In this document: positions 1-64,000 of the stretch, one piece after another
Numbering within the stretch: position 1 is the stretch's first letter
Layout of the letters: each line of letters starts with the position of its first letter
Source of the DNA: an uncultured Clostridia bacterium
GTDB taxonomy: Bacteria > Bacillota > Clostridia > Christensenellales > Aristaeellaceae
NCBI GenBank assembly: GCA_947596085.1
Contig: CANQEW010000007.1
Span: forward strand, 1 to 64,000
Direction: 5' to 3'
DNA: 64,000 bases
The notes under the pieces: model-generated
Database searches by the model: none
Seen by the model: only the letters and a program-made list of their open reading frames with translations
What the model was told of the DNA's origin: nothing
Program-made: the position numbers and the translations under genes

Positions 1-162
<162 letters not shown>

Positions 163-473
163 ATATATGAGAAAAAGATCAGTAAAATATAGCCGCTTTA
201 TCGTTAATTTTGGCTTTTTGTGACGTATATTATCTACATAAATATAGCCGTCGAGAACGATAGCAATTGCTTTGACTACAGAGCCGCAGGCAACTATAAA
301 GGCGGACTGTATAATGTATCATTCAATATAAATATCTTTAATAAGTTAGAGTGTATAATCACTCCAGTCGAAATCGAGCCAATTATTAAAAAGCGCACGA
401 TTCTTAATTTTCTACGAGCCGAAAATTTCGAGGAACAAGCTATAAAAGCAAAAGTAGGAAAGAGGGTAATCAA
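163..473. other. AT-rich spacer with no convincing gene
   Basis: This stretch of about 310 bases is much richer in A and T than the rest of the window. The 93-aa ORF at 220-501 begins with GTG, has no recognisable domain and overlaps the likely start of the acyltransferase, so I do not call it. The last bases carry the ribosome site for the ATG at 474. It probably contains the acyltransferase promoter, but I cannot pick one with confidence. Confidence 0.4.
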
Positions 474-1534
474 ATGGAAAACAATCTCCAGTCTCCCGTA
501 ATATTATCGGGGGGGGCACATCTAAGCGAATAGGGTATGTAGACGCATTGAAAGGCTTTGCGATAATGTGTGTAGTTATTGGTCATATCGCTCTTGGATA
601 TACCGGTGCTGAATACTTCCCTGGTAGATGGAATTTTTGGTATGCCATTGAAAATATAATGTACAGTTTTCACATGCCGCTTTTTTTTTCAATTAGCGGA
701 TTCGTATATTATAAAGCGTATTTCACATCCGACGGAAAACCGAAACGCCGCAAGTTGTATATTCAGATGCTAAATCTTGCTGGGATATATGTGATTTTCG
801 CTATAGGATTCACACTTCTAAAAATGCCGTTTAACGCATTTACAAACGAAAAAGCGAGTTTTGAAGATATTATCTGGATGTGGATGAACCCAATTGGAGT
901 TTACTGGTATCTCTATGTTTTAATAGAGATGTATCTTGTATTCTCAATACCTTATCTTGTAAGGAGCAACTCTATTATCATTCTTGCAGGTTGTTTTGGG
1001 CTGACAGTTATCAGCTACTACATTTCAGTTCCATTCCGTCTTCCAGATTTATGCTATTTTCTTGTATTCTTTGCAGCAGGAATTGTCTATGCACGCGAGG
1101 CAAAACTTTTTTCGCTCTTTCCTGCCTCAGTAGCAGGATTGATAATATCAGTTATATTCAGCACGATATTTTGGAATATCAACAGTACTCTCAACTGTAC
1201 AAAATATGTAAATTTTGTAATCGCTTTTGGATTGATTCTTGTGATATGGTACGCTTTTGAACACATCGATTTTCTGGGAAATAACAGAGTGCTGCAATAT
1301 TTAGGTGCACGGTCGCTTGAAATTTATGTCACTCACAGCATCGTGGTGACAGTCGGAAGGACGATTTTAAATAGATTGAGTGTGAACGATCAGTATATTT
1401 GCCTGATTGTCAACATGATTTTGGGTATAGAGCTGCCATTGATTTTTTCTTTCGCAATCAGAAAGCTCAAACTTTTTGATTTATTTTTCCGACCAGTAAC
1501 GGTAATATCAAAAAAACTAAGGATGGAAAAATAA
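474..1534 (+). CDS. Acyltransferase family 3 membrane protein, frame broken at a poly-G tract
   Basis: The product is a multi-pass membrane O-acyltransferase (acyltransferase 3, OafA/WecH type) that would acetylate a surface sugar. The hallmark start is VDALKGFAIM followed by VVIGHI, then SFHMPLFFSISGF and about ten hydrophobic segments. The track begins it at TTG 548, inside the first helix, with no ribosome site. A better start is ATG 474, preceded by AGAGGG seven bases upstream, giving MENNLQSPVILSGG. That frame runs into eight consecutive G (509-516) and then stops. One more G (nine) or two fewer (six) joins it to the acyltransferase frame. So the copy here is off, or the run length is a sequencing error. 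The neighbouring rfbB end suggests the target is a cell-surface polysaccharide. Confidence 0.75.
509..516 (+). repeat. Homopolymeric G8 tract, probable slippage site
   Basis: Eight consecutive G residues lie 12 codons after ATG 474. The frame entering the tract differs from the acyltransferase frame leaving it by one base. Homopolymeric tracts at the 5' end of surface-modification genes are classic contingency loci, where replication slippage switches translation on and off. A base-calling error in the run is the main alternative. Confidence 0.6.
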
Positions 1535-1642
1535 AACGTACAGCTATTATCTCGAATGCTATTAGAGGCACAGAATTATAGATACTCACCAGGATTCTTT
1601 GCTTTCCATATAGGATCATAGCTTAGAAAGGACTGAATCGCA

Positions 1643-1876
1643 ATGCCGCGCCCGAAAGGATCAAAGAACAAGCCCGTGCTTACGATTGATGGGCGAATTG
1701 CCCAGGTGACTGCCGAAATCGAATCCCTGCAGGAGCAGATCGAGGAAAAGAAGGCCGGGCTTAAGCGATTAAACGACGAGAAAGCCGAAGAAGATCAAAA
1801 GCGGCTCATGGCTGCTGTGCTGGCCAGGGGCAAGACCGTCGATGAGATTATTAAAATGATCGGTGGATTAGCATAG
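1643..1876 (+). CDS. Small AT-hook-like coiled-coil protein
   Basis: The gene encodes 77 residues. The N-terminus MPRPKGSKNKP resembles an AT-hook, a short arm that enters the minor groove of AT-rich DNA. Residues 20-60 are rich in Glu, Lys, Gln and Leu with heptad-like spacing and probably form a coiled coil. A ribosome site (AGAAAGGA) precedes ATG 1643. Small proteins of this layout are common in accessory regions of gut Firmicutes. A nucleoid-associated or silencing role for the adjacent AT-rich DNA is possible but is inference. I recognise no named family. Confidence 0.6.
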   Translation: MPRPKGSKNKPVLTIDGRIAQVTAEIESLQEQIEEKKAGLKRLNDEKAEEDQKRLMAAVLARGKTVDEIIKMIGGLA

Positions 1877-1920
1877 TAATTTCTGCAGACAATGGTGAAG
1901 CCATCTTCGGACAGATGTTT

Positions 1921-2120
1921 TGAACTGCACCCCGTCAAGAGAGCAGAGAAAAGATTAAAAAAGTTTACAAAACAGGCAGCGCCTACGATACCGTCACAAC
2001 CGCAGATTCTAGAAACCAAACCTGCTTTGCAGGGATTCGGAATTTGCGGTTATTTTTATGCTATCATAGCCAGTGTATATTTCTCCATAGGCGTCAGCAC
2101 ACCGAAATTTCGTTGGACTC
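1921..2120. mobile_element. Possible remnant of an IS3/IS150-type element end
   Basis: TGAACTGCACCCCGTCAAG at 1921 resembles the terminal repeat of IS150-group elements, which commonly begin TGNACTG(C/A)CCCC. No transposase frame is preserved between here and the helicase gene, and I see no matching opposite end. The 80-aa ORF at 1892-2134 is not credible as a gene. I regard this as a weak trace of a former insertion beside the defence module. Confidence 0.25.
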
Positions 2121-2122
2121 AG

Positions 2123-4303
2123 TTACTGTTGTAGCAGCGTTTTTTTCGAGGGGAAAAGCACATCCTTTAACCCGTTAATGTCTAGGCAATTATATACATA
2201 TGCTTTTCTGCGCAATTCCTCCGGAACTTGAGAATCGTAGCGATCTACCGGAGTTGATGGCGCAATAGGCACAATATCCTCCGGAGCGATGCTGTTCAAT
2301 GCGCAGACCAGATGCTCCCAGAATTCAGCCGCGGGCAGCTCTGTGTAAAGGAAGATTCCCATCCGCATACCAACAAAGCGCGCAAATTGGATTCTGAGTT
2401 TTTCAGCTAGAGCTTTGTTTAATAGGAATAGAAGCGTGTGCATTTTTCTGCTGCCGAGCCATGGATGAAGCAGCAGCTGTTGATCGCCCAGGATGCTATA
2501 CGGCGCCTCCAGATCCATGTTTGCCGCACGCTTTCGCGCTTCGACCAGAATATCCTTTGTGCCGGGCGTCAGATAGAGATATTCCTTCTCCTCCAGCAGT
2601 ACCTGACGCATTCGCTGGACAATTCGATCGTCAATATCTATGCCTCCGCTATTCCAAAGGACCTTCTTCGGCCCCTTCGACGGCACGACATAGATGACCT
2701 TTCGCTCGGTGTCGATCTCCGTCACGAGCCAGCGCTTGCCGGCCAGGAGGATGGTCTTCTGTACATCGGGCACGCTGTCGACTTCCCCGATTTCCCGCTG
2801 GTGATACATCACGCGAAATCCGGAATTGTCAGCAAATACAGAAAGGAATCGGTAATTGCCAGCAATTCGCTCCCCCAGCAGGCCGGGAATTAGCGTGCCG
2901 GTTTCTGTCTTTTCAATGACGTCCGTCGCGAGCAAGTGCCGGAGCAGCGCCAGGTAATCCTGCTGCACCACGCTGGCGAAGGCAGGCATGGCATAGATGC
3001 GTCGCGCGAGTTCCTTCGGAGAAAGCTCTGCTTGCATCAAAAGGGAGAGCGTCTGATGGAAGAGCACGCTGTAAGGGCAGGGTTTGTCAGCAAATGATTC
3101 CACCCAATGCTCTTCAATGTATAGCTGCACGATGGCGATGTTTTGCAGAAGCTCCCACGGCAAATCCTCAAAGTCCGACTCGCCTTCCGGTTTGCTCGTC
3201 GTGATAAAGCGCATAACCGCCCTTGTGCCGCGCCGACCTGTACGGCCCAGGCGCTGCACAAAGCTCGAGCAGGTGGAGGGAGCCCCCAATTGGACAACCC
3301 GATCGAGGCCACCCAAATCGATGCCCAGCTCCAGCGTCCGCGTAGCGACCGCGACAGCGGGCTTGTCCGTTTCTCGCAACTTATTTTCCGCCTCTTCGCG
3401 CAGCATCGCCGATATACTCCCGTGATGCGCATAGAAGCAATCCGGCTCTCCGCGCCGCTCCGCGCGCTCGCGCAGCGCACAGACCGCCTCCTCCGTCTCC
3501 CCGCGGCTGTTAGTAAAGATGAGACACTTCCTTCCCCATACCTGATGATAGAGATCGTCGAAGAGCTGTTGCTTTATCAGGCCGGCGGAATCTTCGTCAT
3601 TCACAGGGAGGATATAATGCTCCATCTTCAAATCGAGCTTGCGTGCACCTTCACCACTCTCCACAAGCGAACAATCTAGCTTTGTGCCGGCGGATAGCCA
3701 GCGGCGCGCGGCGGTGTAATCATGGATCGTAGCGGACAGACCCACGCGACGTACGCTCCGGTCCAGCATGCGATCGATACGCGTCAGTTGGCACTGCAGT
3801 TGAAGGCCGCGATCTGTGCCCATGAAGGCGTGCAGTTCGTCAATGACCACGAATTGTAGTTCGGCAAACATGCGCACAACGTCGCCGGAGCGGTTCATTA
3901 ACAGCCCCTCCAGCGCCTCCGGCGTGATTTGCAATACGCCCTTGGGGCGCACCGCCGCGCGTTTCTTCTCCGATTGAGAGCGGTCGCCGTGCCAGGCGTA
4001 GATGGGAAAGTCTGCCTCCTCCAGCAGGTCCGTAATGCGCTCGAACTGATCGTTGATCAGCGCCTTCAGCGGGCCGATGTAGAGTATGCCGAAGGAATTC
4101 ACGGGCGATTGCGTCAGCTTCGTGAGCATGGGAAAGAAAGCCGCCTCCGTCTTACCGGACGCCGTGCCTGCCGCGATTAGCACGTGATTGGGCGAATCCA
4201 GAATTTCGGAAATTGCCTGAACCTGCACATCCCGCAGCTCATCCCAGTGGTGGTTCCAGATATACTCCTGAATAAATGGAGCAAGCCTGTAAAACGGACT
4301 CAT
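2123..4303 (-). CDS. sngC: Shango-type DEAD/DEAH helicase (SngC-like)
   Basis: This is a 726-aa superfamily 2 helicase related to Lhr and to the BREX helicase BrxHI. Visible motifs are Q-like VQVQAI near residue 26, Walker A AGTASGKT (45-52), DELH (155-158), SAT (190-192), and motif VI QRLGRTGRRG near residue 355, followed by a long C-terminal region. It should translocate on or unwind nucleic acid using ATP. ATG 4303 overlaps the stop of the upstream ATPase gene by four bases (ATGA), so the two are translationally coupled. With its two partners it matches the TerB/ATPase/helicase order of the Shango phage-defence system. By itself it could be any Lhr-like helicase; the assignment rests on the trio. 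Confidence 0.75.
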   Translation of the reverse strand: MSPFYRLAPFIQEYIWNHHWDELRDVQVQAISEILDSPNHVLIAAGTASGKTEAAFFPMLTKLTQSPVNSFGILYIGPLKALINDQFERITDLLEEADFPIYAWHGDRSQSEKKRAAVRPKGVLQITPEALEGLLMNRSGDVVRMFAELQFVVIDELHAFMGTDRGLQLQCQLTRIDRMLDRSVRRVGLSATIHDYTAARRWLSAGTKLDCSLVESGEGARKLDLKMEHYILPVNDEDSAGLIKQQLFDDLYHQVWGRKCLIFTNSRGETEEAVCALRERAERRGEPDCFYAHHGSISAMLREEAENKLRETDKPAVAVATRTLELGIDLGGLDRVVQLGAPSTCSSFVQRLGRTGRRGTRAVMRFITTSKPEGESDFEDLPWELLQNIAIVQLYIEEHWVESFADKPCPYSVLFHQTLSLLMQAELSPKELARRIYAMPAFASVVQQDYLALLRHLLATDVIEKTETGTLIPGLLGERIAGNYRFLSVFADNSGFRVMYHQREIGEVDSVPDVQKTILLAGKRWLVTEIDTERKVIYVVPSKGPKKVLWNSGGIDIDDRIVQRMRQVLLEEKEYLYLTPGTKDILVEARKRAANMDLEAPYSILGDQQLLLHPWLGSRKMHTLLFLLNKALAEKLRIQFARFVGMRMGIFLYTELPAAEFWEHLVCALNSIAPEDIVPIAPSTPVDRYDSQVPEELRRKAYVYNCLDINGLKDVLFPSKKTLLQQ

Positions 4304-5622
4304 AAGTCAAATAACGCAAAGGCATCGTCATCCAGGGCATCGGGATCCTCTTGGGCGCTCTTGAGCTGCACCTGTCCCGTGCCTATGATGCTCTCGTAGG
4401 TAGCGCCGGGGTTCTGATGGAGCAATGTCATCAGCGAAATGAAGTCGCGCGTGACTTCGCGCGGCGTCAACAGCTTCTCCGCTCCGATTCGATTGGCCAC
4501 CATCTGCATGAAGTCGACCATCTGCTCGGTGGTGAGAATGCCGTCGATGCGGTTGTGCGCGCAGAACACATCCCGCAGCCGCTCCAGCAGTAGGTAAATT
4601 TCCTCATTGTTCAGCGTCTCCAGGCGGATGACCGGCCCGGAGAAGTCCAACAGGCCGTCACGGGCGAGATTGCTGGTCTGAAGCCGGGAGCGCAACGCCT
4701 CATAGCTGAAGAGTCCCCGGCGTTCGTCCTCGATGGATTGGGGCGTACCGCCCACATAGATGCCCAGATACTGCGTGCGACCCTGCATCACATCGTTGAA
4801 CATCGCCAGCAGCTTCTCGTAGTTGTTCTCCCGAGAGACGCGATTTGGAATCTTGTAGAGATTGACGGATTCATCAATCAGCACCAGCAGGCCCTGGTAG
4901 CCCAGCATCTTCGAAAGGCGCGCCAGCAGCTTGATGACCTCGTACCAGCTGTCGTCGGAGATGATCTGAGACACGCCCAGCTCCCGCGCGTCTGATTTTC
5001 GCTCGTACTCGCCGCGCAACCAGCGTAGGGCGCTTTGCTTGAGATCTGCGTTGTCACCGCGGTAGCCTTCCCAGTATTTTAGCAGCACGCGGGCAAAGTC
5101 GAAGCCGTAGACGTACTCCTGCAGCTCACCCGCGATCTCTAATATCCTGCCTTCGACCTCTTGGGTGAAATTCGGCTGCCCCGTGCCGATCCCCGAGGCC
5201 GCCACCTGGCGCTGCGCGTCCATGATCCAACGCTGAAGCAGGCTCTCCAGCGCGTTCCCCTCCGGTCGCGCCTTCGTGGAAAGATTGGCGATCAATTCAC
5301 GATACAGCTTCAAGCCCTGTCCCCTCGTACCTGTTAAGCGACGCTCCGGACTCAGATCCGCATTGGCCACCAGGTAGTTGCGCTCCAGCGCGTTGTTGCG
5401 GGCCAATTGCAGCAGGAAGCTTTTGCCGCTTCCATACTTGCCGACGATGAAGCGGAACGCCCCGCCTCCGTCCGCGATGTCCGCTAAATCGGAGAGGATC
5501 GCCTGCACCTCCGCCTTGCGGCCCACGGCGATGTACTCGAGCCCAATATTCGGCACGACGCCTGCGCCCATCGATTTCAGTATCGCGGTTGAATATCTCC
5601 GCGCGATCTTCAGGTTTTCCAC
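4300..5622 (-). CDS. sngB: Shango-type ATPase (SngB-like, BrxD-related P-loop protein)
   Basis: This is a 440-aa P-loop ATPase of the DUF2791/BrxD type. Walker A is GKYGSGKS (61-68) and Walker B is LLVLIDES (about 245-252). After Walker B comes the NNYEKL and GIYVGGTPQ segment typical of these ATPases. The start is GTG 5622, four bases after the TerB gene's stop, with AAGGGAG upstream. In BREX-type loci such ATPases are paired with an Lhr-like helicase, exactly as here. Between a TerB-domain protein and a helicase it corresponds to SngB of Shango. It probably senses or remodels a nucleoprotein target and hands it to the helicase; that role is inference. Confidence 0.75.
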   Translation of the reverse strand: MENLKIARRYSTAILKSMGAGVVPNIGLEYIAVGRKAEVQAILSDLADIADGGGAFRFIVGKYGSGKSFLLQLARNNALERNYLVANADLSPERRLTGTRGQGLKLYRELIANLSTKARPEGNALESLLQRWIMDAQRQVAASGIGTGQPNFTQEVEGRILEIAGELQEYVYGFDFARVLLKYWEGYRGDNADLKQSALRWLRGEYERKSDARELGVSQIISDDSWYEVIKLLARLSKMLGYQGLLVLIDESVNLYKIPNRVSRENNYEKLLAMFNDVMQGRTQYLGIYVGGTPQSIEDERRGLFSYEALRSRLQTSNLARDGLLDFSGPVIRLETLNNEEIYLLLERLRDVFCAHNRIDGILTTEQMVDFMQMVANRIGAEKLLTPREVTRDFISLMTLLHQNPGATYESIIGTGQVQLKSAQEDPDALDDDAFALFDL

Positions 5623-5626
5623 TTGA

Positions 5627-8600
5627 TCACTCCCTTATCAGGTGATTTTGAATCTCCGGCAGATATTCCTCAAACAATCCATTTTCATCCGCGATCAGAT
5701 CGCCGATGGTGTCCGAAGCGATTTCGTTCAATCCATCCAGCAGCAGCTCTGGCATCTCTCCACGCACCTTGGCAAATTCCCGGAACGATTCCGGCCCATC
5801 CAGCAGCGCCGCCAGGGAATCCAGGCTGTAGCGCATTCGCACTTGGTCGAAGAATTCCCTCCAATCGTCACTCAGACCATTGGCATCGATGCTCCACAGT
5901 GATTCCGGGCCCTGCTCCGGCATCAGATATTCCAATTCATCGCGATAGTCTTCTGCGACGATCAAATTGTCCGCTTCCTGTTCGATCAGCATGCAGCCTA
6001 GCTGGGCCAGCGCAATCTCATTGATCTCGTCGATCAAAACCTCGGGTAGCGTCTGAAACAGCCGCTCGCACAGTGACTGCGCGCTCGTGTGCCAGCCCCC
6101 ACTGCGCATTATCTCCAGCGCCTCCCGCTGTTCCCCGGAGAGGCGATTCAGTATTGCCTGCACCGGTTCGAGATCCGTAAGCATTCCCTCTGGCGCATCG
6201 ACCGGGCGCTGAATCGCATTGGTCACCGACGCTTCCTCCATTGATACGTCAACATTTCCGATGGAGGCAAGCAGCGCCGCGCGCACTTGGTCCGACTCCG
6301 CGCGCAGCCGTTCGACGCTGCCGAGATCGAGCACGATCTGCGCCGGGGCAGTCTGCTGCGCGCTGGCCTTGGGGTTCGAGAGCTTCGCCTTCAGCTGTGC
6401 ATCCACCCAGGCCCTGACCTGTTCCGGAAGCTCCACGCCCTGCAGTCTGGAGGAGAATTTGCACTGGGCGCGCAGCGCGTTTTCCGTATATCGAATCAAA
6501 TTTCGCAGGAAACCCTGCAGCTTAAGCCCGGCGATGTAATTCCGATATTTGAAGCGATATGAACGTGATGATTCGCACAATGCGCCCACAAAAGCGATTT
6601 TCGTTTCCGTGCGCATCTTTAAGGGAGCATAAGTTTCCAGGATTCCCTTTCCGCTCTTTTCGCGCATGGATCGATCAATTGCTTCCACAACCTCGGGAAG
6701 AAGTCCGTCGACAAGTTTTTGATTGCCGCGTTGGTAAAACTTGCTGCTTGTGATGCGGTACTGGGATAATTTTTCCAACACCCATACCGGGAGCCGGAGC
6801 GTGTCTTTCCTCTCCACCATCTCCGTCAGCAACGCGTTCAATCCGGAGTCGCTCAGCCATGGAATCTCCAACAGGAATTTTCCGGCGGGTTGCTCCAGCC
6901 CATTGATGAGAGTGTAGTCAAAGACCCACTCCCCCAGGTAGCGGTTCAGTTGGGGAAGGCGCTCGCCGTAATTCTTCCAGATTCGCATCAGCATCTCCAG
7001 CCCCTGCTCTGGGCTCGTCGTGCCGATCTGATTCAAGACTTCATAGATGAAGACGAATAGGTAAGAGAGGTCCGTGTCCGGATACTTCCCCCATCGCAGC
7101 TGCGTGCGTAGCCAGAAATACCAATTCTGCTGCTCGGCGGTCATGTCCGCGTACTTCGGCCAGTAGCAGAGGAAGGATACATGAGGCGCTTCCTTTCCTT
7201 CGAAGTCAGTGCGATTGCGAGCCTCCTCGAAAAAATCCCGCACTGGATTGCGGATGGAGATGGTGATGATGTCAGAAGAATCCACATCGGCGCTGCGCGG
7301 CGGAATGGGAATTCCATGTTGGACTGTGCCACCGAGATCGATCTCCGTACCCTGATCTTCTTCAAGCAAATCCGCTCTCGACGGTCTTACCGGCAAGCGC
7401 TCCGATCTGGAGAATTCTATCTCCTCAGAGGACAATTCTGTGCGTGATCGCTCCGTCGATGCGCTCTCCAATTCGGAAAATTCTACCTCTTCCGCGGCAC
7501 GGAACACGGGTGTTGGAGAAAACCGGAACGGCTCGAACAGCGCCTCCGGCGCGCGGCCGTTGCGAATCAGCCGCCTTGTGAGCTCCGCGTCGTGATATCC
7601 CAGTATCATCGAGGCGCGGTTCAGCCACTCCTTATCCCTGGAGTAGCCCTGGAGGAAGAAGCCGATCTTGCACGCTGCACGGATGGACAGCATCGCCTGA
7701 AACAGCTTGACAGAGGTGCCGACCGAGCGGGCATCCGGTTCGATCAGGCAAGCCAGATCCCAGCGCTGATCCAATGTGCGCTCCACATCGGGGGATAATT
7801 TGTCGTAGGGGATTAAGCGGACGCGCTTGTCGTCAAACAGTGGACCGAAGATGGGCGAAGCCTCGGACAGCGCTCTGCAATCATCCCCGCTTCCCGCGAC
7901 GAGCACTATGGCATCCCGATTCTTTTCGCAATAGCGCAAAAGCATGGGCATGCCGTAAGCGACCATCGCCTCGTAACCGCCGATCATGCCGCCGTTAATG
8001 CCCCAGTGCAGCAAAAATGCCAAATGATCGTTGACGCAGCTATGCTTGTCTCCGCTGTCCCGCCAGCTTGCACCATCCATCCGCATTTCGCTGAACAGCG
8101 CGTCGAGTCGCTTTCCACCGCGATGCAACAGCAGCTCCGCGTCCAGGTTGATCGGTCTGAGCGGCTTGCCATCCGGCATCATGCCGCTTTCATCCATTCC
8201 CAAGGTCTGCAAATCCCGTCTGCGCACCCAGCCGGCGGCAATGCGGGCATAGGGCTGCTGCAGCATCTCTCGCAGCTGCTCAACGGTGAACTCTTCATCC
8301 CCGATTCGGGCATAGGGATGCGCACTGGCGCGACCAATGCCTCGCTTCTGCTTGGCGCGAGCAATCAGCAGCCAGCGATAGGGTGGTTCCACCCAGCGAT
8401 GCATCGCTTCAAAGCCGCTTAAATCGCCGGAGATGTACCTCTTCCACTTCGGATAGAATCCATCCAAAAACCAAGCTGCGCGCACATCTTCAAGTACAAC
8501 AAGTCGCTCCGGATCCGGCAAGACGCTGCGTAGATCGCTGGGGAGCAAGCCGGGACGAATCGTATCTCGTACCAGCACATAATCTTTCAGCTGGAAGCTT

Positions 8601-9268
8601 TCGTCGATGTCACTGATCTCAACGCGCCAGGCGGGCTGCAATTCGATGCGTGTCGGGGTAAAGCTCGAAATCGAAAGCGCAATGGCAGGTTCGTCCTCAT
8701 AGGAAAGTTCGCATTGCACAGGAACGCCCGCTGCGGCATAAGTCTCCAAATCCTCCCGCAGAAATGGAATGATAGAGGGGCCCTCAATGCAATCGCACCG
8801 GAAATTTGCTATCTGGCTTTCATTCAATCGATCAAAGCGCCAGTAACTGTCCTCCAAGCGCAGCCAGCCATCCTCCAATTCGACCGTTCCGAGTGGAAGT
8901 AACCTGATCAAAGCGTTTCCTTCTCGCACATACCGCACGAGAAATCCATTTGGGGCCTCATCGCGTATTTCGATGCGCTCCACATCGGAGGCCATGTAAA
9001 AGCTCAGCTTCTTCTGGCGATCATATTGGTCACGCAGGGTTTCCATCACTGTCCGCAGCGCACGCAAATCGGAAATGCGGATCTCATGGATATTCGCTCT
9101 CGCATCCTCCACAAAGCGATCCAACGCCGTCAATTCCGGCCATTTTTCGATGACTTCGGCATAGGTAGAGGCGCGATTGTCATACAAGAACTTCAGGAAG
9201 AAACTTTGTCCTTCCCGAATGAGAGAAACTTGTGTAGATTTAACGAATACGCGCGATATGAAGCCCAT
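5627..9268 (-). CDS. sngA: Shango-type TerB-domain protein (SngA-like) with a degenerate SNF2-like domain
   Basis: This large protein (1213 aa) has three visible parts. Residues about 405-570 follow the order of an SNF2 helicase N-lobe but lack its catalytic residues (see findings). Residues about 590-670 are an acidic, Ser/Arg-rich linker. Residues about 690-870 match TerB-N (CYWPKYADMTAEQQNWYFW, then DTDLSYLFVFIYEVLN). The C-terminus has two TerB-C-like copies, LPEVLIDEINEIAL and MPELLLDGLNEIAS. TerB-family domains belong to tellurium-resistance/stress systems and are the hallmark of SngA in Shango. ATG 9268 is preferred over the track's TTG 9271. It heads the operon and sngB follows after four bases. 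The phage-triggered function is inferred from the family. Confidence 0.75.
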   Translation of the reverse strand: MGFISRVFVKSTQVSLIREGQSFFLKFLYDNRASTYAEVIEKWPELTALDRFVEDARANIHEIRISDLRALRTVMETLRDQYDRQKKLSFYMASDVERIEIRDEAPNGFLVRYVREGNALIRLLPLGTVELEDGWLRLEDSYWRFDRLNESQIANFRCDCIEGPSIIPFLREDLETYAAAGVPVQCELSYEDEPAIALSISSFTPTRIELQPAWRVEISDIDESFQLKDYVLVRDTIRPGLLPSDLRSVLPDPERLVVLEDVRAAWFLDGFYPKWKRYISGDLSGFEAMHRWVEPPYRWLLIARAKQKRGIGRASAHPYARIGDEEFTVEQLREMLQQPYARIAAGWVRRRDLQTLGMDESGMMPDGKPLRPINLDAELLLHRGGKRLDALFSEMRMDGASWRDSGDKHSCVNDHLAFLLHWGINGGMIGGYEAMVAYGMPMLLRYCEKNRDAIVLVAGSGDDCRALSEASPIFGPLFDDKRVRLIPYDKLSPDVERTLDQRWDLACLIEPDARSVGTSVKLFQAMLSIRAACKIGFFLQGYSRDKEWLNRASMILGYHDAELTRRLIRNGRAPEALFEPFRFSPTPVFRAAEEVEFSELESASTERSRTELSSEEIEFSRSERLPVRPSRADLLEEDQGTEIDLGGTVQHGIPIPPRSADVDSSDIITISIRNPVRDFFEEARNRTDFEGKEAPHVSFLCYWPKYADMTAEQQNWYFWLRTQLRWGKYPDTDLSYLFVFIYEVLNQIGTTSPEQGLEMLMRIWKNYGERLPQLNRYLGEWVFDYTLINGLEQPAGKFLLEIPWLSDSGLNALLTEMVERKDTLRLPVWVLEKLSQYRITSSKFYQRGNQKLVDGLLPEVVEAIDRSMREKSGKGILETYAPLKMRTETKIAFVGALCESSRSYRFKYRNYIAGLKLQGFLRNLIRYTENALRAQCKFSSRLQGVELPEQVRAWVDAQLKAKLSNPKASAQQTAPAQIVLDLGSVERLRAESDQVRAALLASIGNVDVSMEEASVTNAIQRPVDAPEGMLTDLEPVQAILNRLSGEQREALEIMRSGGWHTSAQSLCERLFQTLPEVLIDEINEIALAQLGCMLIEQEADNLIVAEDYRDELEYLMPEQGPESLWSIDANGLSDDWREFFDQVRMRYSLDSLAALLDGPESFREFAKVRGEMPELLLDGLNEIASDTIGDLIADENGLFEEYLPEIQNHLIRE

Positions 9269-9303
9269 CAAATCATTCCAAACATATCTTTAGAATAGAC
9301 TGT

Positions 9304-9343
9304 TCTATATATAGATTATACCACAGAATAACAATTATGACAA
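9304..9343 (-). promoter_or_regulatory. Promoter of the sngABC operon with overlapping palindrome
   Basis: On the minus strand TTGTCA (9338-9343), a 17-base spacer and TATAAT (9315-9320, preceded by TGTGG) form a near-consensus sigma-A promoter about 45 bases before the sngA start. The 12-bp perfect palindrome TCTATATATAGA (9304-9315) touches the -10 box and covers the expected transcription start, the usual place for a repressor operator. Confidence 0.6.
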
Positions 9344-9366
9344 TATTCATCATCTTACCTTCTTCT

Positions 9367-9710
9367 TATTTGCTGTAGATTTGTCCAAAATGTTTGACAA
9401 ACCTACATCCGCGCACCGTAATGACATCATATATACGATTAATTGTGTTGCAATCTTCCCATTGTGAGGTACGAAAACAGTCCGGTACAACTCCAAAATA
9501 CGGATTAATAACGGCTATTTTTCGCAATGTTTCAATTCTCCTGGGATCTCGCTTCTCTTCAGTTTTGATTGCTGTTCGCGAATTTAGAAGTTTCCCAGCA
9601 TCTAGGGCTTTAATGCGAATCTCCCACCATTTTTAATACGATCCATCGCTTCCAGATAGTGCAGAAATTTTATGATGCTGTTCTACCGTCTCAGCACTTA
9701 AAGTAATCTC
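9367..9710 (-). pseudogene. AT-rich gene remnant of unknown family
   Basis: The minus strand between sngA and the histidine kinase is open from about 9634 down to a TAA at 9367-9369 and reads as plausible protein (KWWEIRIKALDAGKLLNS, later NPYFGVVPDCFRTS). It has no start codon of its own. Upstream the same frame continues to the kinase stop after one in-frame TAA. The base composition is clearly AT-rich, unlike the kinase. It is absent from the ORF track because it lacks a start. I read it as the 3' end of a lost gene, perhaps from the same transferred block as the sng genes. No family is recognised. Confidence 0.3.
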
Positions 9711-9713
9711 ATG

Positions 9714-10949
9714 TCATCGGGTTGGCAATGTTACGGTAATTGCGAGCGTTTGAGGATCGCGCATCGCCGCGGAGATTTTTCCCTTGTGGGTCGCTACAAT
9801 GGCGCTGGCAATGGAGAGGCCGAGACCGTAGCCGGGAGTCTTGGAGCTGCGCGAGCTGTCGCCACGGTAGAAGCGCTCAAACATGTTGTCCAACGTTTCT
9901 TGCGGGAGGTTCTCCACCGTGTTTTCGACGCTCAGGGCGATACCCTTCGGTCGCTTCTCCAGCGTCAAAGCGATGCGTCCGTCGGCGGTCGTATATTTGA
10001 TGGCATTGTCCAACAGGATGGAAACCAACTGAGAGATGCCCTTTTCGCTGCCGGTATAAGAGAGCATTGGCTCGATTCTCGCCTCAAAATGCTTGCCCTG
10101 GGTGCGCGCCAATGTTTGAAATGAACCCGCCGCTTCGCTCACTACGTCGGAAAGCGCAAATTCGATCATCTGGGTCTGGCTATCCTCTTCCAAGCGGGAG
10201 AGGGTGATCAGATCGTTGGTCAACCCTGCCAGTCGCTTCGACTGCTGACGGATGTCCGCGAGCCACTCGTTGTCCTCGCCCAGATCCATCGAGAGGATCT
10301 CTGCGTCGGCGTCGATGATGGTCAGCGGGGTCTTGAGTTCGTGACCGGCATCAGTGATGAAGCGGCGCTGTTTTTCGTAATTCTCCGAGAAAGGCTTTAC
10401 GATGCGCTTCGACAGCAGCACCGCCAGCGCAAATACCAGCATGTATCCGATCCACGAGATGACCACGCTGATGAGCAGCACCTGCCGTTGCGATTCCAGC
10501 AGGCGCCCGCAGTCGAGGAAGATCAGCTCCCGGCCGTCGCCCTGCGTGTCGCAGAGCAGGAAGCGATAGCTATCCGCGAAGCCGCGCTCCCGGCCCGAGG
10601 CGAGCGCGCGCCGGGCGTACTTGATCGCCATCGCCTCATCCACAGCCGCAATGCGCTCCACGTTGGCTTGGCCGGGCTCGCCATCCTCGTCCACCTGGAC
10701 GGTGAAGTAGCGCATCTCAAAGGGCAGCTCCGGCGAGCGAAAGCGGGGATTGGCCCTGCGCCAGTCGAGGCGGCTATGTTCGCCGGAACTGGGCCCGTCG
10801 CTGTCGCGCAGCAGCGCGAGCACGTTGTCCGCACCCCGCGCGATGCCCCGATAGTTCGTCGCGTTCAGCAGACCGATGATGAGTGTGAGCACCAGCAGGA
10901 GAGACAGCATCGAGATGCCGACCAGCTTGAACCGAAGTTTTCGGATCAT
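9714..10949 (-). CDS. Sensor histidine kinase of a two-component system
   Basis: The protein (411 aa) has a first membrane helix at about residues 9-29, an extracellular domain of about 125 residues, a second helix at about 157-179, then HisKA and HATPase domains. The phosphoacceptor is in AGHELKTPL (His203), the N-box is ILLDNAIKY (about 311-319) and the G-box is PGYGLGLSIA. The track's longer ORF starts at 11051. MIRKLRF at 10949 is the better start because it overlaps the regulator's stop by four bases (ATGA). It should phosphorylate the regulator in response to an envelope signal. The divergent exporter operon is the obvious target, as in peptide- or antibiotic-responsive ABC modules. Confidence 0.9.
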   Translation of the reverse strand: MIRKLRFKLVGISMLSLLLVLTLIIGLLNATNYRGIARGADNVLALLRDSDGPSSGEHSRLDWRRANPRFRSPELPFEMRYFTVQVDEDGEPGQANVERIAAVDEAMAIKYARRALASGRERGFADSYRFLLCDTQGDGRELIFLDCGRLLESQRQVLLISVVISWIGYMLVFALAVLLSKRIVKPFSENYEKQRRFITDAGHELKTPLTIIDADAEILSMDLGEDNEWLADIRQQSKRLAGLTNDLITLSRLEEDSQTQMIEFALSDVVSEAAGSFQTLARTQGKHFEARIEPMLSYTGSEKGISQLVSILLDNAIKYTTADGRIALTLEKRPKGIALSVENTVENLPQETLDNMFERFYRGDSSRSSKTPGYGLGLSIASAIVATHKGKISAAMRDPQTLAITVTLPTR

Positions 10950-11620
10950 GCGATTTCCTCCAGCGAATAGCCCGCGTTGCGCGTGGCTTTGATCTGAATG
11001 GTCGCGTGCAGCGCGGCGAGCTTCTTCCTCAGATAGGAGATGTAGACCCAAACCACGTTGACCGATACGTCCCTCTCACAGTTCCATATCTTTTCCAGAA
11101 ATCGCTCCGCAGAGATCAAAGCCTTCGGGTTGGACAGCAGCATCTCCATCATCTGATATTCCTTGCTCGCCAGCTTGAAGCTGCCGAAGGGGGAGGAGAG
11201 CTCGAAGCTGATCTGATCCAGCGTGATGTTTCCCAGCGAGAGCCTGGGCGTCGTCTGCTGGGTGCCGGAGCGCGTCATGGCCCGGATGCGCGCCAATAGC
11301 TCCTGGACGGCAAAGGGCTTGGTGAGGTAGTCGTTCGCGCCGCTATCCAGGCCGAGCACTACGTCGCTGACCTCGCTCTTGGCCGTGAGCATCAGAATCG
11401 GCAGCTTCAGTCCCCGCTCCCGCGCCCTTTGCAGTACCGTAACGCCGTCCATGCCGGGCATCATGATGTCGAGGATCGCCGCGTCGTAGACGCCTGAGCT
11501 CAGATAGTCCAGCGCGTCGATGCCATTGTTCACGGCCTCCGCCTCGTAGTTGTTCTTCTTCAATATGGCGATGATCGCCCGTGCCAGGGAACCTTCGTCC
11601 TCCGCCAGCAACAATCGCAT
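10946..11620 (-). CDS. OmpR-family response regulator
   Basis: The 224-aa regulator has a receiver domain with acidic pocket AEDE at the N-terminus, phosphorylatable Asp51 in LDIMMPG, the conserved Lys in LTKPF, and a C-terminal winged helix (ISYLRKKL near the end). I place the start at ATG 11620 because AAGGAGG lies seven to eight bases upstream; the track start at 11638 would place this site inside the gene. It is coupled to the kinase gene. Direct GTTCACA-type repeats upstream of the divergent exporter operon are candidate binding sites. Confidence 0.92.
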   Translation of the reverse strand: MRLLLAEDEGSLARAIIAILKKNNYEAEAVNNGIDALDYLSSGVYDAAILDIMMPGMDGVTVLQRARERGLKLPILMLTAKSEVSDVVLGLDSGANDYLTKPFAVQELLARIRAMTRSGTQQTTPRLSLGNITLDQISFELSSPFGSFKLASKEYQMMEMLLSNPKALISAERFLEKIWNCERDVSVNVVWVYISYLRKKLAALHATIQIKATRNAGYSLEEIA

Positions 11621-11695
11621 GGGAATCCCTCCTTGCACACTTCAATACAATTATAGTATAGTTCCCTAACCTTAGTTCAAGTTAAAAATCGCTTC

Positions 11696-11735
11696 GTTCA
11701 CAAATTGTTCTCATGATTCCGCATCTCTGTTCACA
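11696..11735 (+). promoter_or_regulatory. Phased direct repeats, candidate response-regulator boxes
   Basis: GTTCACA at 11696, GTTCTCA at 11707 and GTTCACA at 11729 lie in the same orientation at spacings of 11 and 22 bases, one and two helical turns. OmpR-family regulators bind such direct repeats as dimers. The repeats are about 55-95 bases upstream of the expected start of the exporter transcript. Confidence 0.5.
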
Positions 11736-11754
11736 GGTTGGCGCGAGTTTTCTT

Positions 11755-11783
11755 ATTTATGTTTTAGGTTTGAAGCATATAAT
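11755..11783 (+). promoter_or_regulatory. Exporter operon promoter with poor -35
   Basis: TATAAT at 11778-11783 is a perfect -10 box, but no good -35 hexamer exists at 16-18 bases (ATTTAT or TTTATG). This is expected for a promoter that needs an activator, and the phased repeats just upstream fit that reading. Confidence 0.45.
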
Positions 11784-11814
11784 GAATCCATTCCAAGGAA
11801 AGGAAAGCTCTGTC

Positions 11815-12854
11815 ATGAACAAAGCACCCAAGCGGCGCAGGCGTTGGCCGCGCAGACTCATTTGGACACTCATCCTTCTTTTGATTCTGGCCGGGGTCGG
11901 CTATTACGCTTATACCTCGCTCAAACAGGAGTATACCGTCACCTATGACAGCTATACCGCCACCACCGGCAGCATCTCCAACGCTCTGAGCTTCAGTGGA
12001 AATTTACAGCTGGTTGACTCCGCCAGCTATACATCAAGCGCGAACACCAGCGTGCGCAAGGTCTACGTGGCTGCGGGCGACGAGGTATGCGAGGGCGATG
12101 ACCTGATCCGTCTGGCCAACGGTACGACCATCGAGGCCGATTTTGACGGGCGCGTGAATGTGCTGAGCGTAGTCGAGGGGGACGAGGTGCGCTCCGGCGA
12201 CGCGCTTTTGCAGATCGCGGACTTCGAACATCTACAGGTCGCGCTGCGGGTGGATGAGTACGACATCGGCGACGTGTCCGTGGGCCAGGCGTGCACCGTG
12301 ACCGCCACCGCCACCGAGCGGAGCTTCGAATCCGAAATCGCGTCCATCGATTACATCTCCGCCTCGGGCGGCAACGTGGCCTACTACACCGCTACCTGCG
12401 ATGTGGACGTGGGCGGCGGCACAGGCGTGTACCCCGGCATGCAGGTGACGGTCACCATCCCCCAGGAGGAGGCGGATAACGTAGTCGTGCTCAATATGAA
12501 CGCGCTCAGCTTCGACGCGCAGAACAGCGCCTTCGTTTACAAAAAGGACGAGGCGGGCGAGCTCATTGAAGTTCCCGTAGAGGTGGGCGTGAGCAACGGC
12601 AATTACGTGGAGATCAAAAGCGGACTCGTGGATGGCGACGAGGTGTTCGTCGAGAGCCAGGAGGAGGACGAGTCGAGTGGCCTGCTCGCCGGGCTGTTCG
12701 GCGGGCAGCAATTTAACCCCAACCAGAGCGGCATGAACCGCGGAAGCTTCCGGGGCGGCATGTCCGACACGGGTGGCTTTCCCGGCGGCGAGCGACCCAG
12801 CTTCGGTGGTGCGGGATCATCAGGCGGCTCCGCGCAGACGGGCGGTGGTCAGCC

Positions 12855-12858
<4 letters not shown>
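11815..12858 (+). CDS. MacA/YknX-type periplasmic adaptor (HlyD family)
   Basis: The protein (347 aa) has a basic N-terminus KRRRRWPRR, one membrane helix (about 13-33), a lipoyl/barrel-sandwich region starting with VRKVYVAAGDEV, a beta-barrel and a membrane-proximal domain. It ends in a Gly-rich disordered tail with GGFPGGERPSFGG. Such adaptors link a MacB-type ABC transporter to its substrate at the outer face of the membrane. I prefer ATG 11815, behind AAGGAAAGG, over the track's 11713, which would place the promoter inside the gene. The next gene starts four bases before its stop. It is first in a six-gene operon. Confidence 0.85.
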
Positions 12859-13539
<681 letters not shown>

Positions 13540-13547
<8 letters not shown>

Positions 13548-14751
13548 ATCCATCCTTGGCGGCTTCGTGATGCTGTGGGAGTGCGTGCGCATGTCGCTTT
13601 CCAACATCGCCGGGAACCGCATGCGCTCCTTCCTCACCGTGCTGGGAATCCTGATCGGCGTCTCGGCGGTGATCGCGCTGATCACCACGGTGTCGGGCGT
13701 GTCGGGCTCGCTGTCCTCATCGTTCTCCTCGATGGGCGCGGGCACGCTGTCGGTAAACGTCACTGGCAGCGACCTCAAATCCGGCATGACCGCGGAGGAT
13801 TTCGACGAGTTGCGCGCGCTGGAGATCGTGGACGGCATCACGCCCAAAGTGTCGCTCAACGCCCGTGTGTCTCGCGGCGGCGACTACGATACCGGCATCT
13901 CCGTCTCCGGCCGTAACGCCTATTATTTTCAGATGAACCCCGACGCCATCGAGCGCGGGCGCACGTTGAGCTTCATCGACGAGGACAACAGCTCCTACGT
14001 CTGCTGGATCAACGCGGAGATGGTCGAAACCTTCTTCTTCGGCGTCGATCCCGTGGGCGAACAACTCTACATTTCCGGCGTGCCCTTCCTGGTGGCGGGC
14101 ATCCTATCGGACGAGCAGGGCGAGAGCATCGCCGAGCTGATGAGCGGCGGTGCGGACATCGTGATTCCCTACACCACCGCCCTCAAGATGAACAACGAGA
14201 GCGTCGTCACGTCGTTTACCGTGTACCTCTCGGGCGGCGCGGATTCCGAAGCGGCGGCGGATGAGATCGAGGCTGCGATGGACGCCATGTTCAGTTTCGA
14301 GGACGATTGTTTCACCGTCACCACCATGTCCGGCATAGAGGACACGATGGAGGAGATGCTGGGCATGATGACCGCGCTGCTGGCGGGCATCGCGTCGATT
14401 GCGCTTGTGGTGGGCGGCATCGGCATCATGAACATGATGCTGACCACCGTGACTGAGCGCACCGTGGAGATCGGCCTGAAGAAGGCGCTGGGCGCGCTGC
14501 CCTGGCAAATTCAGGCGCAGTTCTTAATTGAATCGTTCCTGCTTTCGATGATCGGCGGCATAGCGGGCGTGGCGCTGGGACTGATTCTGTCCTTTGCCAT
14601 GTGCCGGGTGCTGGGCACCGATTTTGCGCTGTCCATGGGCGCGATTGCGCTGGGCACGGGCTTCTCGGCGGCCGTGGGCATCATCTTCGGCTGGGTGCCC
14701 GCGCGCAAGGCAAGCAAATTGAACCCCATCGACGCATTGCGTTCGATATAA
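13540..14751 (+). CDS. MacB-type ABC transporter permease
   Basis: The 403-aa permease has the MacB layout: a first helix near residues 27-50 (FLTVLGILIGVSAVIAL), a large extracellular domain (about 55-275), then three helices at the C-terminus, with the GLKKALGA coupling motif after the second helix and the ending ASKLNPIDALRSI typical of the family. It exports peptides, antibiotics or lipoproteins with the adaptor and ATPase. Its start lies inside the ATPase gene, so translation is coupled. Confidence 0.92.
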
Positions 14752-14777
14752 CAACGATGATTGAGGAGGAAATCACC

Positions 14778-16079
14778 ATGAAACACATCTCACGTATCCT
14801 GTCCGTCCTGATCGCGCTCGCGCTGCTTGCGCCCTGCGCGCTGGCCGAGAGCCTGAGCTTTTCCGGCACCGTGACCGCCGCGCGCACCGTAGAGATCTAC
14901 GCGCCCATCGGCGGCACCGTGGAGAGCGTAGATGCCGAAGTGGGCCAGACCGTCCATGCGGGAGACGCCGTGGCGACGCTCTCCACACAAAAGGTCTACG
15001 CCAGCGAAGCCGGAACGATCACCGGCGTCTTCGGCCAGCCCGGTGACAGCGCCGAGACGGTGGGCGAGCGCTACGGCGCGGTGATGTACATCGAGGGCGA
15101 GAGCGTCTATACCATCGCCGCGTCCACCGAGAACGCCTACAACGCCACCGCCAACAAATTCGTGCATGTGGGCGAGGCAGTCTACCTCTCCTGCTACTCC
15201 GACAGCTCCCACACCGGCACGGGCGTGATCACCGCCATCGAGGGCACGGATTACTCCGTGGACGTGACCAGCGGCGCGTTTCTGGTGGGCGAGACGGTGA
15301 GCGTCTATCGCGGCGACAGCGCCGTGGCCGCGAACCGCATCGGCCGGGGCACGCTCACGCGCAAGAATCCCACCGCCGTCACCGCCCAGGGCAGCATCGT
15401 GTCCCTTGCCGTCGCCAACGGGGATGTGGTGCGGCGCGGCGATCTGCTCTTTGAAACGCTGACCGGCGGCTTTGACGGGCTATACATGAGCGGTACGCAG
15501 ATCACCGCACCCGAGGACGGCGTGATCGCGCAGATCAACGCCCAGCAGGGCAGCCCCATCGAGAAGGACAGCGTAGCGGCGGTGCTCTATCCCAGCGACG
15601 CCATGCGCATCGAGGCGCAGGTGAACGAAAGCGATCTGGGGCTGATCGCCGTGGGCGATCCGGTGAGTGTTGAACTGCTCTGGAATCAGGATGAGGAAGT
15701 GCGCTACGATGGCGTAATTTCAATGATCTCCGCACTGGCGGACGAGAGTGAAGGCGGCGGTGCGAGCGGCGAGATGGAAGCGGAATCCGAGGCGACGACC
15801 TACACCGTCTACATCGACTTCACGCCTGACGCGAACACCCGCTATGGCATGAGCGCGGTCATCACCACCTTTGATAGACAGGATGGTTCCGAGGAGAACG
15901 AATCCATTGAGGTGCCCTCCAAGGATGAGGAGAGCGCGAATTCCGAGGCGGAGACCTTCGGTGAGCAACGGCGCGAGCGTCCGGAGAACATGGATAAGGG
16001 TGGCAACTTCCCCGGCGGGGCGCTGGGGGACCTCCCGGATGAAATGAACGGCGCGCCAGAGGAGACGGACGATGAATAA
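14778..16079 (+). CDS. Secreted HlyD-like adaptor protein, second in the operon
   Basis: The protein (433 aa) begins with a signal peptide (MKHISRILSVLIALALLAPCALA). Two barrel-sandwich halves follow: one near residues 38-75 (GGTVESVDAEVGQTVHAGDAV) and one near 230-280 (APEDGVIAQINAQQGSP). A beta-barrel and an acidic disordered tail with NFPGG complete it. I choose ATG 14778, preceded by GAGGAGG, over the track's ORF from 14601, which overlaps the permease gene. The protein lacks a membrane anchor, unlike the first adaptor. It is a paralogue of the last gene of the operon and likely works with the exporter. Confidence 0.8.
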   Translation: MKHISRILSVLIALALLAPCALAESLSFSGTVTAARTVEIYAPIGGTVESVDAEVGQTVHAGDAVATLSTQKVYASEAGTITGVFGQPGDSAETVGERYGAVMYIEGESVYTIAASTENAYNATANKFVHVGEAVYLSCYSDSSHTGTGVITAIEGTDYSVDVTSGAFLVGETVSVYRGDSAVAANRIGRGTLTRKNPTAVTAQGSIVSLAVANGDVVRRGDLLFETLTGGFDGLYMSGTQITAPEDGVIAQINAQQGSPIEKDSVAAVLYPSDAMRIEAQVNESDLGLIAVGDPVSVELLWNQDEEVRYDGVISMISALADESEGGGASGEMEAESEATTYTVYIDFTPDANTRYGMSAVITTFDRQDGSEENESIEVPSKDEESANSEAETFGEQRRERPENMDKGGNFPGGALGDLPDEMNGAPEETDDE

Positions 16080-17394
16080 ACGCCTGCTCGCGTTGCTGCT
16101 GACGCTCACGCTCGCACTGGCTTGCGTCTGCCTGGCCGAGGACGCTTCCGCGCCCGGTGAAACCGAACCCCAAACCCAGGATCCCGCGCCCCAGCCTACA
16201 CAGGAGCCGGCGGAGGTGCCGACCGAGGCGCCGGCGGAAGCTCCAACCGCAGCGCCAACTGAGAAGCCTGCGGAAGAATCTTCCGAAGTTCCCTCCGAAG
16301 AACCGGCGCCATCACCCACGCCCGAACCCGGCGAGGTGGAAGCGACCACACCGGAGGTCAATCCGACTTCCACCCCGGAGTCCGCTCCCACCGATACCTC
16401 GGGGCCTATTCCCACCGACTCTCCCGAGCCTGCCCCCACTGATACCTCGGAGCCGGAGACCACCCCTGCTCCCGACGCCTCGCCAACTCCCGTGCCCGGC
16501 TTCGCCATACTGCCAGAGGCCGGAGTACAGCGAGAGGATGGCGTCTGGCTCCTCTCCTTCGCCGCGCCTGAGGACGAGCTCACGTTCCGCTGGACGTCGG
16601 TCGATGGAGCGTCGAGCTATGAATGGATGCTGATGGACGGAGAGGGGCAACTCCTGCTTTCCGGAAGCCAGGCCGAAACAGAGCTGAAGCTGACGGCGCG
16701 GGACTGCGGCGAGGGGACGCGAACGCTGATCGTGCGCGCGCGGACGAGCGAGTCGGAGGAGGACATCGGGGAGGCGCGCCTTGACTTCGAGCTGACTGCC
16801 CAGGGCGGCGCGCTGCCCGGCTTTCCCGGCGGCAGGCCCGGAGGCTTCGGCGGTTTCACCGGCGGCAGGTCCTCCAGCGGCGCAGGCTTTGATGGTGACA
16901 TGCCGCAGGAGGAGCAGGGTTTCCACGTCACGCCCGGCGTGGCGCTGACCGACGCCCACGCCTCTGGCTCAAAGGATATGTCCAACTATGGCGCGGCAAA
17001 TCTGAGTTTGTCGGAAGATCCCGTCGCCTGGCTTGCGTTGAGCGGCGATGCGGCGGACGTTCGCCGGGCGGATGGGAATAGCTTCACCGCCGCGCTCGAA
17101 GAAGATACGTTGACGCTCTCCTGTAGCGATGCAACGGCCGAGTGGGTTGTCAATCCCTTGGCGCTGACAGCCCTTCGTCAGAGCGGCGTTGCGGCGCTAA
17201 AGCTGAACTTCGGGGCGGAGAGCGTCGCGCTGCCCACCGATTTGGAGTTCACGGGCGCTGTCTACGCGAGCTATCGGATGCAAGGTTACGTCTCCAAGGA
17301 TTTTGAGCTGCACATCTCCCTGCGTGGCATCACGACCGTCGTGGATGACGAAACCTATGCGCTGGACAGTACATATGAACTGATCCAAATGTGA
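16072..17394 (+). CDS. Secreted Pro/Glu/Thr-rich protein of unknown function
   Basis: The protein (440 aa) has a signal peptide (ending CVCLA), then about 120 residues of Pro/Glu/Thr repeats (PTEAPAEAPT type) that form an extended spacer. A beta-rich domain around 150-240 (TFRWTSVDGASSYEWML) looks like a fibronectin-type or Ig-like fold. Next is a GFPGGRPGGFGGFTGG linker, then a C-terminal domain of about 150 residues that I do not recognise. The start ATG overlaps the previous stop. Its place between two adaptors suggests an extracellular part of the exporter, a sensor for substrate or a cell-wall spacer. Function unassigned. Confidence 0.7.
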   Translation: MNKRLLALLLTLTLALACVCLAEDASAPGETEPQTQDPAPQPTQEPAEVPTEAPAEAPTAAPTEKPAEESSEVPSEEPAPSPTPEPGEVEATTPEVNPTSTPESAPTDTSGPIPTDSPEPAPTDTSEPETTPAPDASPTPVPGFAILPEAGVQREDGVWLLSFAAPEDELTFRWTSVDGASSYEWMLMDGEGQLLLSGSQAETELKLTARDCGEGTRTLIVRARTSESEEDIGEARLDFELTAQGGALPGFPGGRPGGFGGFTGGRSSSGAGFDGDMPQEEQGFHVTPGVALTDAHASGSKDMSNYGAANLSLSEDPVAWLALSGDAADVRRADGNSFTAALEEDTLTLSCSDATAEWVVNPLALTALRQSGVAALKLNFGAESVALPTDLEFTGAVYASYRMQGYVSKDFELHISLRGITTVVDDETYALDSTYELIQM

Positions 17395-17404
17395 GGATGA
17401 TTCG

Positions 17405-18403
17405 ATGAAAACACGAATTTTCGCCCTGCTGTTCCTATCTTTTCTCCTGACAAACACCGCCATGGCCGAGGTATACGCGGGAACCACGGTCGCGGCCGAG
17501 ACCGTTGCGGTCGCGGCGAAATCCGGCGGGACGGTGAGCGCCGTCTACGCGTGCGCGGGGGAAATCGTCGAAGAAGGAGCGACGCTTGCACAGCTGCGCA
17601 CAAATAAGGTGTATGCTGCCGAGAACGGCACAGTAGCGCGAATCCTTGCCGGGGAGGGTGAAAAGATCGACGGCACGGTACTGGAGCTTTCGCCCGTTTC
17701 GCGGTACACGATCTATTGCACCGTTGATGAAGCATATCAATCGGCGGCAAGCACGTTTGTACGCAATGGAGAATCGCTCTATATTCGCTGTACCTCCAAC
17801 GGAACGCACCGGGGCACAGGACGGATTACACAGATCGACGCGGCAGAATATACTGTGGAAGCGACCGGTGGTGAGTTCTATGTGGGTGAGACGGTCTATC
17901 TCTACCGGGACGCGGACTTTACCAGCTCCCGGCGCGTGGGCATCGGTACAGTAGTTTCCGCCGACCCGCAGAGCTATGAGGCGCAGGGTTATCTCACCCG
18001 CCTGCATGTGCAGGAGGGCGAGTACGTGGAGCGCGGCGAGTTGCTCTACGAATACGCCAAAGGTGCGCAGACGGAGCTTTCGGCTCCCGTCACCGGCATT
18101 GTCATCGAAGCAGCGAACGGCGGGGATGCGCTTCAGGCAGAACAAACTGCCGTCACCCTCGTGCCCATCGATCAGATTGAGGTAGAGATTCAAGTTGAAG
18201 AATCTGATGCCGCACACCTCAGTCCGGGTGATACCGTGTCTTTAATTTACGCTGATGATTCGACCGAGACCCCCGTCGCCGGCACGGTGGAGCGCGTTTC
18301 GCAAATCGCTCGGAATGAACAATATACCGTTCGTATCCGGCCGGAAACGGTTCCGCATCGGCTTGGATTGACAGTAAATGTGCGGACTGGAGAAAGCCGA
18401 TGA
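17405..18403 (+). CDS. Secreted HlyD-like adaptor protein, paralogue of the fourth gene
   Basis: The protein (332 aa) has a signal peptide (MKTRIFALLFLSFLLTNTAMA) and two barrel-sandwich halves (SGGTVSAVYACAGEIVEEGA, later SAPVTGIVIEAANGGDALQ) with a beta-barrel. It aligns along its whole length with the 14778-16079 product (KVYAAENGT versus KVYASEAGT; FYVGETVYLYR versus FLVGETVSVYR) but is shorter at the C-terminus. It is the last gene of the operon, and a strong hairpin follows about 95 bases later. Presumably a duplicated adaptor with a different partner or substrate. Confidence 0.78.
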   Translation: MKTRIFALLFLSFLLTNTAMAEVYAGTTVAAETVAVAAKSGGTVSAVYACAGEIVEEGATLAQLRTNKVYAAENGTVARILAGEGEKIDGTVLELSPVSRYTIYCTVDEAYQSAASTFVRNGESLYIRCTSNGTHRGTGRITQIDAAEYTVEATGGEFYVGETVYLYRDADFTSSRRVGIGTVVSADPQSYEAQGYLTRLHVQEGEYVERGELLYEYAKGAQTELSAPVTGIVIEAANGGDALQAEQTAVTLVPIDQIEVEIQVEESDAAHLSPGDTVSLIYADDSTETPVAGTVERVSQIARNEQYTVRIRPETVPHRLGLTVNVRTGESR

Positions 18404-18497
18404 CGAAAACATTCCGATTGGCCGAATTCTAGCAATTTCTTCTCTGATTATTTGAAGACATATCTCTCTTATTATGTGGATACAAACCGGCATCATT

Positions 18498-18528
18498 TTA
18501 AAAGTGTGCATGGCATGCACACTTTTAA
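18498..18528. terminator. Long hairpin after the exporter operon / possible IS left end
   Basis: A 13-bp stem (TTAAAAGTGTGCA and its complement) with a five-base loop TGGCA ends in an AT-rich run. It is placed to end the exporter transcript. It is equally placed to be the left-end palindrome of the IS200-type element that follows, whose right end also carries a palindrome. Confidence 0.5.
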
Positions 18529-18557
18529 TATTTAGTAAGAAATACCTTTGACAATAT

Positions 18558-19016
18558 TTGTCAGTCACGAAGTGGAATTGCAAATACCATACCGTATTTG
18601 CGCCGAAGTACCGGGGGCAAGTAATCTACGAAGAATTACGAGCAAAGATTGGGCAGATACTACGAAAACTATGCAAGCAAAAAGAGATCGAGATACACAA
18701 AGCGAACGCATGCCCGGACCATATCCACATGCTGGTAAGTATACCGCCGAAGATAAGTGTATCCGTATGCAGTAGGATACTTGAAGGGAAAAAGTTTGCT
18801 AATGATATTTGACCGGCATGCGAATATGAAGTACAAGTACGGGAATCGGTTTTTCTGGTATAGAGGATATTACGTAGATGCAGTAGGAAGGATCAAGAGG
18901 CGATCGCGCGGTATATCCAGAACCAGCAACAGGAGGGATATAGCGAACGATCAAATCAGCATAAAGGAGTTAATCGACCCGTTTACGGGGGAGCCGGTAA
19001 AAGGGGCAAGAAATAA
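18558..19016 (+). pseudogene. tnpA: IS200/IS605 TnpA (Y1 transposase), frameshifted
   Basis: The TnpA sequence is nearly complete but spread over frames. It starts at TTG 18558 with TKWNCKYHTVFAPKYRGQ, has the HUH motif in CPDHIHMLVSIPPK, then shifts frame after SVSV into VGYLKGKSLLMIFDRHANMKYK and the catalytic-Tyr segment RGYYVDAVG. One missing and one extra base between about 18885 and 18935 distort the next stretch before NDQISIKELIDPFTGEP. The protein is not made intact. The pieces at 18558-18812 and 18757-19065 in the ORF track are fragments of this one gene. Confidence 0.85.
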
Positions 19017-19142
19017 CCCCAAAGGGGCTAGAAGTACGGGCCGTCCCTTGAGGGGCAGCCCGTAGAGGATCAAGCAGTTGGCAGACCATTCGATGCGCCT
19101 GAGGCGCTTCGCTAGTACTGGGCCCTTCTAGGGCCTGCTCAT

Positions 19143-19163
19143 ACCACCGGCTCAGCCGGTGGT
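19143..19163. repeat. Right-end palindrome of the IS200-type element
   Basis: ACCACCGG and CCGGTGGT enclose the bases CTCAG. Subterminal hairpins of this kind are the recognition sites of Y1 transposases. It also sits about 17 bases after the stop of the convergent symporter gene and might serve as that gene's terminator. Confidence 0.5.
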
Positions 19164-19180
19164 CGTGATTTGGGTCGCGG

Positions 19181-20371
19181 TTACAGCTGCACCGAAATGT
19201 GCTCTTCCTTGATGTTGTGCTTCTTTGCGTAACCGGTGAGCATCAGCGTCAGCGCGCCGTCGCCGGTGACGTTGCAGGCGGTGCCGAAGGAATCCTGCAG
19301 CGCGAAGATGGTCAGCATCAGCGCGGTGCCGGTGGCGTCGAAGCCCAGCACCGAGGTGATCAGGCCCAGCGAGGCCATGACCGTTCCGCCCGGCACACCC
19401 GGCGCGCCGATGGCGAACACGCCCAGCAGCAGGCAGAACAGCACCATCTGGCCGAAGCCCGGCAGCGAACCGTAGAGGATCTTCGAGACAACCATCACGA
19501 AGAACGTCTCCGTCAGCACCGAACCGCACAGATGGATGTTCGCGAACAGCGGAATGCCGAAGTCCACCATGTCGCTTCTAAGCACCTTGCTCTTCTTGGC
19601 GCAGCTCAGCGCCACGGACAGCGTGGCGGCGGAGCTCATGGTGCCGACCGCGGTCAGGTAAGCCGGGCCGTAGTGCTTGAGCACCTCCATCGGGTTTTCG
19701 CCGGAATAGGCGCCCGCGGTGCCGTACAGCACGGCCAGCCAGAGGTAATGGCCCAGCATGACGATCAGGATGACCTTCACGAATACCGGGAACTGACCGG
19801 TGATGGTTCCATCATAGGCCAAGCCGCAGAAGGTGGTGGCGATGAAGAAGGGCAGGATCGGGATGACGACCTTCGTCACGATCTGCAGAACGATCTTCTG
19901 GAATTCGTCGAGCAGCTTAATGACGGTCGTCGCCTTCGTCCACACGGCGGAAAGGCCCAGCAGCACGGAGATCACCAGCGCGCTCATCACCGGCATGATC
20001 TGCGGGATGTCGAGCTGGAATGCCACCGCCGGCAGCTCCTTCAATCCGTCCACGTTGCTGACGATGTTCAGATGCGGAATGATGCCGAAACCCGCCAGCA
20101 TCGAGAGCAGCGCGGCCAGAATCGACGACACGTAGGCGATGATCAGCGCCACCGTCAGCATGCGCGACGCGCTGTTGCCCAGTTTCGTGATCGACGGCGC
20201 GATGAAGCCGATGATGATCAGCGGCACGCAGAAGTTGATGAGCTGGCCCATGATATACTTCAGGGTCACGATCACGGTCATCAGCCCCGCCGGGGCCACC
20301 AGACCCACGACGATGCCGATCACCAGCGCGAGCAGCAGCCGGAACGGCAGGCTTTTCAAAACCTTACTCAC
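19181..20371 (-). CDS. Dicarboxylate/amino acid:cation symporter (DAACS family)
   Basis: This 396-aa membrane symporter of the GltP/DctA family takes up glutamate/aspartate or C4-dicarboxylates with Na+ or H+. Visible are the helix-rich N-half (LLLALVIGIVVGLVAPAG), the serine-rich re-entrant loop (GTMSSAATLSVAL), the second loop GAPGVPGGTVMASLG and the substrate-binding end QDSFGTACNVTGDG. The start is probably GTG 20371, with AAGGGGAG eight bases upstream; the track's ATG at 20389 overlaps that ribosome site. It stands alone with its own promoter. The exact substrate cannot be read from the sequence. Confidence 0.88.
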   Translation of the reverse strand: MSKVLKSLPFRLLLALVIGIVVGLVAPAGLMTVIVTLKYIMGQLINFCVPLIIIGFIAPSITKLGNSASRMLTVALIIAYVSSILAALLSMLAGFGIIPHLNIVSNVDGLKELPAVAFQLDIPQIMPVMSALVISVLLGLSAVWTKATTVIKLLDEFQKIVLQIVTKVVIPILPFFIATTFCGLAYDGTITGQFPVFVKVILIVMLGHYLWLAVLYGTAGAYSGENPMEVLKHYGPAYLTAVGTMSSAATLSVALSCAKKSKVLRSDMVDFGIPLFANIHLCGSVLTETFFVMVVSKILYGSLPGFGQMVLFCLLLGVFAIGAPGVPGGTVMASLGLITSVLGFDATGTALMLTIFALQDSFGTACNVTGDGALTLMLTGYAKKHNIKEEHISVQL

Positions 20372-20480
20372 AAATAACTCCCCTTTCAAACTTCCTGTTT
20401 TTTAGTATAGTCTCCCCTGGTCTTCCATGCGCGGCGAAATTTTCCGCTCCCCTTCCCTCCTTTGTGCCATCTCCAATCTT

Positions 20481-20499
20481 AAATCCCCATTCGGGATTT
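20481..20499 (-). promoter_or_regulatory. Inverted repeat at the start of the symporter transcript
   Basis: AAATCCC and GGGATTT flank five bases just downstream of the symporter's -10 box. It would form a 5'-terminal hairpin in the mRNA or serve as an operator. No regulator is identified. Confidence 0.35.
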
Positions 20500-20510
20500 G
20501 CATTCGCCTT

Positions 20511-20539
20511 ATTTTAACATGTATCGGCATTTTTTGCAA
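20511..20539 (-). promoter_or_regulatory. Promoter of the symporter gene
   Basis: On the minus strand TTGCAA (20534-20539), a 17-base spacer and TAAAAT (20511-20516) give a fair sigma-A promoter, leaving a leader of about 130 bases before GTG 20371. Confidence 0.55.
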
Positions 20540-20925
20540 TATATATCCTCAAATAAACTTTGAAAATGAAGCATTTCTTCTAAATATATTGATTTTATAG
20601 GTTAAAATTTTTCGACTGTTGACAAAATTAAGGGCAGAATCTTTTATGCGAAAGCTGAATGGACCAAATCGAGCTTCAACGGGACGCTTCCATGAACGGA
20701 ACCATTCTAATTTCCCATGCTTATTGCGAGAATCGCCCGATTTCCGCGCGCCGGCCGCGCGCAGAAATCCACGGTTGGCCGCAGCGGGAACGGAAGCGCA
20801 TTCGTTCCGCGAATTGCGGACTTCCGCGCGACCATTGCCGCGAGCGCGCGGAGGTTATCGGGTAAAGCTTCGACCAAAATCGCCGTTATTTTTTCGAGAA
20901 GCGAAAAACCGTTGCGCTTTTATTC

Positions 20926-20954
20926 TTGACATGAACATTCGAAACCGCTATAAT
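20926..20954 (+). promoter_or_regulatory. Consensus sigma-A promoter of the leuCDB operon
   Basis: TTGACA (20926-20931), a 17-base spacer and TATAAT (20949-20954) match the consensus in all twelve positions. Transcription should start near 20961, giving a leader of about 290 bases before leuC. Confidence 0.85.
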
Positions 20955-20960
20955 TCAGAA

Positions 20961-21170
20961 TATGGATGTTTTCCGTTTAATCTGAGGAAGGGCGAGCGAG
21001 CGATGCGGGCGGCCGCTGTCATGCGCATTCTCGCCGCGGCTTACGGCGCTTCGGGTTCTTGCTGAAAGTTTTGCCCGCCTCTGAGATGTTTCGGCGTCCG
21101 GCGCAGTCCCGCGAGGGGATCGCCGACAGAGGACTGCGGCCTGAGCTTTCAGGCCGCAGTTTTTTACGCC
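20961..21170 (+). promoter_or_regulatory. leuC leader with mutually exclusive antiterminator and terminator
   Basis: An intrinsic terminator (stem CTGCGGCCTGA 21134-21144 with TCAGGCCGCAG 21149-21159, then six T) lies between promoter and leuC. An alternative stem pairs CGCAGTCC (21102-21109) with GGACTGCG (21131-21138), which covers the terminator's left arm, so only one can form. This is attenuation logic. A possible leader peptide precedes it. I do not see the T-box sequence, so ribosome stalling is more likely than tRNA binding. The bases from about 20600 to 20925 contain further GC-rich inverted repeats but no gene I can support. Confidence 0.7.
21003..21065 (+). CDS. Possible leader peptide of the leu attenuator
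   Basis: A 20-codon ORF (MRAAAVMRILAAAYGASGSC) lies between the promoter and the alternative stems, with GAGGAAGGG about ten bases upstream. A classic leu leader would have a run of Leu codons; this one has a single CTC Leu and several Ala, one Ile and one Val codon. It may be translated, but the stalling amino acid is not evident. Confidence 0.35.
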   Translation: MRAAAVMRILAAAYGASGSC

Positions 21171-21248
21171 GCGGCCCCCGCGACAGATTCGGCATCCGGG
21201 CCGCCTTTCGCGATTCGGACCATCAACGCACAAGGAGGGACCTTATCC

Positions 21249-22508
21249 ATGGGAATGACGATGACGCAGAAGATCCTGGCTGCACACGCGGGGCTGGATT
21301 CTGTGAAGCCGGGCGAGCTGATCGAGGCCAAGCTCGACATGGTGCTCGGCAATGACGTGACGACCCCCGTGGCCGTGAACGTATTCGACGCGGCGGGCTT
21401 CACCAGCATCTTTGACAAGGACAAAATCTGCATCGCGCTGGATCACTACACGCCCTGCAAGGACATCAAGTCCGCCCAGCTCTGCAAGACCGCGCGCGAC
21501 TTCGCCCGGCGCTTTCACATCACCCACTTCTACGACGTGGGCCAGGTGGGCATCGAGCACGCGCTGCTGCCGGAGAAGGGCATCGTGGCCCCCGGCGAAC
21601 TGATCATCGGCGCGGACTCTCACACCTGCACATACGGCGCGCTGGGCGCGTTCTCCACGGGCGTGGGTTCCACGGACATGGCCGCGGGCATGGCCTCCGG
21701 CGAAAACTGGTTCCGCGTGCCCAGCGCCATCAAGGTGGAATTGAAGGGCAAGCTGCGCCCCTGGGTCAGCGGCAAGGACGTGATTCTGCACCTGATCGGC
21801 GAAATCGGCGTGGACGGCGCGCTGTACAAGTCGCTGGAGTTCACCGGCGAGGGCGTGGCCGAGCTCAGCATGGACGACCGCTTCACCATCGCCAATATGG
21901 CCATCGAGGCCGGCGCGAAGAACGGCATCTTCCCGGTGGATGAAAAGACCGTCGAGTACGTGACCGGCAGGGTGGACCGCCCCTGGCGGAAGTTCGAGGC
22001 CGACGCGGACGCGGAGTACGAGCGCACCGTCGCGATCGACCTCAACGAGCTCGAGAGCACCGTGGCGCTGCCGCACCTGCCATCGAACACGAAGCTGGCC
22101 CGCGAGGTCGCCGGCATGCCCATCGACCAGGTGGTGATCGGCTCCTGCACCAACGGCCGCATCTCCGATCTGCGCGCGGCGGCTTCGATTCTCGAGGGCC
22201 GCAAGGTGGCCGACGGCATCCGCTGCATCGTGATTCCCGCCACCCAGCACATCTACATGCAGTGCATCGAGGAGGGCCTGACGCAGACCTTCATCGAGGC
22301 GGGCTGCGCCGTATCCACGCCCACCTGCGGGCCCTGCCTGGGCGGGCACATGGGCTGCATGTGCGAGGGCGAGCGCGCCGTGACCACCACCAACCGCAAC
22401 TTCGTGGGCCGCATGGGCCACACCAAGAGCAAGGTCGTGCTGGCCAGTCCGGCCGTGGCGGCGGCTTCGGCGGTCAAGGGCTGCCTCGCAACCCCGGATG
22501 AGCTTTGA
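21249..22508 (+). CDS. leuC: 3-isopropylmalate dehydratase large subunit
   Basis: LeuC (419 aa) with LeuD isomerises 2-isopropylmalate to 3-isopropylmalate in leucine synthesis. The iron-sulfur cluster ligands are visible in GSCTNGR (near residue 300) and TCGPCLGG (near 360), and the substrate site in [13 protein letters not shown]. The length matches the 420-residue prokaryotic LeuC2/HacA type. AAGGAGGG precedes ATG 21249 closely enough to support this start, with MTMTQKI as an alternative two codons in. It is the first gene of leuC-leuD-leuB. The leuA gene is not in the window. Confidence 0.96.
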
Positions 22509-22524
22509 GAAGGAGGTTCCCGCT

Positions 22525-23016
22525 ATGAGCAGAGTTTATAAATATGGCGACAACGTGGATACGGACGTCATCATTCCTGCGCGCTATTTGAACGCCCCCT
22601 CCCCGGAAGAGCTGGCGAAGCACTGCATGGAGGACATCGACGCGGACTTCGCCGCAAAGGTGCAGCCCGGCGACATCATCGTGGGCGGCGCGAACTTCGG
22701 CTGCGGCTCATCCCGCGAGCACGCGCCCATCGCCATCCGCGCCTGCGGCGTGCGCTGCGTGATCGCGCCCAGCTTCGCGCGCATCTTCTACCGCAACGCC
22801 ATCAACATCGGCTTCCCGATCCTGGAATGTCCCGAGGCTGCGCAGGAGATCAACGACGGCGACGACGTGGACGTGAATTTCGACACCGGCGTCATCACCG
22901 ACAATACCACGGGCAAGACATTCAAGGCCAACCCGCTGCCGCCGTTCATCGGCCGCATCGTGGCCCAGGGCGGCCTGCTGCCCTACCTGAAGGCGAAGAT
23001 CGAAGGGGAGGCGTAA
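22525..23016 (+). CDS. leuD: 3-isopropylmalate dehydratase small subunit
   Basis: LeuD (163 aa) supplies the swivel domain of isopropylmalate isomerase. [14 protein letters not shown] at the N-terminus and the [15 protein letters not shown] loop are diagnostic. The start is ATG 22525, eight bases after AAGGAGG; the track's 22498 start would overlap leuC by a few codons and ignore that site. The length is typical of the short prokaryotic form. Four bases separate it from leuB. Confidence 0.96.
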
Positions 23017-23020
23017 GAAC

Positions 23021-24097
23021 ATGGGAACCTATAACATCGCGCTCGTCAAGGGAGACGGCATCGGCCCGGAGATCGTGGACAGCGCCGTGCGCGTGCTGGA
23101 AAAGATCGGAGAAAAATTTGGCCACGAGTTTAAGTGCACCCCGTACCTGGCGGGCGGCTGCGCCATCGACGCGACGGGCAAGCCGTTGCCGGAGGAGACC
23201 GTGCAGGGCTGCCTCGCCAGCGACAGCGTGCTGCTGGGCGCGGTGGGCGGCCCCAAGTGGGACACGCTCCCCGGCGATCTGCGCCCGGAGAAGGCGCTGC
23301 TGGGCCTGCGCAAGGCGCTGGGCCTGTACACGAATCTGCGCCCCGCGCGCCTGTATCCAGCGCTCAAGGGCGAGTGCCCGCTGAGAAGCGACATCGTGGA
23401 AGACGGCTTCGACTTGATGATGGTGCGCGAGCTGACCGGTGGCATCTATTTCGGCGAGCGCGGCCGCCGCGACGGCGCGAACGGCCCCGAAGCCTACGAT
23501 ACCGAGGCGTACAGCGTGATGGAGATCGAGCGCATCGCTCGCGCGGCCTTCGACGCCGCCCGCAAGCGCAGGAAGAACCTGATCTCCATTGACAAGGCGA
23601 ACGTGCTCGAAACATCCCGCCTGTGGCGCGAGACCGTGCACCGCGTGGCGAAGGAGTATCCCGACGTCACCGTCAGCGACATGCTGGTGGACAACGCCTC
23701 GATGCAGCTCGTGCGCCGGCCGAGTCAGTTCGACGTGGTGGTGACCAGCAACATGTTCGGCGACATTCTCTCGGACGAGGCCAGCCAAATCACCGGCTCC
23801 ATCGGGCTTCTGCCCTCCGCCTCGCTGGGCGCGAGCCGCTGCGGCCTGTACGAGCCCATCCACGGTTCCGCGCCGGACATTGCGGGTCAGGATAAGGCCA
23901 ACCCGCTGGCGACGATCCTCTCCGCCGCGATGATGCTGCGCTACGCATTCGACCTCGCCGCAGAGGCGGACTGCATTGAGGCCGCCGTGGACAAGGTGCT
24001 CGCTGACGGCTGCCGCACCGCCGACATCGCCCGGGGCGCGACCGCGGACGTGCTCGGCTGCAAAGCCATGACCGACGAGGTGCTCAAGCGCATCTGA
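23021..24097 (+). CDS. leuB: 3-isopropylmalate dehydrogenase
   Basis: LeuB (358 aa) oxidatively decarboxylates 3-isopropylmalate to 2-oxoisocaproate with NAD+. The N-terminal [11 protein letters not shown], the substrate-binding arginines in [10 protein letters not shown] and [15 protein letters not shown], the Lys-Asp catalytic segments ([23 protein letters not shown]) and the NAD loop [15 protein letters not shown] are all present. It closes the operon and is followed at once by a strong hairpin terminator. Confidence 0.97.
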
Positions 24098-24111
24098 TTC
24101 CAAAATTGCAC

Positions 24112-24150
24112 GGGCCCCGCGATTCGCTTTCGAATCGCGGGGCCCTTCTC
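24112..24150. terminator. Terminator after leuB (possibly bidirectional)
   Basis: A perfect 15-bp stem, GGGCCCCGCGATTCG with its complement around CTTT, is followed by TTCTCT. It ends leuB on the plus strand and lies directly beyond the stop of the convergent small gene. Confidence 0.85.
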
Positions 24151-24303
24151 TCATGCTTCCTTCTGCTTTTCCAGCATCAGGCGCAGGCAGTTGGGCAGAT
24201 TGCCCTTCTCGTCCCGGTGAAAGTTCACGCACTCGCAGCACTTGCCGTGGCGCGCGCAGCTCACGTTCGGGCAGGTGCACTTCTCCTCGTTGCATCCGGC
24301 CAT
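24151..24303 (-). CDS. Small Cys-rich protein (DUF6485-like)
   Basis: A 50-aa protein too short for the ORF track: it starts MAGCNEEKCTCPN and goes on CARHGKCCECVNFHR, LPNCLRLML, ending at TGA 24151-24153. An excellent ribosome site (AGGAGGAG) precedes ATG 24303. Seven or eight Cys and a His in CxC, CxxC-like pairs suggest a zinc- or metal-binding mini-protein. Proteins of this pattern are widespread in Clostridia and lack a known function. It is followed by the DUF554 gene's end upstream and the leuB terminator downstream. Confidence 0.8.
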   Translation of the reverse strand: MAGCNEEKCTCPNVSCARHGKCCECVNFHRDEKGNLPNCLRLMLEKQKEA

Positions 24304-24330
24304 GGTTTTCTCCTCCTGTTCCTTCGTATT

Positions 24331-25056
24331 CTATCCTCCAAACGGCAGAAACGCCGCGATTACCGCCAGCACGATGGACGGCAGCAGGTTCGCCACGCGA
24401 ACCCTGCGCCCCCACACCAGATTGAGTCCCACGCAGAAGATCAGGATCGAGCCGATCAACGAAAGATTCGCCAATGCCGCCTCGGTCATCACGGGCCGGA
24501 CGAAGCGTGCCAGCAGCGTGACCGTCCCCTGCAGGATGACCACCGGAATCGCCGAGAACGCGCAGCCCTTGCCCATCGAGCAGCTCATGACGAGTATGAT
24601 GATGAGGTCGAGCACCGCCTTGGTGGCGAGGATCGAATAATCGCCGAACAGGCCGTCCTCAATGGCGCCTACCACGGCCATCGCGCCGATGCATACCGTG
24701 AGCGAGGCAGTGACGAAAGCGTCCACGAAGCCACGCTCGCCCTCGTTGCCCGTCTTTTGCTTCAGCCATTCGCCGAAGCGCTCGAAGCGATCCTCCAGAT
24801 CGATCCATTCGCCCAGCAGCGCGCCCAGCGTCAGGCAGCCGACGATCAACATCGATTGCCCGCTGACCAGCGCGCCGTCTTGCAGCGAAAGCATCCCCTC
24901 CAGCGCGCCGCCGATGCCGATGAACAGCACGCTCACGCCACACGCCTTGTTCAGCGTATCCTGAAAACGCTGTGTGAGCCTGCGCCCGAACAGCCGCCCG
25001 AGCACTCCCCCGGCCACAATCGCCGCCGCGTTGATGAGCGTTCCCAATCCGATCAT
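24331..25056 (-). CDS. DUF554 membrane protein
   Basis: The protein (241 aa) has seven or so hydrophobic segments and the family's start MIGLGTLINAAAIVAGGVLG, followed by GRRLTQRFQDTLNKACG and a Gly-rich FIGIGGALEGML. DUF554 members (YdfK/YqgA) are inner-membrane proteins of unknown function, possibly transporters. I choose ATG 25056 over the track's 25083, as the family begins here and GGGGAT lies just upstream. The small Cys-rich gene follows about 28 bases later and may share the transcript. Confidence 0.85.
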   Translation of the reverse strand: MIGLGTLINAAAIVAGGVLGRLFGRRLTQRFQDTLNKACGVSVLFIGIGGALEGMLSLQDGALVSGQSMLIVGCLTLGALLGEWIDLEDRFERFGEWLKQKTGNEGERGFVDAFVTASLTVCIGAMAVVGAIEDGLFGDYSILATKAVLDLIIILVMSCSMGKGCAFSAIPVVILQGTVTLLARFVRPVMTEAALANLSLIGSILIFCVGLNLVWGRRVRVANLLPSIVLAVIAAFLPFGG

Positions 25057-25155
25057 TCGTATCCCCAACCGTCCTTCGTCCAAATCGCCCGCTTCCCCGC
25101 GGACACAGCTCTTATTTTATCACCCCGCTTTGCCGATTGCAAGTAAAGATCGTTA

Positions 25156-25184
25156 TTGTAAAAATGGAAGCGATAAGGTATAAT
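25156..25184 (+). promoter_or_regulatory. Promoter of the glycerophosphodiesterase gene
   Basis: TTGTAA (25156-25161), a 17-base spacer and a perfect TATAAT (25179-25184) lie about 30 bases before ATG 25216, which has AAGGGGAAG upstream. Confidence 0.7.
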
Positions 25185-25215
25185 ATAAACGATGTAAGGT
25201 ATAAGGGGAAGTTAT

Positions 25216-27090
25216 ATGCGAACGATTGCGAAGCGGGCTTTGGGGCTGCTGAAGCGCAGCTGGAAGACGATGTTTCTGTTCGAAATCATCTTTCGGTTGC
25301 TGTCCATGTACGCGGTGTTTCCTGTCTGCAAGTGGCTGTTCAATTCCGCACTGCGCGTCACCGGCCTCAACTGCCTCACTGCGGACAATTGGCTGCGGGT
25401 GCTCATGAATCCGCTGATGCTGCTCTGCTTCATGCTGCTATTTCTCATCTTCTCGCTGACCTCCATGCTGGAAATCTCCTGCCTGATCACCTGCCTGAAC
25501 GACGCTTCAGAGCCCGAATGCACGCTGAATGTGCTTCAGGTGCTGCGCGAAGGCGCGCGGGACAGCCTGCGCATGCTGCGGCCGCGCAATCTGCCGCTTC
25601 TGGTGCTCACTGCGCTGCTGATCCCCATCACCTACATGCCGTCTAACGCCTCTCCGCTGCGCCTGATCAATATTCCGTGGCGCACGCTGGGGAAGTACAT
25701 GCTGCGCTTTCCCTTCATATTGGTTCCCATCGTCTACCTCCTGCTGGCGGCGCTGTTTTCCGGCCTGTTCATGTGCGCCTATCAGCGCTGCGTGCTGGAG
25801 GACCTCCCCGCCGTCGCCGCGCTGCGAGGCGCGTTTCGACTGAACCGAAACCGCCGCCTCGCGCGGCTCGGACAGTTCCTGCTGTGGATCGTCGCGGTGG
25901 GCGGCGGCCTGCTCCTGCTCGTGCGCGCGCTGGATGTCGGCCTCAGCCGCCTGATTTCGCTGATTGTTCCCAATCTCACCCTGCGCTACCACATCCTGCT
26001 GCCCCTCTCCACGGTGATGAACTTTCTGCGCGGCAGCCTGCCCGCCATGGCCTGCTATCCCTTTTTGAATGCCGTCTATCTTATCTCCATGGCGGAGATG
26101 GGGGAGACGCTGCCTCCGCGCCGCGTCGCGCCCCATCGCGACGCCCGTCGGTTCAACGCGTTGCTGTTCTATCTGGTCGTGTTGCTCTGCGCCGTGGGGC
26201 TCGCGCTCTACGATACGCAGCTGCGCCCGTTGCTCGCGCGCATGAACGCGTTGGAGTACGTTCCGGGCCATCCCACGATGATCATCTCCCACCGCGGCTA
26301 CTTCCGCGACGCGGATGAAAACACCCTCGCAGCGTTCCAGGCGGCCATCGAACTCGGCGTGGATTATGTGGAACTCGACGTGCAGCAGACTGCCGACGAC
26401 GTCGTAATCGTCAATCATGACATCAGCTTCAAGCGCGTCTACGGCGTAAACCGGCGCACCTGGGAGGTCACCTACGACGAGCTGCGCGGTTTTTCCGCCC
26501 CCGTCACGGGCGAGTACCCGCCCACGCTGCGCGAGGTGCTGACGCTCTGCGACCCGCAGGCCAATTTCCTGATCGAGCTGAAGGACAACGGCCACAACCC
26601 CAACCTGGCGCGGGCGGTCTACGATATTCTGATCGAAACGGGCCGCATGGAGCACTGCGCGATTCAGTCCTCAACCTATCGCTTGATCCGGGAATTCAAG
26701 GATCTCTCGCCCGAGACGCGCTGCGGTTACATCCTGTCGTTCGCCCTGGGCTCCTACGCGCCCCTCTCCGCGGCGGACTTCTTCAGCCTGGATTACAACT
26801 TCGTCAACGAGCGCGTCATCGACGACGTCCACCGCGTGGACAAGGACCTCTACGTCTGGACGCTCAACAACGAGAGCGAGATTTCCACGATGGTGGAGCT
26901 GGGCGCGGACGGCGTGATTACCGATGACGTGCCACTGGCGAAGAACCTGCTGCTGGAGAGCAGCGCCGCCGCGCCGCTGGACGAGCTGATCGCCGAACCC
27001 CTCGAGGAATTGATCGTCGATCCCCTCGAAGGTGCGCTCGCGCCGGAGGAAACCGTCCAACCGGCGGAAACCGCGCTGGAAAGCCCCTGA
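25216..27090 (+). CDS. Membrane-anchored glycerophosphodiester phosphodiesterase
   Basis: The protein (624 aa) has an N-terminal half of about 340 residues with seven or eight membrane helices (GDPD membrane domain) and a C-terminal catalytic TIM barrel. Catalytic residues are visible in SHRGYFRDADENTLAAF, DYVELDVQ and NHD, and later in LIELKDN. It hydrolyses glycerophosphodiesters, probably from lipids or lipoteichoic acid, to glycerol-3-phosphate. The last 40 residues contain the repeating PLDELIAE, PLEELIVD, PLEGALAP and form an acidic tail not needed for catalysis. It has its own promoter and is followed by a phosphate transporter gene. Confidence 0.92.
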   Translation: MRTIAKRALGLLKRSWKTMFLFEIIFRLLSMYAVFPVCKWLFNSALRVTGLNCLTADNWLRVLMNPLMLLCFMLLFLIFSLTSMLEISCLITCLNDASEPECTLNVLQVLREGARDSLRMLRPRNLPLLVLTALLIPITYMPSNASPLRLINIPWRTLGKYMLRFPFILVPIVYLLLAALFSGLFMCAYQRCVLEDLPAVAALRGAFRLNRNRRLARLGQFLLWIVAVGGGLLLLVRALDVGLSRLISLIVPNLTLRYHILLPLSTVMNFLRGSLPAMACYPFLNAVYLISMAEMGETLPPRRVAPHRDARRFNALLFYLVVLLCAVGLALYDTQLRPLLARMNALEYVPGHPTMIISHRGYFRDADENTLAAFQAAIELGVDYVELDVQQTADDVVIVNHDISFKRVYGVNRRTWEVTYDELRGFSAPVTGEYPPTLREVLTLCDPQANFLIELKDNGHNPNLARAVYDILIETGRMEHCAIQSSTYRLIREFKDLSPETRCGYILSFALGSYAPLSAADFFSLDYNFVNERVIDDVHRVDKDLYVWTLNNESEISTMVELGADGVITDDVPLAKNLLLESSAAAPLDELIAEPLEELIVDPLEGALAPEETVQPAETALESP

Positions 27091-27128
27091 TTTCGCGGTT
27101 GGCTTAGATTTTAACTTTACTACCGGGT

Positions 27129-27163
27129 TTGCATCTGGTAAAATTGAATTGGGATAAACGAAC
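27129..27163 (+). promoter_or_regulatory. Weak promoter before the Na/Pi symporter gene
   Basis: TTTACT, 17 bases and TAAAAT with TG one base upstream (an extended -10) lie just ahead of ATG 27179. The match is moderate; co-transcription with the upstream phosphodiesterase gene is also possible. Confidence 0.4.
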
Positions 27164-27178
27164 AGGCAGGTGCGATGA

Positions 27179-29026
27179 ATGAGTCCCTTCAATATCATTT
27201 CACTTCTGGGCGGCCTCGCCATGTTCCTCTACGGAATGCGGATCATGGGCGACGGCCTGAAAGAGAGCTCCTCCGGCCCATTGAAGAACGCGCTGGAAAA
27301 GCTCACCAGCACCCCTCTCAAGGCGTTTCTGCTGGGCGTCGCGATGACCGCGCTGATCCAGTCCTCCACCGCCACGATTGTCATCACCTCCGGTCTGGTG
27401 GGCGCGGGAATCATCTCGCTGCACCAGTCCCTGGGCATCATCATCGGCGCGAACGTCGGCACAACGGTGACCGGCCAGATCATCCGCCTGCTGGACCTCG
27501 ATTCCTCCGGCACGTCCTTCCTGCAAATCTTCAAACCGTCCACGCTGGCGCCGCTGGCGCTGATCATCGGCATCGTCATCATCATGACGCGCAAGAATAA
27601 GGGCTCAGCGAAGGTCGGACAGATCATCATCGGCTTCGGCATACTCTTCTCGGGCCTGCTTTCCATGACAGACGCGGTGAGCGTATTGACGGAGGGCGGC
27701 CTCATCGAGGGTCTGTTCTCCCAGCTCGGCAAGAATCCGTTCCTCGCCTACGCCATCGGCGCGGCCGTGGCTTTCGTGCTGCAGAGCTCGTCCGCCTCGA
27801 TCGGTATCCTGCAAGCGTTCTCCACCTCGGGCCTGTTGACGTTCAGCGCCATCTACGCCGTGCTGGTGGGCATCTACCTGGGCGATTGCGTGACCACCGC
27901 CATCGTCTGCAACATCGGTGCGAAGCCGGACGCGAAGCGCGTCGGCATCGTCAATATCCTGTTCAATTTGAGCAAGACGCTGGCGATTCTGATCGGCGTG
28001 ACCATCCTCCACCACCTTGGCGTGTTGAATGGCATCTGGAGCCGTACGATCACCTCCGGCGGCATCGCGAACACGAATACAATCTTCAATCTGGCCTGTG
28101 CGCTGCTGTTCTTCCCCGCGCTCGGGCTGTATGAAAAGCAGAGCCACAAGCTGGTGAAGGACGAGCCGAAGACCGTCGGAAAGTACGACGCGCTGCTGGA
28201 CGCGCTCAACCCGGTGTTCTTCAGCACTCCCGCGCTGGCCTTTGCCCGCTGCTACGACGCGCTGCAGGCGATGTATGACGTCTCGCGCAACAGCATTCTG
28301 CGCGCCTTCGACACGCTCTTCGAGTACAACGAGGCCGCGGTCGCGCAGGTCGCCGAGGACGAGGATTCCGTCGATCTCCTGGCAGACCGGATCAGCAACT
28401 ATCTCGTGCAGATCTCCGCGCACATCACCGCCCCCGACCACGTGGAAATTCTGGATCACTACCACTCGTTGAACACGGAGTTTGAGCGCCTGAGCGACCA
28501 CGCACTGAATATCACGGAAATCGCGACCTCCCTGCGCGACCACAACGCGGCGTTCCAGAAGACCGCGCTTTCGGAGGTCAGCATTCTCAAAAAGCTGCTC
28601 AGTCAGATCCTGTATTACAGCGACAAGACCTTCAAAAACAACGACATCACCATGGCGCGCCACATCGAACCGCTGGAACAGGTCGTGGACGACATCGTCA
28701 GCGTCATGAAGGATCACCACCTGGAGCGCTTGCGCACTGGCGCCTGTTCCACCTTCGCCGGTACAGAATTTTTGAACCTGCTCTCGGAGGCCGAGCGCAT
28801 CTCGGATGTCTGCTCCAATATCGGCGTCGCCACCATCGCGCGCGCGCGCCCCGAAATCAAGCATCAGGTGCACGACTACATTTCCATGCTGCACGCCGGC
28901 CGCGACGAGGCCTTCAACCGCGAGTACCAGGCAGCGCACGACTACTTCTTCGATCAGATCTATGAAATGACGGAAATTGAGCGCAACCCAGACGGCGGCG
29001 ACTCGAACGATTCCATCGCTGGATAG
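27179..29026 (+). CDS. Na+/phosphate symporter with C-terminal PhoU domain
   Basis: The protein (615 aa) has two inverted membrane repeats marked by ALIQSSTATIVITSG and FVLQSSSASIGILQAF, the QSS signature of the NptA/PNaS family, plus GANVGTTVTG. From about residue 345 a helical PhoU-like domain follows (ALQAMYDVSRNSILRAF, later LNTEFERLSDHALNI). It should take up inorganic phosphate with sodium, the PhoU part regulating it. ATG 27179 has AGGCAGGTG upstream. Its position after a phosphodiesterase suggests a phosphate-acquisition pair. Confidence 0.92.
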   Translation: MSPFNIISLLGGLAMFLYGMRIMGDGLKESSSGPLKNALEKLTSTPLKAFLLGVAMTALIQSSTATIVITSGLVGAGIISLHQSLGIIIGANVGTTVTGQIIRLLDLDSSGTSFLQIFKPSTLAPLALIIGIVIIMTRKNKGSAKVGQIIIGFGILFSGLLSMTDAVSVLTEGGLIEGLFSQLGKNPFLAYAIGAAVAFVLQSSSASIGILQAFSTSGLLTFSAIYAVLVGIYLGDCVTTAIVCNIGAKPDAKRVGIVNILFNLSKTLAILIGVTILHHLGVLNGIWSRTITSGGIANTNTIFNLACALLFFPALGLYEKQSHKLVKDEPKTVGKYDALLDALNPVFFSTPALAFARCYDALQAMYDVSRNSILRAFDTLFEYNEAAVAQVAEDEDSVDLLADRISNYLVQISAHITAPDHVEILDHYHSLNTEFERLSDHALNITEIATSLRDHNAAFQKTALSEVSILKKLLSQILYYSDKTFKNNDITMARHIEPLEQVVDDIVSVMKDHHLERLRTGACSTFAGTEFLNLLSEAERISDVCSNIGVATIARARPEIKHQVHDYISMLHAGRDEAFNREYQAAHDYFFDQIYEMTEIERNPDGGDSNDSIAG

Positions 29027-29082
29027 AATTTGATCCGCCCGTGGAGCGGACGATCCGGATAAGAGTGAGGAATCACAAACAT

Positions 29083-29110
29083 GCCTCCCAGCAAAGCTTT
29101 GCCGGGAGGC
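29083..29110. terminator. Bidirectional hairpin between convergent genes
   Basis: GCCTCCC and GGGAGGC enclose an inner GCAAA/TTTGC stem. It separates the Na/Pi symporter gene from the end of the convergent glycosidase gene. The T-run is poor on both sides. Confidence 0.5.
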
Positions 29111-29172
29111 AATTTGCACGGGCCGTTACAATCTGCAGCGGCTCGCCTTCTAACTTCGAATTCGGTTGATTT

Positions 29173-31116
29173 CTACTTAACTTCTTTCTGCTTCTCCACG
29201 CGCACCGTGCCCAGCGGGAATTCACAGATGCGCAGTGGAGCTTCACCATAGGGCACCAGCTCCAGCACATCCAGCACGTCCTTTTCGAAGCGCGGGGCCA
29301 TCGGCATCGAGGCGCAGTTCTCCCCATCCGCCGGCCATTCGATCTTTGCGGCCCGCACCATCACACCCAGCGCGTGCTCGCCGTGGCCGAAGGGACCCAC
29401 GTCCTCTTCGATCTGGATCAACTTCATCGGCTCGTCGCGCACCAGCGCCCGGTTCCAGGGCTCCTGCGAGGCCGCGCCCAAACCTTCGGGCAGCTCGGTC
29501 CAATCCGGTTCGAGGCGCAACGCCATCAGCACCGGCCCCACCTCCACCGCGCCGGACTGGTGATACCAGCGCGACACGCGCGGCACCGCGGGGAGCTCCA
29601 GCCGGATGACGTCTCCGCTGATCCAGCGGCGGCGGACGCAGGCGCTCTCGCCCGCGCGCACCTGCATGATCTCGCCGCCAGGCAGGTAAATCATCGCCTG
29701 GCGCACCCAGTAGGGAATGCGCAGATACAGCGGGAATTCCGCCGGCTGCTTCACGGAGATCTGAATCTCCGCGCCGTGCAGGAAGGGATAGCCGCCCTTC
29801 ACCCGCAGCCGCACCGGCACGCCGTCCAGCGACGCGCGCACCGAACAGGGGGCGTAACTGACGGCGGCGAGTCCGCCGTCGTTGGTGGCGTACCACAGCG
29901 AGGAGACGAACTTCGGCCACGCCTGGTGGCAGCTCGCGCAGTCCAGATCGTTGCGGGCGGCGTGGTACAGGTTCGCGTCCTCCGGGGCGCTGTAGAAGCG
30001 GCGCGCGCCGAGGGAGAGCTTTACCTGGTTCGCCTGCTGTGCTGGCTGGTACTTCGCCATGTCCGGCGTAAACGCCGCGGGCAGGGCGTTATAGGCGATC
30101 TTTTCCAGCACGTCCGCCGGCTCCGCGCCGAAGTCGCCGATGCCGATGAGCGCCTCCATGCTGTTCATCAGCTCCACCACCGCCTGCAGCGACGCGCCCT
30201 GGGTGGGATTTGCGCCGTTCAAGTGCCCGTCGCAGCTGAACATGCCGTTCGCCATGCCGTGGTGCTTCATTAGTTTTTCGTAGCCGAAGTGGAACCCGCC
30301 CTGCTCCTTGAAGCCGCTCTTGAACAGGTTGATCACGCCCGGCGTCTTGAGCCCGAAGGCCACGTTCGCGCCCTGGGTCTGGTGGTACTGGCTGTGGAAG
30401 TAGGGGCGCTTCTCCTCGATCAGCGGCTCGTCCTTCTCCTCGCCCAGCGCCTCGCGCAAGCGATCCCAGCGCAGCGACTTGTTCATCGGCATTACGTTCG
30501 GGAAGGTGTGGAAGATGTTTGGCCAGTCCAGCGTCTGCGCGCGCAGCCGCCGGCACAGCTCCATCAGGTACTTCTGTCCGGTGATGTTGTACAGCCACAA
30601 CGCCAGCTCCATGTTGTCGCCGCCGCGCGCCACGGCCCAGTCCCGCAGCGGATGAATGGCGAGATTCTTGTACTGATACTTGAAAAAGCGGTCCATCAGC
30701 ACCAGCACGCGCTTGTCGTTGGTCGCGGTGAAATACAGCCGCAGCGCGCGCAGCGCCAGCATCAGCGGCCAGTAATCGTTGTTCTCCGCCGGCCCGAACC
30801 AGCCGTCCTCCCGCTGACTCTGGAGGATCCAATCCACCCGGCCCTGGGCGCGCTCCTTGAGCTCCCCATCGTCCAGCGTCCAGCCCAGCGCGATCACGCC
30901 CTCCAGATAGTAGATCGAGCGCGTCAGGTCGCCGTCCTCGCCGGGCCTCCATTCGACGCCTCCGGCCTCGGGGCAGGCCGCGGCAAAGTCCCGTGTGATC
31001 CCCCGTGCCTGCATCTGCAGCTCCTCCAAGAGCCAACCCTCCGCCCGGATTGAGCCCAGCGGCAATGGCGAGAGCGTGTTCGGCGTCAGCGGCGCCCTGT
31101 TGAAGATCGGTTTCAT
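29173..31116 (-). CDS. GH127-type glycosidase (DUF1680, beta-L-arabinofuranosidase family)
   Basis: The protein (647 aa) is a cytoplasmic (alpha/alpha)6-barrel enzyme of GH127-like type. Evidence is the family start LSPLPLGSIRAEGWL, SQREDGWFGP, the MANGMFSCDGHLNG segment, and DCASCHQAWPKF, which occupies the place of the Cys-rich catalytic/zinc site in GH127. It probably removes L-arabinofuranose or a related sugar from plant glycans. The track merges it with an unrelated upstream frame (29173-32064). The real start is ATG 31116, overlapping the methyltransferase stop by four bases, with GAGGGGG upstream. A plant-glycan enzyme coupled to an rRNA methyltransferase is an odd pairing. Confidence 0.85.
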   Translation of the reverse strand: MKPIFNRAPLTPNTLSPLPLGSIRAEGWLLEELQMQARGITRDFAAACPEAGGVEWRPGEDGDLTRSIYYLEGVIALGWTLDDGELKERAQGRVDWILQSQREDGWFGPAENNDYWPLMLALRALRLYFTATNDKRVLVLMDRFFKYQYKNLAIHPLRDWAVARGGDNMELALWLYNITGQKYLMELCRRLRAQTLDWPNIFHTFPNVMPMNKSLRWDRLREALGEEKDEPLIEEKRPYFHSQYHQTQGANVAFGLKTPGVINLFKSGFKEQGGFHFGYEKLMKHHGMANGMFSCDGHLNGANPTQGASLQAVVELMNSMEALIGIGDFGAEPADVLEKIAYNALPAAFTPDMAKYQPAQQANQVKLSLGARRFYSAPEDANLYHAARNDLDCASCHQAWPKFVSSLWYATNDGGLAAVSYAPCSVRASLDGVPVRLRVKGGYPFLHGAEIQISVKQPAEFPLYLRIPYWVRQAMIYLPGGEIMQVRAGESACVRRRWISGDVIRLELPAVPRVSRWYHQSGAVEVGPVLMALRLEPDWTELPEGLGAASQEPWNRALVRDEPMKLIQIEEDVGPFGHGEHALGVMVRAAKIEWPADGENCASMPMAPRFEKDVLDVLELVPYGEAPLRICEFPLGTVRVEKQKEVK

Positions 31117-32303
31117 CTCTGTTTTCCCCCTCGATGGCCGGTTTGTCCCTTCGGCTGTCGATTCCCCTTCGCATCCTCCGGGCCCGAGGGCTCGAAGATG
31201 TGATACTCGCACTCGATGCGTCCGTTGTAGTAGCGCCTGCGGCGCGTGGCCCTTCGCCCATACTCGCGCTCGAAGCCCATGTCCGCCGAGAACGCGCAAA
31301 GCGACCAGCCGGGGTGCCTCCCCTGCAGCGCCCCGAGCTGCCGTGCCACGGCGTGGGCCGCGCGGATATTGTCCAGCCGCTCGCCGTAGGGCGGATTGCA
31401 GACGAACGTGCCCGGCTCGCCGGTGAGCGTCACGTTGCGCAAATCCTTGACCTCCAGCCCGATACGGCCCGCGAGCCCCGCCTGCTTCAAGTGGCGGCGA
31501 GCCAGCTCGATGGCCTCCGGATCGATGTCCGAACCGGAGACGCGCAGCTCGCGTTTCGACGTTTCCGCGTACCTGATCTTCGCCTCGCTGCGAATCTTCC
31601 TCAATTCCTCGTGCGGCACGCAGGGCCAGGCCTCCATGGCGAAGGGTCGGGTCAGCCCGGGCGCACGGCCCAGTGCGATGAACGCCGCCTCGATCAGCAG
31701 CGTGCCCGTGCCACAGCAGGGGTCGTACAGCGGTTGCCACGGATGCCAACCGCTCTGCAAAATCAGCGCCGCCGCCAGCGTCTCGCGAATCGGGGCCTCG
31801 CCGTTCCAGGTGCGGTAGCCCCGGTGGGAGAGCGGCTCGCCGGAAGAGTCTACGGATACGGTGACGATATCCTCGCGGATGGACACGTCGATCTGAAACA
31901 GCGCGCCGGTCTCGTCGAACCAGTCGCGGCCGTAGGCGGACTTCATGCGCTCCACCATGGCGCGCTTGGCGATCTTCTGCACGTCCGACGGGCTCATCAG
32001 CGTGGATTTTACGCACTTGGCCCGAATCGGGAAGCGCGCGTCCTCGGGCAGAAGCTTCTCCCACTCGATGGCCTTTACGCCCTGAAACAGCTCCTCGAAG
32101 CTCTTCGCCTCAAACTGGCGCATCACCAGCAGGATGCGGTCGCAGGTGCGCAGCCAGAGGTTCGCCCGGAAGCCGTCCTCGAAGCCGCCCTCGAACATGG
32201 CGCCGCCCACGTCCATCACGCGCACATTCTCCATGCCCAGGCGCTTCAGATCCCGTCCGGTCATGCCCTCCATGCCGAAGGCGGCGCTCGCAATCCATTT
32301 CAT
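31113..32303 (-). CDS. THUMP-domain 23S rRNA guanine-N2 methyltransferase (RlmL/YpsC type)
   Basis: The protein (396 aa) has an N-terminal ferredoxin-like and THUMP region (about 1-150, with VKSTLMSPSDVQKIAKRAM) and a Rossmann methyltransferase domain with PLYDPCCGTGTLLIEAA, GSDIDPEAIELAR and the base-flipping motif NPPYGERL. It methylates a guanine N2 in large-subunit rRNA using SAM. About 25 basic residues trail the domain. It sits seven bases after the sigma factor gene and overlaps the GH127 gene, so it is part of the rsbW-sig transcript. Confidence 0.92.
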   Translation of the reverse strand: MKWIASAAFGMEGMTGRDLKRLGMENVRVMDVGGAMFEGGFEDGFRANLWLRTCDRILLVMRQFEAKSFEELFQGVKAIEWEKLLPEDARFPIRAKCVKSTLMSPSDVQKIAKRAMVERMKSAYGRDWFDETGALFQIDVSIREDIVTVSVDSSGEPLSHRGYRTWNGEAPIRETLAAALILQSGWHPWQPLYDPCCGTGTLLIEAAFIALGRAPGLTRPFAMEAWPCVPHEELRKIRSEAKIRYAETSKRELRVSGSDIDPEAIELARRHLKQAGLAGRIGLEVKDLRNVTLTGEPGTFVCNPPYGERLDNIRAAHAVARQLGALQGRHPGWSLCAFSADMGFEREYGRRATRRRRYYNGRIECEYHIFEPSGPEDAKGNRQPKGQTGHRGGKQR

Positions 32304-32310
32304 ATCCGCA

Positions 32311-33072
32311 TTAACTCCGTTCTTCCGCTTCCCGCTTCAGTTCCCGGCGCAGCTGCGCCAGCGCGCCGCGCTCGGCGCGCGACACCGACATCTGAGACGC
32401 GCCGATCCGCTGCGCGGCCTCCCGCTGGGAGAGGCCTTCGAAAAAGCGGAGCTGAATCACGTCGCGCTGCGTCGGCGTCAGCTTCTCCATCGCCCGGCGC
32501 AGCAGGTCCGCGTTCTCAAAGTCGAAAAAGCCCCGATCCTCCGCGCCCAGCGTCTCCGCGACGCCGCACTCGCCCTCGGGAACCTCCGCGTCCAGCGATA
32601 CCGGCTGCATGGACTTCCACTCCAGCGCCTCCAGCACTTCGTCCTCGCTGTACCCGGTGCGCGCGACGATTTCATCCGCGCGGGGCGAGCGGCCGAGCTC
32701 ATGCGCCAGCGACTCCAGCGCCGCCTCCACCCGCCGCGCGCGCTCCGCGCCGCTCCGGGGCGCGCGGATCATGCGCGACTTGTCGCGGAAGTAGTTCTTC
32801 ACCTCGCCCACCATCGCCGGCGTGGCAAAGGTGGCGAAGCGCACGCCGCGTTTGGAATCGAAGCGCTCAACGGCGCGCGTCAGCGCCAGCGCCGCCACCT
32901 GAAACAGGTCGTCATCGTCCACGCCACGCCCCGAAAACTTGCGCGCGATGATCTCCGCGATGTAGAGGTGTCCCTCCACCACGCGGTCGCGGTGCGCCAT
33001 CTCTCCGGTCTCGGCATACAGCTTCAGCAGGCGTTCGGTCTCCTCGTGGGAGAGTCGCAGGTTCGCATACAT
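32311..33072 (-). CDS. SigB/SigF/SigG-family RNA polymerase sigma factor
   Basis: The sigma factor (253 aa) has region 2 (RDRVVEGHLYIAEIIARKF, DDLFQVAALALTRAVERFD, FATFATPAMVGEVKNYFRD), region 3 (ARRVEAALESLAHELGRSPRADEI) and region 4 with the helix-turn-helix LSQREAAQRIGASQMSVSRAERG. This is the stress/sporulation group that is normally held by an RsbW/SpoIIAB anti-sigma factor, encoded just upstream here. Start ATG 33072 is three bases after that gene. It may direct the transcription of its own operon; the target regulon is unknown. Confidence 0.92.
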   Translation of the reverse strand: MYANLRLSHEETERLLKLYAETGEMAHRDRVVEGHLYIAEIIARKFSGRGVDDDDLFQVAALALTRAVERFDSKRGVRFATFATPAMVGEVKNYFRDKSRMIRAPRSGAERARRVEAALESLAHELGRSPRADEIVARTGYSEDEVLEALEWKSMQPVSLDAEVPEGECGVAETLGAEDRGFFDFENADLLRRAMEKLTPTQRDVIQLRFFEGLSQREAAQRIGASQMSVSRAERGALAQLRRELKREAEERS

Positions 33073-33075
33073 CGC

Positions 33076-33459
33076 TCACCCCACGCGCAGTTCGACGCGG
33101 CCGATGGCGTCGCCGTCCATTCGAATTTCCGCGCCGTCTACCAGCGATTCCAGTATGCAGCGCACCACCTCGCGCTCATCCTCGCTCACGGGGGCGGGCC
33201 TTCCGCCCTCGCCGCGCACCGAGATGCGCAGGCATCCATCCTCCTGGACAAAGCGCAGGCGCAGCGCCTCCGGACCGCCCGATTCGCCGATCAGGCAGCT
33301 GCACGCCTCCTCTACGGCGAGCTTCACATCGTCCATGCGATCCACGGTCAGCCCCGCGCGCGCCACCACGCCGGCGGTCGTCAACCGCAGCACCAGCATC
33401 ATGTTTCTCCTGGCGGGCAACGAGAGCTCAACGGCTCCGTTCAAGGCGGCTTCGCTCAC
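33076..33459 (-). CDS. RsbW/SpoIIAB-like anti-sigma protein with degraded kinase motifs
   Basis: The protein (127 aa) has the GHKL fold sequence of RsbW (LPARRNMMLVLRLTTAGVVARAG, then DDVKLAVEEAC). Where active family members have an Asn in the N-box (EAxTN), this one has EACSCL, and the Gly-rich G1 box before the last helix is replaced by SEDEREVVRCILESLVDG. It probably still binds the sigma factor encoded next but may not phosphorylate an anti-anti-sigma factor; none is encoded nearby. Start is GTG 33459 with GGGAGG upstream. Confidence 0.8.
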   Translation of the reverse strand: MSEAALNGAVELSLPARRNMMLVLRLTTAGVVARAGLTVDRMDDVKLAVEEACSCLIGESGGPEALRLRFVQEDGCLRISVRGEGGRPAPVSEDEREVVRCILESLVDGAEIRMDGDAIGRVELRVG

Positions 33460-33508
33460 CGAGACGACCTCCCAAGGGGCAAAAATCCCCAGAATTTCAC
33501 TATATTTC

Positions 33509-33545
33509 CACTTTTTATTATAAAATAAAAAGTGACCTCCGACAA
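33509..33545 (-). promoter_or_regulatory. Promoter of the rsbW-sig operon inside a 26-bp palindrome
   Basis: A perfect palindrome (arms CACTTTTTATT and AATAAAAAGTG around four bases, 33509-33534) contains the minus-strand -10 box TATAAT (33517-33522). TTGTCG (33540-33545) lies 17 bases upstream of it as the -35 box. An operator overlapping a -10 box is a typical repressor site. Confidence 0.6.
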
Positions 33546-33624
33546 GGTTTGCGGGGCCCGAAAATCCCCGGAAACAACAAATTTAATGAGATTGTCAGAA
33601 TATGCGCATCTTTTCCCCGCGCCC

Positions 33625-33653
33625 TTGACAGATTTTGCGCCGCGGTGGATAAT
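33625..33653 (+). promoter_or_regulatory. Promoter of the pseudouridine synthase gene
   Basis: TTGACA (33625-33630), 17 bases and GATAAT (33648-33653) form a strong sigma-A promoter whose start would be about 20 bases before ATG 33681. Confidence 0.75.
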
Positions 33654-33680
33654 GATAGGACTGGAAGGGAGGCGCGCGCC

Positions 33681-34412
33681 ATGGAGATCGTCCGCGCGGG
33701 ATCGTTCGCGATTCCGGTGCTTTACGAGGACAACCACCTGCTGGTGGTGGAAAAGCCGGCCAATCTGCCCACGCAGGCGGACCGCTCCGGCGACGCCGAC
33801 CTGTTGAGCATTTTGAAGGCGTACATCGGGGAAAAATACAACAAGCCCGGCGCGGTGTACCTCGGCTTGGTGCACCGGCTCGACCGGCCCGTGGGGGGAG
33901 TCATGGTGTTCGCCCGCACGTCGAAGGCGGCGGCGCGGCTGAGCGAGGCGTTCCGCGCGCACGCCCAGGATCGGCGCTACCTCGCCGTGGTCGAAGGCGC
34001 GCTCGACGGGCCGCTTTCGCTCACGGACTGGCTGCTGAAGGACGCGCGCACGGGCATGGTGCGCGTCGCGGCCGAGGGCGCGCCCGGCGCGAAGGAGGCG
34101 CGGCTGATTTCCCGGCCGCTGGCTGAGCGGAACGGCCTGACGCTGACGGACGTGCAGCTCTTCACCGGCCGCGCCCATCAGATTCGCGTGCAGCACGCGC
34201 ACGCGGGGCATCCGCTCTGGGGTGACATGCGCTACGGCCATGGCGAGCCGGGCCGCCAGATCGCGCTGTGGGCGTACCGGCTGATTCTGGAGCATCCCAC
34301 GCGGCACGAGCGGATGCGCTTCGCCTCCCGCCCCCCGCGCGCGGGCGCTTGGGTTCTGTTCGAGAAAAAGATCGACATGGCGATGGAGGCGGACAGATGG
34401 GACGAAGAGTGA
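33681..34412 (+). CDS. RluA-family pseudouridine synthase
   Basis: The enzyme (243 aa) isomerises uridine in rRNA or tRNA. The catalytic Asp is in LVHRLDRPVGGVMVFA, and the family's opening VLYEDNHLLVVEKPANLPTQ and FTGRAHQIRVQHAH are present. It lacks an S4 domain, so it is one of the short RluA types. I choose ATG 33681 with GGAAGGGAGG upstream; the track's 33549 start lies before the promoter. It overlaps the next gene by 16 bases. Confidence 0.93.
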   Translation: MEIVRAGSFAIPVLYEDNHLLVVEKPANLPTQADRSGDADLLSILKAYIGEKYNKPGAVYLGLVHRLDRPVGGVMVFARTSKAAARLSEAFRAHAQDRRYLAVVEGALDGPLSLTDWLLKDARTGMVRVAAEGAPGAKEARLISRPLAERNGLTLTDVQLFTGRAHQIRVQHAHAGHPLWGDMRYGHGEPGRQIALWAYRLILEHPTRHERMRFASRPPRAGAWVLFEKKIDMAMEADRWDEE

Positions 34413-34759
34413 ACCCGCCGCGCCGGACGCTGATCTTTCTGACCTGCGTGCTGGCGGTTCCGACGGTGCCGAGCCTGATCTACGGCGCGCCGGACATGAC
34501 GAACGTTGAGGCGATGCTGCCCTACCTGCTGGTCGGCGCGCTTCTGGGGCTGATTCACCTGTTTTTGCGCCCGATCATCCGCGCGCTCTCCGCGCCGCTG
34601 GGCTGTCTGACCCTCGGGCTCTCGGGCACGGTGATTGACGTGGCGCTGATCTACCTGAGCGCGCGCTTGCTGCCGGGCTTTCCCGCCCCGGAATTCCTCT
34701 GCGCGGCGCTGACCGCCTTTCTCATCAACGCGGTATCAACCTATCTGCGGCATAAATAG
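34397..34759 (+). CDS. Phage-holin-4-like small membrane protein (YvlD type)
   Basis: The protein (120 aa) has four hydrophobic helices (TLIFLTCVLAVPTVPSLIYG, YLLVGALLGLIHLF, the conserved LRPIIRALSAPLGCLTLGL, then the last near FLCAALTAFLIN). This is the PF04020 family (YvlD), a bacterial membrane family despite its holin name. ATG 34397 lies within the end of the RluA gene. No lysis genes are near, so phage lysis is unlikely. A stress- or envelope-related role is known for relatives. Confidence 0.8.
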   Translation: MGRRVNPPRRTLIFLTCVLAVPTVPSLIYGAPDMTNVEAMLPYLLVGALLGLIHLFLRPIIRALSAPLGCLTLGLSGTVIDVALIYLSARLLPGFPAPEFLCAALTAFLINAVSTYLRHK

Positions 34760-34760
34760 C

Positions 34761-34905
34761 GCTTCGCGACGCAGACGCGTCGCGAAGTGCTTCTGCGTGT
34801 CGAAAAAGTATTTTCGACACTTGCCCGGGAAATCTGAGGATTTCCCGGGCGGAGAGAAAAAGGCTGCGGTTTCCTGAAAATCTCACGATTTTCCGGGCGA
34901 AAACC
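34761..34905. repeat. Four consecutive hairpins with 4-base loops
   Basis: Directly after the holin-like gene are CTTCGCGACGC/GCGTCGCGAAG, GTGTCGAAAA/TTTTCGACAC, GCCCGGGAAATC/GATTTCCCGGGC and CCTGAAAATC/GATTTTCCGGG. The last two are clearly related in arms and layout and look like copies of one REP-like palindrome. The first may terminate the upstream transcript. The rest of the gap up to mgtE (34906-35047) has nothing I can assign. Confidence 0.6.
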
Positions 34906-35047
34906 TGACTGGCAGGTATTGTTTCCCTTCCGCTTACGCTCCAGGAAAACCAAATCCGACGTACACGCCGCCGGATTTGATTGAACAAGCTGTCCTGTGA
35001 TTGTTTTTTTGATAGACTGTAGCGCTTCCCAAAGCTACATTCCGAAA

Positions 35048-36409
35048 CTACATGTGGAATACCGCCGTGGCGATGCTGAATAGCACCGTCAGCGAGGCCG
35101 CGTCCACCATGGTGGTGATCAGCGGGCTCGCCATCAGCGCGGGGTCGAGGTGGATGGCCTTCGCCAGCAGCGGCAGCGTGCAGCCGATCGACTTGGCAAT
35201 GATGATCGTAAAGAACATCGCCAGCGACACCACGAACGCGATGTCCTTGTCGTAGGGCGTGAAGAACCAGATGCGCAGGAAATTCACCAGCGCCAGCACC
35301 GCGCCCAGCATCAGCGCCACGCGCACCTCCTTCCACAGCACCTTCAGGATGTCCCGGAATTGAATCTCGCCCAGCGCCAGGCCGCGGATCACCAGCGTCG
35401 AAGCCTGCGAGCCGCAGTTGCCGCCCGTGTCCATCAGCATTGGAATGCACGCCGTCAGCGCCACGCCGATGCCCGCCGCCGTGGAGAGCACGTTTTCGAA
35501 GTGCGTGATGATCATGCCGGTGAACGTGGCCGAGATCATCAGGATCAGCAGCCACGGCAGGCGGTTCTTTGCCAGCGTGAACACGTTGGTCTTGAGGTAT
35601 TCGTCGTCCGAGGGCAGCATGGCCGCCATCTTTTCGAAGTCCTCCGTGTTCTCCTCCTCGATGACGTCCACGATGTCGTCGACGGTGACGATGCCCACCA
35701 GCCGCTCCTCGTGGTCCACCACTGGGATGGACAGCAGGTCGTATTTGCGCACCGTGTCCGCCACGACCTCCTGGTCGTCGGTGGTGTGCACAAAGATCAC
35801 CTGCGTGTTCATCAGCTCCTCGACCTTGCGGTCGTCCGCCGCCAGCAACAGCTTGCGCAGGCCCACCGTGCCCAGCAGCTTGCGCCCCGCGTCGAGGATG
35901 TAAAGGGTATTGATGGTCTCCTTATCCACGCCCGTGCGCCGGATCTCCGCCATCGCCTGCCCCACCGTGGTGCCGATGTTGAACTCCATGTACTCGATGG
36001 TCATGATCGAGCCGGCGCTGTTCTCGGGGTAGCGCAAAAACTGGTTGATCAGCTGGCGCTTCTGCTCGTTGCAGCCCTGCAGCATGCGCTTGACCACGCC
36101 CGCGGGCAGCTCCTCCAGAAAGTCCACCGCGTCGTCGATGAACATATCGTCGATCAGCCGCATGGCCTCGGTGTCGTCCATGGCCTCCATGATGCGGGTG
36201 CGCTGATCGTTGTCCATGTAGGAGAACACGTCTGCGGACACGTCCTTCGGCAGCAGGCGAAAGACCATCAGCATCTTTTCGTTGTCCAGATCTTCCAGAT
36301 ATTCCGCGATATCGACCTCGTTGAGCATGTTGAGCGCGCCCCGGAGCTCGGCCTTCCGGCCGGACGCCACCAGCGCGTCCAAACGGGTCTTGATGCGTTC
36401 GAAATCCAT
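35048..36409 (-). CDS. mgtE: MgtE-type magnesium transporter
   Basis: MgtE (453 aa) is a homodimeric Mg2+ channel. In order are the MgtE N superhelical domain (about 1-125, EVDIAEYLEDLDNEKMLMVFRLL), two CBS domains (about 130-255, with SIPVVDHEERLVGIVTVDDIVDVI), the plug helix and five membrane helices with the pore signature TGGNCGSQAST. The CBS/N domains close the pore when cytosolic Mg2+ is high. I choose ATG 36409 behind AAGGAGG; the track's 36454 start lies before that site. A leader of about 350 bases precedes it. Confidence 0.95.
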   Translation of the reverse strand: MDFERIKTRLDALVASGRKAELRGALNMLNEVDIAEYLEDLDNEKMLMVFRLLPKDVSADVFSYMDNDQRTRIMEAMDDTEAMRLIDDMFIDDAVDFLEELPAGVVKRMLQGCNEQKRQLINQFLRYPENSAGSIMTIEYMEFNIGTTVGQAMAEIRRTGVDKETINTLYILDAGRKLLGTVGLRKLLLAADDRKVEELMNTQVIFVHTTDDQEVVADTVRKYDLLSIPVVDHEERLVGIVTVDDIVDVIEEENTEDFEKMAAMLPSDDEYLKTNVFTLAKNRLPWLLILMISATFTGMIITHFENVLSTAAGIGVALTACIPMLMDTGGNCGSQASTLVIRGLALGEIQFRDILKVLWKEVRVALMLGAVLALVNFLRIWFFTPYDKDIAFVVSLAMFFTIIIAKSIGCTLPLLAKAIHLDPALMASPLITTMVDAASLTVLFSIATAVFHM

Positions 36410-36757
36410 TGGCTCTTCCTCCTTCTTCCCTTCTCCGCCGCGCGGCTTTCGCACGCGGCGGGACCCGCGCGCCGCGAATAACGCATCGCGCGCGGAATTT
36501 CAGCGCCTTCCGGGAAAACTGCGTACAGAAACACAGGCTCCGCCGGGTGGACGCCGACCGATTTGACGTTCGGAACTGTGTGAAGAATGAGGGCCTGCCT
36601 GATGATGCCGGCGTTTCAATGGCCGCCGACCGATTGAGAAGGGATCAGCGGCGCAGCGATGAACGCACGCCTCGAGGCACGCCATCAGCCGACATACTTC
36701 TTCCGCCGTCGTCCATGCTTTGCCACCTCCAATTGAAATTCTCGGGGAAAATCCCCT
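36410..36757 (-). promoter_or_regulatory. Long GC-rich 5' leader of mgtE
   Basis: The distance from the mgtE promoter to its start is about 350 bases. The leader begins with a GGGGATTTTCCCC hairpin, holds a possible small ORF, and ends in GC-rich inverted repeats (CCGCGCGC/GCGCGCGG near 36470-36500) close to the ribosome site. Magnesium transporter leaders often sense Mg2+, but I could not match the conserved M-box core. The ORF at 36500-36793 in the track spans the leader and is not believable as a protein. Confidence 0.45.
36645..36716 (-). CDS. Possible leader peptide of mgtE
   Basis: A 23-codon ORF (MDDGGRSMSADGVPRGVRSS...) with GGAGG nine bases before its ATG lies in the mgtE leader. 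The acidic start is of interest because nascent acidic stretches can destabilise ribosomes at low Mg2+. There is no direct proof of translation. Confidence 0.3.
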   Translation of the reverse strand: MDDGGRSMSADGVPRGVRSSLRR

Positions 36758-36764
36758 ACTATCT

Positions 36765-36793
36765 ATAATAGTCGCGAATGGGCTTTGCGTCAA
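36765..36793 (-). promoter_or_regulatory. Promoter of mgtE
   Basis: On the minus strand TTGACG (36788-36793), a 17-base spacer and TATTAT (36765-36770) match the sigma-A consensus in ten of twelve positions. Confidence 0.7.
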
Positions 36794-36814
36794 CCCCCAA
36801 GCGCGAATTTTTTG

Positions 36815-37372
36815 TCAATTCCATGGCAGCAGCTCGTCCCCCCGCACCAGCACCGCGCGCCGCGCAAGCCGCGCCAGCGGATCGTCCGAATGGGAATCGG
36901 AGTAGAATGTGTCGATCCACGCATCCGGGTAGACCTCCCGAAAGCGGCGCACCTTCTCCTCCCCGTGGCAGTTCGGCCCGGAGAATCTGCCGGTATGCTT
37001 GTCCACCGGCGAGCCCATCGCGCGCGCCACGCCCAGCTTCTCGCAGGCGGGGGCGATCAGAAACTCCGGTGAGGCCGATATGATCACGTCGTCCGGGCGG
37101 CGAACCTTATAGTAGTAGGGCTTGATCCGGGAGAAGTTCACCTCCCAGAAATCCGCCACCGCCGCGTCCACGTCGCCGATTCTGCTCAGAAAGGACAGCA
37201 GCCGCTGCTTAAACGCCCGCTTATCGCGCAGGCGCAGGCCGAACAGCAACGCGTTGACCGCCTGACCCGGCAGGTCGCGCCAGATCGCCGGATAGCGGCG
37301 CAAGCAGTACGCACAGAAGCGCGCCGTGCTGTCCCCGCGCAGGATGGTGTTGTCGAAGTCGTACACGTTCAT
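36815..37372 (-). CDS. HAD-superfamily subfamily IB phosphatase
   Basis: The protein (185 aa) has HAD motif I VYDFDNTILRGDST (catalytic Asp pair in DFDNT), motif II SASPE, the motif III Lys in GEEKVRRF and motif IV YSDSHSDDP. This is the SerB-like IB group that hydrolyses small phosphomonoesters. ATG 37372 has AGGAGG upstream and overlaps the AraC gene's stop by four bases, so the two are co-expressed. The substrate is unknown; with a sugar-transporter regulator upstream a sugar phosphate is a fair guess. Confidence 0.85.
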   Translation of the reverse strand: MNVYDFDNTILRGDSTARFCAYCLRRYPAIWRDLPGQAVNALLFGLRLRDKRAFKQRLLSFLSRIGDVDAAVADFWEVNFSRIKPYYYKVRRPDDVIISASPEFLIAPACEKLGVARAMGSPVDKHTGRFSGPNCHGEEKVRRFREVYPDAWIDTFYSDSHSDDPLARLARRAVLVRGDELLPWN

Positions 37373-38364
37373 CGCGGCTCCTCCTGCGCGGGCGGTTCCA
37401 GCTCGCTCTCTCCGCTCAGGTACCAGCGCTGGCGGTAGGCGCTAGGGGTGATGCCCTCGTAGCGCTTGAACAGCGTGATGAAATGGCCGATGTTGTTGAT
37501 GCCCACGTCCATCGCGATCTGGCTGACCGGCTGCGCCGTGGTGCGCAAGAGCTGCTTGGCCTTGGTCAGGCGGGTGTGGATCAGATACTCGTTGGGCGAG
37601 AGGCCGAAGTAGCGCTTAAACAGCTTCTGCAGGTAGAACTTGTTGATGGAGATCGAGTGCGCCAGATCGTCCAGCGTAATGCGCTCGGCGTAGTGAAGGT
37701 TGATGTAGCTGCGGGTGTCGATCACATAGGCGGGAATGCGCTTCGAGCCCCTGCCGCCGCCCGCGCTCGCGGCGCGGATACAGTCGGTCATCAGTTGCGT
37801 GAGCAGCGCCGACGCCTGTATGTCGTCCTGCAGCGTGTTGCCGCCCTCGCGATAGAGCTTGAGCAGCATCTCCAGCGTGCTGCGCACGGACACGTCCGAC
37901 TCCAGCCGCGCCACGTTTCTTCCGTCGTTCAGCGCCAGAAAGAGCTGATAGTAGGCGTCGCAGGACTCGCCGTAGAGATGCACCCACAGCACGCGCCAGC
38001 CGTCCCTGCCGGGGGCGGTGCGATAGTGCTGGTGGCGGCGGCAGTCGATCCAGAAGATGTCGCCCGGGCGCACCGCCTCGCTCTGGCCCTCGTAATCCAG
38101 CATCCCCTCGCCGGAGACGCAGAGCTTAATCAGATAGGAGGGCAGATTCTCGCGGCTGGTGTAGTAATCCGGCCCGCAGTGGAAGTCGCCCAGCTCCTGC
38201 ACATAGGCGATCGACGCGCGCGCCGCCTGCGCCGCCGTGACCGTGAGCCAAACGGAGTTCGGCCCCAAATCCAGATTGCAGCTCAAATTCACCTGATTCA
38301 CGCGCGCGATCTCCCTCTGAATTTCCTCGAAACAAAAAGCCAAGATACCGTAATTATGAGCCAA
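37369..38364 (-). CDS. AraC-family transcriptional regulator
   Basis: The regulator (331 aa) has an N-terminal cupin sensor (about 60-160, with VRPGDIFWIDCRRHQHY) and two helix-turn-helix motifs at the C-terminus (ITLDDLAHSISINKFYLQKLFKRYFG and VSQIAMDVGINNIGHFITLFKRYEG). It is transcribed away from the sugar ABC operon, which it very likely controls. The track's start is a TTG (38364) without a clear ribosome site, so the N-terminus is uncertain. The HAD gene follows in the same operon. Confidence 0.87.
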   Translation of the reverse strand: MAHNYGILAFCFEEIQREIARVNQVNLSCNLDLGPNSVWLTVTAAQAARASIAYVQELGDFHCGPDYYTSRENLPSYLIKLCVSGEGMLDYEGQSEAVRPGDIFWIDCRRHQHYRTAPGRDGWRVLWVHLYGESCDAYYQLFLALNDGRNVARLESDVSVRSTLEMLLKLYREGGNTLQDDIQASALLTQLMTDCIRAASAGGGRGSKRIPAYVIDTRSYINLHYAERITLDDLAHSISINKFYLQKLFKRYFGLSPNEYLIHTRLTKAKQLLRTTAQPVSQIAMDVGINNIGHFITLFKRYEGITPSAYRQRWYLSGESELEPPAQEEPR

Positions 38365-38585
38365 CGCTTGTGAGTGACAAACATCATTTTAACGTTCTAT
38401 ACTATTATATATCGAATTATGCAAACATACAAGGGGATTTAGGTGCAAAAAACAAAAAGTAAGGAGAGTTTGAGAACAACAGGTTCACTTTGAGCAAATG
38501 CCAATTTTGTTCAAGTGCGCGGCGCGGATCCCATGATTACCGAATGCCGGCGGGCCCGGCAAATCCAGCAGGCGGAGGGAATTGC
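38365..38585. promoter_or_regulatory. Divergent promoter region of araC-type gene and sugar ABC operon
   Basis: The 220-base gap has an AT-rich core around 38395-38425 with overlapping -10-like sequences on both strands (TATAAT on the minus strand, TATTAT on the plus strand). I cannot assign -35 boxes with confidence. The AraC protein probably binds between the two starts. A ribosome site GGCGGAGGG precedes ATG 38586. Confidence 0.4.
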
Positions 38586-40079
38586 ATGTCGGAATACATA
38601 TTGGAAATGAATGACATCACGAAGATCTTCCCCGGCGTGAAGGCGCTCGACAGCGTGCACTTCAACCTGAAGGCGGGCGAGATCCACGCGCTGGTCGGCG
38701 AGAACGGCGCGGGCAAATCCACCTTCATTAAGACGCTCACGGGCGTGCATCAGCCGGACGGCGGCGAGATCATTCTGGATGGCAAGAAGGTCGTCATGAG
38801 CGACCCCATCGTCGCCCAGAAGTACGGCATCGCCGCGATCTATCAGCACGCCGCGTCCTATCCGGACCTGAGCGTCGCGGAGAACATCTTCATCGGCCAC
38901 GAATTCAAAAACGGCCCCTTTATCAACTGGAGCAAGGCCAACGCGGAGGCCAAGAAGCTGCTCGATTCCGTGGGCGCGGATTTCAGCCCGACGGTGTCGG
39001 TGGGCTCCCTCTCGGTGGCCCAGCAGCAGCTGGTCGAAATCGCCAAGGCGCTCTCGATGAACGCGCGCATCCTCATCATGGACGAGCCCACGGCCGCCCT
39101 GTCCCGCCGCGAGAGCGAGGATCTGTACGCCATCGCCCGCAAACTGCGCGACCAGGGCACGGGCATCATCCTGATCTCCCACCGCTTTGAGGACATCTTC
39201 GGCCTGGCGGACCGCGTGACCGTATTCCGCGACGCCCAGTACATCGGCTCCTGGAATCTCGAAGAGGTGAATCAGCAGATGCTGGTGCACCACATGGTCG
39301 GCCGCGAGATCACCCAGCTCTATCCCAAGAAAAAAACCGAGGTTGGCAAGGAATTGCTCAAGATCGACCACCTCTCCCGCACGGGCTTCTACCGCGACGT
39401 TTGCCTGAACGTCAAGGCCGGCGAGATCGTGGGCCTGACCGGTCTGGTGGGTGCAGGCCGCACGGAGGTTATGGAGAGCGTGTTCGGCATCACCAAGGCC
39501 GACTCCGGCGACGTCTACTTCGAAGGCCAGAAGATCACCGGCTGCACGCCCATTCAGGCCATGCAGGTCGGCCTGGGCCTGCTGCCCGAAGACCGGCAGA
39601 AGCAGGGGCTGCTTTTGAGCTGGTCCATCAATCACAACATCTCCCTCTCGGTGTTGAAGCGCTGCCTGCAGGGCATCTTCCTCAAGAGCGGCAAGGAGTA
39701 CGAAATCTCCAACGACCTGAAGGATTTGCTGTCGATCAAGGCCCCGGACACCGACACGCACACCGGCGCGCTCTCCGGCGGCAACCAGCAGAAGGTGGTC
39801 GTGGCCAAGCAGCTCGCGGCCAGCCCGAAGCTGATCATACTGGACGAGCCGACCAAGGGCGTGGACGTGGGCTCCAAGGCGCAGATCTATGAGATCATGT
39901 CCGATCTGGCCTCCAAGGGCCTGGGCATACTGATGATTTCTTCGGAATTGCCGGAGGTCATCAACATGTCCGACCGCGTCTACGTGATGAGCGAGGGCAA
40001 GGTCACGGCCGAATTCAAGGCCGAGGGGCTCAGCCAGGACACCGTGCTCGCGGCGGCCATGCCCAACAGCAAGGAATAA
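38586..40079 (+). CDS. Sugar ABC transporter ATP-binding protein (RbsA/MglA type)
   Basis: The protein (497 aa) has two fused ABC domains. The first has GENGAGKSTFIKTL, LSVAQQQLVEIAKAL and ILIMDEPTAAL. The second has the degenerate GLVGAGRTEVMESVFG, LSGGNQQKVVVAKQL and LIILDEPTKGVDVG. This is the carbohydrate CUT2 family. ATG 38586 follows GGAGGG; the track's upstream start (38490) lies in the promoter region. First gene of a four-gene importer operon. Confidence 0.95.
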   Translation: MSEYILEMNDITKIFPGVKALDSVHFNLKAGEIHALVGENGAGKSTFIKTLTGVHQPDGGEIILDGKKVVMSDPIVAQKYGIAAIYQHAASYPDLSVAENIFIGHEFKNGPFINWSKANAEAKKLLDSVGADFSPTVSVGSLSVAQQQLVEIAKALSMNARILIMDEPTAALSRRESEDLYAIARKLRDQGTGIILISHRFEDIFGLADRVTVFRDAQYIGSWNLEEVNQQMLVHHMVGREITQLYPKKKTEVGKELLKIDHLSRTGFYRDVCLNVKAGEIVGLTGLVGAGRTEVMESVFGITKADSGDVYFEGQKITGCTPIQAMQVGLGLLPEDRQKQGLLLSWSINHNISLSVLKRCLQGIFLKSGKEYEISNDLKDLLSIKAPDTDTHTGALSGGNQQKVVVAKQLAASPKLIILDEPTKGVDVGSKAQIYEIMSDLASKGLGILMISSELPEVINMSDRVYVMSEGKVTAEFKAEGLSQDTVLAAAMPNSKE

Positions 40080-40097
40080 TCGAAGGGAGCAGACGAA

Positions 40098-41120
40098 ATG
40101 CAGACGAAGAAATCGAGCAAGCCCCTGTACGCGCTGCTGATTGAGCATCGCGAGATTCCGCTGCTGGCGGTTCTCATCCTGCTCCTGGTCGGCGTGAGCA
40201 TTCGCGTGCCGGGCTACATCCCGAACAACTATGTGAACATCCTCAAAAACGGTTCCATCAACATGGTCATGGCCTGCGGCATGCTGTGCGTGCTGCTGGT
40301 GGGTTCGATCGACATCTCCATCACGGCGGTGCTGGCCTTCTCCGGTGCGCTGATCGGCAAGCTGATGGGTCTGGGCGTGCTGCAATCCACGCTGCTCGCC
40401 TTCCTGCTCGCCATCGTGGTCGGCATCGTGGTTGGCCTGGTCAACGGGCTGCTGATGAGCTACGGCCGCGTGATCTCCATCATCGTCACGCTGTCCACGA
40501 GCTACATCGTGCGCGCGCTGATCCCCATGAGCTGGATGCTGGGCATGAACAAGGTGGCCCCCACCGACCTGGCCCCGGGCTTCAAGACGGTGCTCAACCA
40601 GAACCTCACCCTCGGCCCGCTGACGCTGCCCTATCTGGCGCTGCTGGCGGCCGCGGTGGTCATCGTCACCGGCATATTCCTCAAGTACACCAAGACGGGC
40701 CGCAATCTCTACGCCGTCGGCTCCAACGCCGAGGCGGCGCAGATGCGCGGCGTGCACATCAACCGCGTCAAGATTCTGGCCCACGTGATCTGCGGCGCCA
40801 CCGCCGGTCTGGCGGGCGCCATGTGGCTGGCCTTCTACAACGCCATTGAAAAGGGTTCCGCCGAGGGCAACGAAATGTTCACCATCGCGGCGTGCGTGCT
40901 GGGCGGCGTATCCGTCACCGGCGGCTACGGCAAGATCACCGGCGTTGTGATCGGCGCGGTGATGATCGCGGTCATCGACCAGGCCATCCCGCTGCTGGGC
41001 TTCCGGAACAAAATGATCACCGAATTCATCAAGGGCATTCTGCTGCTGTTCGCGATCCTGCTCAACGTCATCCTGCAGCGCATCGCCGACAAACAGGCCC
41101 TGGCAAGGAGGAACATCTGA
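40098..41120 (+). CDS. Sugar ABC transporter permease (RbsC type), first of two
   Basis: The permease (340 aa) has eight to ten helices and the CUT2 motifs VGSIDISITAVLAFSGALIG, the GRNLYAVGSNAEAAQMRGV loop that contacts the ATPase, and CVLGGVSVTGGYGKITGV. It forms a heterodimeric channel with the next gene's product. Its stop overlaps the next start (TGATG). Confidence 0.94.
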   Translation: MQTKKSSKPLYALLIEHREIPLLAVLILLLVGVSIRVPGYIPNNYVNILKNGSINMVMACGMLCVLLVGSIDISITAVLAFSGALIGKLMGLGVLQSTLLAFLLAIVVGIVVGLVNGLLMSYGRVISIIVTLSTSYIVRALIPMSWMLGMNKVAPTDLAPGFKTVLNQNLTLGPLTLPYLALLAAAVVIVTGIFLKYTKTGRNLYAVGSNAEAAQMRGVHINRVKILAHVICGATAGLAGAMWLAFYNAIEKGSAEGNEMFTIAACVLGGVSVTGGYGKITGVVIGAVMIAVIDQAIPLLGFRNKMITEFIKGILLLFAILLNVILQRIADKQALARRNI

Positions 41121-42190
41121 TGAAGAAGAACAAAGTCGCTTCTTTCTTTCTGCGGTGGGAATTCCTGCTCGTCGCGCTGCTGGTGCTGATGTGCGTGGTC
41201 TTCAATCTGCAGGACGCCGCGCGCGTGGCCTCCGGCGCCGCCCGCAAGGATGTGTTCAACCTTCCCAACGTCATGCGCGGCCTGCGGCCCTACATGCTCT
41301 ACAGCTTCATGACGATGGGCGTCATGCTCATCCTCGCCATGGGTGACATCGACATCTCCACCGGCGCCATCGCTACGCTGAGCGTAGTCGTGCTGGGCGC
41401 GCTCTACAATCTCATGGGCGGCGGCCCCGTCGCGCTGGTGATATCCATCATCGCCTGCCTGGCCACCGGCTCCCTCTGCGGCGCGATCAACGGCTTCCTG
41501 GTCACGCGCTTCAAGGAGCTGTTCCCGATGATCATCACGCTGGCCACGCAGCTGTTCTTCCGCGGCTTCGGCTATCTGCTGATCGGCGGCTCCACGCTCA
41601 CTTTCGACTCCACCTTTGGCGTGCTCAGCAAGACCTACGAACTGGTGGACATCTTCGGCCTGAAGGTGCCGATCATGGTGCTGATCTTCCTGGCCGTGGC
41701 AGTCGTGTTCTACGTCTGGCTGCACCTCACCAGCGGCGGGCGCAAGATCTTCGCCATCGGCACCAACGCCACCACCGCCCGCTATTCGGGCCTTCGCGTG
41801 GACGCCATCAAGATGTTCTGCTTCACGCTGACCGGCTTCATGTGCGCCGTGACCGGCATCTTCTTCGTCGGCGCGAACTCGTCCTCGATCAAGGCCGACC
41901 TGATGGACGGCTACCACATGTACGCCATCGCGGCGGCCGTGCTGGGCGGATTCTCCACCGACGGCGGCAAGGGCAGCGTCATTGGCGCGGTGCTCTCGCT
42001 GTTCATCTTCGGCATCGTCAAAATCGGCCTGGGCACGCTGTTCGGCTTTGCGGACAGCGCGGTCAACCTGGCGGTGGGCGTGATCCTGATCCTGAGTGTG
42101 CTGATCCCGAACATCTCGGAGGATCTGAGCAAGTACATGCGCGTGCGCAAGCAGCGCGCCGAGACCGCCGCGGCCAAGGCCGCCCATTGA
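41120..42190 (+). CDS. Sugar ABC transporter permease (RbsC type), second
   Basis: The permease (356 aa) shares the family motifs with its neighbour: MGDIDISTGAIATLSVVVLG, SGGRKIFAIGTNATTARYSGL and AAVLGGFSTDGGKGSVIGA. It starts at ATG 41120 behind AAGGAGG; the track's ORF from 40892 is an extension into the first permease gene. Two different permeases are the usual arrangement in rhamnose- and autoinducer-2-type importers. Confidence 0.94.
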   Translation: MKKNKVASFFLRWEFLLVALLVLMCVVFNLQDAARVASGAARKDVFNLPNVMRGLRPYMLYSFMTMGVMLILAMGDIDISTGAIATLSVVVLGALYNLMGGGPVALVISIIACLATGSLCGAINGFLVTRFKELFPMIITLATQLFFRGFGYLLIGGSTLTFDSTFGVLSKTYELVDIFGLKVPIMVLIFLAVAVVFYVWLHLTSGGRKIFAIGTNATTARYSGLRVDAIKMFCFTLTGFMCAVTGIFFVGANSSSIKADLMDGYHMYAIAAAVLGGFSTDGGKGSVIGAVLSLFIFGIVKIGLGTLFGFADSAVNLAVGVILILSVLIPNISEDLSKYMRVRKQRAETAAAKAAH

Positions 42191-42243
42191 TTTCGATTCG
42201 GTTTTGCCCCACAGGGCAAATAATAAAAAGGAGGACCAATTCC

Positions 42244-43257
42244 ATGAAGAAAGTTCTTGCACTCGTTCTGGCAGCTCTGCTCGTGCTGACCGTCGGCTCC
42301 GCTCTGGCGGAGGCGAAGGCGGGCGACGGCCTGTACATCGGCGTCGTCTACAAGCAGTCCGGCAACCCCTACTTCCAGGCTTCTATCAACGGCTTCCAGC
42401 AGGCTGCTGATGAGCTGGGCTTCACCTTCGACCACGACGGCCCCGATGACGGCTCCAACGACGGCCAGATCCGCATCATTGAGAACTTCATCAACCAGGG
42501 CGTGGACGCGCTGATCATCTCCGCGAACGACCCGGCCGGCCTGGTCAATGTCTGCAAAGAGGCCATGGATCAGGGCATCGTCGTCGTCTCCTACGACGCG
42601 CCCGTCGCGCCCGAAGGCCGCACCGCGGACGTCGAGCCTGCTTCCTTCCAGCAGGTTGGCGACATCCTGCTCGAGTCCATCGCGAAATCCATTGGCTATG
42701 AGGGCCAGATCGCGATCCTGTCCGCTTCCGCCACGATGGGCAACCAGCAGTACTGGTGCGCCGCCATCGAGAAGAGCCTGCAGGAGAACGAAGCCTACGC
42801 GAACCTCGAGTATGTCGGCACCGTGTTCGGCGATGACGTGTATGACAAGTCCTTCACCGAATGCGAAGCTCTGATCAACCAGTATCCGGATCTGAAGGGC
42901 ATCATCGTGCCCACCACCAACGGCGCTCCCGCCGTCGCGAAGTGCATCCAGGACCACGGCATGAGCACCAAGGTGACCGGCCTGACCTTGGCCTCCGACA
43001 TGAAGGAGTACCTCGACGCGGGCATCTGTGACGAGACCTTCCTGTGGAACCCGATCGACCTGGCCTACGTGGCGTCCTATGCGGCCGTGGCTCTGATCAA
43101 CGGCGACATCACCGGCGAGGTCGGCGACACCTTCACCGCTGGCGACAAGGGTGAGATCACTGTGGCGCAGGGCGACGATGGCGGCAACACCATCTTCCTG
43201 GGCGCTCTGAACACCTTCAACACCGAGACCGTCGGCGAGTGGGTGGACATCCTGTAA
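42244..43257 (+). CDS. Sugar-binding lipoprotein-like ABC substrate-binding protein (RhaS/LsrB type)
   Basis: The protein (337 aa) has a signal peptide (MKKVLALVLAALLVLTVGSALA; no lipobox Cys) and a type I periplasmic-binding fold. GVVYKQSGNPYFQASINGF, DALIISANDPAGL, ILSASATMGNQQYW and IIVPTTNGAPAV are the LsrB/RhaS subgroup hallmarks. The ligand is likely a deoxy sugar, pentose or autoinducer-2-like molecule, but no isomerase or kinase is encoded nearby to decide. ATG 42244 has AAGGAGG upstream. Confidence 0.9.
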   Translation: MKKVLALVLAALLVLTVGSALAEAKAGDGLYIGVVYKQSGNPYFQASINGFQQAADELGFTFDHDGPDDGSNDGQIRIIENFINQGVDALIISANDPAGLVNVCKEAMDQGIVVVSYDAPVAPEGRTADVEPASFQQVGDILLESIAKSIGYEGQIAILSASATMGNQQYWCAAIEKSLQENEAYANLEYVGTVFGDDVYDKSFTECEALINQYPDLKGIIVPTTNGAPAVAKCIQDHGMSTKVTGLTLASDMKEYLDAGICDETFLWNPIDLAYVASYAAVALINGDITGEVGDTFTAGDKGEITVAQGDDGGNTIFLGALNTFNTETVGEWVDIL

Positions 43258-43303
43258 GTCAGTCGGCAGGGCCGACGGCCACCTGCTACCGCATTTAAGC
43301 GGC

Positions 43304-43347
43304 GGACTCCCGCCCCCATTGATTCAAGGGGCGGGAGTCCTTTGTTT
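43304..43347 (+). terminator. Terminator of the sugar ABC operon (hairpin 1 of the shared-loop set)
   Basis: A perfect 13-bp stem (GGACTCCCGCCCC and complement) with an 11-base loop CATTGATTCAA is followed by TTTGTTT. It terminates the importer operon. Its loop is the exact reverse complement of the loop of the hairpin at 43475. Confidence 0.85.
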
Positions 43348-43376
43348 CTATCCTTTTCCCGCCTCGGCTTTCCCCC

Positions 43377-43579
43377 GACGTCCGGTCCTATAGATCTGAG
43401 GACCGGACGTCTCGCGTTCGCAATCGTCCACCGGCGCGTCTGGTTCCACCGTCGCCTCGTCGTGTACAAACGAAGAAATCCAGCTCTTGAATCAATGGAG
43501 CTGGATTTCGTGCAAAGCACCGAGGTTTCATCAAAAACGAACCGCAGGATTTCTGGCTCTTGAATCTATGGAGCCAGAA
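43377..43579. repeat. Three further hairpins with 11-base related loops
   Basis: Hairpin 2: GACGTCCGGTCC stem, loop TATAGATCTGA (43377-43411). Hairpin 3: GAAATCCAGCTC stem, loop TTGAATCAATG (43475-43509). Hairpin 4: TTCTGGCTC stem, loop TTGAATCTATG (43551-43579). Stems are perfect but unrelated in sequence, while loop length is always 11 and loops 3, 4 and the reverse complement of loop 1 agree in at least ten positions. No gene is visible in 43348-43588. Confidence 0.7.
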
Positions 43580-43588
43580 GTCCGTCGC

Positions 43589-44464
43589 TCAAACGCGGCA
43601 GCATGTGGCTGTCGGCCCTGCCGACCCCGCCGACCGGACGGGAATCCAGAGTTCGTAGCGCGAGTTTTGGGGATCGGGGTTCAGATAGACTTCCACATCC
43701 GGGCCGTCGGCGTATTCGTAGCCCGATGTAGGCAGCCATTCGGTTACAACCCGGCGCTCCAATTGTTGTATGGATTGACCGTCGCCCTCTCCGGGGAAGA
43801 TCGCCCAGGTGGCCGCCGGAACGACGTATTCCTCCCAGTTCCCGTCGGACTGCGTCGAGGCGGCCGCGATGAAGTAGCGCCAGGGATCGTCGCCATCGCA
43901 GGCGCAAATGCCCAACAGCCCCGCGGGCTGCGCGTCCATCAGGCCCGCCAGTCGATCCAGCGTGCCGTCCTGGGCGGCCTCGTCCCATTTCTTCGGCACA
44001 TTCGCGAAGTTTTCCTCGAGCCGCTTGCTCAGCGGGATGGACACGCCAAGCACCCGGAAGGCGCTCTTCGTTTCGATTCGGTAGTTCAATACCTCCACTC
44101 CCTTCACGGTGACTGTAAATGTGATCGGAGGAAAGGATTTCACGGCCACGCCCTCCCGCACCGCCGACGGCGCGACGCCATGCACCCCCTGGAACGCGCG
44201 GTTGAAGGCGGTGGGCGAGTTGTAGCTGTATTTGAGCGCCACGTCGATGACCTTCGCGCCGCGCTGCAAGTCCACCGCCGCCAGCGACATCCGCCGCCTG
44301 CGGATGTACTCCGCCAGCGGCGCGCCCGCCATGTACGCAAACATTCGCTGATAGTGGTACGACGAGCAGCAGGCGATTCGCCCGAGTCGCGCATAGTCGA
44401 TCTCATCCGTCAGATGCGCCTCAATGTACTCCAGGCTCTGATTCAATCGCTCCACCCATTCCAT
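43589..44464 (-). CDS. AraC-family regulator with GyrI-like effector domain
   Basis: The protein (291 aa) has the AraC DNA-binding domain at the N-terminus (IDYARLGRIACCSSYHYQRMFAYMAG and AAVDLQRGAKVIDVALKYSYNSPTAFNRAFQGVHGV) and a GyrI-like small-molecule-binding domain at the C-terminus (about 130-280, ending YELWIPV), the Rob/BmrR-type effector fold. It may sense hydrophobic drugs. ATG 44464 has GGAGGG upstream; the track's 44545 start is too early. The last 14 residues (RSAGSAGPTATCCRV region) extend past the usual end and run into hairpin DNA. No target operon is adjacent. Confidence 0.87.
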   Translation of the reverse strand: MEWVERLNQSLEYIEAHLTDEIDYARLGRIACCSSYHYQRMFAYMAGAPLAEYIRRRRMSLAAVDLQRGAKVIDVALKYSYNSPTAFNRAFQGVHGVAPSAVREGVAVKSFPPITFTVTVKGVEVLNYRIETKSAFRVLGVSIPLSKRLEENFANVPKKWDEAAQDGTLDRLAGLMDAQPAGLLGICACDGDDPWRYFIAAASTQSDGNWEEYVVPAATWAIFPGEGDGQSIQQLERRVVTEWLPTSGYEYADGPDVEVYLNPDPQNSRYELWIPVRSAGSAGPTATCCRV

Positions 44465-44554
44465 TCGACATCCCTCCGATCCAATGCCATTGTAGCAGCT
44501 TTTGCGGCGCCCGTCCTCGCAATTTCTGCACAAAAGCGCGAGCAAACGTCGCGA

Positions 44555-44578
44555 GGGCTGTCCCCACCGGGACAGCCC
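44555..44578. terminator. Hairpin after the cytidylate-kinase-like gene
   Basis: GGGCTGTCCC and GGGACAGCCC around CACC, about 28 bases past the stop of the minus-strand kinase-like gene. The T-run is poor, so termination strength is uncertain. Confidence 0.5.
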
Positions 44579-44605
44579 CCTATCTTTACAGGGAACGGCG
44601 CGCCT

Positions 44606-45268
44606 TTACAGCACGATCTCGTCCCTCTGGATCAATTCCTTCACCGCGGCCTCGATCAGCGCTGCGGCGCCGTCCGTGCCGAATTCGCCCGTATCCACGA
44701 TCAGCGTGTAGTTTCCGATCGCGCCCCACTCACGCTGCGTGTGCGCGCTGTAATACTTGGAGCGAATCTTGTCCGTCTTTTGAATCAGCTTCCGCGCCTC
44801 CGCTTCGTCGCGCTGGTAGATGCGCATGCAGCGCTTCACGCGCTTGTCCATGTCGGCGCGCACGAAGATGCTGATCACATCCAACACGTTGGCGCACTCG
44901 CCCAGCACATAATCCGCGCAGCGGCCCACAATCACGCAGGGCTTTTCCGCCAGATGGCGAATCGCGTCGCACTGGGCCTCGTAGATGCGCGTGTGAATCG
45001 GCAGCACCAGCGAGGGATCGTCCCGATAGATGTAGTTCCCACCGTAGGGATCGCCCCGGCCCAGCATGCCCGCGCCCAGCATGAAGGATTTGGCCTTCTC
45101 CTCGTGCTGTTCGATGACCTCCCGGCTGAGGTTGGTTCGCTCCGCCGCGTGGTCGATCAAGTCGCGGTCATAGTAGGGAATCTCCAGCCGCTCCGACACC
45201 TTACGCGCCACCTCCGCGCCACCGCTGCAAAACTCGCGGCCAATCGTAATGACCCAACCCTTTTTCAT
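44606..45268 (-). CDS. Cytidylate-kinase-like family protein
   Basis: The protein (220 aa) begins MKKGWVITIGREFCSGGAEVARKVSERL, in which GREFCSGG replaces the usual P-loop GPSGSGKS of Cmk; GREFGSGG is the norm in this family. PYYDRDLIDHAAER and VIVGRCADYVL follow. Members are probable nucleotide or small-molecule kinases of unknown substrate. ATG 45268 has GGGAGG upstream; the longer track ORF runs through the leader's terminator. Expression appears controlled by a long leader RNA with its own strong promoter. Confidence 0.85.
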   Translation of the reverse strand: MKKGWVITIGREFCSGGAEVARKVSERLEIPYYDRDLIDHAAERTNLSREVIEQHEEKAKSFMLGAGMLGRGDPYGGNYIYRDDPSLVLPIHTRIYEAQCDAIRHLAEKPCVIVGRCADYVLGECANVLDVISIFVRADMDKRVKRCMRIYQRDEAEARKLIQKTDKIRSKYYSAHTQREWGAIGNYTLIVDTGEFGTDGAAALIEAAVKELIQRDEIVL

Positions 45269-45679
45269 AAGCCAAACCTCCCTTTCGATGGTCAAACTTG
45301 TTCGAAGATGGAAAGAAGATGGAAATACAAAACCGCCGACATGCACGCCGGCGGTGAACTCTCTTATTCAGTTTTCATTCGGTTCATCTGCCTTGCCCGC
45401 CGCAACGCACTCTCCTGAAAACCGGATGCCTCTTCCTCGCGACGGCTTCCTTGCCGCCCGGGAACAATCTATCTCAACGGTTACACGGGGCAAAGCAGAT
45501 GAACCCTTCCGTGTGATCGGAGTACATCGGTATCGCCCCCTCTCCTTATTGATGGAATCCAATTAGGATTTCGCTCCGTATCCTCGGAGCTTCTTCGGTC
45601 TCGCTGTCCGGCATTCGCCGGAGTACCGAATCGAAAAAGCGTCTCTGCGCTCTATTCTCTCTGCCATCTTCCTTGGCTC
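45269..45679 (-). ncRNA. Unassigned ~410-nt leader RNA with terminator, upstream of the cytidylate-kinase-like gene
   Basis: From the minus-strand promoter to the gene lie about 410 bases rich in stems: TTCGGT/ACCGAA enclosing TCCGGC/GCCGGA, GCTCCG/CGGAGC, ACACGG/CCGTGT, GGCGGC/GCCGTC and GGTTTTCA/TGAAAAC. It ends in a terminator (CCGCCG/CGGCGG then TTTTGT, about 45337-45357) some 70 bases before the ATG. It has the build of a riboswitch or attenuator. I checked by eye against T-box, lysine, glycine, c-di-GMP, ydaO, SAM, TPP, FMN, THF and ykkC cores and recognised none. A small ORF lies inside. Confidence 0.55.
45474..45527 (-). CDS. Possible 17-aa leader peptide in the leader RNA
   Basis: MYSDHTEGFICFAPCNR is preceded by AAGGAGAGGGGG, a near-perfect ribosome site eight bases before the ATG. 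Its coding bases include both arms of the ACACGG/CCGTGT stem, so translation would disrupt that structure. This would fit translation-coupled attenuation. Not proven to be translated. Confidence 0.4.
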   Translation of the reverse strand: MYSDHTEGFICFAPCNR

Positions 45680-45685
45680 GCTTTT

Positions 45686-45714
45686 ATAATAGCACAGTTC
45701 GTTTTCTCTGTCAA
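45686..45714 (-). promoter_or_regulatory. Promoter of the leader RNA / cytidylate-kinase-like gene
   Basis: On the minus strand TTGACA (45709-45714), a 17-base spacer and TATTAT (45686-45691) give an 11 of 12 match to consensus. Confidence 0.75.
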
Positions 45715-45762
45715 CCCCTTTTTTAAAAAAATTATCCATCTTTTATTCTTAAAGCTGTATGA

Positions 45763-45785
45763 TAGATCTTACTATAAAAGATCTA
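45763..45785. promoter_or_regulatory. Inverted repeat between the divergent leaders
   Basis: TAGATCTT and AAGATCTA flank seven bases between the promoters of the kinase-like gene and metG. It may be an operator. Apart from this, 45715-45900 is AT-rich DNA without a visible gene. Confidence 0.3.
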
Positions 45786-45901
45786 ACCTGTATAATTTGC
45801 ACAAATTTGTATTTCGGTTTTGCGCTTTTGTCCGCAAAATCCGAACATTCCCCCACACGCCATGGAATGTGTTCGCCGTGTAAAATTTAACCCCCGGCGG
45901 C

Positions 45902-45930
45902 TTGACGGTACAATGTTCGGTTATTATAAT
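45902..45930 (+). promoter_or_regulatory. Promoter of metG operon
   Basis: TTGACG (45902-45907), a 17-base spacer and TATAAT (45925-45930) match consensus in 11 of 12 positions. The transcript should begin near 45937 and opens with the T-box. Confidence 0.8.
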
Positions 45931-45939
45931 TGATAGTGA

Positions 45940-46170
45940 ATGGCGATGAAGGAGAGAGTAGATCCATCCGACGCCCAGCAGAGAGCCGGGGCAGCTGAAA
46001 ACCGGCGGCGGGAGATGCTTCGAACATGGCTCCGGAGTCCCGCGCGTGAGTCCGTCAACGGTTGAGCGCGCGGCGTGCGCCCGCGTTAAGGGTCAAGGCC
46101 GGGAACGCGTTCCCGGCGAACAGGGTTGGTACCGCGCAATCGCGCCCCTCATGCGAGGGGCGCTTTCTAT
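45940..46170 (+). ncRNA. T-box leader sensing uncharged tRNA-Met
   Basis: The leader has the stem I opening (GATGAAGGAGAGAGTA), a distal GGGGCAGCTGAAA element, a likely specifier ATG in CGAACATGGCTCC, and the T-box sequence AGGGTTGGTACCGCG (46122-46136). A terminator (GCGCCCCTC/GAGGGGCGC then TTTCT, 46142-46168) follows. Uncharged tRNA-Met would stabilise the antiterminator and raise metG expression. The T-box has one extra T relative to the usual AGGGTGGNACCGCG. Confidence 0.85.
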
Positions 46171-46192
46171 TCAGAACAGGAGGTTGTACGCC

Positions 46193-48178
46193 ATGCCGGA
46201 AAAGAAGAAGTTCTATATCACCACGCCCATCTACTATCCATCGGGCAACATGCACATCGGCCACACCTACACCACCGTGGCCGCCGACACCATGACGCGC
46301 TTCAAGAAGCTGACTGGCTACGACGCCTACTTCCTGACCGGCACCGATGAACACGGCCAGAAGATCGAAACCAAGGCCGCCGAGGCCGGCGTCACGCCCC
46401 AGCAATTCGTGGATAAGATCGTGGGCGAGACCCAGGAGTTGTGGAAGCTGATGAACATCGACTACGACGACTTCATCCGCACCACTCAGCCGCGCCACGA
46501 AAAGATCGTGCAGAAGATCTTCCGCCAGTTCTACGAGCAGGGTGACATCTACAAGAGCGAGTACGAGGGCATGTACTGCACGCCCTGCGAATCGTTCTGG
46601 ACGCCCAGCCAGCTGGTGGACAAGGACGGCGTGAAGGTCTGTCCGGACTGTGGCCGCCCCTGCCAGCCCATGAAGGAGGAGGCCTACTTCTTCCGCATGA
46701 GCAAGTATCAGGACTGGCTGATCGACTACATCGAGACGCACCCGGACTTCATTCAGCCGCCGTCGCGCGCCAATGAAATGCTCAACAACTTCCTGAAGCC
46801 GGGGCTCCAGGATCTGTGCGTGAGTCGCACGTCCTTCAAGTGGGGCATTCCGGTGGACTTCGACCCCAAGCACGTGGTCTACGTCTGGATCGACGCGCTG
46901 TCGAACTACATCACCGCCCTGGGCTACGGCACCGACCACGACGAGAAGTTCCAGAAGTACTGGCCGGCGAACGTGCACCTGGTCGGCAAGGAGATCGTGC
47001 GCTTCCACACCATCTACTGGCCCATCATGCTCCACGCGCTGGGGCTGCCGCTGCCCAAGCAGGTGTTCGGCCACGGCTGGCTGCTGTTCGGCAACGACAA
47101 GATGTCCAAGTCCAAGAGCAACATCGTCTACCCCGCGCCCATCGTCGAGCGCTACGGCGTGGACACGCTGCGCTACTACCTGATGCGCGAGATGCCCTTC
47201 GGCGCGGACGGCAACTACACCAACGAGGCGCTGCTGACCCGCATGAACGCCGATCTGGTCAACGACCTGGGCAATCTGGTCAGCCGCACCGTGGCGATGA
47301 TCGAGAAATACTTTGGCGGCGAAGTCCCGGCCCCGGGCCCGGCGGATGAGTCCGACCGCACGCTGATCGAACGCTTCGAGGCGCTGCCCGCGCTCGTGGA
47401 GGAGCAGATGGACGCGCTGCAGTTCTCCATCGCGCTCAGCGAAATCTGGAAGCTCATCGGCGACTGCAACCGCTACATCGACATCAACCAGCCCTGGGTG
47501 CTTTGCAAGAGCGAGAAGGGGCTGCCGAGGCTCAAAACCGTCATGTATACGCTGGCGGAGTGCATCCGCGCCGTGGCCGTGCACATCGGCCCGACGATGC
47601 CCTCCACGCCGGAGAAGATCTTCGCCCAGCTGGGCGTGACCGATCCTGAGCTCAAGACCTGGGAGAGCGTGCAGAAATTCGGCCAACTGAAGCCCGGCAC
47701 GAAGGTATGCAAGGGCGAAGCCCTGTTCCCCCGCGCCGACATCAAGAAGGAGCTGGCGTTCCTCTCCGGCGAGCCCGAGGAAAAGCCGGAGGCCAAGCCC
47801 CAGAAGAAACAGGAGAAGAAGGTCGAAAAGAAGGCCGAGGTCCTCGCAGGCGTGGCGACGTTTGACGACTTCGTGAAGATCAAGCTGATCGCTGCGAAGG
47901 TGATCGCCTGCGAGAAGGTTCCCAACAGCGAAAAGCTTCTCAAGGAGACGCTGGACGTGGGCAACGGCCAGACCCGCACCGTCTGCTCCGGCATCGCCAA
48001 GTACTATGCGCCCGAGGAGATGGTGGGTAAGACCGTCGTGCTCGTCGCCAACCTCGCGCCGCGCAAGATGGCGGGCGTCCTGTCCGAGGGCATGCTGCTC
48101 TGTGCCGAGGACGCCGAGGGCAAGCTGAAGCTGCTGACCGTGGAGGATGGCATCGCTCCCGGCAGCGAGATCTCCTGA
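46193..48178 (+). CDS. metG: Methionyl-tRNA synthetase with C-terminal tRNA-binding domain
   Basis: MetRS (661 aa) charges tRNA-Met. The HIGH motif is SGNMHIGHTYT, the KMSKS motif is KMSKSKSN, the zinc knuckle is YCTPCESFWT with CPDCGRPC, and the C-terminal OB-fold (Trbp111-like, about 555-661) aids tRNA binding and dimerisation. A Lys/Glu-rich linker joins the two. ATG 46193 follows AGGAGG and lies just after the T-box terminator; the track's 46046 start lies within the T-box and is wrong. It leads metG-gpsA-tatD-scpB. Confidence 0.97.
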   Translation: MPEKKKFYITTPIYYPSGNMHIGHTYTTVAADTMTRFKKLTGYDAYFLTGTDEHGQKIETKAAEAGVTPQQFVDKIVGETQELWKLMNIDYDDFIRTTQPRHEKIVQKIFRQFYEQGDIYKSEYEGMYCTPCESFWTPSQLVDKDGVKVCPDCGRPCQPMKEEAYFFRMSKYQDWLIDYIETHPDFIQPPSRANEMLNNFLKPGLQDLCVSRTSFKWGIPVDFDPKHVVYVWIDALSNYITALGYGTDHDEKFQKYWPANVHLVGKEIVRFHTIYWPIMLHALGLPLPKQVFGHGWLLFGNDKMSKSKSNIVYPAPIVERYGVDTLRYYLMREMPFGADGNYTNEALLTRMNADLVNDLGNLVSRTVAMIEKYFGGEVPAPGPADESDRTLIERFEALPALVEEQMDALQFSIALSEIWKLIGDCNRYIDINQPWVLCKSEKGLPRLKTVMYTLAECIRAVAVHIGPTMPSTPEKIFAQLGVTDPELKTWESVQKFGQLKPGTKVCKGEALFPRADIKKELAFLSGEPEEKPEAKPQKKQEKKVEKKAEVLAGVATFDDFVKIKLIAAKVIACEKVPNSEKLLKETLDVGNGQTRTVCSGIAKYYAPEEMVGKTVVLVANLAPRKMAGVLSEGMLLCAEDAEGKLKLLTVEDGIAPGSEIS

Positions 48179-49146
48179 TGCGCGTCGCCGTCATCGGCTG
48201 CGGCCGCTGGGGCTCGCTGATCACCTGGTATCTGGACAAGATCGGGCACGAGGTGACGCTCTACGGCCGCGCCTCGTCCCCGCACATGCAGCGGTTCCTT
48301 CAAGAGCGCAGAAACGATCTGCTGGAGCTTCCGGAGAGCGTGAGCTTATCCACGCAGATCGACTGCGTGCGCGGCGCGGAGGTCGTGGTGATCTCCATTC
48401 CCTCTCAGTCGCTGCGCGGCGTGGCCGGTCAGCTCGGCGCGATGGGAATCCGGGATAAGATCATCGTCCTGTGCATGAAGGGCATCGAGATAGAAAGCGG
48501 CAAGCGCCTCTCCGAGGTGGCGCGCGAGGGGCTCGATCCCTCCTGCTCCATCGCCGTATGGCTCGGCCCCGGCCACGTGCAGGAGTTCTACGCGGGCGTG
48601 CCCAACTGCATGGTGATCGACAGCGAGGACGAGGCGGTCAAGACGCTGCTGGTGGATCGCTTCTCCAGCTCGCTGATTCGCTTTTACTATGGCGAGGACA
48701 TGATCGGAAACGAAATCGGCGCGGCCGCGAAGAATGTGATCGGCATCGCGGCGGGCGCGCTGGATGGCCTGGGCTTGCGCACGCTCAAGGGTGCGCTGAT
48801 GTCCCGAGGCACCCGGGAGATCGCGCGGCTCATCGAAGCCATGGGCGGCAACCCCTTTTCGGCCTACGGACTGTGCCACCTGGGCGATTACGAAGCCACC
48901 GTGTTCTCCCCCTACAGCCACAACCGCCGCTTCGGCGAGCTGCTGGTAAAGGGCGAAAAGTACGACAAGCTCGCGGAGGGCTACTACACCGCAGACGCGC
49001 TGGTGCGGCTGGGCCGCAAATACGGCGTGGAACTGCCCATCTGCGAGGTCGTGTATCGGACACTCTACGAAAGCGCCGATCCCAAGACCGAGATCACCGG
49101 ATTGTTCGAGCGGCCCATCAAGTCGGAATTCTGGAAGGAAGCGTGA
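48178..49146 (+). CDS. gpsA: Glycerol-3-phosphate dehydrogenase [NAD(P)+]
   Basis: GpsA (322 aa) reduces dihydroxyacetone phosphate to sn-glycerol-3-phosphate for phospholipid synthesis. The Rossmann motif is VIGCGRWGSLI, the catalytic Lys is in IGAAAKNVIGIAAG, and the substrate arginine lies in SPYSHNRRFG. It starts within the metG stop codon (TGATG). The N-terminal GCGRWG differs from the usual GAGSWG but retains the glycines. Confidence 0.93.
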   Translation: MRVAVIGCGRWGSLITWYLDKIGHEVTLYGRASSPHMQRFLQERRNDLLELPESVSLSTQIDCVRGAEVVVISIPSQSLRGVAGQLGAMGIRDKIIVLCMKGIEIESGKRLSEVAREGLDPSCSIAVWLGPGHVQEFYAGVPNCMVIDSEDEAVKTLLVDRFSSSLIRFYYGEDMIGNEIGAAAKNVIGIAAGALDGLGLRTLKGALMSRGTREIARLIEAMGGNPFSAYGLCHLGDYEATVFSPYSHNRRFGELLVKGEKYDKLAEGYYTADALVRLGRKYGVELPICEVVYRTLYESADPKTEITGLFERPIKSEFWKEA

Positions 49147-49148
49147 AC

Positions 49149-49949
49149 ATGCGCATCTTCGACACCCACTGTCACCTGGCGGACGAGCGCTTCGGTGAGG
49201 ATCTGCCCGAAGTCATCGCCCGGATGCGCGAGGCGGGCGTATGCCGCGCCAACGTGGTGGCCGACCCCTGCGAGGAGGAGCCGAATCAGGAGAAGGTGCT
49301 CGCGCTCATCGAGGCGCACGACTTTCTGGTGTTCTCCATCGGCGCGCACCCCCACAACGCCAGCCGCTACGGCGATGCGGCGGAAGCCGAAATCCTACAT
49401 TATATCCAGCATTCAAAATGCCGCCTGTTGGGAGAGATCGGGCTGGATTACCATTACGACCTCTCCCCCCGCGATGTGCAGCGCGCGGTGTTTGACCGCC
49501 AGCTCGATCTGGCATTTGCGCAGGGCATTCCCGTGCAGCTGCACGTTCGGGAGGCCCACGGCGACTGTATGGATATGCTGCGCGCGCGCGCTGCTGCGGG
49601 ACGAATGCCCGCGGGCATCATGCACTGCTACACCGGAAGCTGGGAGGCCGCCAAAGTGTACCTCGATCTGGGGCTGTACATCTCCCTGTCCGGCGCGCTG
49701 ACGTTCAAGAACGCGCCGAAGCTCATGGAGGTGGCGCGAAACATCCCCGCCGACCGGCTGTTGATCGAAACCGACTGCCCGTACATGGCGCCGGTGCCGC
49801 TGCGCGGACAGCGCAACGAGCCCGCGTTCCTGGTTCATACGCTGGCAGCAGCCGCCGCGGCACGCAGCGAGGCGCCGGACGATCTGGCCGAGCGGCTCTA
49901 TCAAAATTCCCTGCGCGCCTTCGGGTTGCGCGACGATGCGGAGGCTTGA
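49149..49949 (+). CDS. TatD-family metal-dependent hydrolase
   Basis: The protein (266 aa) is a TIM-barrel amidohydrolase-fold DNase. The metal ligands are visible in FDTHCHLAD, GEIGLDYHYD, LHVREAHGD, MHCYTGSW and LIETDCPYMAP. TatD proteins have 3'-5' exonuclease activity and act in DNA repair or turnover; YabD, its Bacillus relative, also follows metS. The start ATG 49149 lies two bases after gpsA; GTG 49143 is an alternative that overlaps it. Confidence 0.93.
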   Translation: MRIFDTHCHLADERFGEDLPEVIARMREAGVCRANVVADPCEEEPNQEKVLALIEAHDFLVFSIGAHPHNASRYGDAAEAEILHYIQHSKCRLLGEIGLDYHYDLSPRDVQRAVFDRQLDLAFAQGIPVQLHVREAHGDCMDMLRARAAAGRMPAGIMHCYTGSWEAAKVYLDLGLYISLSGALTFKNAPKLMEVARNIPADRLLIETDCPYMAPVPLRGQRNEPAFLVHTLAAAAAARSEAPDDLAERLYQNSLRAFGLRDDAEA

Positions 49950-49952
49950 TCC

Positions 49953-50510
49953 GTGGAAAACCTGAGCGCCATCATCGAGGCGATTCTGTTCGTATCCGGC
50001 GATCCGGTGCAGGTGGACGTGTTGGCTCACGCCATGAACCTGACCGTGCTGGAGCTGGAGAACGCGCTGGACGAATTGCGCGATCACCTCGCGCTGGAAA
50101 ATCGGGGCATTCAGCTGAACCGCAGCGGCAACGCCGTCTTTCTCTCGATCTGTCCGAAGTACGCGCCGCAGGTGGAGCTGTTCTTGCAGCCGATTCAGAA
50201 GCAGCCGCTGTCCCAAGCGGTATTGGAGACGTTGTCCATAATCGCCTATCGCCAGCCCGCGACCCGCGGAGACGTGGAAGCAGTGCGCGGCGTGAAGTGT
50301 GACTACTCCGTGCAGACGCTGCTCAATCGCGGCTTCATCGAGGAGTGCGGGCGCAGGGAAACCCTCGGCCGGCCTATCCTGTACCGCACCACGGACAAGT
50401 TCTTGCAGCACTTCGGCATCGAATCACTGGAGGAATTGCCTAGCGTGGATTTCACGTCCGACGAGGGCGCGGCGCCCGTTCGACACGATTTTTACCAAAA
50501 TCAGACGTGA
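49953..50510 (+). CDS. scpB: Segregation and condensation protein B
   Basis: ScpB (185 aa) has two winged-helix domains that bind ScpA in the SMC condensin complex. Recognisable are IEAILFVSGDPVQVDVLA at the N-terminus, LSQAVLETLSIIAYRQPATRGDVEAVRGV in the middle, and FIEECGRRETLGRPILYRTTDKFLQHFGI. The start is GTG 49953, three bases after the TatD gene. scpA is not in the window, which is unusual since scpA and scpB are often adjacent. Confidence 0.94.
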   Translation: MENLSAIIEAILFVSGDPVQVDVLAHAMNLTVLELENALDELRDHLALENRGIQLNRSGNAVFLSICPKYAPQVELFLQPIQKQPLSQAVLETLSIIAYRQPATRGDVEAVRGVKCDYSVQTLLNRGFIEECGRRETLGRPILYRTTDKFLQHFGIESLEELPSVDFTSDEGAAPVRHDFYQNQT

Positions 50511-50553
50511 ATGTGAAAACAACTTGTTTTTTAGAAAAAACCCTTTGCGGCGC

Positions 50554-50582
50554 TTGACGATGATATTTATAAATCGTATAAT
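50554..50582 (+). promoter_or_regulatory. Promoter of the peptidoglycan-binding protein gene
   Basis: TTGACG (50554-50559), a 17-base spacer and TATAAT (50577-50582) lie about 35 bases before ATG 50619. Confidence 0.75.
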
Positions 50583-50618
50583 AAGGTCGGAATAGCTGTA
50601 ATGGGAGGGTACATCAAT

Positions 50619-51983
50619 ATGTCGTACGACAGATCCCGACAAAGGCGTGAGCGCGAGCGCAGGCTGCGCGCCATATATCGCAGAAAGACAATTACCGCAG
50701 GCATCGTTATGCTGCTCATCGGCCTGATCGTGGGCTTTGTGCTCTGCGTCATTGCGGCCAAGCATGCCGTTCCGCTGACCAAGGATGTTTTGAAGATCGG
50801 CCCGATCACAAGTGTGACGAGTGAATCTACGCTCGTGCCCACACCCACCGACGCGCAGAATCCCGCCCTGCCGGCGCTGGGTGCGACGGAAACCACGCCC
50901 GCGCCTGAGGTCGAGGGCGACTTTGAGGATGCTGACGCATCGCAGGGCGAGGAGCCGAGCATCGTCTTTACCGACCCGCAGGTGCAGGCCTCTTCCGCGG
51001 AAAGCGCAGGGGAGACTGGTGGCGAAACCGCCGGCGAGAGTACAATCAGCGCGCCGGAAGGCGGGTTGGTCATTCAGGCCGCGCCGGAAGCCACCGAGGC
51101 GCCGACCGCAGAACCCACTGCGGAGCCGACCGCGGAACCCACGCCTGAACCCACCGCGGAGCCCACGCCCGAGCTTACGCCCGAGCCTACGCCCGAAGCG
51201 GCGGAGCCCGTGATCGTTCCCTATGGCGAGACCGCCACGCTGGAGACCCAGATCAAGGCGGACGGCAGCGCGCGCACCAGCGCCGACGATGCGCTCGGCG
51301 ATACGCTGAACTTCACGGTAAAAGTGGACGCCTATAAGAATCAGGCCTACTTCCAGGAGCAGTACGCTACCCAGTATGATCTCCAGGGCAACGAGGCTGC
51401 CGTGCAGTTTGATATTACGCTCAACGGCTACACCGGCTCCACGGAGATCGTACCGCAGGATTGCCTGCTCGTTACCCTCGTGGGCGAGGATCCGACGGTT
51501 ACGACGCAGGGCTATCAGCTGATGGATGCCGAGATCAACGGCAAGCCGGGGATCTCCGTTGCTTCCGATGTGACGTCCACGCTCTACAAGCGCTACTCCT
51601 ACTCCGCAGAGCAGGGCGATATGAAGTACATGGCCGTCACCACTTACATGGATGGTGTGCAGAACGTCTACTGGTTTGACATCGTCGCACCTGAACCCGA
51701 AGAAACGCCCGAGCCCGAAGGCGAGGCTGCTGAGGGCGAGGGGAGCGAAGGTGACGGCGCCGAGACGGAAGAGAGCACGGCGCTGCAGAACGGTAGCCGT
51801 GGCGACGACGTCGTGAAGCTGCAGCAGGCGCTGATCGACAAGGGCGTGCTCAACGGCGCTGCGGACGGCATCTTTGGTAACATGACCGCTGCCGCGGTGA
51901 GCGCCATGCAGGAGCAGTTTGGCATGGAGCAGACCGGCATCGCGGATCAGGCGTTCCTGGATCAGCTGTACGCGGATTCCTAA
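50619..51983 (+). CDS. Membrane-anchored protein with Pro/Glu repeats and peptidoglycan-binding domain
   Basis: The protein (454 aa) has a basic cytoplasmic N-terminus (RQRRERERRLRAIYRRK), one membrane helix (about 27-49), a disordered stalk with PTAEPTAEPTPEPTAEPTPE repeats, a beta-rich domain of about 160 residues, a second acidic linker and a C-terminal PG_binding_1 domain (GSRGDDVVKLQQALIDKGVLNGAADGIFG). It is likely an envelope protein that reaches from membrane to wall. I use ATG 50619 behind GGGAGGG; the track's start at 50601 overlaps that site. The middle domain is not recognised. Confidence 0.8.
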   Translation: MSYDRSRQRRERERRLRAIYRRKTITAGIVMLLIGLIVGFVLCVIAAKHAVPLTKDVLKIGPITSVTSESTLVPTPTDAQNPALPALGATETTPAPEVEGDFEDADASQGEEPSIVFTDPQVQASSAESAGETGGETAGESTISAPEGGLVIQAAPEATEAPTAEPTAEPTAEPTPEPTAEPTPELTPEPTPEAAEPVIVPYGETATLETQIKADGSARTSADDALGDTLNFTVKVDAYKNQAYFQEQYATQYDLQGNEAAVQFDITLNGYTGSTEIVPQDCLLVTLVGEDPTVTTQGYQLMDAEINGKPGISVASDVTSTLYKRYSYSAEQGDMKYMAVTTYMDGVQNVYWFDIVAPEPEETPEPEGEAAEGEGSEGDGAETEESTALQNGSRGDDVVKLQQALIDKGVLNGAADGIFGNMTAAAVSAMQEQFGMEQTGIADQAFLDQLYADS

Positions 51984-52078
51984 AGCGAGAAATGGTCCCT
52001 CGAACAAAATTATCGGCAAAACCATGATTGCCCGTAGAATGGGTGGCATGGACAAAAGTGAAAAGCCCCGTGAATACT

Positions 52079-52111
52079 AGCCAGCGTCTCAAGACGCTGG
52101 CTTTCACTTTA
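52079..52111 (+). terminator. Terminator after the peptidoglycan-binding protein gene
   Basis: AGCCAGCGTCT and AGACGCTGGCT form a perfect stem followed by TTTCACTTT. Confidence 0.8.
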
Positions 52112-52130
52112 TTCAATCCTGCCTTTTTTG

Positions 52131-52426
52131 TCAGTTTCCAAACTTATGCTTCAAATTTGCATGCTCGTCAAAGATCAACAATGCGCTCTTCTCTTTTAAG
52201 CCCCCATGAAACTTGACACACTCTTTTCAGAGGTACACTGAATCGCAGATGCGTGTGATCCGGCATTATGCGCACTTCGATAATTTCTGCTCCTTTGGCT
52301 TTGCATAACATTCAGATAATTCTCGCCGGTTGCTTATATCTGGTTACAGCCGATTTGTTTCCAATACTTCGGTACAAATACAGTATGATATTCGCAATTT
52401 CAGTTCGTGTGTGTTATCTCGTCCAT
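52131..52426 (-). pseudogene. tnpA: Second IS200/IS605 TnpA relic
   Basis: On the minus strand ATG 52426 follows GGAGGG and starts MDEITHT; after shifts in frame come NCEYHTVFVPKYWKQI, MLCKAKGAEIIEVRIMPDHTHL (the HUH region) and FMGGLKEKSALLIFDEHANLKHKFGN. Several stops and indels break it, and everything after the FGN point, including the catalytic Tyr, is missing. It is more decayed than the copy at 18.5 kb and differs enough to be a separate insertion. The ORF track shows nothing for it. Confidence 0.75.
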
Positions 52427-52561
52427 TCGTCTTTTCCCTTTCCCTCCTAGGATAGTAGGATAGCAGGCAAGCCTTATGGCACAGGGTTGACGAAGGGACA
52501 ACCATAGCTTATAAACACTTTGGATTTCTGCGCAAAGCGATGATTTTCATTGGACATGTAA

Positions 52562-52594
52562 TTTCAGGGTGCAGCGCTACGCCGCACCCTGAAA
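52562..52594 (-). terminator. Hairpin after the GtrA-like gene
   Basis: TTTCAGGGTGC and GCACCCTGAAA close an 11-base loop just past the end of the GH3/GtrA operon. The T-tract is weak. The stretch 52427-52560 holds no visible gene. Confidence 0.6.
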
Positions 52595-52606
52595 ATGGCT
52601 CTTGTT

Positions 52607-53197
52607 TTATTTCTTTTTTCCGAAATTCGGAGAGAAAATGGTCTTGTCGACAGCGAAGATGATGATCATCGCTACGCCGCCGGTGACTACTGTCGTTACA
52701 ATGCTGCTGACCGTGTTGCGTACCGCCTCGTTCTCGATCAGCGCCACTGTCACCGGGTTCCAGATGCAGGTGAACAGGTTCATTACCAGGAACACCGCCA
52801 CCGTCGCCAGGAAGTGCCCCGCGATCTGCGGCGCCAGCGGACCGTGACTCTTGAACGTCACGTTTCTCTGCAGCGGGAAGTTGATGCACTCGCCGAAAAA
52901 GATCGCCGTTAGATTCGCCAGCGTGAACGCCAGGCCGCTGCTCACCAGATACGCGCCGTTTGCGTCCGTCGCCAGCGCGTTGCCGATGATGGAGAGGTTA
53001 AACGTCACCCCAAACATCGTCACCGGCGTACCCGGCCACATCCATTCCACGTCGCCCACCATGCCGTGGTACATGTTCGGCAGGAACATGAGCAGCAACA
53101 TCTTGATGAACGTCACCACATAACTGAAGATCAGGAACAGCCCGCCCTCGCGGATCCACTGCGCTGCCTTCGGATGCTTTGCCATCCATTCTTTCAT
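52607..53197 (-). CDS. GtrA-like four-helix membrane protein
   Basis: The protein (196 aa) has four hydrophobic segments (about 18-39, 88-112, 132-150, 165-187) and the GtrA-type stretch LANLTAIFFGECINFPLQRNVTF. GtrA proteins are thought to flip lipid-linked sugars or form part of polysaccharide transfer complexes. It is the last gene of the glycosidase operon, 19 bases after the soluble GH3 gene. Similar GtrA-like genes often accompany GH3 genes in gut Clostridia, which suggests a link that is not understood. Confidence 0.75.
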   Translation of the reverse strand: MKEWMAKHPKAAQWIREGGLFLIFSYVVTFIKMLLLMFLPNMYHGMVGDVEWMWPGTPVTMFGVTFNLSIIGNALATDANGAYLVSSGLAFTLANLTAIFFGECINFPLQRNVTFKSHGPLAPQIAGHFLATVAVFLVMNLFTCIWNPVTVALIENEAVRNTVSSIVTTVVTGGVAMIIIFAVDKTIFSPNFGKKK

Positions 53198-53216
53198 AAG
53201 GTCAACTACTCCTCTC

Positions 53217-55634
53217 TCATTCCATGGAGTTTGCCTTCTTCTGCACCTTGCGCTGCTTGAAGAAGCCGCTGATGATGCCGCCCAGGCCGCCGAAGAAGTG
53301 ACCGTTCACCAGGTACACAATCTTCTCGCACATCGCCTGACTGCACATGCCGCCCGCCATCTTGCCGATCCCGCGGAAGGGCATGTTGTAGATGAAGGTG
53401 ATGTTCAAATCCGGCGTGCCCTTCGCCAGGCTCTTGTTGAGCATGTTGGTCATGATCTTGTACACCAGCCGCGCTGGAGCGCTCTTCGCGTAGTACATCT
53501 GGCAGATCGCGTCGTTCATCTGCAACGTGCCGCTCCACTTTCCGTCCGGAATGTCATGACCAAGCAGCGCTTTGAATTCCTCATCGGAGACTTTGGTGAT
53601 CTTGCCGCTGGCGTAGCTCGGCAGCTTGCTCATGTCGTACGGCGCTGGGGCGTTCGTCCCCTTCACCGTCACCGTGCCGCTCAGCTTGATGTCCGCCACG
53701 TTCGCGCCGATCAGAATCTCGTACTCGCCGCCGTCGATCTCGAACTGGTTCGTCTTTACGTTGAAGTAGCGGAACGCCTTGTCGTCCAGCGGAATCGTCA
53801 CTTCCTTGCTTTCGCCCGCTTTGAGGAACACCTTCGTAAAGCCCTTCAGCTCCTTCGCCGGGCGGTAGACCGTCGGATTCTTTGCGTGCACATACAGCTG
53901 CGCCACCTCCGCGCCGTCCATCTTGCCAGTGTTCTTTAGCGTGAACGTCGCTTCCTTATCGGTGACGGTGAGGTTGCTATACTCGAAGGTCGTGTAGCTC
54001 AGGCCGAAGCCAAAGGGGAACGTCACCGGCATTTTCGCCGTCTCGAAGTAGCGGTAGCCGATATACAGTCCCTCGCGGTACTCCACCGTCCGCTCCTTCG
54101 CCGGGAAGTACGGCGCGCTCGGCACGTCTTCATACTTCACAGGATACGTCTCGCTCAACTTGCCCGACGGGTTCACCTGACCCGTGATGACCTTCAATAC
54201 CGCGCTCGCGCCCGCCTGGCCGCACAGGTAGCCGTGCACCACCGCTTTGCACTTGTCAAGCCAAGGCATCTCGATCGACGAACCCGCGCTCAATACCGCG
54301 ATCACGTTCGGATTCGCCTTCGCTACCGCTTCCAGCAGATCGATCTGGCTCTGCGGCAGCTTCATGTGCGCGCGATCCAGGCCCTCCGATTCGGAGATTT
54401 CATCCAGGCCGATGTAGAGCAGCACGTAATCCGCCGTGCGCGCCAAGCCGACCGCCTTCGTTTGCATCTCAGCGTTGCCCACGCCGCTGCGCGGATAGCC
54501 CGCCTCGAAGCCGGTAATCTTCAGGTCGAAATTCTTGATCACGTCCATCGTGTTGTCCAGCTTCGTGCAGTTCACCACCGACGAACCCGCGCCCTGATAC
54601 CGCGCCTTCTGTGCGAATTCGCCGATCACCGCCACCTTCGCGCCCTTCGCGAGCGGCAGGATGTTCCCCTCGTTCTTCAGCAGCACGATGCTCTGCTCGC
54701 TGGCTTTCATCGCCATGGCATGATGGGCCTCCTTGTCGAAGCCCTTGCCGATGTGCGGGTCCACCGCCGCGCGGGTGGAGAGAATCACGTCCAGAAGTTC
54801 ATCGACGCGCCGGTCGATCATCTCTTCCGAAATCTTGCCGTCCTTGACCGCCTGAACCAACTCCTCGTCGGAGTCGCCGCCGGTGGAGGGCATCTCCAGG
54901 TGCGAACCGGCCGCCACACCCGCGACGTGGTCGTTGCTCGCGCCCCAGTCGGATACCACGAAGCCGTCAAAGCCCCACTCATCGCGCAGAATCTCCTGCA
55001 GCAGGTGCGGATTTTCATTTGCGTAGGTGCCGTTTACCATGTTGTAGGAGGACATAATCGACTTCGGATGTCCCTCCTTGACCGCGATCTCAAAGCCGGT
55101 CAGATAGATTTCGCGCAGCGTGCGCTCGTCCACGACGGAGTCCGAAGCCATGCGGCGCAGCTCGGTGTTGTTCGCGGCAAAGTGTTTCGGACAGGCGGAC
55201 ACGCCGTTTTCCTGGATGCCGCGCACATAGCCCCCCGCCATCTTGCCGGCAAGATACGGGTCCTCGCAGAAATACTCAAAGTTGCGCCCACACAGCGGGG
55301 AGCGCTTCATATTCAGACCGGGGCCGAGCAGCACGCACACGTCCTGCGCGGCGGCCTCCTCGCCCAGCGCGCGGCCGATCTCTTCGCCCAGCGCAGGGTC
55401 CCAGGAGTTGGCGATGGTCGCGGCGGTAGGGAAGCAGGTGGCCGGAACGGAGCCGTTCAGGCCAAGCTGGTCGCCCGCGCCCTCCTGCTTGCGGATGCCG
55501 TGCGGGCCGTCGGCCATGGTCATGTTGGGTACGCCCGCCGCCTTGACGCTGCGGGTCTGCCAGAAGTCCTTGCCCGAGAGCAAGTAGCACTTCTGCTCCA
55601 AATTCATCTTGGAGATGATGTCCTGATGTTTCAA
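53217..55634 (-). CDS. Glycoside hydrolase family 3 protein (soluble)
   Basis: The enzyme (805 aa) has the usual GH3 order: N-terminal TIM barrel with the nucleophile Asp229 in GFDGFVVSDWGAS, the KHFAANN motif, the GH3-C sandwich (about 310-520) and a fibronectin-type domain near 560-640 (FPFGFGLSYTTFEYSNL). No signal peptide is seen, so it is cytoplasmic and likely splits beta-glucosides imported by the cell. Residues about 690-805 form an extra helical tail. The start is a TTG at 55634 with AAAGGGAGGGG upstream. Confidence 0.93.
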   Translation of the reverse strand: MKHQDIISKMNLEQKCYLLSGKDFWQTRSVKAAGVPNMTMADGPHGIRKQEGAGDQLGLNGSVPATCFPTAATIANSWDPALGEEIGRALGEEAAAQDVCVLLGPGLNMKRSPLCGRNFEYFCEDPYLAGKMAGGYVRGIQENGVSACPKHFAANNTELRRMASDSVVDERTLREIYLTGFEIAVKEGHPKSIMSSYNMVNGTYANENPHLLQEILRDEWGFDGFVVSDWGASNDHVAGVAAGSHLEMPSTGGDSDEELVQAVKDGKISEEMIDRRVDELLDVILSTRAAVDPHIGKGFDKEAHHAMAMKASEQSIVLLKNEGNILPLAKGAKVAVIGEFAQKARYQGAGSSVVNCTKLDNTMDVIKNFDLKITGFEAGYPRSGVGNAEMQTKAVGLARTADYVLLYIGLDEISESEGLDRAHMKLPQSQIDLLEAVAKANPNVIAVLSAGSSIEMPWLDKCKAVVHGYLCGQAGASAVLKVITGQVNPSGKLSETYPVKYEDVPSAPYFPAKERTVEYREGLYIGYRYFETAKMPVTFPFGFGLSYTTFEYSNLTVTDKEATFTLKNTGKMDGAEVAQLYVHAKNPTVYRPAKELKGFTKVFLKAGESKEVTIPLDDKAFRYFNVKTNQFEIDGGEYEILIGANVADIKLSGTVTVKGTNAPAPYDMSKLPSYASGKITKVSDEEFKALLGHDIPDGKWSGTLQMNDAICQMYYAKSAPARLVYKIMTNMLNKSLAKGTPDLNITFIYNMPFRGIGKMAGGMCSQAMCEKIVYLVNGHFFGGLGGIISGFFKQRKVQKKANSME

Positions 55635-55660
55635 GAAATACCCCTCCCTTTGTATTGCCG

Positions 55661-55682
55661 CCCCCTCCGCGAGGGGAGGGGG
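55661..55682 (-). other. GC-rich hairpin between the two GH3 genes
   Basis: CCCCCTCC and GGAGGGGG pair over six bases between the permuted GH3 stop and the soluble GH3 start. No T-run is present, so it may be an mRNA-processing or stabilising element rather than a terminator. Confidence 0.4.
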
Positions 55683-55709
55683 CGGGGATGGTTCGAATGC
55701 TTGCCGGTT

Positions 55710-58700
55710 TTAAGCTTTTTTGGTTTTCTTGGCCTTCTTCAGTCCACGCACCAGCATGTAGACCGCCAACAGCTCGAGCACGACCAGCACCGCGGCGCAG
55801 GCGATGTTAATGGTGCGGAACAGCTTGGTCATGTTGTCGGTGCCGCCCGTCGGATCGCCATTGGCATAGTAGCCGGAGTTCACGACGGTGTACAGGATGT
55901 TCTTGCACGCCTGGCGCATCGCCAGCAGTGCGGTCGCGCTCTGATCGGTGAACTGGTTGGAGGCGGCGGAGGCGAAGCCCAGCATCAGGTCGTTGCCGGA
56001 ACGCACGCAGTGGTCGGCGATTTGGTAGCCGTAGGAGCCGTTGTAGTCGGTCTCCACCATGCCCACGAAGCCCCACTCGCCTCTCAGCACGTTGTTGAGC
56101 AGCTTCTCATTGCCGCAGCTCGGCTCGGTGCCGATGAAGTTGAAGGAGGACATGCAGGCCATGCTCGCGCCGGTATAGCCCTTGACCGCGATCTCGAAAG
56201 GTTTGAGGTAAATTTCGCGAATCGCCTGTTCGGAGGCATAGGTCAACAGGAAGGAGCAGCGGTTCGTCTCCTGATCGTTGACCGCGAAGTGCTTGATGTA
56301 GGGGTACACGCCCTTGGTGGCGGCGCCGTTGCACTCAGCCATGGCCATGTAACCGGCGAGCACGCCGTCCTCGGAGTAGTATTCAAAGTTGCGGCCGGCG
56401 AAGGCGTTGCGGTGGGTGTTCATGGCGGGGCCGTACCAGCCGTAGTTGTTGGCGTCAGCGTATTCCTGGCCCATGGCGGCGCCCATCTCTTCGATCAGCG
56501 CGGTGTTCCAGGTCTGGGCCATCAGCACCTCGGTCGGATAGGCGGTACCGTAGGCGCCGGTGATGAAGTTGGACAAGCCCGCCGGGCCGTCGCAGTCGCT
56601 GGTGGCGCACTTGCCCACGGAGTCGATCTTTGCAGTCTGCCAGCCGCCCAGATTGATCATCATGGACATATCCTCGAAGGTCAACTGGTCGAGCAGCGGC
56701 TCCCAGGCAGCGTCATCGTAGGCCGCGCCGCGCAGCTCGAAGAGTTTCTTGCCGTTCTGCGCGCCCAGAGTCGGAGCCGCGTCGTCGGCGTTGTCGTACA
56801 GTGTCGGGTCGTAGATGCCGAAGGCATCCTCCTCGACCTCGGCGCGGGTCTCGGCGCTCATTTCAAAGTTCGCGGGCGCGGTGGTCGCGGTTTCGTAGTT
56901 GGCGAAGCCGTCCGCGCGGGAGAGCTGTTCAAAGTCGCCCCGAGAGTAATCCTGGAACTGGTTGTTAGCGGGGGTCAGATCACTGGCGCGGCCGTCGGCA
57001 TAGGACACGTCGGCTTCCACGGTGAAGGTCTGCTCCGCCAGCACGGTGTGGGAATCGGAGCGCAGCGACACCACATAGTCGCCCGCCTCGAGGATGTAGC
57101 CGCCGCCGGCGACCTTCACGCCGTCGTCGTAGGCTGCGAACTCCTCCTTCGGGATCGAGAACGCGACGGACTCAGACGCGCCGGGCTCCAGCGTGCCGGT
57201 CTTGCCGTACTTGATGAGATTGACGCTGGCTTTCTCGATGCCGCCGTTGGTGTAGGGCGGGTTGAAGTAGAGCTCGACGACTTCCTTGCCGGCCACGGAG
57301 CCGGTGTTCGTCACCTTGACGCTGATTTCAACGCTGTCGCCGCTGGCGTCAAAGTTCTCGAACTCCTGCGTAAAGCTGGTGTAGCTCAAACCGTAGCCGA
57401 AGGGGAAGAGCACTTGCTCGTCGTAATTGATCAGACCCTCCTCGGCGGCGGTCTCGTAGAACTTGTAGCCCACGTAGACGCCTTCGACGTAGTTCACGAA
57501 GGCCAGGTTGCCCTCGTAGGCGCCGTCCGCGGCGGCGATGGCCTGCTTGAGGTCGTCCACGTTGGTGTAGGAGAAGTTGCCCACGTTGTTCCAGGTGGGG
57601 GTGGCGGTCAGGTCGTAGACGTAGGTGTCCACGGTGCGGCCGGAGGGATTGACCTCGCCGGAGATGATCTTGCCCAGCGCGGACATGCCGGTGTTGCCGG
57701 TGCCGGGGGCGAGGATCACCGCGCCGATCTGGGGATAGTCGTTTACCCAGCCCAGCTCCATGGCGTTGTTGGCGTTGACGACCAGCACGACGTGCTCGAA
57801 GGTGGAGCACACCTTCTCGACCATCTGCTCCTCGGTGACGGAGAGCTCGAGGTAGTGCTCGCCGGGCTCGAAGTCGTCGTAGGAGCCGTTGTTGGTGTAG
57901 GTGGCGCGGGTGTAGCCGTAGTTGTCGGGCACGACGGACACTGTTTGCGCGATGTCGTAGGTGCCTTTGATGACGGCGTTCATGTCGCGGGGCAAGTCGG
58001 CGCCCTCGCCGCCGGAGCGGGAGATCACGATCACCGCGGTGTCGGAGAAGCCGGTGGCCTGGGACATCACGTCATCGGTGTACACGTCCACCGTCGGCTC
58101 AGGCAGCGTCCAATCCTGGCTGGCCATGGCGATGGTGGGGCGGTCGGTGCGATAGTCGGTATAGATCTTGGTCAGATCCTCGTTGGTGGCGTAGCCCGCG
58201 TCCTGGAGGGACTGCAGGATGCCCACGGCGGAGGAGCCGTCGGAGGAACCGGAACCGGTGCCGCCGAAGATCGGATTTGTCGAGCCCCAGCCGAACACGT
58301 TGAGCGCCTTGGTGTCGCCGGACAGCGGCAGCAGGCCGTCATTCTTGACCAGCACCAGGCCTTCCTCGCCGACCCTGGCGATGACGTCCTTGCTGGTAGC
58401 CACGGTCTCTTCGGCCAGCGTCACCGGCGAGGCGTTGAGCACGCTCGACAGGTTGGACTTCATCGGGCCGAAGCAGATCGCGTTGACCATGACCAGCACA
58501 ACCAGCAGCCATGCGATCAGGCAGTTCATGCGAATGAAGCCCTTGACGCCCTTCTTGCACTTCTTGGCGACGATGAGCACCACGATGGCGACCACCAGCA
58601 CGGCAAGAATGACGTACACGTAGTTGATGCACATTCCAATGTAGGATTGCAGGTCGGCCGAGCTCACGCCCATGGGCGTAAAGATCGGCGACAGCAGGGA

Positions 58701-58718
58701 GGTAAGCAGATTGACCAT
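55710..58718 (-). CDS. Membrane-anchored, domain-permuted GH3 protein
   Basis: The protein (1002 aa) has two helices near the N-terminus (about 32-50 and 68-85) and one near the C-terminus (about 970-992). Between them the GH3 domains come in reverse order: GH3-C-like sandwich first (EEGLVLVKNDGLLPLSGDTKALNVFG), then fibronectin-type (FPFGYGLSYTSFTQEF, near 440), then the TIM barrel (about 640-960, with SDCDGPAGLSNF, KHFAVND and the nucleophile Asp near 891 in GMVETDYNG). The catalytic part should be extracytoplasmic, acting on glycans at the surface. First gene of the operon with GH3 and GtrA. Confidence 0.92.
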   Translation of the reverse strand: MVNLLTSLLSPIFTPMGVSSADLQSYIGMCINYVYVILAVLVVAIVVLIVAKKCKKGVKGFIRMNCLIAWLLVVLVMVNAICFGPMKSNLSSVLNASPVTLAEETVATSKDVIARVGEEGLVLVKNDGLLPLSGDTKALNVFGWGSTNPIFGGTGSGSSDGSSAVGILQSLQDAGYATNEDLTKIYTDYRTDRPTIAMASQDWTLPEPTVDVYTDDVMSQATGFSDTAVIVISRSGGEGADLPRDMNAVIKGTYDIAQTVSVVPDNYGYTRATYTNNGSYDDFEPGEHYLELSVTEEQMVEKVCSTFEHVVLVVNANNAMELGWVNDYPQIGAVILAPGTGNTGMSALGKIISGEVNPSGRTVDTYVYDLTATPTWNNVGNFSYTNVDDLKQAIAAADGAYEGNLAFVNYVEGVYVGYKFYETAAEEGLINYDEQVLFPFGYGLSYTSFTQEFENFDASGDSVEISVKVTNTGSVAGKEVVELYFNPPYTNGGIEKASVNLIKYGKTGTLEPGASESVAFSIPKEEFAAYDDGVKVAGGGYILEAGDYVVSLRSDSHTVLAEQTFTVEADVSYADGRASDLTPANNQFQDYSRGDFEQLSRADGFANYETATTAPANFEMSAETRAEVEEDAFGIYDPTLYDNADDAAPTLGAQNGKKLFELRGAAYDDAAWEPLLDQLTFEDMSMMINLGGWQTAKIDSVGKCATSDCDGPAGLSNFITGAYGTAYPTEVLMAQTWNTALIEEMGAAMGQEYADANNYGWYGPAMNTHRNAFAGRNFEYYSEDGVLAGYMAMAECNGAATKGVYPYIKHFAVNDQETNRCSFLLTYASEQAIREIYLKPFEIAVKGYTGASMACMSSFNFIGTEPSCGNEKLLNNVLRGEWGFVGMVETDYNGSYGYQIADHCVRSGNDLMLGFASAASNQFTDQSATALLAMRQACKNILYTVVNSGYYANGDPTGGTDNMTKLFRTINIACAAVLVVLELLAVYMLVRGLKKAKKTKKA

Positions 58719-59163
58719 ACCTCATTCTCCTCTCTTGCGGTTCTGGGCCCGAAGCCCCCCATAGTCAGTGTCATTATAACATGAATTGTCGCGGTAAATA
58801 AAGAGCGCATCGAAAACTTAGCAACCTTTTCACGCGGGCACATTTGAAATTATGCAATTTATCTATTTTTATACGATACGATTTAGAAACGTTGTTTGTG
58901 ATGGTGAACAATCATTACACTCGGCTTCGTGAAGCCGTAAGACAAAAACGGACACATGGGGGAGTGTCATGAAGTCTGTCTTTGTCTTTCTACTTCACAC
59001 AGCGGGTGGTTCCTGTTTTGCTTCGCTCAACTGCCTAAAGGTGCGAATCAAAACTGGGCAGCACCGCCGCGATGGCAGTGCTGCCCAGTCATTTTAAGTT
59101 TCCACGTTTGAAAATCTGAATTGCGAACCGGCGGCCGCCGACTTTCGGACGGTTCATCCCTTT
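58719..59163. promoter_or_regulatory. Intergenic region with GH3 promoter; no gene seen
   Basis: Near the left end, on the minus strand, TGTTATAAT (extended -10, 58773-58778) is the likely promoter of the permuted GH3 operon with a weak -35. A small perfect hairpin CGGCTTC/GAAGCCG is at 58922-58937. The right end holds the terminator of the nucleotidase gene. The ATG at 58969 opens a 42-codon frame that runs through that terminator and is not credible. Confidence 0.5.
59054..59088 (-). terminator. Terminator of the phn/5'-nucleotidase operon
   Basis: CTGGGCAGCAC and GTGCTGCCCAG form a perfect stem. On the minus strand it is followed by TTTTGATTC. Confidence 0.8.
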
Positions 59164-60663
59164 CTACAGAACCCTTCCTCCGAAAACGGCGCGACAGGGA
59201 TGTCCGTCGGGAATGTCTACCCGTGGATGCTGAACCAGATAGTCCAGAATCAGCTCGCTGACCTCGGTCTGGATCTCCCGCACACGAGGACATTCGCGGT
59301 AGACGTCAAAATTGCCCGCGCCCGTGGCGCGATAGTTGCACATGCAGAGGGTCAGCTCGTCCTCGGGCAGCACGGGAATTCCGCCGCGCGTCATGCGTGC
59401 GACTCGCTCTCCCTCGGGGCGAGAGAGGTCAAACGTGTACTCGACGCCGCTGAAGTAGTCGAAGTCGTAGTGCGCCTCCTTGGGGTGAAGAAAGCTGTCG
59501 GCGACGCGAATGTTTCCATCCGCCTCCACCGCGAAATAGCGGGCGCACTGCTCCAGTGCCATGCGGAGCTGCGCTCCGGTCACGCACAGAATCACCAGCG
59601 TGTTGGAATAGATGTAGCTCGTCATCACGTCGCGCACGGTCACGTCGCTGTCGAATCCGTGCACCTCATTGCCCAGCGCGGTGCAGGACACGTCCGCGCC
59701 GCTGGCCCAGAGCTGCACGCGGTTGAAGAAATCCGCGATGGCGGAGCCGTGCAGCGCCATGTCCAGCTTCTCCACCGGCCAGATGGCACGGCTGAGCCTG
59801 CCGATGGGCTGGTCCAGCCACGCGTTCAACCGGGCGTACAGCGCGCGCTGTTCAAGGCTGCATTCGGCATGGTCGGGCACGGGACACAGCTCGGAGTGGA
59901 AGCGGCCGTCGTCCTCCAGCGTGACCTTCACATAGGCGGTGGCGTTGCAGGGCGTCTGCGCGATGTGCGTGCCATGCCAGACGCGATTCGCCATCGCGAT
60001 GTGCTGGTGCCCGGTGAGCAGCAGATCGAACGGCAGCTCCTCGCACAGGCGGCAGGCGATGTTCTCGTCGGTGTGGGTCAGCGGCTTTCCCGTATCGAGA
60101 TCCCGCTCCACGCCGCCGTGATAGATGCCGATCAGCACGTCGGCGCGCAGCTCCTTCAGCGCCTCCCGCGCGGCCGCGAGCGGGTCGGTGATGGCGATGC
60201 CGTCCAGGTTTTCGGGCCGCTCCCAGCGCTTGACCCAGTCGGTGACGATTCCCACCAAGCCCACGCGCAATCCGTTGCCCAGGGTGTGCACGGCTGCGCG
60301 CTCGATGGGCAGTTCGCCCCGCGCATCCACGACGTTCGCGCACAGGCAGCGCGCGTTCAGCTTCTCCAGATAGCCGCGCAGATAATCCCTGCCGTTGTTG
60401 AAGTCGTGATTCCCCAGCGTCACGTAATCGTAGCCCCGCTCGTTCATGACCTGCGCCATGGGCGGCTCAACGTGGTTCTGCACGCAGTACCAAGTCAGCG
60501 GGGAACCCTGAATGGTGTCCCCGCCGTCGATGACAAGCGTGTTTTCATCCTTGGGAAAGCGCATGGACAACAGCCCCATGGGGCGGGGCTGTTGGTCCGC
60601 AAAGTTGGTGGGATAGAGATAGCCGTGGGTATCCGAGGTAAAGTAGATGGTCAGTTTCGGCAT
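59164..60663 (-). CDS. 5'-nucleotidase/2',3'-cyclic phosphodiesterase-type metallophosphohydrolase
   Basis: The protein (499 aa) has the two-metal domain (FTSDTHGYLYP, VIDGGDTIQGSP, TLGNHDFNNG, GIYHGGVERD, LLTGHQH) and the C-terminal 5'-nucleotidase domain with substrate-binding FDSDVTVRDVMTSYIYSN and the NYRATGAGNF loop. It lacks a signal peptide, so it acts inside the cell. It is the last gene of the phosphonate-type importer operon and presumably removes phosphate from the imported compound. Confidence 0.9.
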   Translation of the reverse strand: MPKLTIYFTSDTHGYLYPTNFADQQPRPMGLLSMRFPKDENTLVIDGGDTIQGSPLTWYCVQNHVEPPMAQVMNERGYDYVTLGNHDFNNGRDYLRGYLEKLNARCLCANVVDARGELPIERAAVHTLGNGLRVGLVGIVTDWVKRWERPENLDGIAITDPLAAAREALKELRADVLIGIYHGGVERDLDTGKPLTHTDENIACRLCEELPFDLLLTGHQHIAMANRVWHGTHIAQTPCNATAYVKVTLEDDGRFHSELCPVPDHAECSLEQRALYARLNAWLDQPIGRLSRAIWPVEKLDMALHGSAIADFFNRVQLWASGADVSCTALGNEVHGFDSDVTVRDVMTSYIYSNTLVILCVTGAQLRMALEQCARYFAVEADGNIRVADSFLHPKEAHYDFDYFSGVEYTFDLSRPEGERVARMTRGGIPVLPEDELTLCMCNYRATGAGNFDVYRECPRVREIQTEVSELILDYLVQHPRVDIPDGHPCRAVFGGRVL

Positions 60664-60666
60664 GTG

Positions 60667-61506
60667 TCAGCCCCTCGTCAGGCGGTTGCGAATTTTGGTG
60701 GAGAAGAATTCGATGAACAGCATCAGCACCACCATGCCGCACAGGTAGGAGCCCACCATGCTCCAGCGGCTGGAGTTGATGCACTGAATCAGCGCCGCGC
60801 CGATGCCGCCCGCGCCCACGATGCCCAGCGTCGTGGCGTCCTTTACGTTGATGTCGAAGCGGTAGATCACCGTGGAGATGAAGTTCGGTATGATCTGCGG
60901 CAGTATGCCGTAGCGAATCTTCTGGAAGGTGGTGCAGCCGGAGGCGTCCAGGCTCTCCAGAATGCGGGTGTCGATGTCCTCAATGGCGGTGATGTACATC
61001 TTGGAGATCATGCCGATGGAGCACACCGACTGCGTGACCACGCCGCAGAAGGCGTTGGGGCCGGTAACGCGAATCCAGACCAGCGCCCAGATCAGGCTGG
61101 GGATGGTGCGGATCACGAGGATCACGGCGTTGAAGATTACGGCGATCCACTTGGGCACGATCTTGTCGCTGGCGAGGAAGCTGAACGGAATCGCCAGCAG
61201 GCCGCCGATCAGCGTGCCCAGCACGGCGATGGCCATGGTCTGAAACAGCTGATAGGGCACGCCCTCCTCGGTCAGGTTGAACAGCAGGCTCGTGTTCGGG
61301 TGGAGCAGGCCGTTGCCCACGCCCTTGGCCACCTCGATGCCCTTGCTGGCGAAGCCGCTGAATTTCACGGCGGTGCCGCTCCAGGTGAGGAGGCTCGCGA
61401 CGATCAGCACGATCAGCGTGTACAGCCACCACAGGCGCGGCCGGGCCTCGTAGACCTCCTGGATCGTCATGGGACGATCGAGCGCTCGATTGATAGTCTT
61501 TCCCAT
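60667..61506 (-). CDS. phnE: Phosphonate-type ABC transporter permease (PhnE), second
   Basis: The permease (279 aa) has six helices and the EAA coupling loop in ESLDASGCTTFQKIRYGILPQIIPNF. The family signature continues with RFDINVKDATTLGIVGAGGIGAAL. I choose ATG 61506, ten bases after AGGAGG; the track's ATG at 61515 is too close to that site. It pairs with the other PhnE as a heterodimeric channel. Confidence 0.93.
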   Translation of the reverse strand: MGKTINRALDRPMTIQEVYEARPRLWWLYTLIVLIVASLLTWSGTAVKFSGFASKGIEVAKGVGNGLLHPNTSLLFNLTEEGVPYQLFQTMAIAVLGTLIGGLLAIPFSFLASDKIVPKWIAVIFNAVILVIRTIPSLIWALVWIRVTGPNAFCGVVTQSVCSIGMISKMYITAIEDIDTRILESLDASGCTTFQKIRYGILPQIIPNFISTVIYRFDINVKDATTLGIVGAGGIGAALIQCINSSRWSMVGSYLCGMVVLMLFIEFFSTKIRNRLTRG

Positions 61507-61521
61507 CGTTCCCATTCCTCC

Positions 61522-62373
61522 TCAGCTCAACTTCTTGCGCAGATACTGGCTGGTGTTTTCGATGATGAATACCACCACGAACAGCGCCAACAGCACCATG
61601 CCCAGGCCCTCATAGTCGCGCCAGCCGATGCGCTCGTTGATCAGAATTCCCAGGCCGCCCGCGCCCACGTAGCCCAGGATCGCCGCGGCGCGGATGTTCA
61701 TTTCGAGGCTGTAGAGGCAGTAGCTCAGGTAGGTGGGCAAAATTTGCGGGAAACACGCCACGCGGAAGGATTGATACTTGTTGCCGCCGGCGGATTCCAT
61801 GGCCTCGAACGCGCCCATGTCGATGGTCTCGATGGCCTCGTACATCATCTTGCTGACCACGCCGAAGGTGAACACCGTGATGGCCACCGTGCCGGCGAAG
61901 GTGCCCAGGCCGAAGATCAGCGCCGCGAACTTGGCGATGACCAAGGTCGGCAGCGTGCGGACGATGTTGAGCAGAAAGCGGCTCAGCGAGACCGCCACGC
62001 GGCTCTTATTGATGTTGGTGGACGCCACCACCGCGAAGGGCAGCGCCAGCGTCGCGCCCAGCACCGAGCCGAGAATCGACATCTTGATCGTATCGAACAG
62101 CGGCTCGACCACCTTGCCGAAGTAGCTGAAATCGGGGTGGAAGATGCGCTCTAGGATGACGGTGAGCTGATAGCCCCGGCGCACGATGATGCCCAAATCG
62201 AAGCCTGTGAGCCGAATGGAGCCCCAGATCACCGCGATCAGCGCGATGAGGATCAGCGGCATGCGGGAGCGGGGGCGCGCCACGGTGTGACCGTTGGGCA
62301 GCGTGATGATCTGCGGCTTGAATATGCGGTCAAACAGCGGAACGCGGTAGCCCTCTTGCTTCTTCTTCGCCAT
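61522..62373 (-). CDS. phnE: Phosphonate-type ABC transporter permease (PhnE), first
   Basis: The permease (283 aa) has about six helices, the EAA loop ESAGGNKYQSFRVACFPQILPTYLSYCL and the ending RAAAILGYVGAGGLGILINERIGW. I choose ATG 62373, just after the PhnC stop, because AGGTGAG is correctly spaced; the track begins at GTG 62379, overlapping PhnC by four bases. Confidence 0.93.
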   Translation of the reverse strand: MAKKKQEGYRVPLFDRIFKPQIITLPNGHTVARPRSRMPLILIALIAVIWGSIRLTGFDLGIIVRRGYQLTVILERIFHPDFSYFGKVVEPLFDTIKMSILGSVLGATLALPFAVVASTNINKSRVAVSLSRFLLNIVRTLPTLVIAKFAALIFGLGTFAGTVAITVFTFGVVSKMMYEAIETIDMGAFEAMESAGGNKYQSFRVACFPQILPTYLSYCLYSLEMNIRAAAILGYVGAGGLGILINERIGWRDYEGLGMVLLALFVVVFIIENTSQYLRKKLS

Positions 62374-62375
62374 CT

Positions 62376-63140
62376 TCACTCACCTGCCTGCGGTACGGCG
62401 GCGCCGTTGTAGATGGAGTCCAGCACCTCCTGCGTGACCGTGCTGGTGGGGCCGTCGTAGACGATTTCACCGGCGCGAATGCCGATGACGCGCGTGGCGT
62501 ATTTCAGCGCCAGGTCCACGTGGTGAATGTTAATGAGCACGGTGATGTTCATCTCCTGGTTGATGCGCTGGAAGTCGCTCATCACCTGATGCGCGGTGAC
62601 CGGGTCCAGCGCCGCCACGGGCTCGTCCGCGAGGATGATGGAGGGCGACTGGTTCAGCGTGCGGGCCAGCGCCACGCGCTGCTGCTGGCCGCCGGAGAGT
62701 TGATCGCAGCGAATGTAGGCCTTGTCCAGTATGCCCACCTTGTCCAGCGCCTCCAGCGCCTTCATCTTCTGTTCCTTGGAGAACAACCCCAGCAGCACTG
62801 GGAAGAAGCCCATATCCGGCACCATGGAGGTGAGCACGTTCTTGATGGCGGTGGAGCGGGTGACCAGGTTGAAGGACTGGAAGATCATGCCGATCTTCCG
62901 GCGGAAGCGGCGCATGTTCTTGCCGTGCAGCGTCATCACGTCCACGTCGTCGACGATCAGCTGGCCCTCCGTGATGTCGATCATGCGGTTGATGGTGCGG
63001 ATCAGCGTGGACTTGCCCGCGCCCGACAGACCGATGATGGCGACAAACTCGCCCTGGTCGATGGTGAGGTTCACGTTCTTGAGTCCCTTGACGCCGTTGG
63101 GATAGGTCTTGCTGACATTCTTGAACTGGATCAAAGGCAC
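62376..63140 (-). CDS. phnC: Phosphonate-type ABC transporter ATP-binding protein
   Basis: PhnC (254 aa) has Walker [16 protein letters not shown], signature [15 protein letters not shown], Walker [15 protein letters not shown] and the H-loop [17 protein letters not shown] typical of PhnC. It energises the two PhnE permeases. The gene follows phnD after a 140-base gap with a hairpin. Confidence 0.95.
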
Positions 63141-63250
63141 ACCCCTTCTTCCGTATAGCGTAGAATCGTCCCAAATTCATACAGATTATATCATGGAACG
63201 GCGGGCTTCCGCAAGTCAAGCCTTCCGCGCGCTTCGCGCCTTCCATAAAA

Positions 63251-63278
63251 AAAGGTTCCCCCGCGAGGAGGAACCTTT
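63251..63278 (-). terminator. Attenuating terminator between phnD and phnC
   Basis: On the minus strand AAAGGTTCC and GGAACCTTT form a stem followed by TTTTTTT. It lies just after the phnD stop. Read-through would give more binding protein than transporter, a common arrangement. Confidence 0.85.
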
Positions 63279-63286
63279 GATCGCGA

Positions 63287-64000
63287 TTATTGCACGACCG
63301 ACAGGGCGGCGCGAGCGCCATCGTAGTCCGCGTCGGTGGCAATGGCGTAACCGGTGTGGCTGTACACGGAGAAGATCTCCTGGCCTTCCGGCGTGTTGAT
63401 GATGTTGATCAGCGCGGTCTGCAGCGCGGCGATGAACTCGGGGTTGTAGATGTCGGGATTGGCGGTGGTCACGGCGACGGTATCGTTGTAGATGCCCTCG
63501 GTCACGCCGATGACGTTCAGCTCGTTCCAGATGCTGTCCTCGCGGCCCATGCCGGCCTTGCCGGTCTCGTCCTGCTGATCGGTGGGCAGGTTCCAGGCGG
63601 CCTCATAGTCGCGGCGGCCGTCCGCGTAGCACACGATGATGTCCACCTGCTCGGCGGCGGCCTGCGCGAAGGCGTCGGCGTAGCCCAGCGTCACGACGTT
63701 GGCCAGGTCGGAGACCTTCTTGCCGTCGTAGTTCTCCATCAGCCACATGGTGGGATAGATGTAACCGGCGGAGGAGGAGGTGTTGCCAACCGCCCAGATG
63801 CAGTCGTTCAGCTCGTCCCAGGTGATGGCCTCACCGGCGTTGGCCTTCGCGGCCAGGGCCTTGCCCTTCTCGGTGGGGGCGGCGTAGATCAGGCTGCGGT
63901 AGAAGGTCACCTGCTCGTCGGTGGGCAGGGTCTTGTTCGCCTCGCCGTTCCAGGTGGCGGGGTCGGTGCTGTCGTTGCTCAGGCCATCGCGGGTGGCGGT
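63287..64000 (-). CDS. phnD: Phosphonate-type ABC substrate-binding protein, C-terminal part (runs off the window)
   Basis: The frame is open from base 64000 to a TAA at 63287-63289, 237 codons. The track starts it at an internal GTG (63910). GNTSSSAGYIYPTMWLMEN and YADAFAQAAAEQVDIIVCYADGRRDYEAAW are typical of PhnD-like phosphate/phosphite/phosphonate-binding proteins, where the serine loop binds the phosphoryl group. The N-terminus, with the signal peptide, lies beyond the window. It is the first gene seen of the phn operon; the exact ligand cannot be told. Confidence 0.87.
   Translation of the reverse strand, partial: TATRDGLSNDSTDPATWNGEANKTLPTDEQVTFYRSLIYAAPTEKGKALAAKANAGEAITWDELNDCIWAVGNTSSSAGYIYPTMWLMENYDGKKVSDLANVVTLGYADAFAQAAAEQVDIIVCYADGRRDYEAAWNLPTDQQDETGKAGMGREDSIWNELNVIGVTEGIYNDTVAVTTANPDIYNPEFIAALQTALINIINTPEGQEIFSVYSHTGYAIATDADYDGARAALSVVQ

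Follow-up and report, generated by a model that had tools for sequence, protein, structure and literature searches.

The window, 64,000 nucleotides from the start of contig CANQEW010000007.1 of an uncultured Clostridia bacterium, opens with the 3' end of a nucleotide-sugar dehydratase gene (positions 1-162, truncated by the contig start), behind which lie a candidate ribosome-binding site, an ATG, a run of eight G and the reading frame of a membrane acyltransferase, all on the forward strand. The dehydratase is probably rmlB (dTDP-glucose 4,6-dehydratase), a name taken from reading the sequence; its Pfam match to GDP_Man_Dehyd (E = 4e-4, 20.3 bits) lies under the curated cut-off. Reading the letters directly, we located the purine-rich candidate ribosome-binding site AGGAAAGAGGG at 456-466, 7 nt ahead of the ATG at 474. 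The start codon and an extension, MENNLQSPVILS, make up a leader (474-508) ahead of the acyltransferase domain, and the G8 run, the slippery tract, occupies 509-516, beginning 35 bases past the A of the ATG. Translated as found, ATG 474 yields the 19-residue product MENNLQSPVILSGGAHLSE, closed by a TAG at 531-533.

Beyond the run, the acyltransferase frame (518-1534) extends over 338 codons with zero internal stops and matches the Acyl_transf_3 profile PF01757 at 4.7e-28 and 98.6 bits (cut-off 31), with residues 6-303 aligned to profile positions 2-313 of 326. This intact frame is out of frame with ATG 474, and because the domain begins at residue 6 of the 338, translation as found yields no part of it. 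The first ATG, GTG or TTG within the open frame is TTG 548, already inside the domain. An earlier note on this DNA had described ATG 474 as leading through eight G and out of frame with the acyltransferase, which direct reading and translation bear out, and had calculated that nine or six G would restore the frame, which is arithmetically correct. Taking about 8 or more G as the length at which slippage sets in, the run is long enough to slip, and changes in its length would alter the frame in which the intact PF01757 gene beyond it is expressed. Separately, a T9 run at 681-689 lies in frame inside the acyltransferase (HMPLFFSISGF) and is a possible second slippage site; it is the sole T run of at least 8 in the approximately 300 kb of this genome that were read, and a T8 is present in the gene of the homologue L146 introduced below.

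Predicted function and composition of the acyltransferase gene

The GH at residues 22-23 (P0001) contains the conserved His of the first membrane segment, which is invariant in four homologues and whose role in Acyl_transf_3 proteins we take to be the generally accepted one. O-acylation of a surface glycan by this gene fits both the PF01757 match and the polysaccharide-locus neighbours described below, the substrate being predicted. NCBIfam matches of the acyltransferase to NolL and MdoC were far under the cut-offs of these families, and a search of solved structures returned no usable match. We also considered a phage-borne acyltransferase and rejected it, as a search of viral contigs found no relative.

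The GC content of the gene is 37%, compared with 60% for the remainder of the window, which suggests horizontal acquisition. More broadly, positions 1-2000 form an AT-rich stretch at the contig start (GC about 37-45% against 60% elsewhere in the window) that was probably acquired. A gene that is AT-rich and out of frame, and that lies on the margin of a stretch which looks foreign, could also be a decaying one, in which the frameshift was a one-off inactivation toward a pseudogene. We nevertheless judge decay to be very improbable, given that the 338 codons contain no further stop or frameshift, that the sole lesion falls exactly in a run common to homologues, and that many of the runs found across the genome are in frame.

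Homologues carry runs of different length at the same position

A search of genome_contigs (84,980 species genomes), which detects only close relatives, found a single relative, L146, in the MAG "uncultured Clostridia bacterium isolate Lapin-015" (G308; from rabbit, by its name), which belongs to another family than the window genome and lies outside the 308 genomes of the window's family. L146 shares 59-60% identity with the window gene; its run, in the corresponding position, is G9 and leaves the gene in frame, reading MTEKVRIAASNPEKLAGGGTSCRIKYIDSLKGFAI. A second homologue in the same MAG, L163 (36-37% identity), has the leader MSNNISPPELLA and, in that position too, a G10 that puts its gene out of frame. 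The three homologous loci carry 8, 9 and 10 G at one position, and L146 and L163 each have their own leader before the run. This comes close to the comparison of lengths that the earlier note had asked for, here made among species and paralogues rather than strains. The genes surrounding both homologues are those of polysaccharide loci, with UDP-galactopyranose mutase (GLF), EpsG, GT2 and pyruvyl transferase genes beside L146 and sugar transferase and nucleotidyl transferase genes beside L163, while the window locus adjoins the end of the probable rmlB.

Orthologues are not widespread in the window's family: among its 308 genomes only one other has a homologue, L148, the closest in that family at 34% identity. 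L148 lacks a run, and its coding sequence opens with MNRIKYIDSIKGF, preceded by a ribosome site of its own; within the family of G308, homologues were found only in G308 itself. The run is kept, with variable length, in the two closest homologues and is absent from the third. Since the run-free L148 begins at the domain, the leader plus run looks, from these sequences, like an extension added to an ordinary acyltransferase gene.

At the run, the open frame of all three run-bearing homologues would encode Gly-Gly-Gly-Thr-Ser, as expected if the tract were a fixed element, whether as a Gly linker or as a site of ribosome or polymerase slippage that gives some full-length protein without any change in the DNA; G runs can in principle promote transcript slippage. 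We assign such a fixed element only the slightest probability. GGG makes up 16% of the Gly codons in the window and a linker required at the protein level would not preserve pure G in diverged genes, the lengths differ between the homologues, and runs of this kind are also found in promoters and leaders, for which an explanation at the protein level is inapplicable.

G runs of nine are in excess across the genome

The earlier note had seen a single locus; about 43 runs of this kind (G8-G10) occur in the genome. Exact counts of G runs are bimodal, with 242 G6, 25 G7, 6 G8, 35 G9 and 2 G10, and a geometric extrapolation of the drop from G6 to G7 predicts about 2.6 G8 and 0.27 G9 in place of the 6 and 35 seen. 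Among 150 genomes of the family, this one has the highest count of exact G9 (0-14 in the other 149) and an ordinary count of G7. A second peak among A/T runs was sought over about 300 kb of the same genome and none was found, the counts falling off smoothly, which indicates that the G9 peak is not a general homopolymer artefact. We rejected an excess judged from the window only: dinucleotide shuffling of the window alone expects 9.0 matches to G7 or longer, and the 2 overlapping matches seen, both from 509-516, are fewer than this. The significance of the run accordingly derives from the genome-wide counts, which exceed expectation, and not from those in the window. Pfam matches place many of the genes at the runs in surface or regulatory classes.

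The lengths are oddly uniform, with 35 of the 43 runs at exactly 9, which could reflect an equilibrium of mutation, selection, or an assembly that forms a consensus over mixed lengths. This uniformity counts against free slippage, which might spread the lengths more. The genome has intact mutS and mutL genes; loss of mismatch repair was consequently rejected as the cause, and the repair system may lower slippage rates.

The predominance of G9, together with the 60% identical homologue that is G9 and in frame, also bears on whether the true run at 509-516 is G9, the gene simply being on and the missing G an error of sequencing or assembly. Homopolymer lengths are error-prone and a MAG provides a consensus only. 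Even so, a length error accounts neither for the existence of the run nor for its conserved position in diverged homologues, the out-of-frame G10 homologue or the genome-wide excess, and we therefore hold it to be unlikely as an account in which nothing switches. That the called state is wrong by one base is quite possible, but such an error would do no more than convert "off as found" to "on as found", and the gene would remain a switch that happened to be on when read. The base-calling error that the earlier note had offered as its alternative hence cannot explain the run away and may at most alter the state that was called, whereas the contingency-locus switch that it had favored is strongly supported, though unproven, by the homologue runs and the genome-wide excess of G runs.

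Genes and intergenic regions at the other runs

Two further Acyl_transf_3 genes carry a run (C13:39582 and C18:24909), both out of frame as found, and at C13:39582 the two halves of the domain sit in different frames. Runs are present inside or at the end of glycosyltransferase genes (C13:42589, 47989 and 49492, WecG at C18:28543 and PMT_2 on C39) and in a hexapeptide transferase gene (C18:31932). An FkbH identity for a gene on C53, seen by eye, was unsupported by Pfam and was dropped. Outside glycan synthesis, an HsdS gene of a type I system (C88:6885, L061) has an in-frame G9 between its two Methylase_S domains, such that a change in length would leave a specificity subunit with one domain. 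A GHKL sensor kinase gene adjoining a response regulator (C45:19087, L053) has a G8 in its ATPase domain and is out of frame as found; AraC-type regulators on C19 and C33 also contain runs, and in a solute-binding protein on C26 the run lies within the signal peptide. That in-frame and out-of-frame runs coexist in one genome fits stochastic switching better than decay.

Four small RiPP-like leader genes on C36 (19113, 19829, 21865 and 21975; L050), recognized by eye and with no Pfam match, each carry a G9. In two of them the run encodes the glycines adjoining the presumed leader cleavage site (VAGGG), and slippage would alter the downstream peptide. Intergenic runs lie between -35 and -10 boxes on C25 and C3 and in the leaders of large secreted proteins, some of which have Big_2 domains, as well as of other genes. 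One of the latter, the housekeeping gene smpB (C1:49609, L032), has a G9 directly in its leader, soon after a TATAAT box.

A proposed poly-G switch and its relation to known systems

Given these observations, we think it very likely that the locus is a phase-variable contingency locus, in which poly-G separates the start codon and leader from an otherwise intact Acyl_transf_3 gene. Slipped-strand mispairing at replication, the standard explanation for such runs, would add single Gs to the tract or remove them. In the in-frame state a membrane acyltransferase would be made whose probable role is to O-acylate a sugar in a polysaccharide of the cell surface, perhaps a rhamnose-containing glycan because the adjoining gene is probably rmlB, and in the out-of-frame state, the G8 of this assembly, only the 19-residue peptide would be produced. 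Many of the approximately 43 G8-G10 runs are located in genes for surface glycans, restriction specificity, regulation or peptide leaders, or lie upstream of genes for surface proteins, and the cells of one population would accordingly form a mosaic that differs in surface type. We infer that slippage is reversible in living cells, that the product performs O-acylation, and that the benefit lies in evading recognition by phage or the immune system.

In every respect that can be judged from sequence, the locus appears to work in the way that G-run contingency loci do in Campylobacter and Neisseria. Neisseria G-run loci are situated both in coding sequences and between -35 and -10 promoter boxes. 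The runs described here occupy both kinds of position as well. Their host group is unrelated to that of the Neisseria phasomes (PMC5084427, PMC5953494), and no orthology between the genes was apparent. Each Campylobacter jejuni genome contains 12-29 tracts of at least seven G or C, most of them in surface-glycan genes that are turned on and off by frame (PMC4965091, PMC8437040). Frame-controlled on/off switching and surface-glycan genes are common to its poly-G and poly-C loci and to ours; in contrast, the present genome is a high-GC one from the Clostridia, contains about 43 runs of 8 or more, has mismatch repair genes and keeps the length tightly at 9.

The gut commensal Akkermansia muciniphila also carries G runs in its capsule genes, and slippage has been proposed for long repeats in its acyltransferase gene amuc_2098 (PMC3048395, PMC13343947). 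This member of the Verrucomicrobiota differs in that its repeat is at the gene end and 17 of its genes have tracts longer than 8 bp, while here the run is at the gene start and the set is larger. In Streptococcus pneumoniae, single-base homopolymer changes attributed to slippage inactivate the capsule O-acetyltransferase gene wciG (serotypes 33H/35D; PMC11934437). Those changes fall at homopolymeric spots within the gene, unlike the dedicated G8-G10 run in a 5' extension that is common to homologues here. The Akkermansia repeats and the pneumococcal frameshifts mean that slippage in a capsule acyltransferase gene has been suggested before. Near the start of Listeria inlA, a poly(A) run frequently undergoes frameshift and leaves a short peptide (PMC2831843), which resembles our locus in the closeness of a homopolymer to the start and in the short product, but involves poly-A in place of poly-G and lacks the genome-wide set peaking at one length. 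Finally, phase variation in gut anaerobes is known from the invertible promoters of Clostridioides difficile and Bacteroides, whose mechanism is instead site-specific inversion; in the passages located by term in the 2025 review covering them (PMC11868660), Clostridia are tied only to inversions.

The literature searched, which included few subscription papers, contained no report of poly-G switching in Clostridia or of a poly-G phasome in uncultured Clostridia. The mechanism of a contingency locus is already known; the host group and the scale are new. More tentatively, we raise the doubtful reading that this gut bacterium, although proficient in mismatch repair, has a poly-G phasome which spans its genome and exceeds the Campylobacter one in size, that a leader plus G run was added before acyltransferase genes, homologues with runs being present in separate families, and that runs of this genome even encode the double-glycine part of RiPP-like leaders, where slippage would change which core peptide is made.

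G-run promoters and assembly breaks in other Clostridia

We searched 391 Clostridia genomes for a promoter signature consisting of TTGACA, up to 8 nt, G8 or longer, up to 10 nt and TATAAT, with the reversed pattern as a control. The signature occurred at 14 places in 6 genomes and the reversed control at 0. Ten G-run promoters were read, most of them ahead of signal-peptide genes, several with lipoprotein boxes. Those at L182-L190 (in G740, G619, G509, G646 and G640) have spacers of 14-21 nt, and many of their downstream genes encode lipoproteins; G740 alone has 8 G-run promoters. Slippage switches are textbook knowledge for Gram-negative mucosal pathogens, and phase variation in gut Clostridia is described mainly via DNA inversion. 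The approximately 43 G runs in one uncultured commensal and the G-run promoters in these 6 genomes suggest a second, overlooked route of surface variation in this class.

In the MAG that carries L146 and L163 there are 26 runs of 8 to 14 G, half of which (13 of 26: L153, L154, L160-L162, L166-L170 and L172-L174) lie within 80 bp of a contig end, a zone that accounts for 1.4-2.6% of the genome (p between about 1e-14 and 1e-18, according to the number of contigs assumed). Contigs that end at runs are the behavior expected of a short-read assembler where reads disagree in length, and to this extent point indirectly to mixed lengths, although poor sequencing of G runs or repeated promoters could be responsible in part. 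Contig breaks at G runs could serve to mark length-variable runs in MAG collections, in which assemblies break at such runs and annotation will label such switch genes as broken. Matches to G8 or longer in G070, a MAG of the same genus, were mostly GGG/CCC assembly junk and were set aside; another same-genus MAG, G031, carries 27 runs, with a mode of G10.

What the first reader, a model, noticed from the sequence alone, without database searches (positions are those of the whole stretch)
2123..9343. Complete Shango-like defence module in an AT-rich accessory block
Three coupled genes in the order TerB protein, P-loop ATPase, Lhr-like helicase match the Shango anti-phage system (SngA-SngB-SngC). 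The two shorter partners also resemble BREX BrxD and BrxHI, hinting at a common engine reused with different sensors. The block sits next to a variable polysaccharide locus, a gene remnant and a possible IS end, as expected of a defence island.
Basis: partly seen in the sequence, partly recalled or inferred. Interest (0 to 1): 0.75.

Follow-up and report, generated by a model that had tools for sequence, protein, structure and literature searches.

The report
Shango defence operon with pseudo-SNF2 sensor
This is a complete Shango anti-phage operon, and its first protein carries an extra half that looks like a DNA motor of the SNF2 kind whose ATP-binding site has been lost, a feature that turns out to be widespread and conserved in Shango systems of Bacillota and is not described in the papers we could search.

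Summary
The three genes are real and are a Shango operon. PADLOC profiles match SngA (1.3e-83), SngB (570 bits against 154 for BrxD) and SngC (744 bits against 426 for BrxHI), in order on the minus strand, 4 nt apart or overlapping, behind a near-consensus promoter at 9343-9315. The genes are not AT-rich (GC 0.56-0.59, window 0.60); only the flanks are.

The new point is SngA. The profile covers only residues 639-1116 of 1214. Residues 1-600 match no Pfam or PADLOC family. With 25 relatives AlphaFold2 gives a confident model (pLDDT 86.6), and its best PDB matches are SNF2 ATPases (ZorD first, 3e-9, then Mot1, Chd1, INO80). The Walker A loop is absent in all 32 members checked and is replaced by an invariant WGxxGGxxG motif; the Walker B aspartate is lost. 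TerB_N/TerB_C stand where the second RecA lobe would be.

This pseudo-SNF2-TerB SngA occurs in 27 Bacillota loci, nearly all with sngB and sngC. It evolves under purifying selection (dN/dS 0.03-0.2) and looks old in the sngBC tree. I take it as a new variant of a known system. The mechanism, a non-catalytic sensor or docking module that controls the SngB/SngC motor, is inferred.

The parts
9315..9343 (-). promoter-like site TTGTCA-17-TATAAT with TG before the second hexamer, upstream of sngA
   Evidence: 11 of 12 matches; consensus match only
5627..9268 (-). sngA: 1213-aa pseudo-SNF2-TerB fusion protein (residue numbers below count from the TTG at 9271)
   Evidence: profile PDLC03958 1.3e-83 over aa 639-1116
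8402..9268 (-). sngA N-terminal accessory region, aa 2-290; no Pfam match; modelled at pLDDT about 95
7502..8386 (-). sngA pseudo-SNF2 core, aa 296-590: DUF3670-like segment followed by a degenerate RecA1 lobe
   Evidence: AF2 model; Foldseek; hhalign
7973..8026 (-). former Walker A region, aa 416-433, HLAFLLHWGINGGMIGGY; strand runs straight into helix, P-loop missing
   Evidence: alignments; secondary structure
7733..7762 (-). former Walker B / DEAQ region, aa 504-513, WDLACLIEPD
6656..7237 (-). TerB_N domain of SngA (aa 679-872)
   Evidence: Pfam PF13208 3.2e-27
5930..6370 (-). TerB_C domain of SngA (aa 968-1114)
   Evidence: Pfam PF15615 8.1e-13
5645..5815 (-). second copy of the SngA profile's C-terminal segment (profile 461-525) at the end of SngA
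   Evidence: 6.8e-10
4300..5622 (-). sngB: P-loop ATPase, BrxC/BrxD family; Walker A GKYGSGKS and Walker B LVLIDES intact
2123..4303 (-). sngC: Lhr-like SF2 helicase with motifs AGTASGKT, DELH, SAT, QRLGRTGRRG intact

Best explanation
The locus is a complete Shango operon of a variant in which SngA is a fusion of the N-terminal half of a bacterial DUF3670/ZorD-type SNF2 helicase, without a P-loop, with TerB_N and TerB_C, which replace the second RecA lobe. Shown by sequence and model: the Shango identity, the SNF2-type fold, the loss of the ATP site, the conservation and the linkage to sngB and sngC. Inferred (about 40% for this form of the mechanism): SngB (ATPase) and SngC (SF2 helicase) form the ATP-driven DNA-processing engine. 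SngA is the non-catalytic part that recognises an infection signal, such as a phage DNA structure or replication protein, or docks the engine onto it, and passes the state through its TerB modules to SngB/SngC. The invariant glycines and acids around the old nucleotide pocket suggest a reused ligand or partner surface. No nuclease domain was found, so inhibition would come from blocking or unwinding phage DNA replication, or from an unknown host nuclease. The confidence given is for identity and architecture.
For: Shango profiles for all three genes. SngB and SngC catalytic motifs intact. AF2 model of aa 1-610 with 26 sequences: pLDDT 86.6, pTM 0.70; top Foldseek PDB hits are SNF2 ATPases: ZorD 3.0e-9, then Mot1, Chd1, INO80, SWR1, Sulfolobus SNF2. 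hhalign of the core with 30 DUF3670-SNF2 helicases: score 40.7, E 2.7e-4, 230-335 colinear columns, against a maximum of 25.3 in 40 column shuffles and 18.2 reversed. DUF3670 is the only Pfam family weakly hit by more than one member (2 of 26, best E 0.031). GK[ST] absent at the site in 32 of 32. Purifying selection on the core, dN/dS 0.03-0.20 in six pairs. Of 27 pseudo-SNF2-TerB loci, 26 show sngB and 25 sngC. Precedent: DndH carries an inactive SNF2 lobe proposed to bind DNA (PMC10853773).
Against: The mechanism was not tested. The HMM comparison depends on the alignment used: with full-length alignments it fell to 26.3 (E 0.057) or 35.4 (E 0.0034). TM-scores to SNF2 proteins are low (0.11-0.23 by query length), because only one lobe is shared and domain placement differs. 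Only one column of the core is at least 80% K/R, so a conserved DNA-binding surface is not evident. Many Bacillota SngA proteins lack the module, so it is not needed for every Shango.
Confidence: 0.8

Rival explanations
1. The pseudo-SNF2 domain is a DNA clamp: it binds double-stranded or replicating phage DNA through the SNF2 RecA1 DNA face without moving along it, as proposed for the inactive SNF2 lobe of DndH.
For: SNF2 fold; DndH precedent (PMC10853773).
Against: Almost no conserved basic columns in the core. The strongest conservation is at the former ATP pocket, not the DNA face.
Confidence: 0.3
2. The pseudo-SNF2 domain is only a structural scaffold that holds SngB or SngC, like other pseudo-enzymes that kept their old partner surface. 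It senses nothing itself.
For: Tight operon linkage with sngB and sngC; the core is more constrained than the TerB part in the Paenibacillus-like pairs L186/L187 and L182/L184.
Against: Close relatives without the module (L067) keep SngB at about 54% identity, so the engine can work without this scaffold.
Confidence: 0.3
3. Some Shango operons of this kind are host maintenance genes rather than, or besides, phage defence.
For: In one family the pseudo-SNF2 SngA is in 4 of 4 genomes, and in loci L081 and L082 the operon sits at the same place, between a diaminopimelate-dehydrogenase-like gene and ROK kinase, NagA-like and CutC-like genes, with the right side also seen in L080 (names by sequence reading).
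Against: Elsewhere it is patchy (20 of 201, 4 of 46, 1 of 396 genomes), absent from both other genomes of the same genus searched, found on a plasmid, and next to Hachiman, Gabija and Mokosh-like genes.
Confidence: 0.12
4. The trio is a BREX fragment (BrxD-BrxHI) beside an unrelated TerB gene.
For: SngB and SngC also hit BrxD and BrxHI profiles.
Against: Scores are 570 against 154 bits and 744 against 426 bits; NCBIfam BrxD cut-off 350 not reached (158); no other BREX gene noticed beside the trio (only the nearest genes were scanned); the same trio recurs as an operon.
Confidence: 0.02
5. The N-terminal half is a decaying helicase with no function.
For: ATP site lost.
Against: dN/dS 0.03-0.20; seven columns invariant across 26 diverse members; present across a wide span of the Bacillota Shango tree.
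Confidence: 0.03

Closest known systems
Shango (SngA-SngB-SngC), tested in P. aeruginosa PA14 and E. coli (PMC10250203)
   Same: Same three genes in the same order; SngB and SngC match along their full length
   Different: SngA is 1213 aa against a 528-position profile; it has an additional 600-residue pseudo-SNF2 half and no detectable TerB core domain
ZorD of Zorya (PDB 8qy7) and DUF3670-type bacterial SNF2 helicases
   Same: N-terminal region, DUF3670-like segment and RecA1 fold in the same order
   Different: No Walker A, Walker B altered, no second RecA lobe; fused to TerB_N/TerB_C; not a working helicase by sequence
DndH inactive SWI2/SNF2 lobe (PMC10853773)
   Same: An inactive SNF2-derived lobe inside a defence protein
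   Different: DndH carries a second (C-terminal) lobe; here it is the first, normally catalytic lobe that has lost its ATP site
BREX BrxD and BrxHI
   Same: Homologues of SngB and SngC
   Different: Much weaker profile scores and no other BREX genes noticed nearby

Membership tests
Shango | SngA-type protein with TerB_N/TerB_C | tested here: met
   PDLC03958 1.3e-83; TerB_N 3.2e-27, TerB_C 8.1e-13
Shango | SngA with a central TerB domain (PF05099), as in Mesorhizobium and Roseovarius SngA | tested here: not met
   PF05099 not listed for window SngA at E 0.1 but found in L070 and L071 and weakly in L069; other Bacillota SngA proteins lack it too, so it is not treated as obligatory
Shango | SngB P-loop ATPase with intact motifs | tested here: met
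   PDLC03959 6.8e-172 over 1-436 of 439; motifs
Shango | SngC SF2 helicase with intact motifs | tested here: met
   PDLC03960 7.4e-224 over 5-716 of 720; motifs
Shango | Gene order A-B-C in one operon | tested here: met
   26 related loci
Shango | Protects against phage | not testable with these tools
   needs phage challenge
BREX (BrxD/BrxHI) | Equivalog score for BrxD | tested here: not met
   157.9 bits against cut-off 350
SNF2 helicase | SNF2-type RecA1 fold | tested here: met
SNF2 helicase | Walker A GxGK[ST] and DE motif | tested here: not met
   0 of 32 have GK[ST] at the site; the DEAQ-like motif reads EPD in 23 of 32, other forms include EAD and NAD
SNF2 helicase | Second RecA lobe (Helicase_C) | tested here: not met
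   no Helicase_C hit in SngA; TerB_N follows

The most novel reading that the evidence does not exclude
SngA is a modular sensor slot in front of a common SngB/SngC engine, and in Bacillota the old slot filler is half of an SNF2 helicase whose emptied ATP pocket was rebuilt, with its own invariant WGxxGGxxG/D/E signature, to bind a different ligand or a phage partner that switches the engine on.
Probability: 0.25. Interest if true: 0.68.

Novelty: new variant of a known kind. Interest (0 to 1): 0.5.

Why it matters
A 2026 review lists Shango among the systems of unknown mechanism (PMC12926258). An SNF2-derived but ATP-dead half fused to TerB gives a concrete, testable idea of what SngA does: the non-catalytic arm of a helicase machine. 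It suggests that SngA is where Shango variants differ while SngB and SngC stay the same. It also shows that the SngA profile describes only the TerB part, and it links TerB proteins to the SNF2 world of ZorD.

Tried and rejected
1) Pfam, PADLOC and PDB sequence searches for the N-terminal half gave nothing usable. 2) First AF2 job with 4 sequences was poor (pLDDT 56.5), though ZorD was already the top fold hit; replaced by the 26-sequence job. 3) Close-relative scans: viral contigs none; genome contigs only three MAGs, which made the domain look rare until profile searches of the phylum. 4) Plasmid and phage scans: one plasmid (P. peoriae), no phage. 5) hhalign against general SNF2 proteins was weak (E 0.018). 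7) A shared two-component neighbour between the window and orphan L036 was considered; 43% identity of response regulators is ordinary for the family. 8) BREX fragment rejected by scores. 9) Promoter and terminator scans as a whole were no better than shuffles; only the 9343 site stands out by its 11 of 12 match. 10) Inverted repeats at the flanks: nothing that looks like a pair of IS ends.

Full report
Observation. The three genes exist as described. sngA (5627-9268), sngB (4300-5622) and sngC (2123-4303) lie on the minus strand, 4 nt apart or overlapping by 4 nt, behind a near-consensus promoter-like site whose first base is 9343. PADLOC profiles give SngA 1.3e-83, SngB 6.8e-172 and SngC 7.4e-224 as best hits. 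BrxD and BrxHI profiles score far lower, and the NCBIfam BrxD cut-off is not met. Motifs for ATP use are intact in SngB and SngC. The genes have GC 0.56-0.59 against 0.60 for the window, so they are not AT-rich; the flanks are.

Surroundings. The window starts at the first base of contig G000:C7 of a 3.1-Mb, 132-contig assembly that is 87% complete. Left of the operon are an acyltransferase and a 77-codon open frame. Right of it are a short low-GC gap, a histidine kinase, a response regulator and a MacA/MacB-like exporter. In the gap, 9381-9408 is a 27-28 base sequence found at 10 other places in the same genome, several close to contig ends. In relative G025 it lies at the end of a gene that reads as an integrase-type transposase (by inspection), so a solo IS end is likely. 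No neighbouring defence system is visible here.

The unusual part. The SngA profile covers only aa 639-1116 of 1214. The first 640 residues match no Pfam family even at E 10. Close relatives were few: three MAG contigs. A profile of them found the domain elsewhere in the phylum, then in 4 of 4 genomes of family f97, 4 of 46 of f45 and 20 of 201 of f64, and on a Paenibacillus peoriae plasmid. In an even draw of the window's own order it was found in 1 of 396 genomes, the window genome itself.

What it is. The conserved pattern is H-L-x-x-L-x-x-W-G-x-x-G-G-x-x-G, then a strand of the type VLVVG, then WD followed by [IL]-E-P-D. An AF2 model with 26 sequences is confident (pLDDT 86.6, pTM 0.70). 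Foldseek's best PDB hits are SNF2 ATPases: ZorD at 3e-9 over 660 columns, then Mot1, Chd1, INO80, SWR1 and Sulfolobus SNF2. hhalign with DUF3670-type SNF2 helicases of Bacillota gives a colinear match, E 2.7e-4, score 40.7 against at most 25.3 for 40 column shuffles. It aligns GGMI-----GGYEAM with GGCLADDMGLGKTIQW and CLIEPD with CLDEAQ. This value varies with alignment choice (E 0.0034-0.057; SngB and SngC controls score 19-20). In the model the strand at 427-430 is followed by the helix at 432 with one residue between, so there is no room for a P-loop. None of 32 members has GK[ST] there. TerB_N begins at 679, where the second lobe would stand.

Not decay. For six closely or moderately related pairs the core has dN/dS 0.03-0.20, in two Paenibacillus-like pairs (L186/L187 and L182/L184) below the TerB part of the same protein. 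Of 27 loci with a pseudo-SNF2-TerB SngA, 26 show sngB and 25 sngC within the stretch read; the exceptions are L192 (no sngB frame found) and L191 and L194 (no sngC frame found). One further genome (L035) has the N-terminal half alone, without sngB or sngC on its 9.4-kb contig. A tree of SngB+SngC from 41 loci puts the long type on several deep branches of the Bacillota clade, with short SngA types nested inside (midpoint rooted). This fits an old fusion followed by losses or replacements; repeated gain is not excluded.

The SngA N-terminus varies. A haloarchaeal SngA begins with a TM2 membrane segment, alphaproteobacterial ones have a TerB core domain, P. cellulositrophicus has no extra domain, and others have longer or doubled TerB_N parts.

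Is it defence? In G1008 the same SngA type sits beside Hachiman (HamA/HamB), Gabija (GajA/GajB) and a Mokosh-like helicase, and in G127 beside DpdF-like, RdrB-like and Schlafen-type genes. Shango itself protects P. aeruginosa against several phages (PMC10250203). For this operon no test exists.

Mechanism. Shown: identity, fold (by confident model), lost ATP site, selection, linkage. Inferred: SngB and SngC are the motor, SngA the recognition or docking part. Conservation is highest around the former nucleotide pocket, and only one core column is at least 80% basic, so I rate partner or ligand binding somewhat above plain DNA clamping. DndH offers the precedent for an inactive SNF2 lobe in defence (PMC10853773).

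Novelty. I found no paper in the library that describes an SNF2-derived part in SngA, but subscription papers are not held. I class it as a new variant of a known kind.

Noticed in passing
L081, L082, L080 (family f97), L198: The pseudo-SNF2 SngA is present in 4 of 4 genomes of one family; in L081 and L082 the operon lies at one fixed place between a diaminopimelate-dehydrogenase-like gene and ROK kinase, NagA-like and CutC-like genes (right side also in L080), as if inherited vertically rather than carried in an island.
   Followed up: partly
L035:5644-7509: The pseudo-SNF2 half occurs alone as a 621-aa protein, without TerB, sngB or sngC on the 9.4-kb contig.
   Followed up: partly
L036:9287-10984: A 565-aa TerB_N/TerB_C protein keeps the first ~95 residues of the long SngA but has no SNF2 part and no sngB/sngC nearby; it sits beside a response regulator. 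The same genome has a separate short-SngA Shango (L039).
   Followed up: partly
L041:5270-10498: Two SngA-like proteins in tandem (1092 and 648 aa) upstream of one sngB-sngC pair.
   Followed up: no
window 9381-9408: 27-28 base sequence repeated at 10 other places in the genome, several near contig ends; in G025 it marks the end of a transposase-like gene, so this is probably a solo IS end upstream of sngA.
   Followed up: partly
L069:3494-5983: SngA upstream of sngB-sngC on a plasmid of halophilic archaeon DL31 begins with a TM2 membrane domain, another filler of the SngA N-terminal slot.
   Followed up: no
L078:1-18000: Shango, Hachiman, Gabija and a Mokosh-like helicase within 18 kb of one genome.
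   Followed up: yes
plasmid collection: 692 plasmid records carry an SngB-like gene, 449 Klebsiella and 144 Salmonella, mostly conjugative; BrxD relatives may be among them.
   Followed up: no

Follow-up and report, generated by a model that had tools for sequence, protein, structure and literature searches.

What is the part of SngA that precedes its TerB domains, and what might it contribute to a Shango defense system? The question arises from a 64,000-nucleotide stretch of DNA (the window) of an uncultured Clostridia bacterium, in which PADLOC recognized a complete Shango system, with sngA, sngB and sngC lying in that order in one operon on the minus strand (E 1e-83 to 1e-224; Table 1). Pfam and NCBIfam gave no family match for SngA residues 1 to 640, and PADLOC likewise gave none for residues 1 to 638. 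The initial annotation had proposed that this part hides an inactivated SNF2 N-lobe at residues ~405 to 570, with all catalytic positions changed, which would serve as a DNA-binding sensor and rely on two active motors encoded beside it. The neighboring gene products do appear to be motors, as judged by inspection of their motifs, in that the Walker A sequences of both SngB (GKYGSGKS) and SngC (AGTASGKT) are intact. The original E. coli Shango paper is reportedly that of Millman et al. 2022. According to the accessible text of PMC10250203, anti-phage activity has been demonstrated for the Shango system of P. aeruginosa PA14; the window locus is assigned to Shango by its genes. The G+C content of the window falls to 0.40 at positions 1 to 2000 and to 0.51 at positions 8001 to 10000, as compared with about 0.6 elsewhere, and these low G+C segments around the operon would fit a transferred segment.

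Table 1. Features of the Shango operon and of SngA in the window. SngA residues are counted from the ATG at 9268; hhalign percentages are probabilities.
Feature	Position	Strand	Evidence or remark
sngC, BrxHI-like SF2 helicase	2123..4303	-	PADLOC SngC E 7.4e-224; BrxHI 7.2e-128; Walker A AGTASGKT, DELH
sngB, BrxC/BrxD-type AAA+ ATPase	4300..5622	-	PADLOC SngB E 6.8e-172; BrxD 1.2e-45; Walker A GKYGSGKS
sngA, TerB protein, 1213 aa	5627..9268	-	PADLOC SngA E 1.3e-83 over residues 639-1116; TerB_N and TerB_C
Alternative sngA start, TTG	9271		One residue longer than from the ATG at 9268
TerB_C domain, best of two matched stretches	5930..6370	-	Pfam PF15615 E 8.1e-13
TerB_N domain	6656..7237	-	Pfam PF13208 E 3.1e-27
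Degenerate SNF2 N-lobe, residues 396-600	7469..8083	-	hhalign 71% alone, 93-96% with DUF3670-like region; hmmsearch matches on intact SNF2 helicases
Motif III equivalent, IGFFLQGYS (535-543)	7640..7666	-
Motif II equivalent, WDLACLIEPD (503-512)	7733..7762	-	Asp position I509, Glu position E510
Motif Ia equivalent, VLVAGSGDDCRA (455-466)	7871..7906	-	hhalign alignment
Walker A equivalent, WGINGGMIGGYEAMVA (422-437)	7958..8005	-	Lys position V436
DUF3670-like region, residues 286-395	8084..8413	-	hhalign to DUF3670-SNF2 family; HMM match to corresponding block in SNF2 L052/L095
Module A, N-terminal, residues 1-285, no known family	8414..9268	-	Own profile

Eleven distinct sequences that contain this region (the window and L020 to L028, plus L030) were compiled, the relatives having been assembled from genome searches, a genome-contig scan and a plasmid search. 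Their profile was compared by hhalign with SNF2 helicase profiles built from other genomes. Against 20 mixed SNF2 sequences the match probability was 52-69% in local and 11-50% in global mode; against 13 full SNF2 N-halves it was 92.5% and 94.4%, and against 14 intact DUF3670-type SNF2 helicases it reached 94.2% (local, over profile columns 259-553) and 95.7% (global). Residues 285-600 alone gave 93-95% with the DUF3670-type profile and residues 395-600 alone gave 58-71%, the overall range for the lobe by itself being 18-71%, depending on template and mode. The accompanying E-values for the longer profiles (1e-7 to 4e-9) are single-comparison values. Control profiles of SngB, SngC and RecG/Mfd matched the region at only 0.1%, 0.8-1.5% and 0.1%, respectively. 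The SNF2 match that the initial annotation implied is, then, found by profile-profile comparison, at 93-96% with the DUF3670-like part included as against 0.1-1.5% for the controls. RecG/Mfd, taken as a positive control, gave 95% with the SNF2 profile; the SngC family gave 2.1%, and therefore not every helicase is recognized by the profile. When the window columns were compared with the DUF3670 profile, the score was 53.0 (83%), whereas the best of 100 block shuffles reached 39.4 (30%), which argues that the motif order is more than chance. With the mixed profile the real score was 38.8, and the maxima for the same columns were 22.7 in 200 column shuffles and 29.7 in 200 block shuffles. These comparisons demonstrate, at the level of sequence profiles, a remote homology of SngA residues ~286-600 to the DUF3670 region and first RecA lobe of the ZorD/DpdE-like SNF2 branch.

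The relationship lies below the reach of curated models: Pfam SNF2 or DUF3670 (PF12419) had no match at E<=10 in 10 members, PF12419 had none in G000 or in 61 genomes of the order, and a search of PDB sequences with profile A2 likewise gave no match. The kinship of residues 286-395 to DUF3670 is thus indicated by hhalign and by weak HMM matches that fall under the curated Pfam score. A TerB profile also matched the region, at 97%, and was dismissed as trivial because the end of the lobe falls within the C-terminal 560 residues of the ~815-aa proteins.

The HMM matches came from two scans. In a set of 495 open frames, enriched in SNF2 by the choice of loci, hmmsearch with the region HMM matched only two proteins outside SngA, L052 (E 1.2e-6) and L069 (E 5.5e-4), both of which are intact DUF3670-SNF2 helicases. 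The DUF3670 block precedes the motif II block in L052 (L095 is the same gene), as it does in SngA, and the SNF2 part of L052 is related to ZorD (phmmer E 1.7e-67); the PADLOC ZorD and DpdE models also match this branch. The class supplied 382 whole genomes, not picked for SNF2, for a less biased scan with profile A2 at E<=0.01. Five genomes matched: two through lobe-bearing SngA (G000 and G551), one through a protein with the N-terminal module A (G422), and the last two, G592 (E 0.0059) and G431 (E 0.0062), through intact DUF3670-SNF2 helicases, the G431 gene being L052. Apart from the G422 protein, these were the sole matches outside SngA. A per-genome E of 0.006 is expected about twice by chance in 382 genomes, and the argument, therefore, rests on both proteins being SNF2 helicases that were matched at the equivalent place (profile positions 484-548, the motif II part).

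The homology begins earlier than had been supposed. The lobe is present where the initial annotation had put it, at residues ~405-570, and it is preceded from residue ~286 by the DUF3670-like region, which had been overlooked. Residues 1-285, designated module A, are a different matter; they were rejected as part of the SNF2 homology, as they gave 0.6% alone, are absent from four ~815-aa SngA proteins and occur free of the lobe in G422. By its own profile, module A was found in 6 of the 11 lobe-bearing sequences, the window included. The ~815-aa SngA proteins of L025-L028 start straight at residue ~290, L024 has a start that differs from module A, and the TerB-type protein of G422 (L093/L096, G422:C194) matches module A (E 2e-15, profile positions 90-282) and lacks the lobe. 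These three arrangements indicate that residues 1-285 and 286-600 are separable modules ahead of TerB_N. Full-length alignments that run through module A were for this reason, together with its 0.6% score alone, not counted in its favor. Downstream of the lobe, Pfam detected no Helicase_C or second RecA lobe in SngA, and TerB_N comes next.

The four stretches that had been quoted as motif equivalents are all encoded by the minus-strand open reading frame at 5627-9268: HLAFLLHWGINGGMIGGYEAM corresponds to residues 415-435, VLVAGSGDDCRA to 455-466, RWDLACLIEPDARSV to 502-516 and IGFFLQGYS to 535-543. The Walker A equivalent was located through an ungapped 'WGixGG' anchor, a placement that is less certain than that of motif II. 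At its Lys position the 11 sequences carry V, A, A, E, S, A, G, G, G, G and S, and at the Walker B Asp position they carry I, L or V, so that both residues are lost in 11 of 11. The neighboring Walker B Glu position is E in six sequences (including E510 of the window), N in four and D in one. Phe occupies the first position of the TGTP motif in every sequence, and all 10 rows of alignment A2 share the paired glycines of WGixGG and the D of WD. The signatures of an active SNF2 ATPase are absent from the window SngA, which has no GxGK[ST] and has IEPD in place of DE[AS][HQ]; among the relatives as well, the Walker A and DEAH residues are kept in none of the 11. The claim that all catalytic positions are changed was slightly too strong, given the Glu that persists in six sequences, although it holds for the Lys and Asp. 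Because these two residues are lost and there is no second lobe before TerB_N, ATP hydrolysis by the lobe through the classical SNF2 route is very unlikely on the evidence of its sequence.

AlphaFold2 models, each built from three sequences, had a mean pLDDT of 52.5 for residues 1-633 and 44.1 for residues 283-600. From residue 408 on, the low-confidence model runs helix, helix, strand (454-459), helix, helix, strand (483-487), short helices, strand (506-510), helix, strand (536-538). The predicted order of elements from motif Ia on agrees with that of an SNF2 N-lobe after its first strand; the fold itself is not confident, and neither model clearly forms the first strand, where Walker A would lie. 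The top PDB match of the first model in Foldseek was ZorD (8qy7), which is not significant (E 2.3e-3, TM 0.13). VIA-align gave ZorD a Z of 4.2 with an rmsd of 20.4 over model residues 6-414, which lie mostly outside the lobe, and this is below a meaningful level. The second model (pLDDT 44.1) retrieved only unrelated proteins, including LysR effector domains and other alpha/beta folds. Because of the low confidence and of these unrelated matches, we do not take either model as evidence for the fold.

How widely is the region distributed? With the full SngA as query, 3 of 60 near genomes matched. With the N-terminal part as query, only the genome of origin matched among 396 of the order, and 7 of 398 did so in the phylum, its own included; viral contigs gave no match, nor did one genome-contig scan. 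The members come from different bacteria, among them a rumen Clostridiales (L020, 53-63% identical to the window, depending on the part) and a Paenibacillus peoriae plasmid (L022), and some are only ~20% identical overall. sngB and sngC directly follow the lobe-bearing gene in 10 of the 11, the window included (9 of the 10 relatives), although in L025 the contig ends within SngC and in L026 SngC is spread over two frames; the region is, on this sequence evidence, conserved across bacteria in sngABC operons. The exception, in G022 (L005/L021, both on contig G022:C284, at 5644-7509), is a stand-alone protein of 621 aa, homologous to SngA residues 1-610, that stops in the linker before TerB_N and has apparently unrelated neighboring genes; the genome is 86% complete and has no SngB. 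The lobe can thus occur apart from Shango, this homologue being without TerB or SngB. The stand-alone protein could be either a remnant or an independent protein.

Most of the other Shango loci examined lack the lobe. Among 14 such loci drawn from 29 genomes of the class, besides that of the window, with an SngA match, it was present in one (L030, in G551), and hmmsearch found no lobe match in five plasmid Shango loci. In an SngB tree with 29 rows, the loci that carry the lobe group together without forming one clade; 4 changes are required as against a mean of 8.4 in shuffles, and 2 of 500 shuffles were as low. An SNF2 gene adjoining sngA was considered as the donor of the lobe; no annotated SNF2 gene lies next to sngA in the five plasmid loci. 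In PA14, a large helicase adjoins the Shango system (accessible text of PMC10250203).

The loci varied in other respects. Two SngA proteins of ~1210 aa (L031_3 and L032_3; G588:C83 and G648:C127) have three TerB-like stretches and are followed by SngB and SngC, with unknown genes upstream. L038 (G422:C30:5563-10109) has one SngB and then two SngC-like helicase genes in tandem. By eye, the N-termini of three SngA proteins (L029_5, L035_5 and L037_2) are hydrophobic and apparently membrane-spanning, replacing the SNF2-like part. Upstream of the Paenibacillus sngA lies a gene (L022:5954-9415) for a 1153-aa protein with GEMGVGKS and DECH sequences and no PADLOC match.

Several known systems resemble parts of this arrangement. 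DUF3670 SNF2 helicases of the ZorD/DpdE-like branch (L052, L069 and L072) share with SngA the order of a DUF3670-like region, a WG/LG-G loop, motif Ia, a TTY/IPY strand, WD and motif II, and a motif III strand; unlike SngA, which runs into TerB_N, they keep DMGLGKT, DEAQ and a second lobe. ZorD of Zorya (PDB 8qy7), the weak top structural match, whose SNF2 part is related to L052, is a full SNF2 protein. Canonical Shango SngA, as described in the accessible text of PMC10250203, is similarly a TerB protein encoded ahead of an ATPase and a helicase, whereas the SngA proteins of the five plasmid loci and of most clostridial loci examined are mostly shorter and have no SNF2-like profile match. SngB and SngC are relatives of the BrxD-BrxHI pair of BREX type 2, for which the accessible sources describe no TerB or dead first-lobe partner. 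SngC has been grouped with BrxHI, DruE and DpdJ (PMC12278908, accessible text), and BrxD has been proposed to load or activate BrxHI (PMC12839542, accessible text). Inactive SWI2/SNF2 second domains occur in DndH and BREX PglZ, where DNA binding or invader sensing has been proposed for them (PMC10853773, PMC12839542; accessible text). Compared by these descriptions, they too are inactive SNF2-derived P-loop domains at the N-terminus of a defense protein; they differ in being the second (C-terminal) helicase domain, whereas SngA has the first lobe and the DUF3670-like region, fused to TerB.

The reading that we consider probable is that SngA carries the front half of a ZorD/DpdE-like SNF2 helicase, inactivated and deprived of its second lobe, which now serves as a non-catalytic recognition or docking module. 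The front half (the DUF3670-like region and first RecA lobe) would have been captured upstream of TerB_N, and the captured half would then have been stripped of its ATP-hydrolysis residues and second lobe. The lobe could hold SngA on DNA or on a partner without catalysis; the BrxD-like SngB may load or activate the BrxHI-like SngC at that place, and the TerB modules may relay the signal. Because of the analogy with BrxD-BrxHI loading and with the inactive SNF2 domains of DndH and PglZ, we favor SngA as a putative recognition subunit of the SngB-SngC motor. What had been proposed as a dead SNF2 lobe acting as a DNA-binding sensor stands as far as the degenerate N-lobe and, on inspection, the Walker motifs of both neighbors are concerned; the role of sensor and the dependence on the two motors are conjectural, as is DNA binding, which is one of the forms that such a module could take.

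One could envision, alternatively, that the lobe is a protein-protein interface, which docks on or blocks SngC or a host SNF2 protein or helicase and makes no contact with DNA. We regard this as possible but unlikely. The encoding of 10 of the 11 members with SngB and SngC, that of the window among them, and the clustering of lobe-bearing SngA in the SngB tree (4 changes, as compared with 8.4 in shuffles, of which 2 of 500 were as low) are what an interface with these partners would predict, but the lobe is missing from most of the other SngA proteins examined, which are nonetheless accompanied by SngB and SngC, and it is therefore not needed for the core complex. It is less probable that the region is a different, Rossmann-like alpha/beta ligand-binding domain that resembles SNF2 only in its strand-helix order and hydrophobic pattern. 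Such a domain would be compatible with the low confidence of the models, with the absence of a Pfam match and of a strand predicted where Walker A would lie, and with the matches of the second model, among which are LysR effector domains and further alpha/beta folds; against it, the match singles out SNF2 and is best with the DUF3670 branch, upstream DUF3670-like block included, while other P-loop profiles gave 0.1-1.5%, and in the 382 genomes the two matches outside SngA other than the G422 protein (G592 and G431) were SNF2 helicases matched at the same motif.

That the lobe still binds or slowly hydrolyses nucleotide through an altered site, formed by the Gly-rich WGixGGlxGG loop and the [EDN]-[PAV]-[DNH] motif, seems improbable to us; the Walker A site has conserved glycines and the motif II site a conserved, largely acidic [EDN]-x-[DNH] pair, yet the Lys and Asp, the usual ligands of Mg-ATP, are gone from all 11 sequences. 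A related scenario, to which we give similarly little credence, is that the dead N-lobe was rebuilt as a ligand site for a nucleotide signal or a DNA end, which the loop and the [EDN]-x-[DNH] pair would bind with no hydrolysis, thereby switching TerB and, through it, the SngB-SngC motor. Least probable of all, and very much so, is a functionless leftover of a gene fusion. Between the window and L020 the lobe is 48% identical, as compared with 66% over residues 256-395 and 65% in the TerB part (the linker lies outside this comparison), and a copy without TerB stands alone in G022, as might be expected of a leftover. The open frame and the WGixGG, WD and Phe positions are, however, preserved in 11 sequences as divergent as ~20% overall identity, and the codon positions point the same way: over 205 codons of the lobe, 43, 31 and 57% of positions 1, 2 and 3 differ between the window and L020, so that third positions differ at about double the rate of second positions (0.57 vs 0.31), which indicates that the lobe is under constraint.

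Inactive SNF2 domains in defense proteins are already known; the open-license literature, as far as its accessible text extends, yielded no first lobe with a DUF3670-like region joined to TerB and no description of an SNF2-like part in SngA, which is weak evidence of novelty. The same accessible literature yielded no mechanism of phage recognition by Shango. If a non-catalytic recognition or docking module is the correct reading, SngA would extend the set of inactive SNF2 domains that have been proposed as sensors (DndH and PglZ) to a first lobe. Were the rebuilt ligand site true instead, the lobe-bearing loci would represent a Shango sub-type with its own trigger. The lobe is a defined, removable module of traceable origin, half of an SNF2 motor, that is present in some SngA proteins only, and it thus offers a direct experiment on the phage range or the trigger of Shango.
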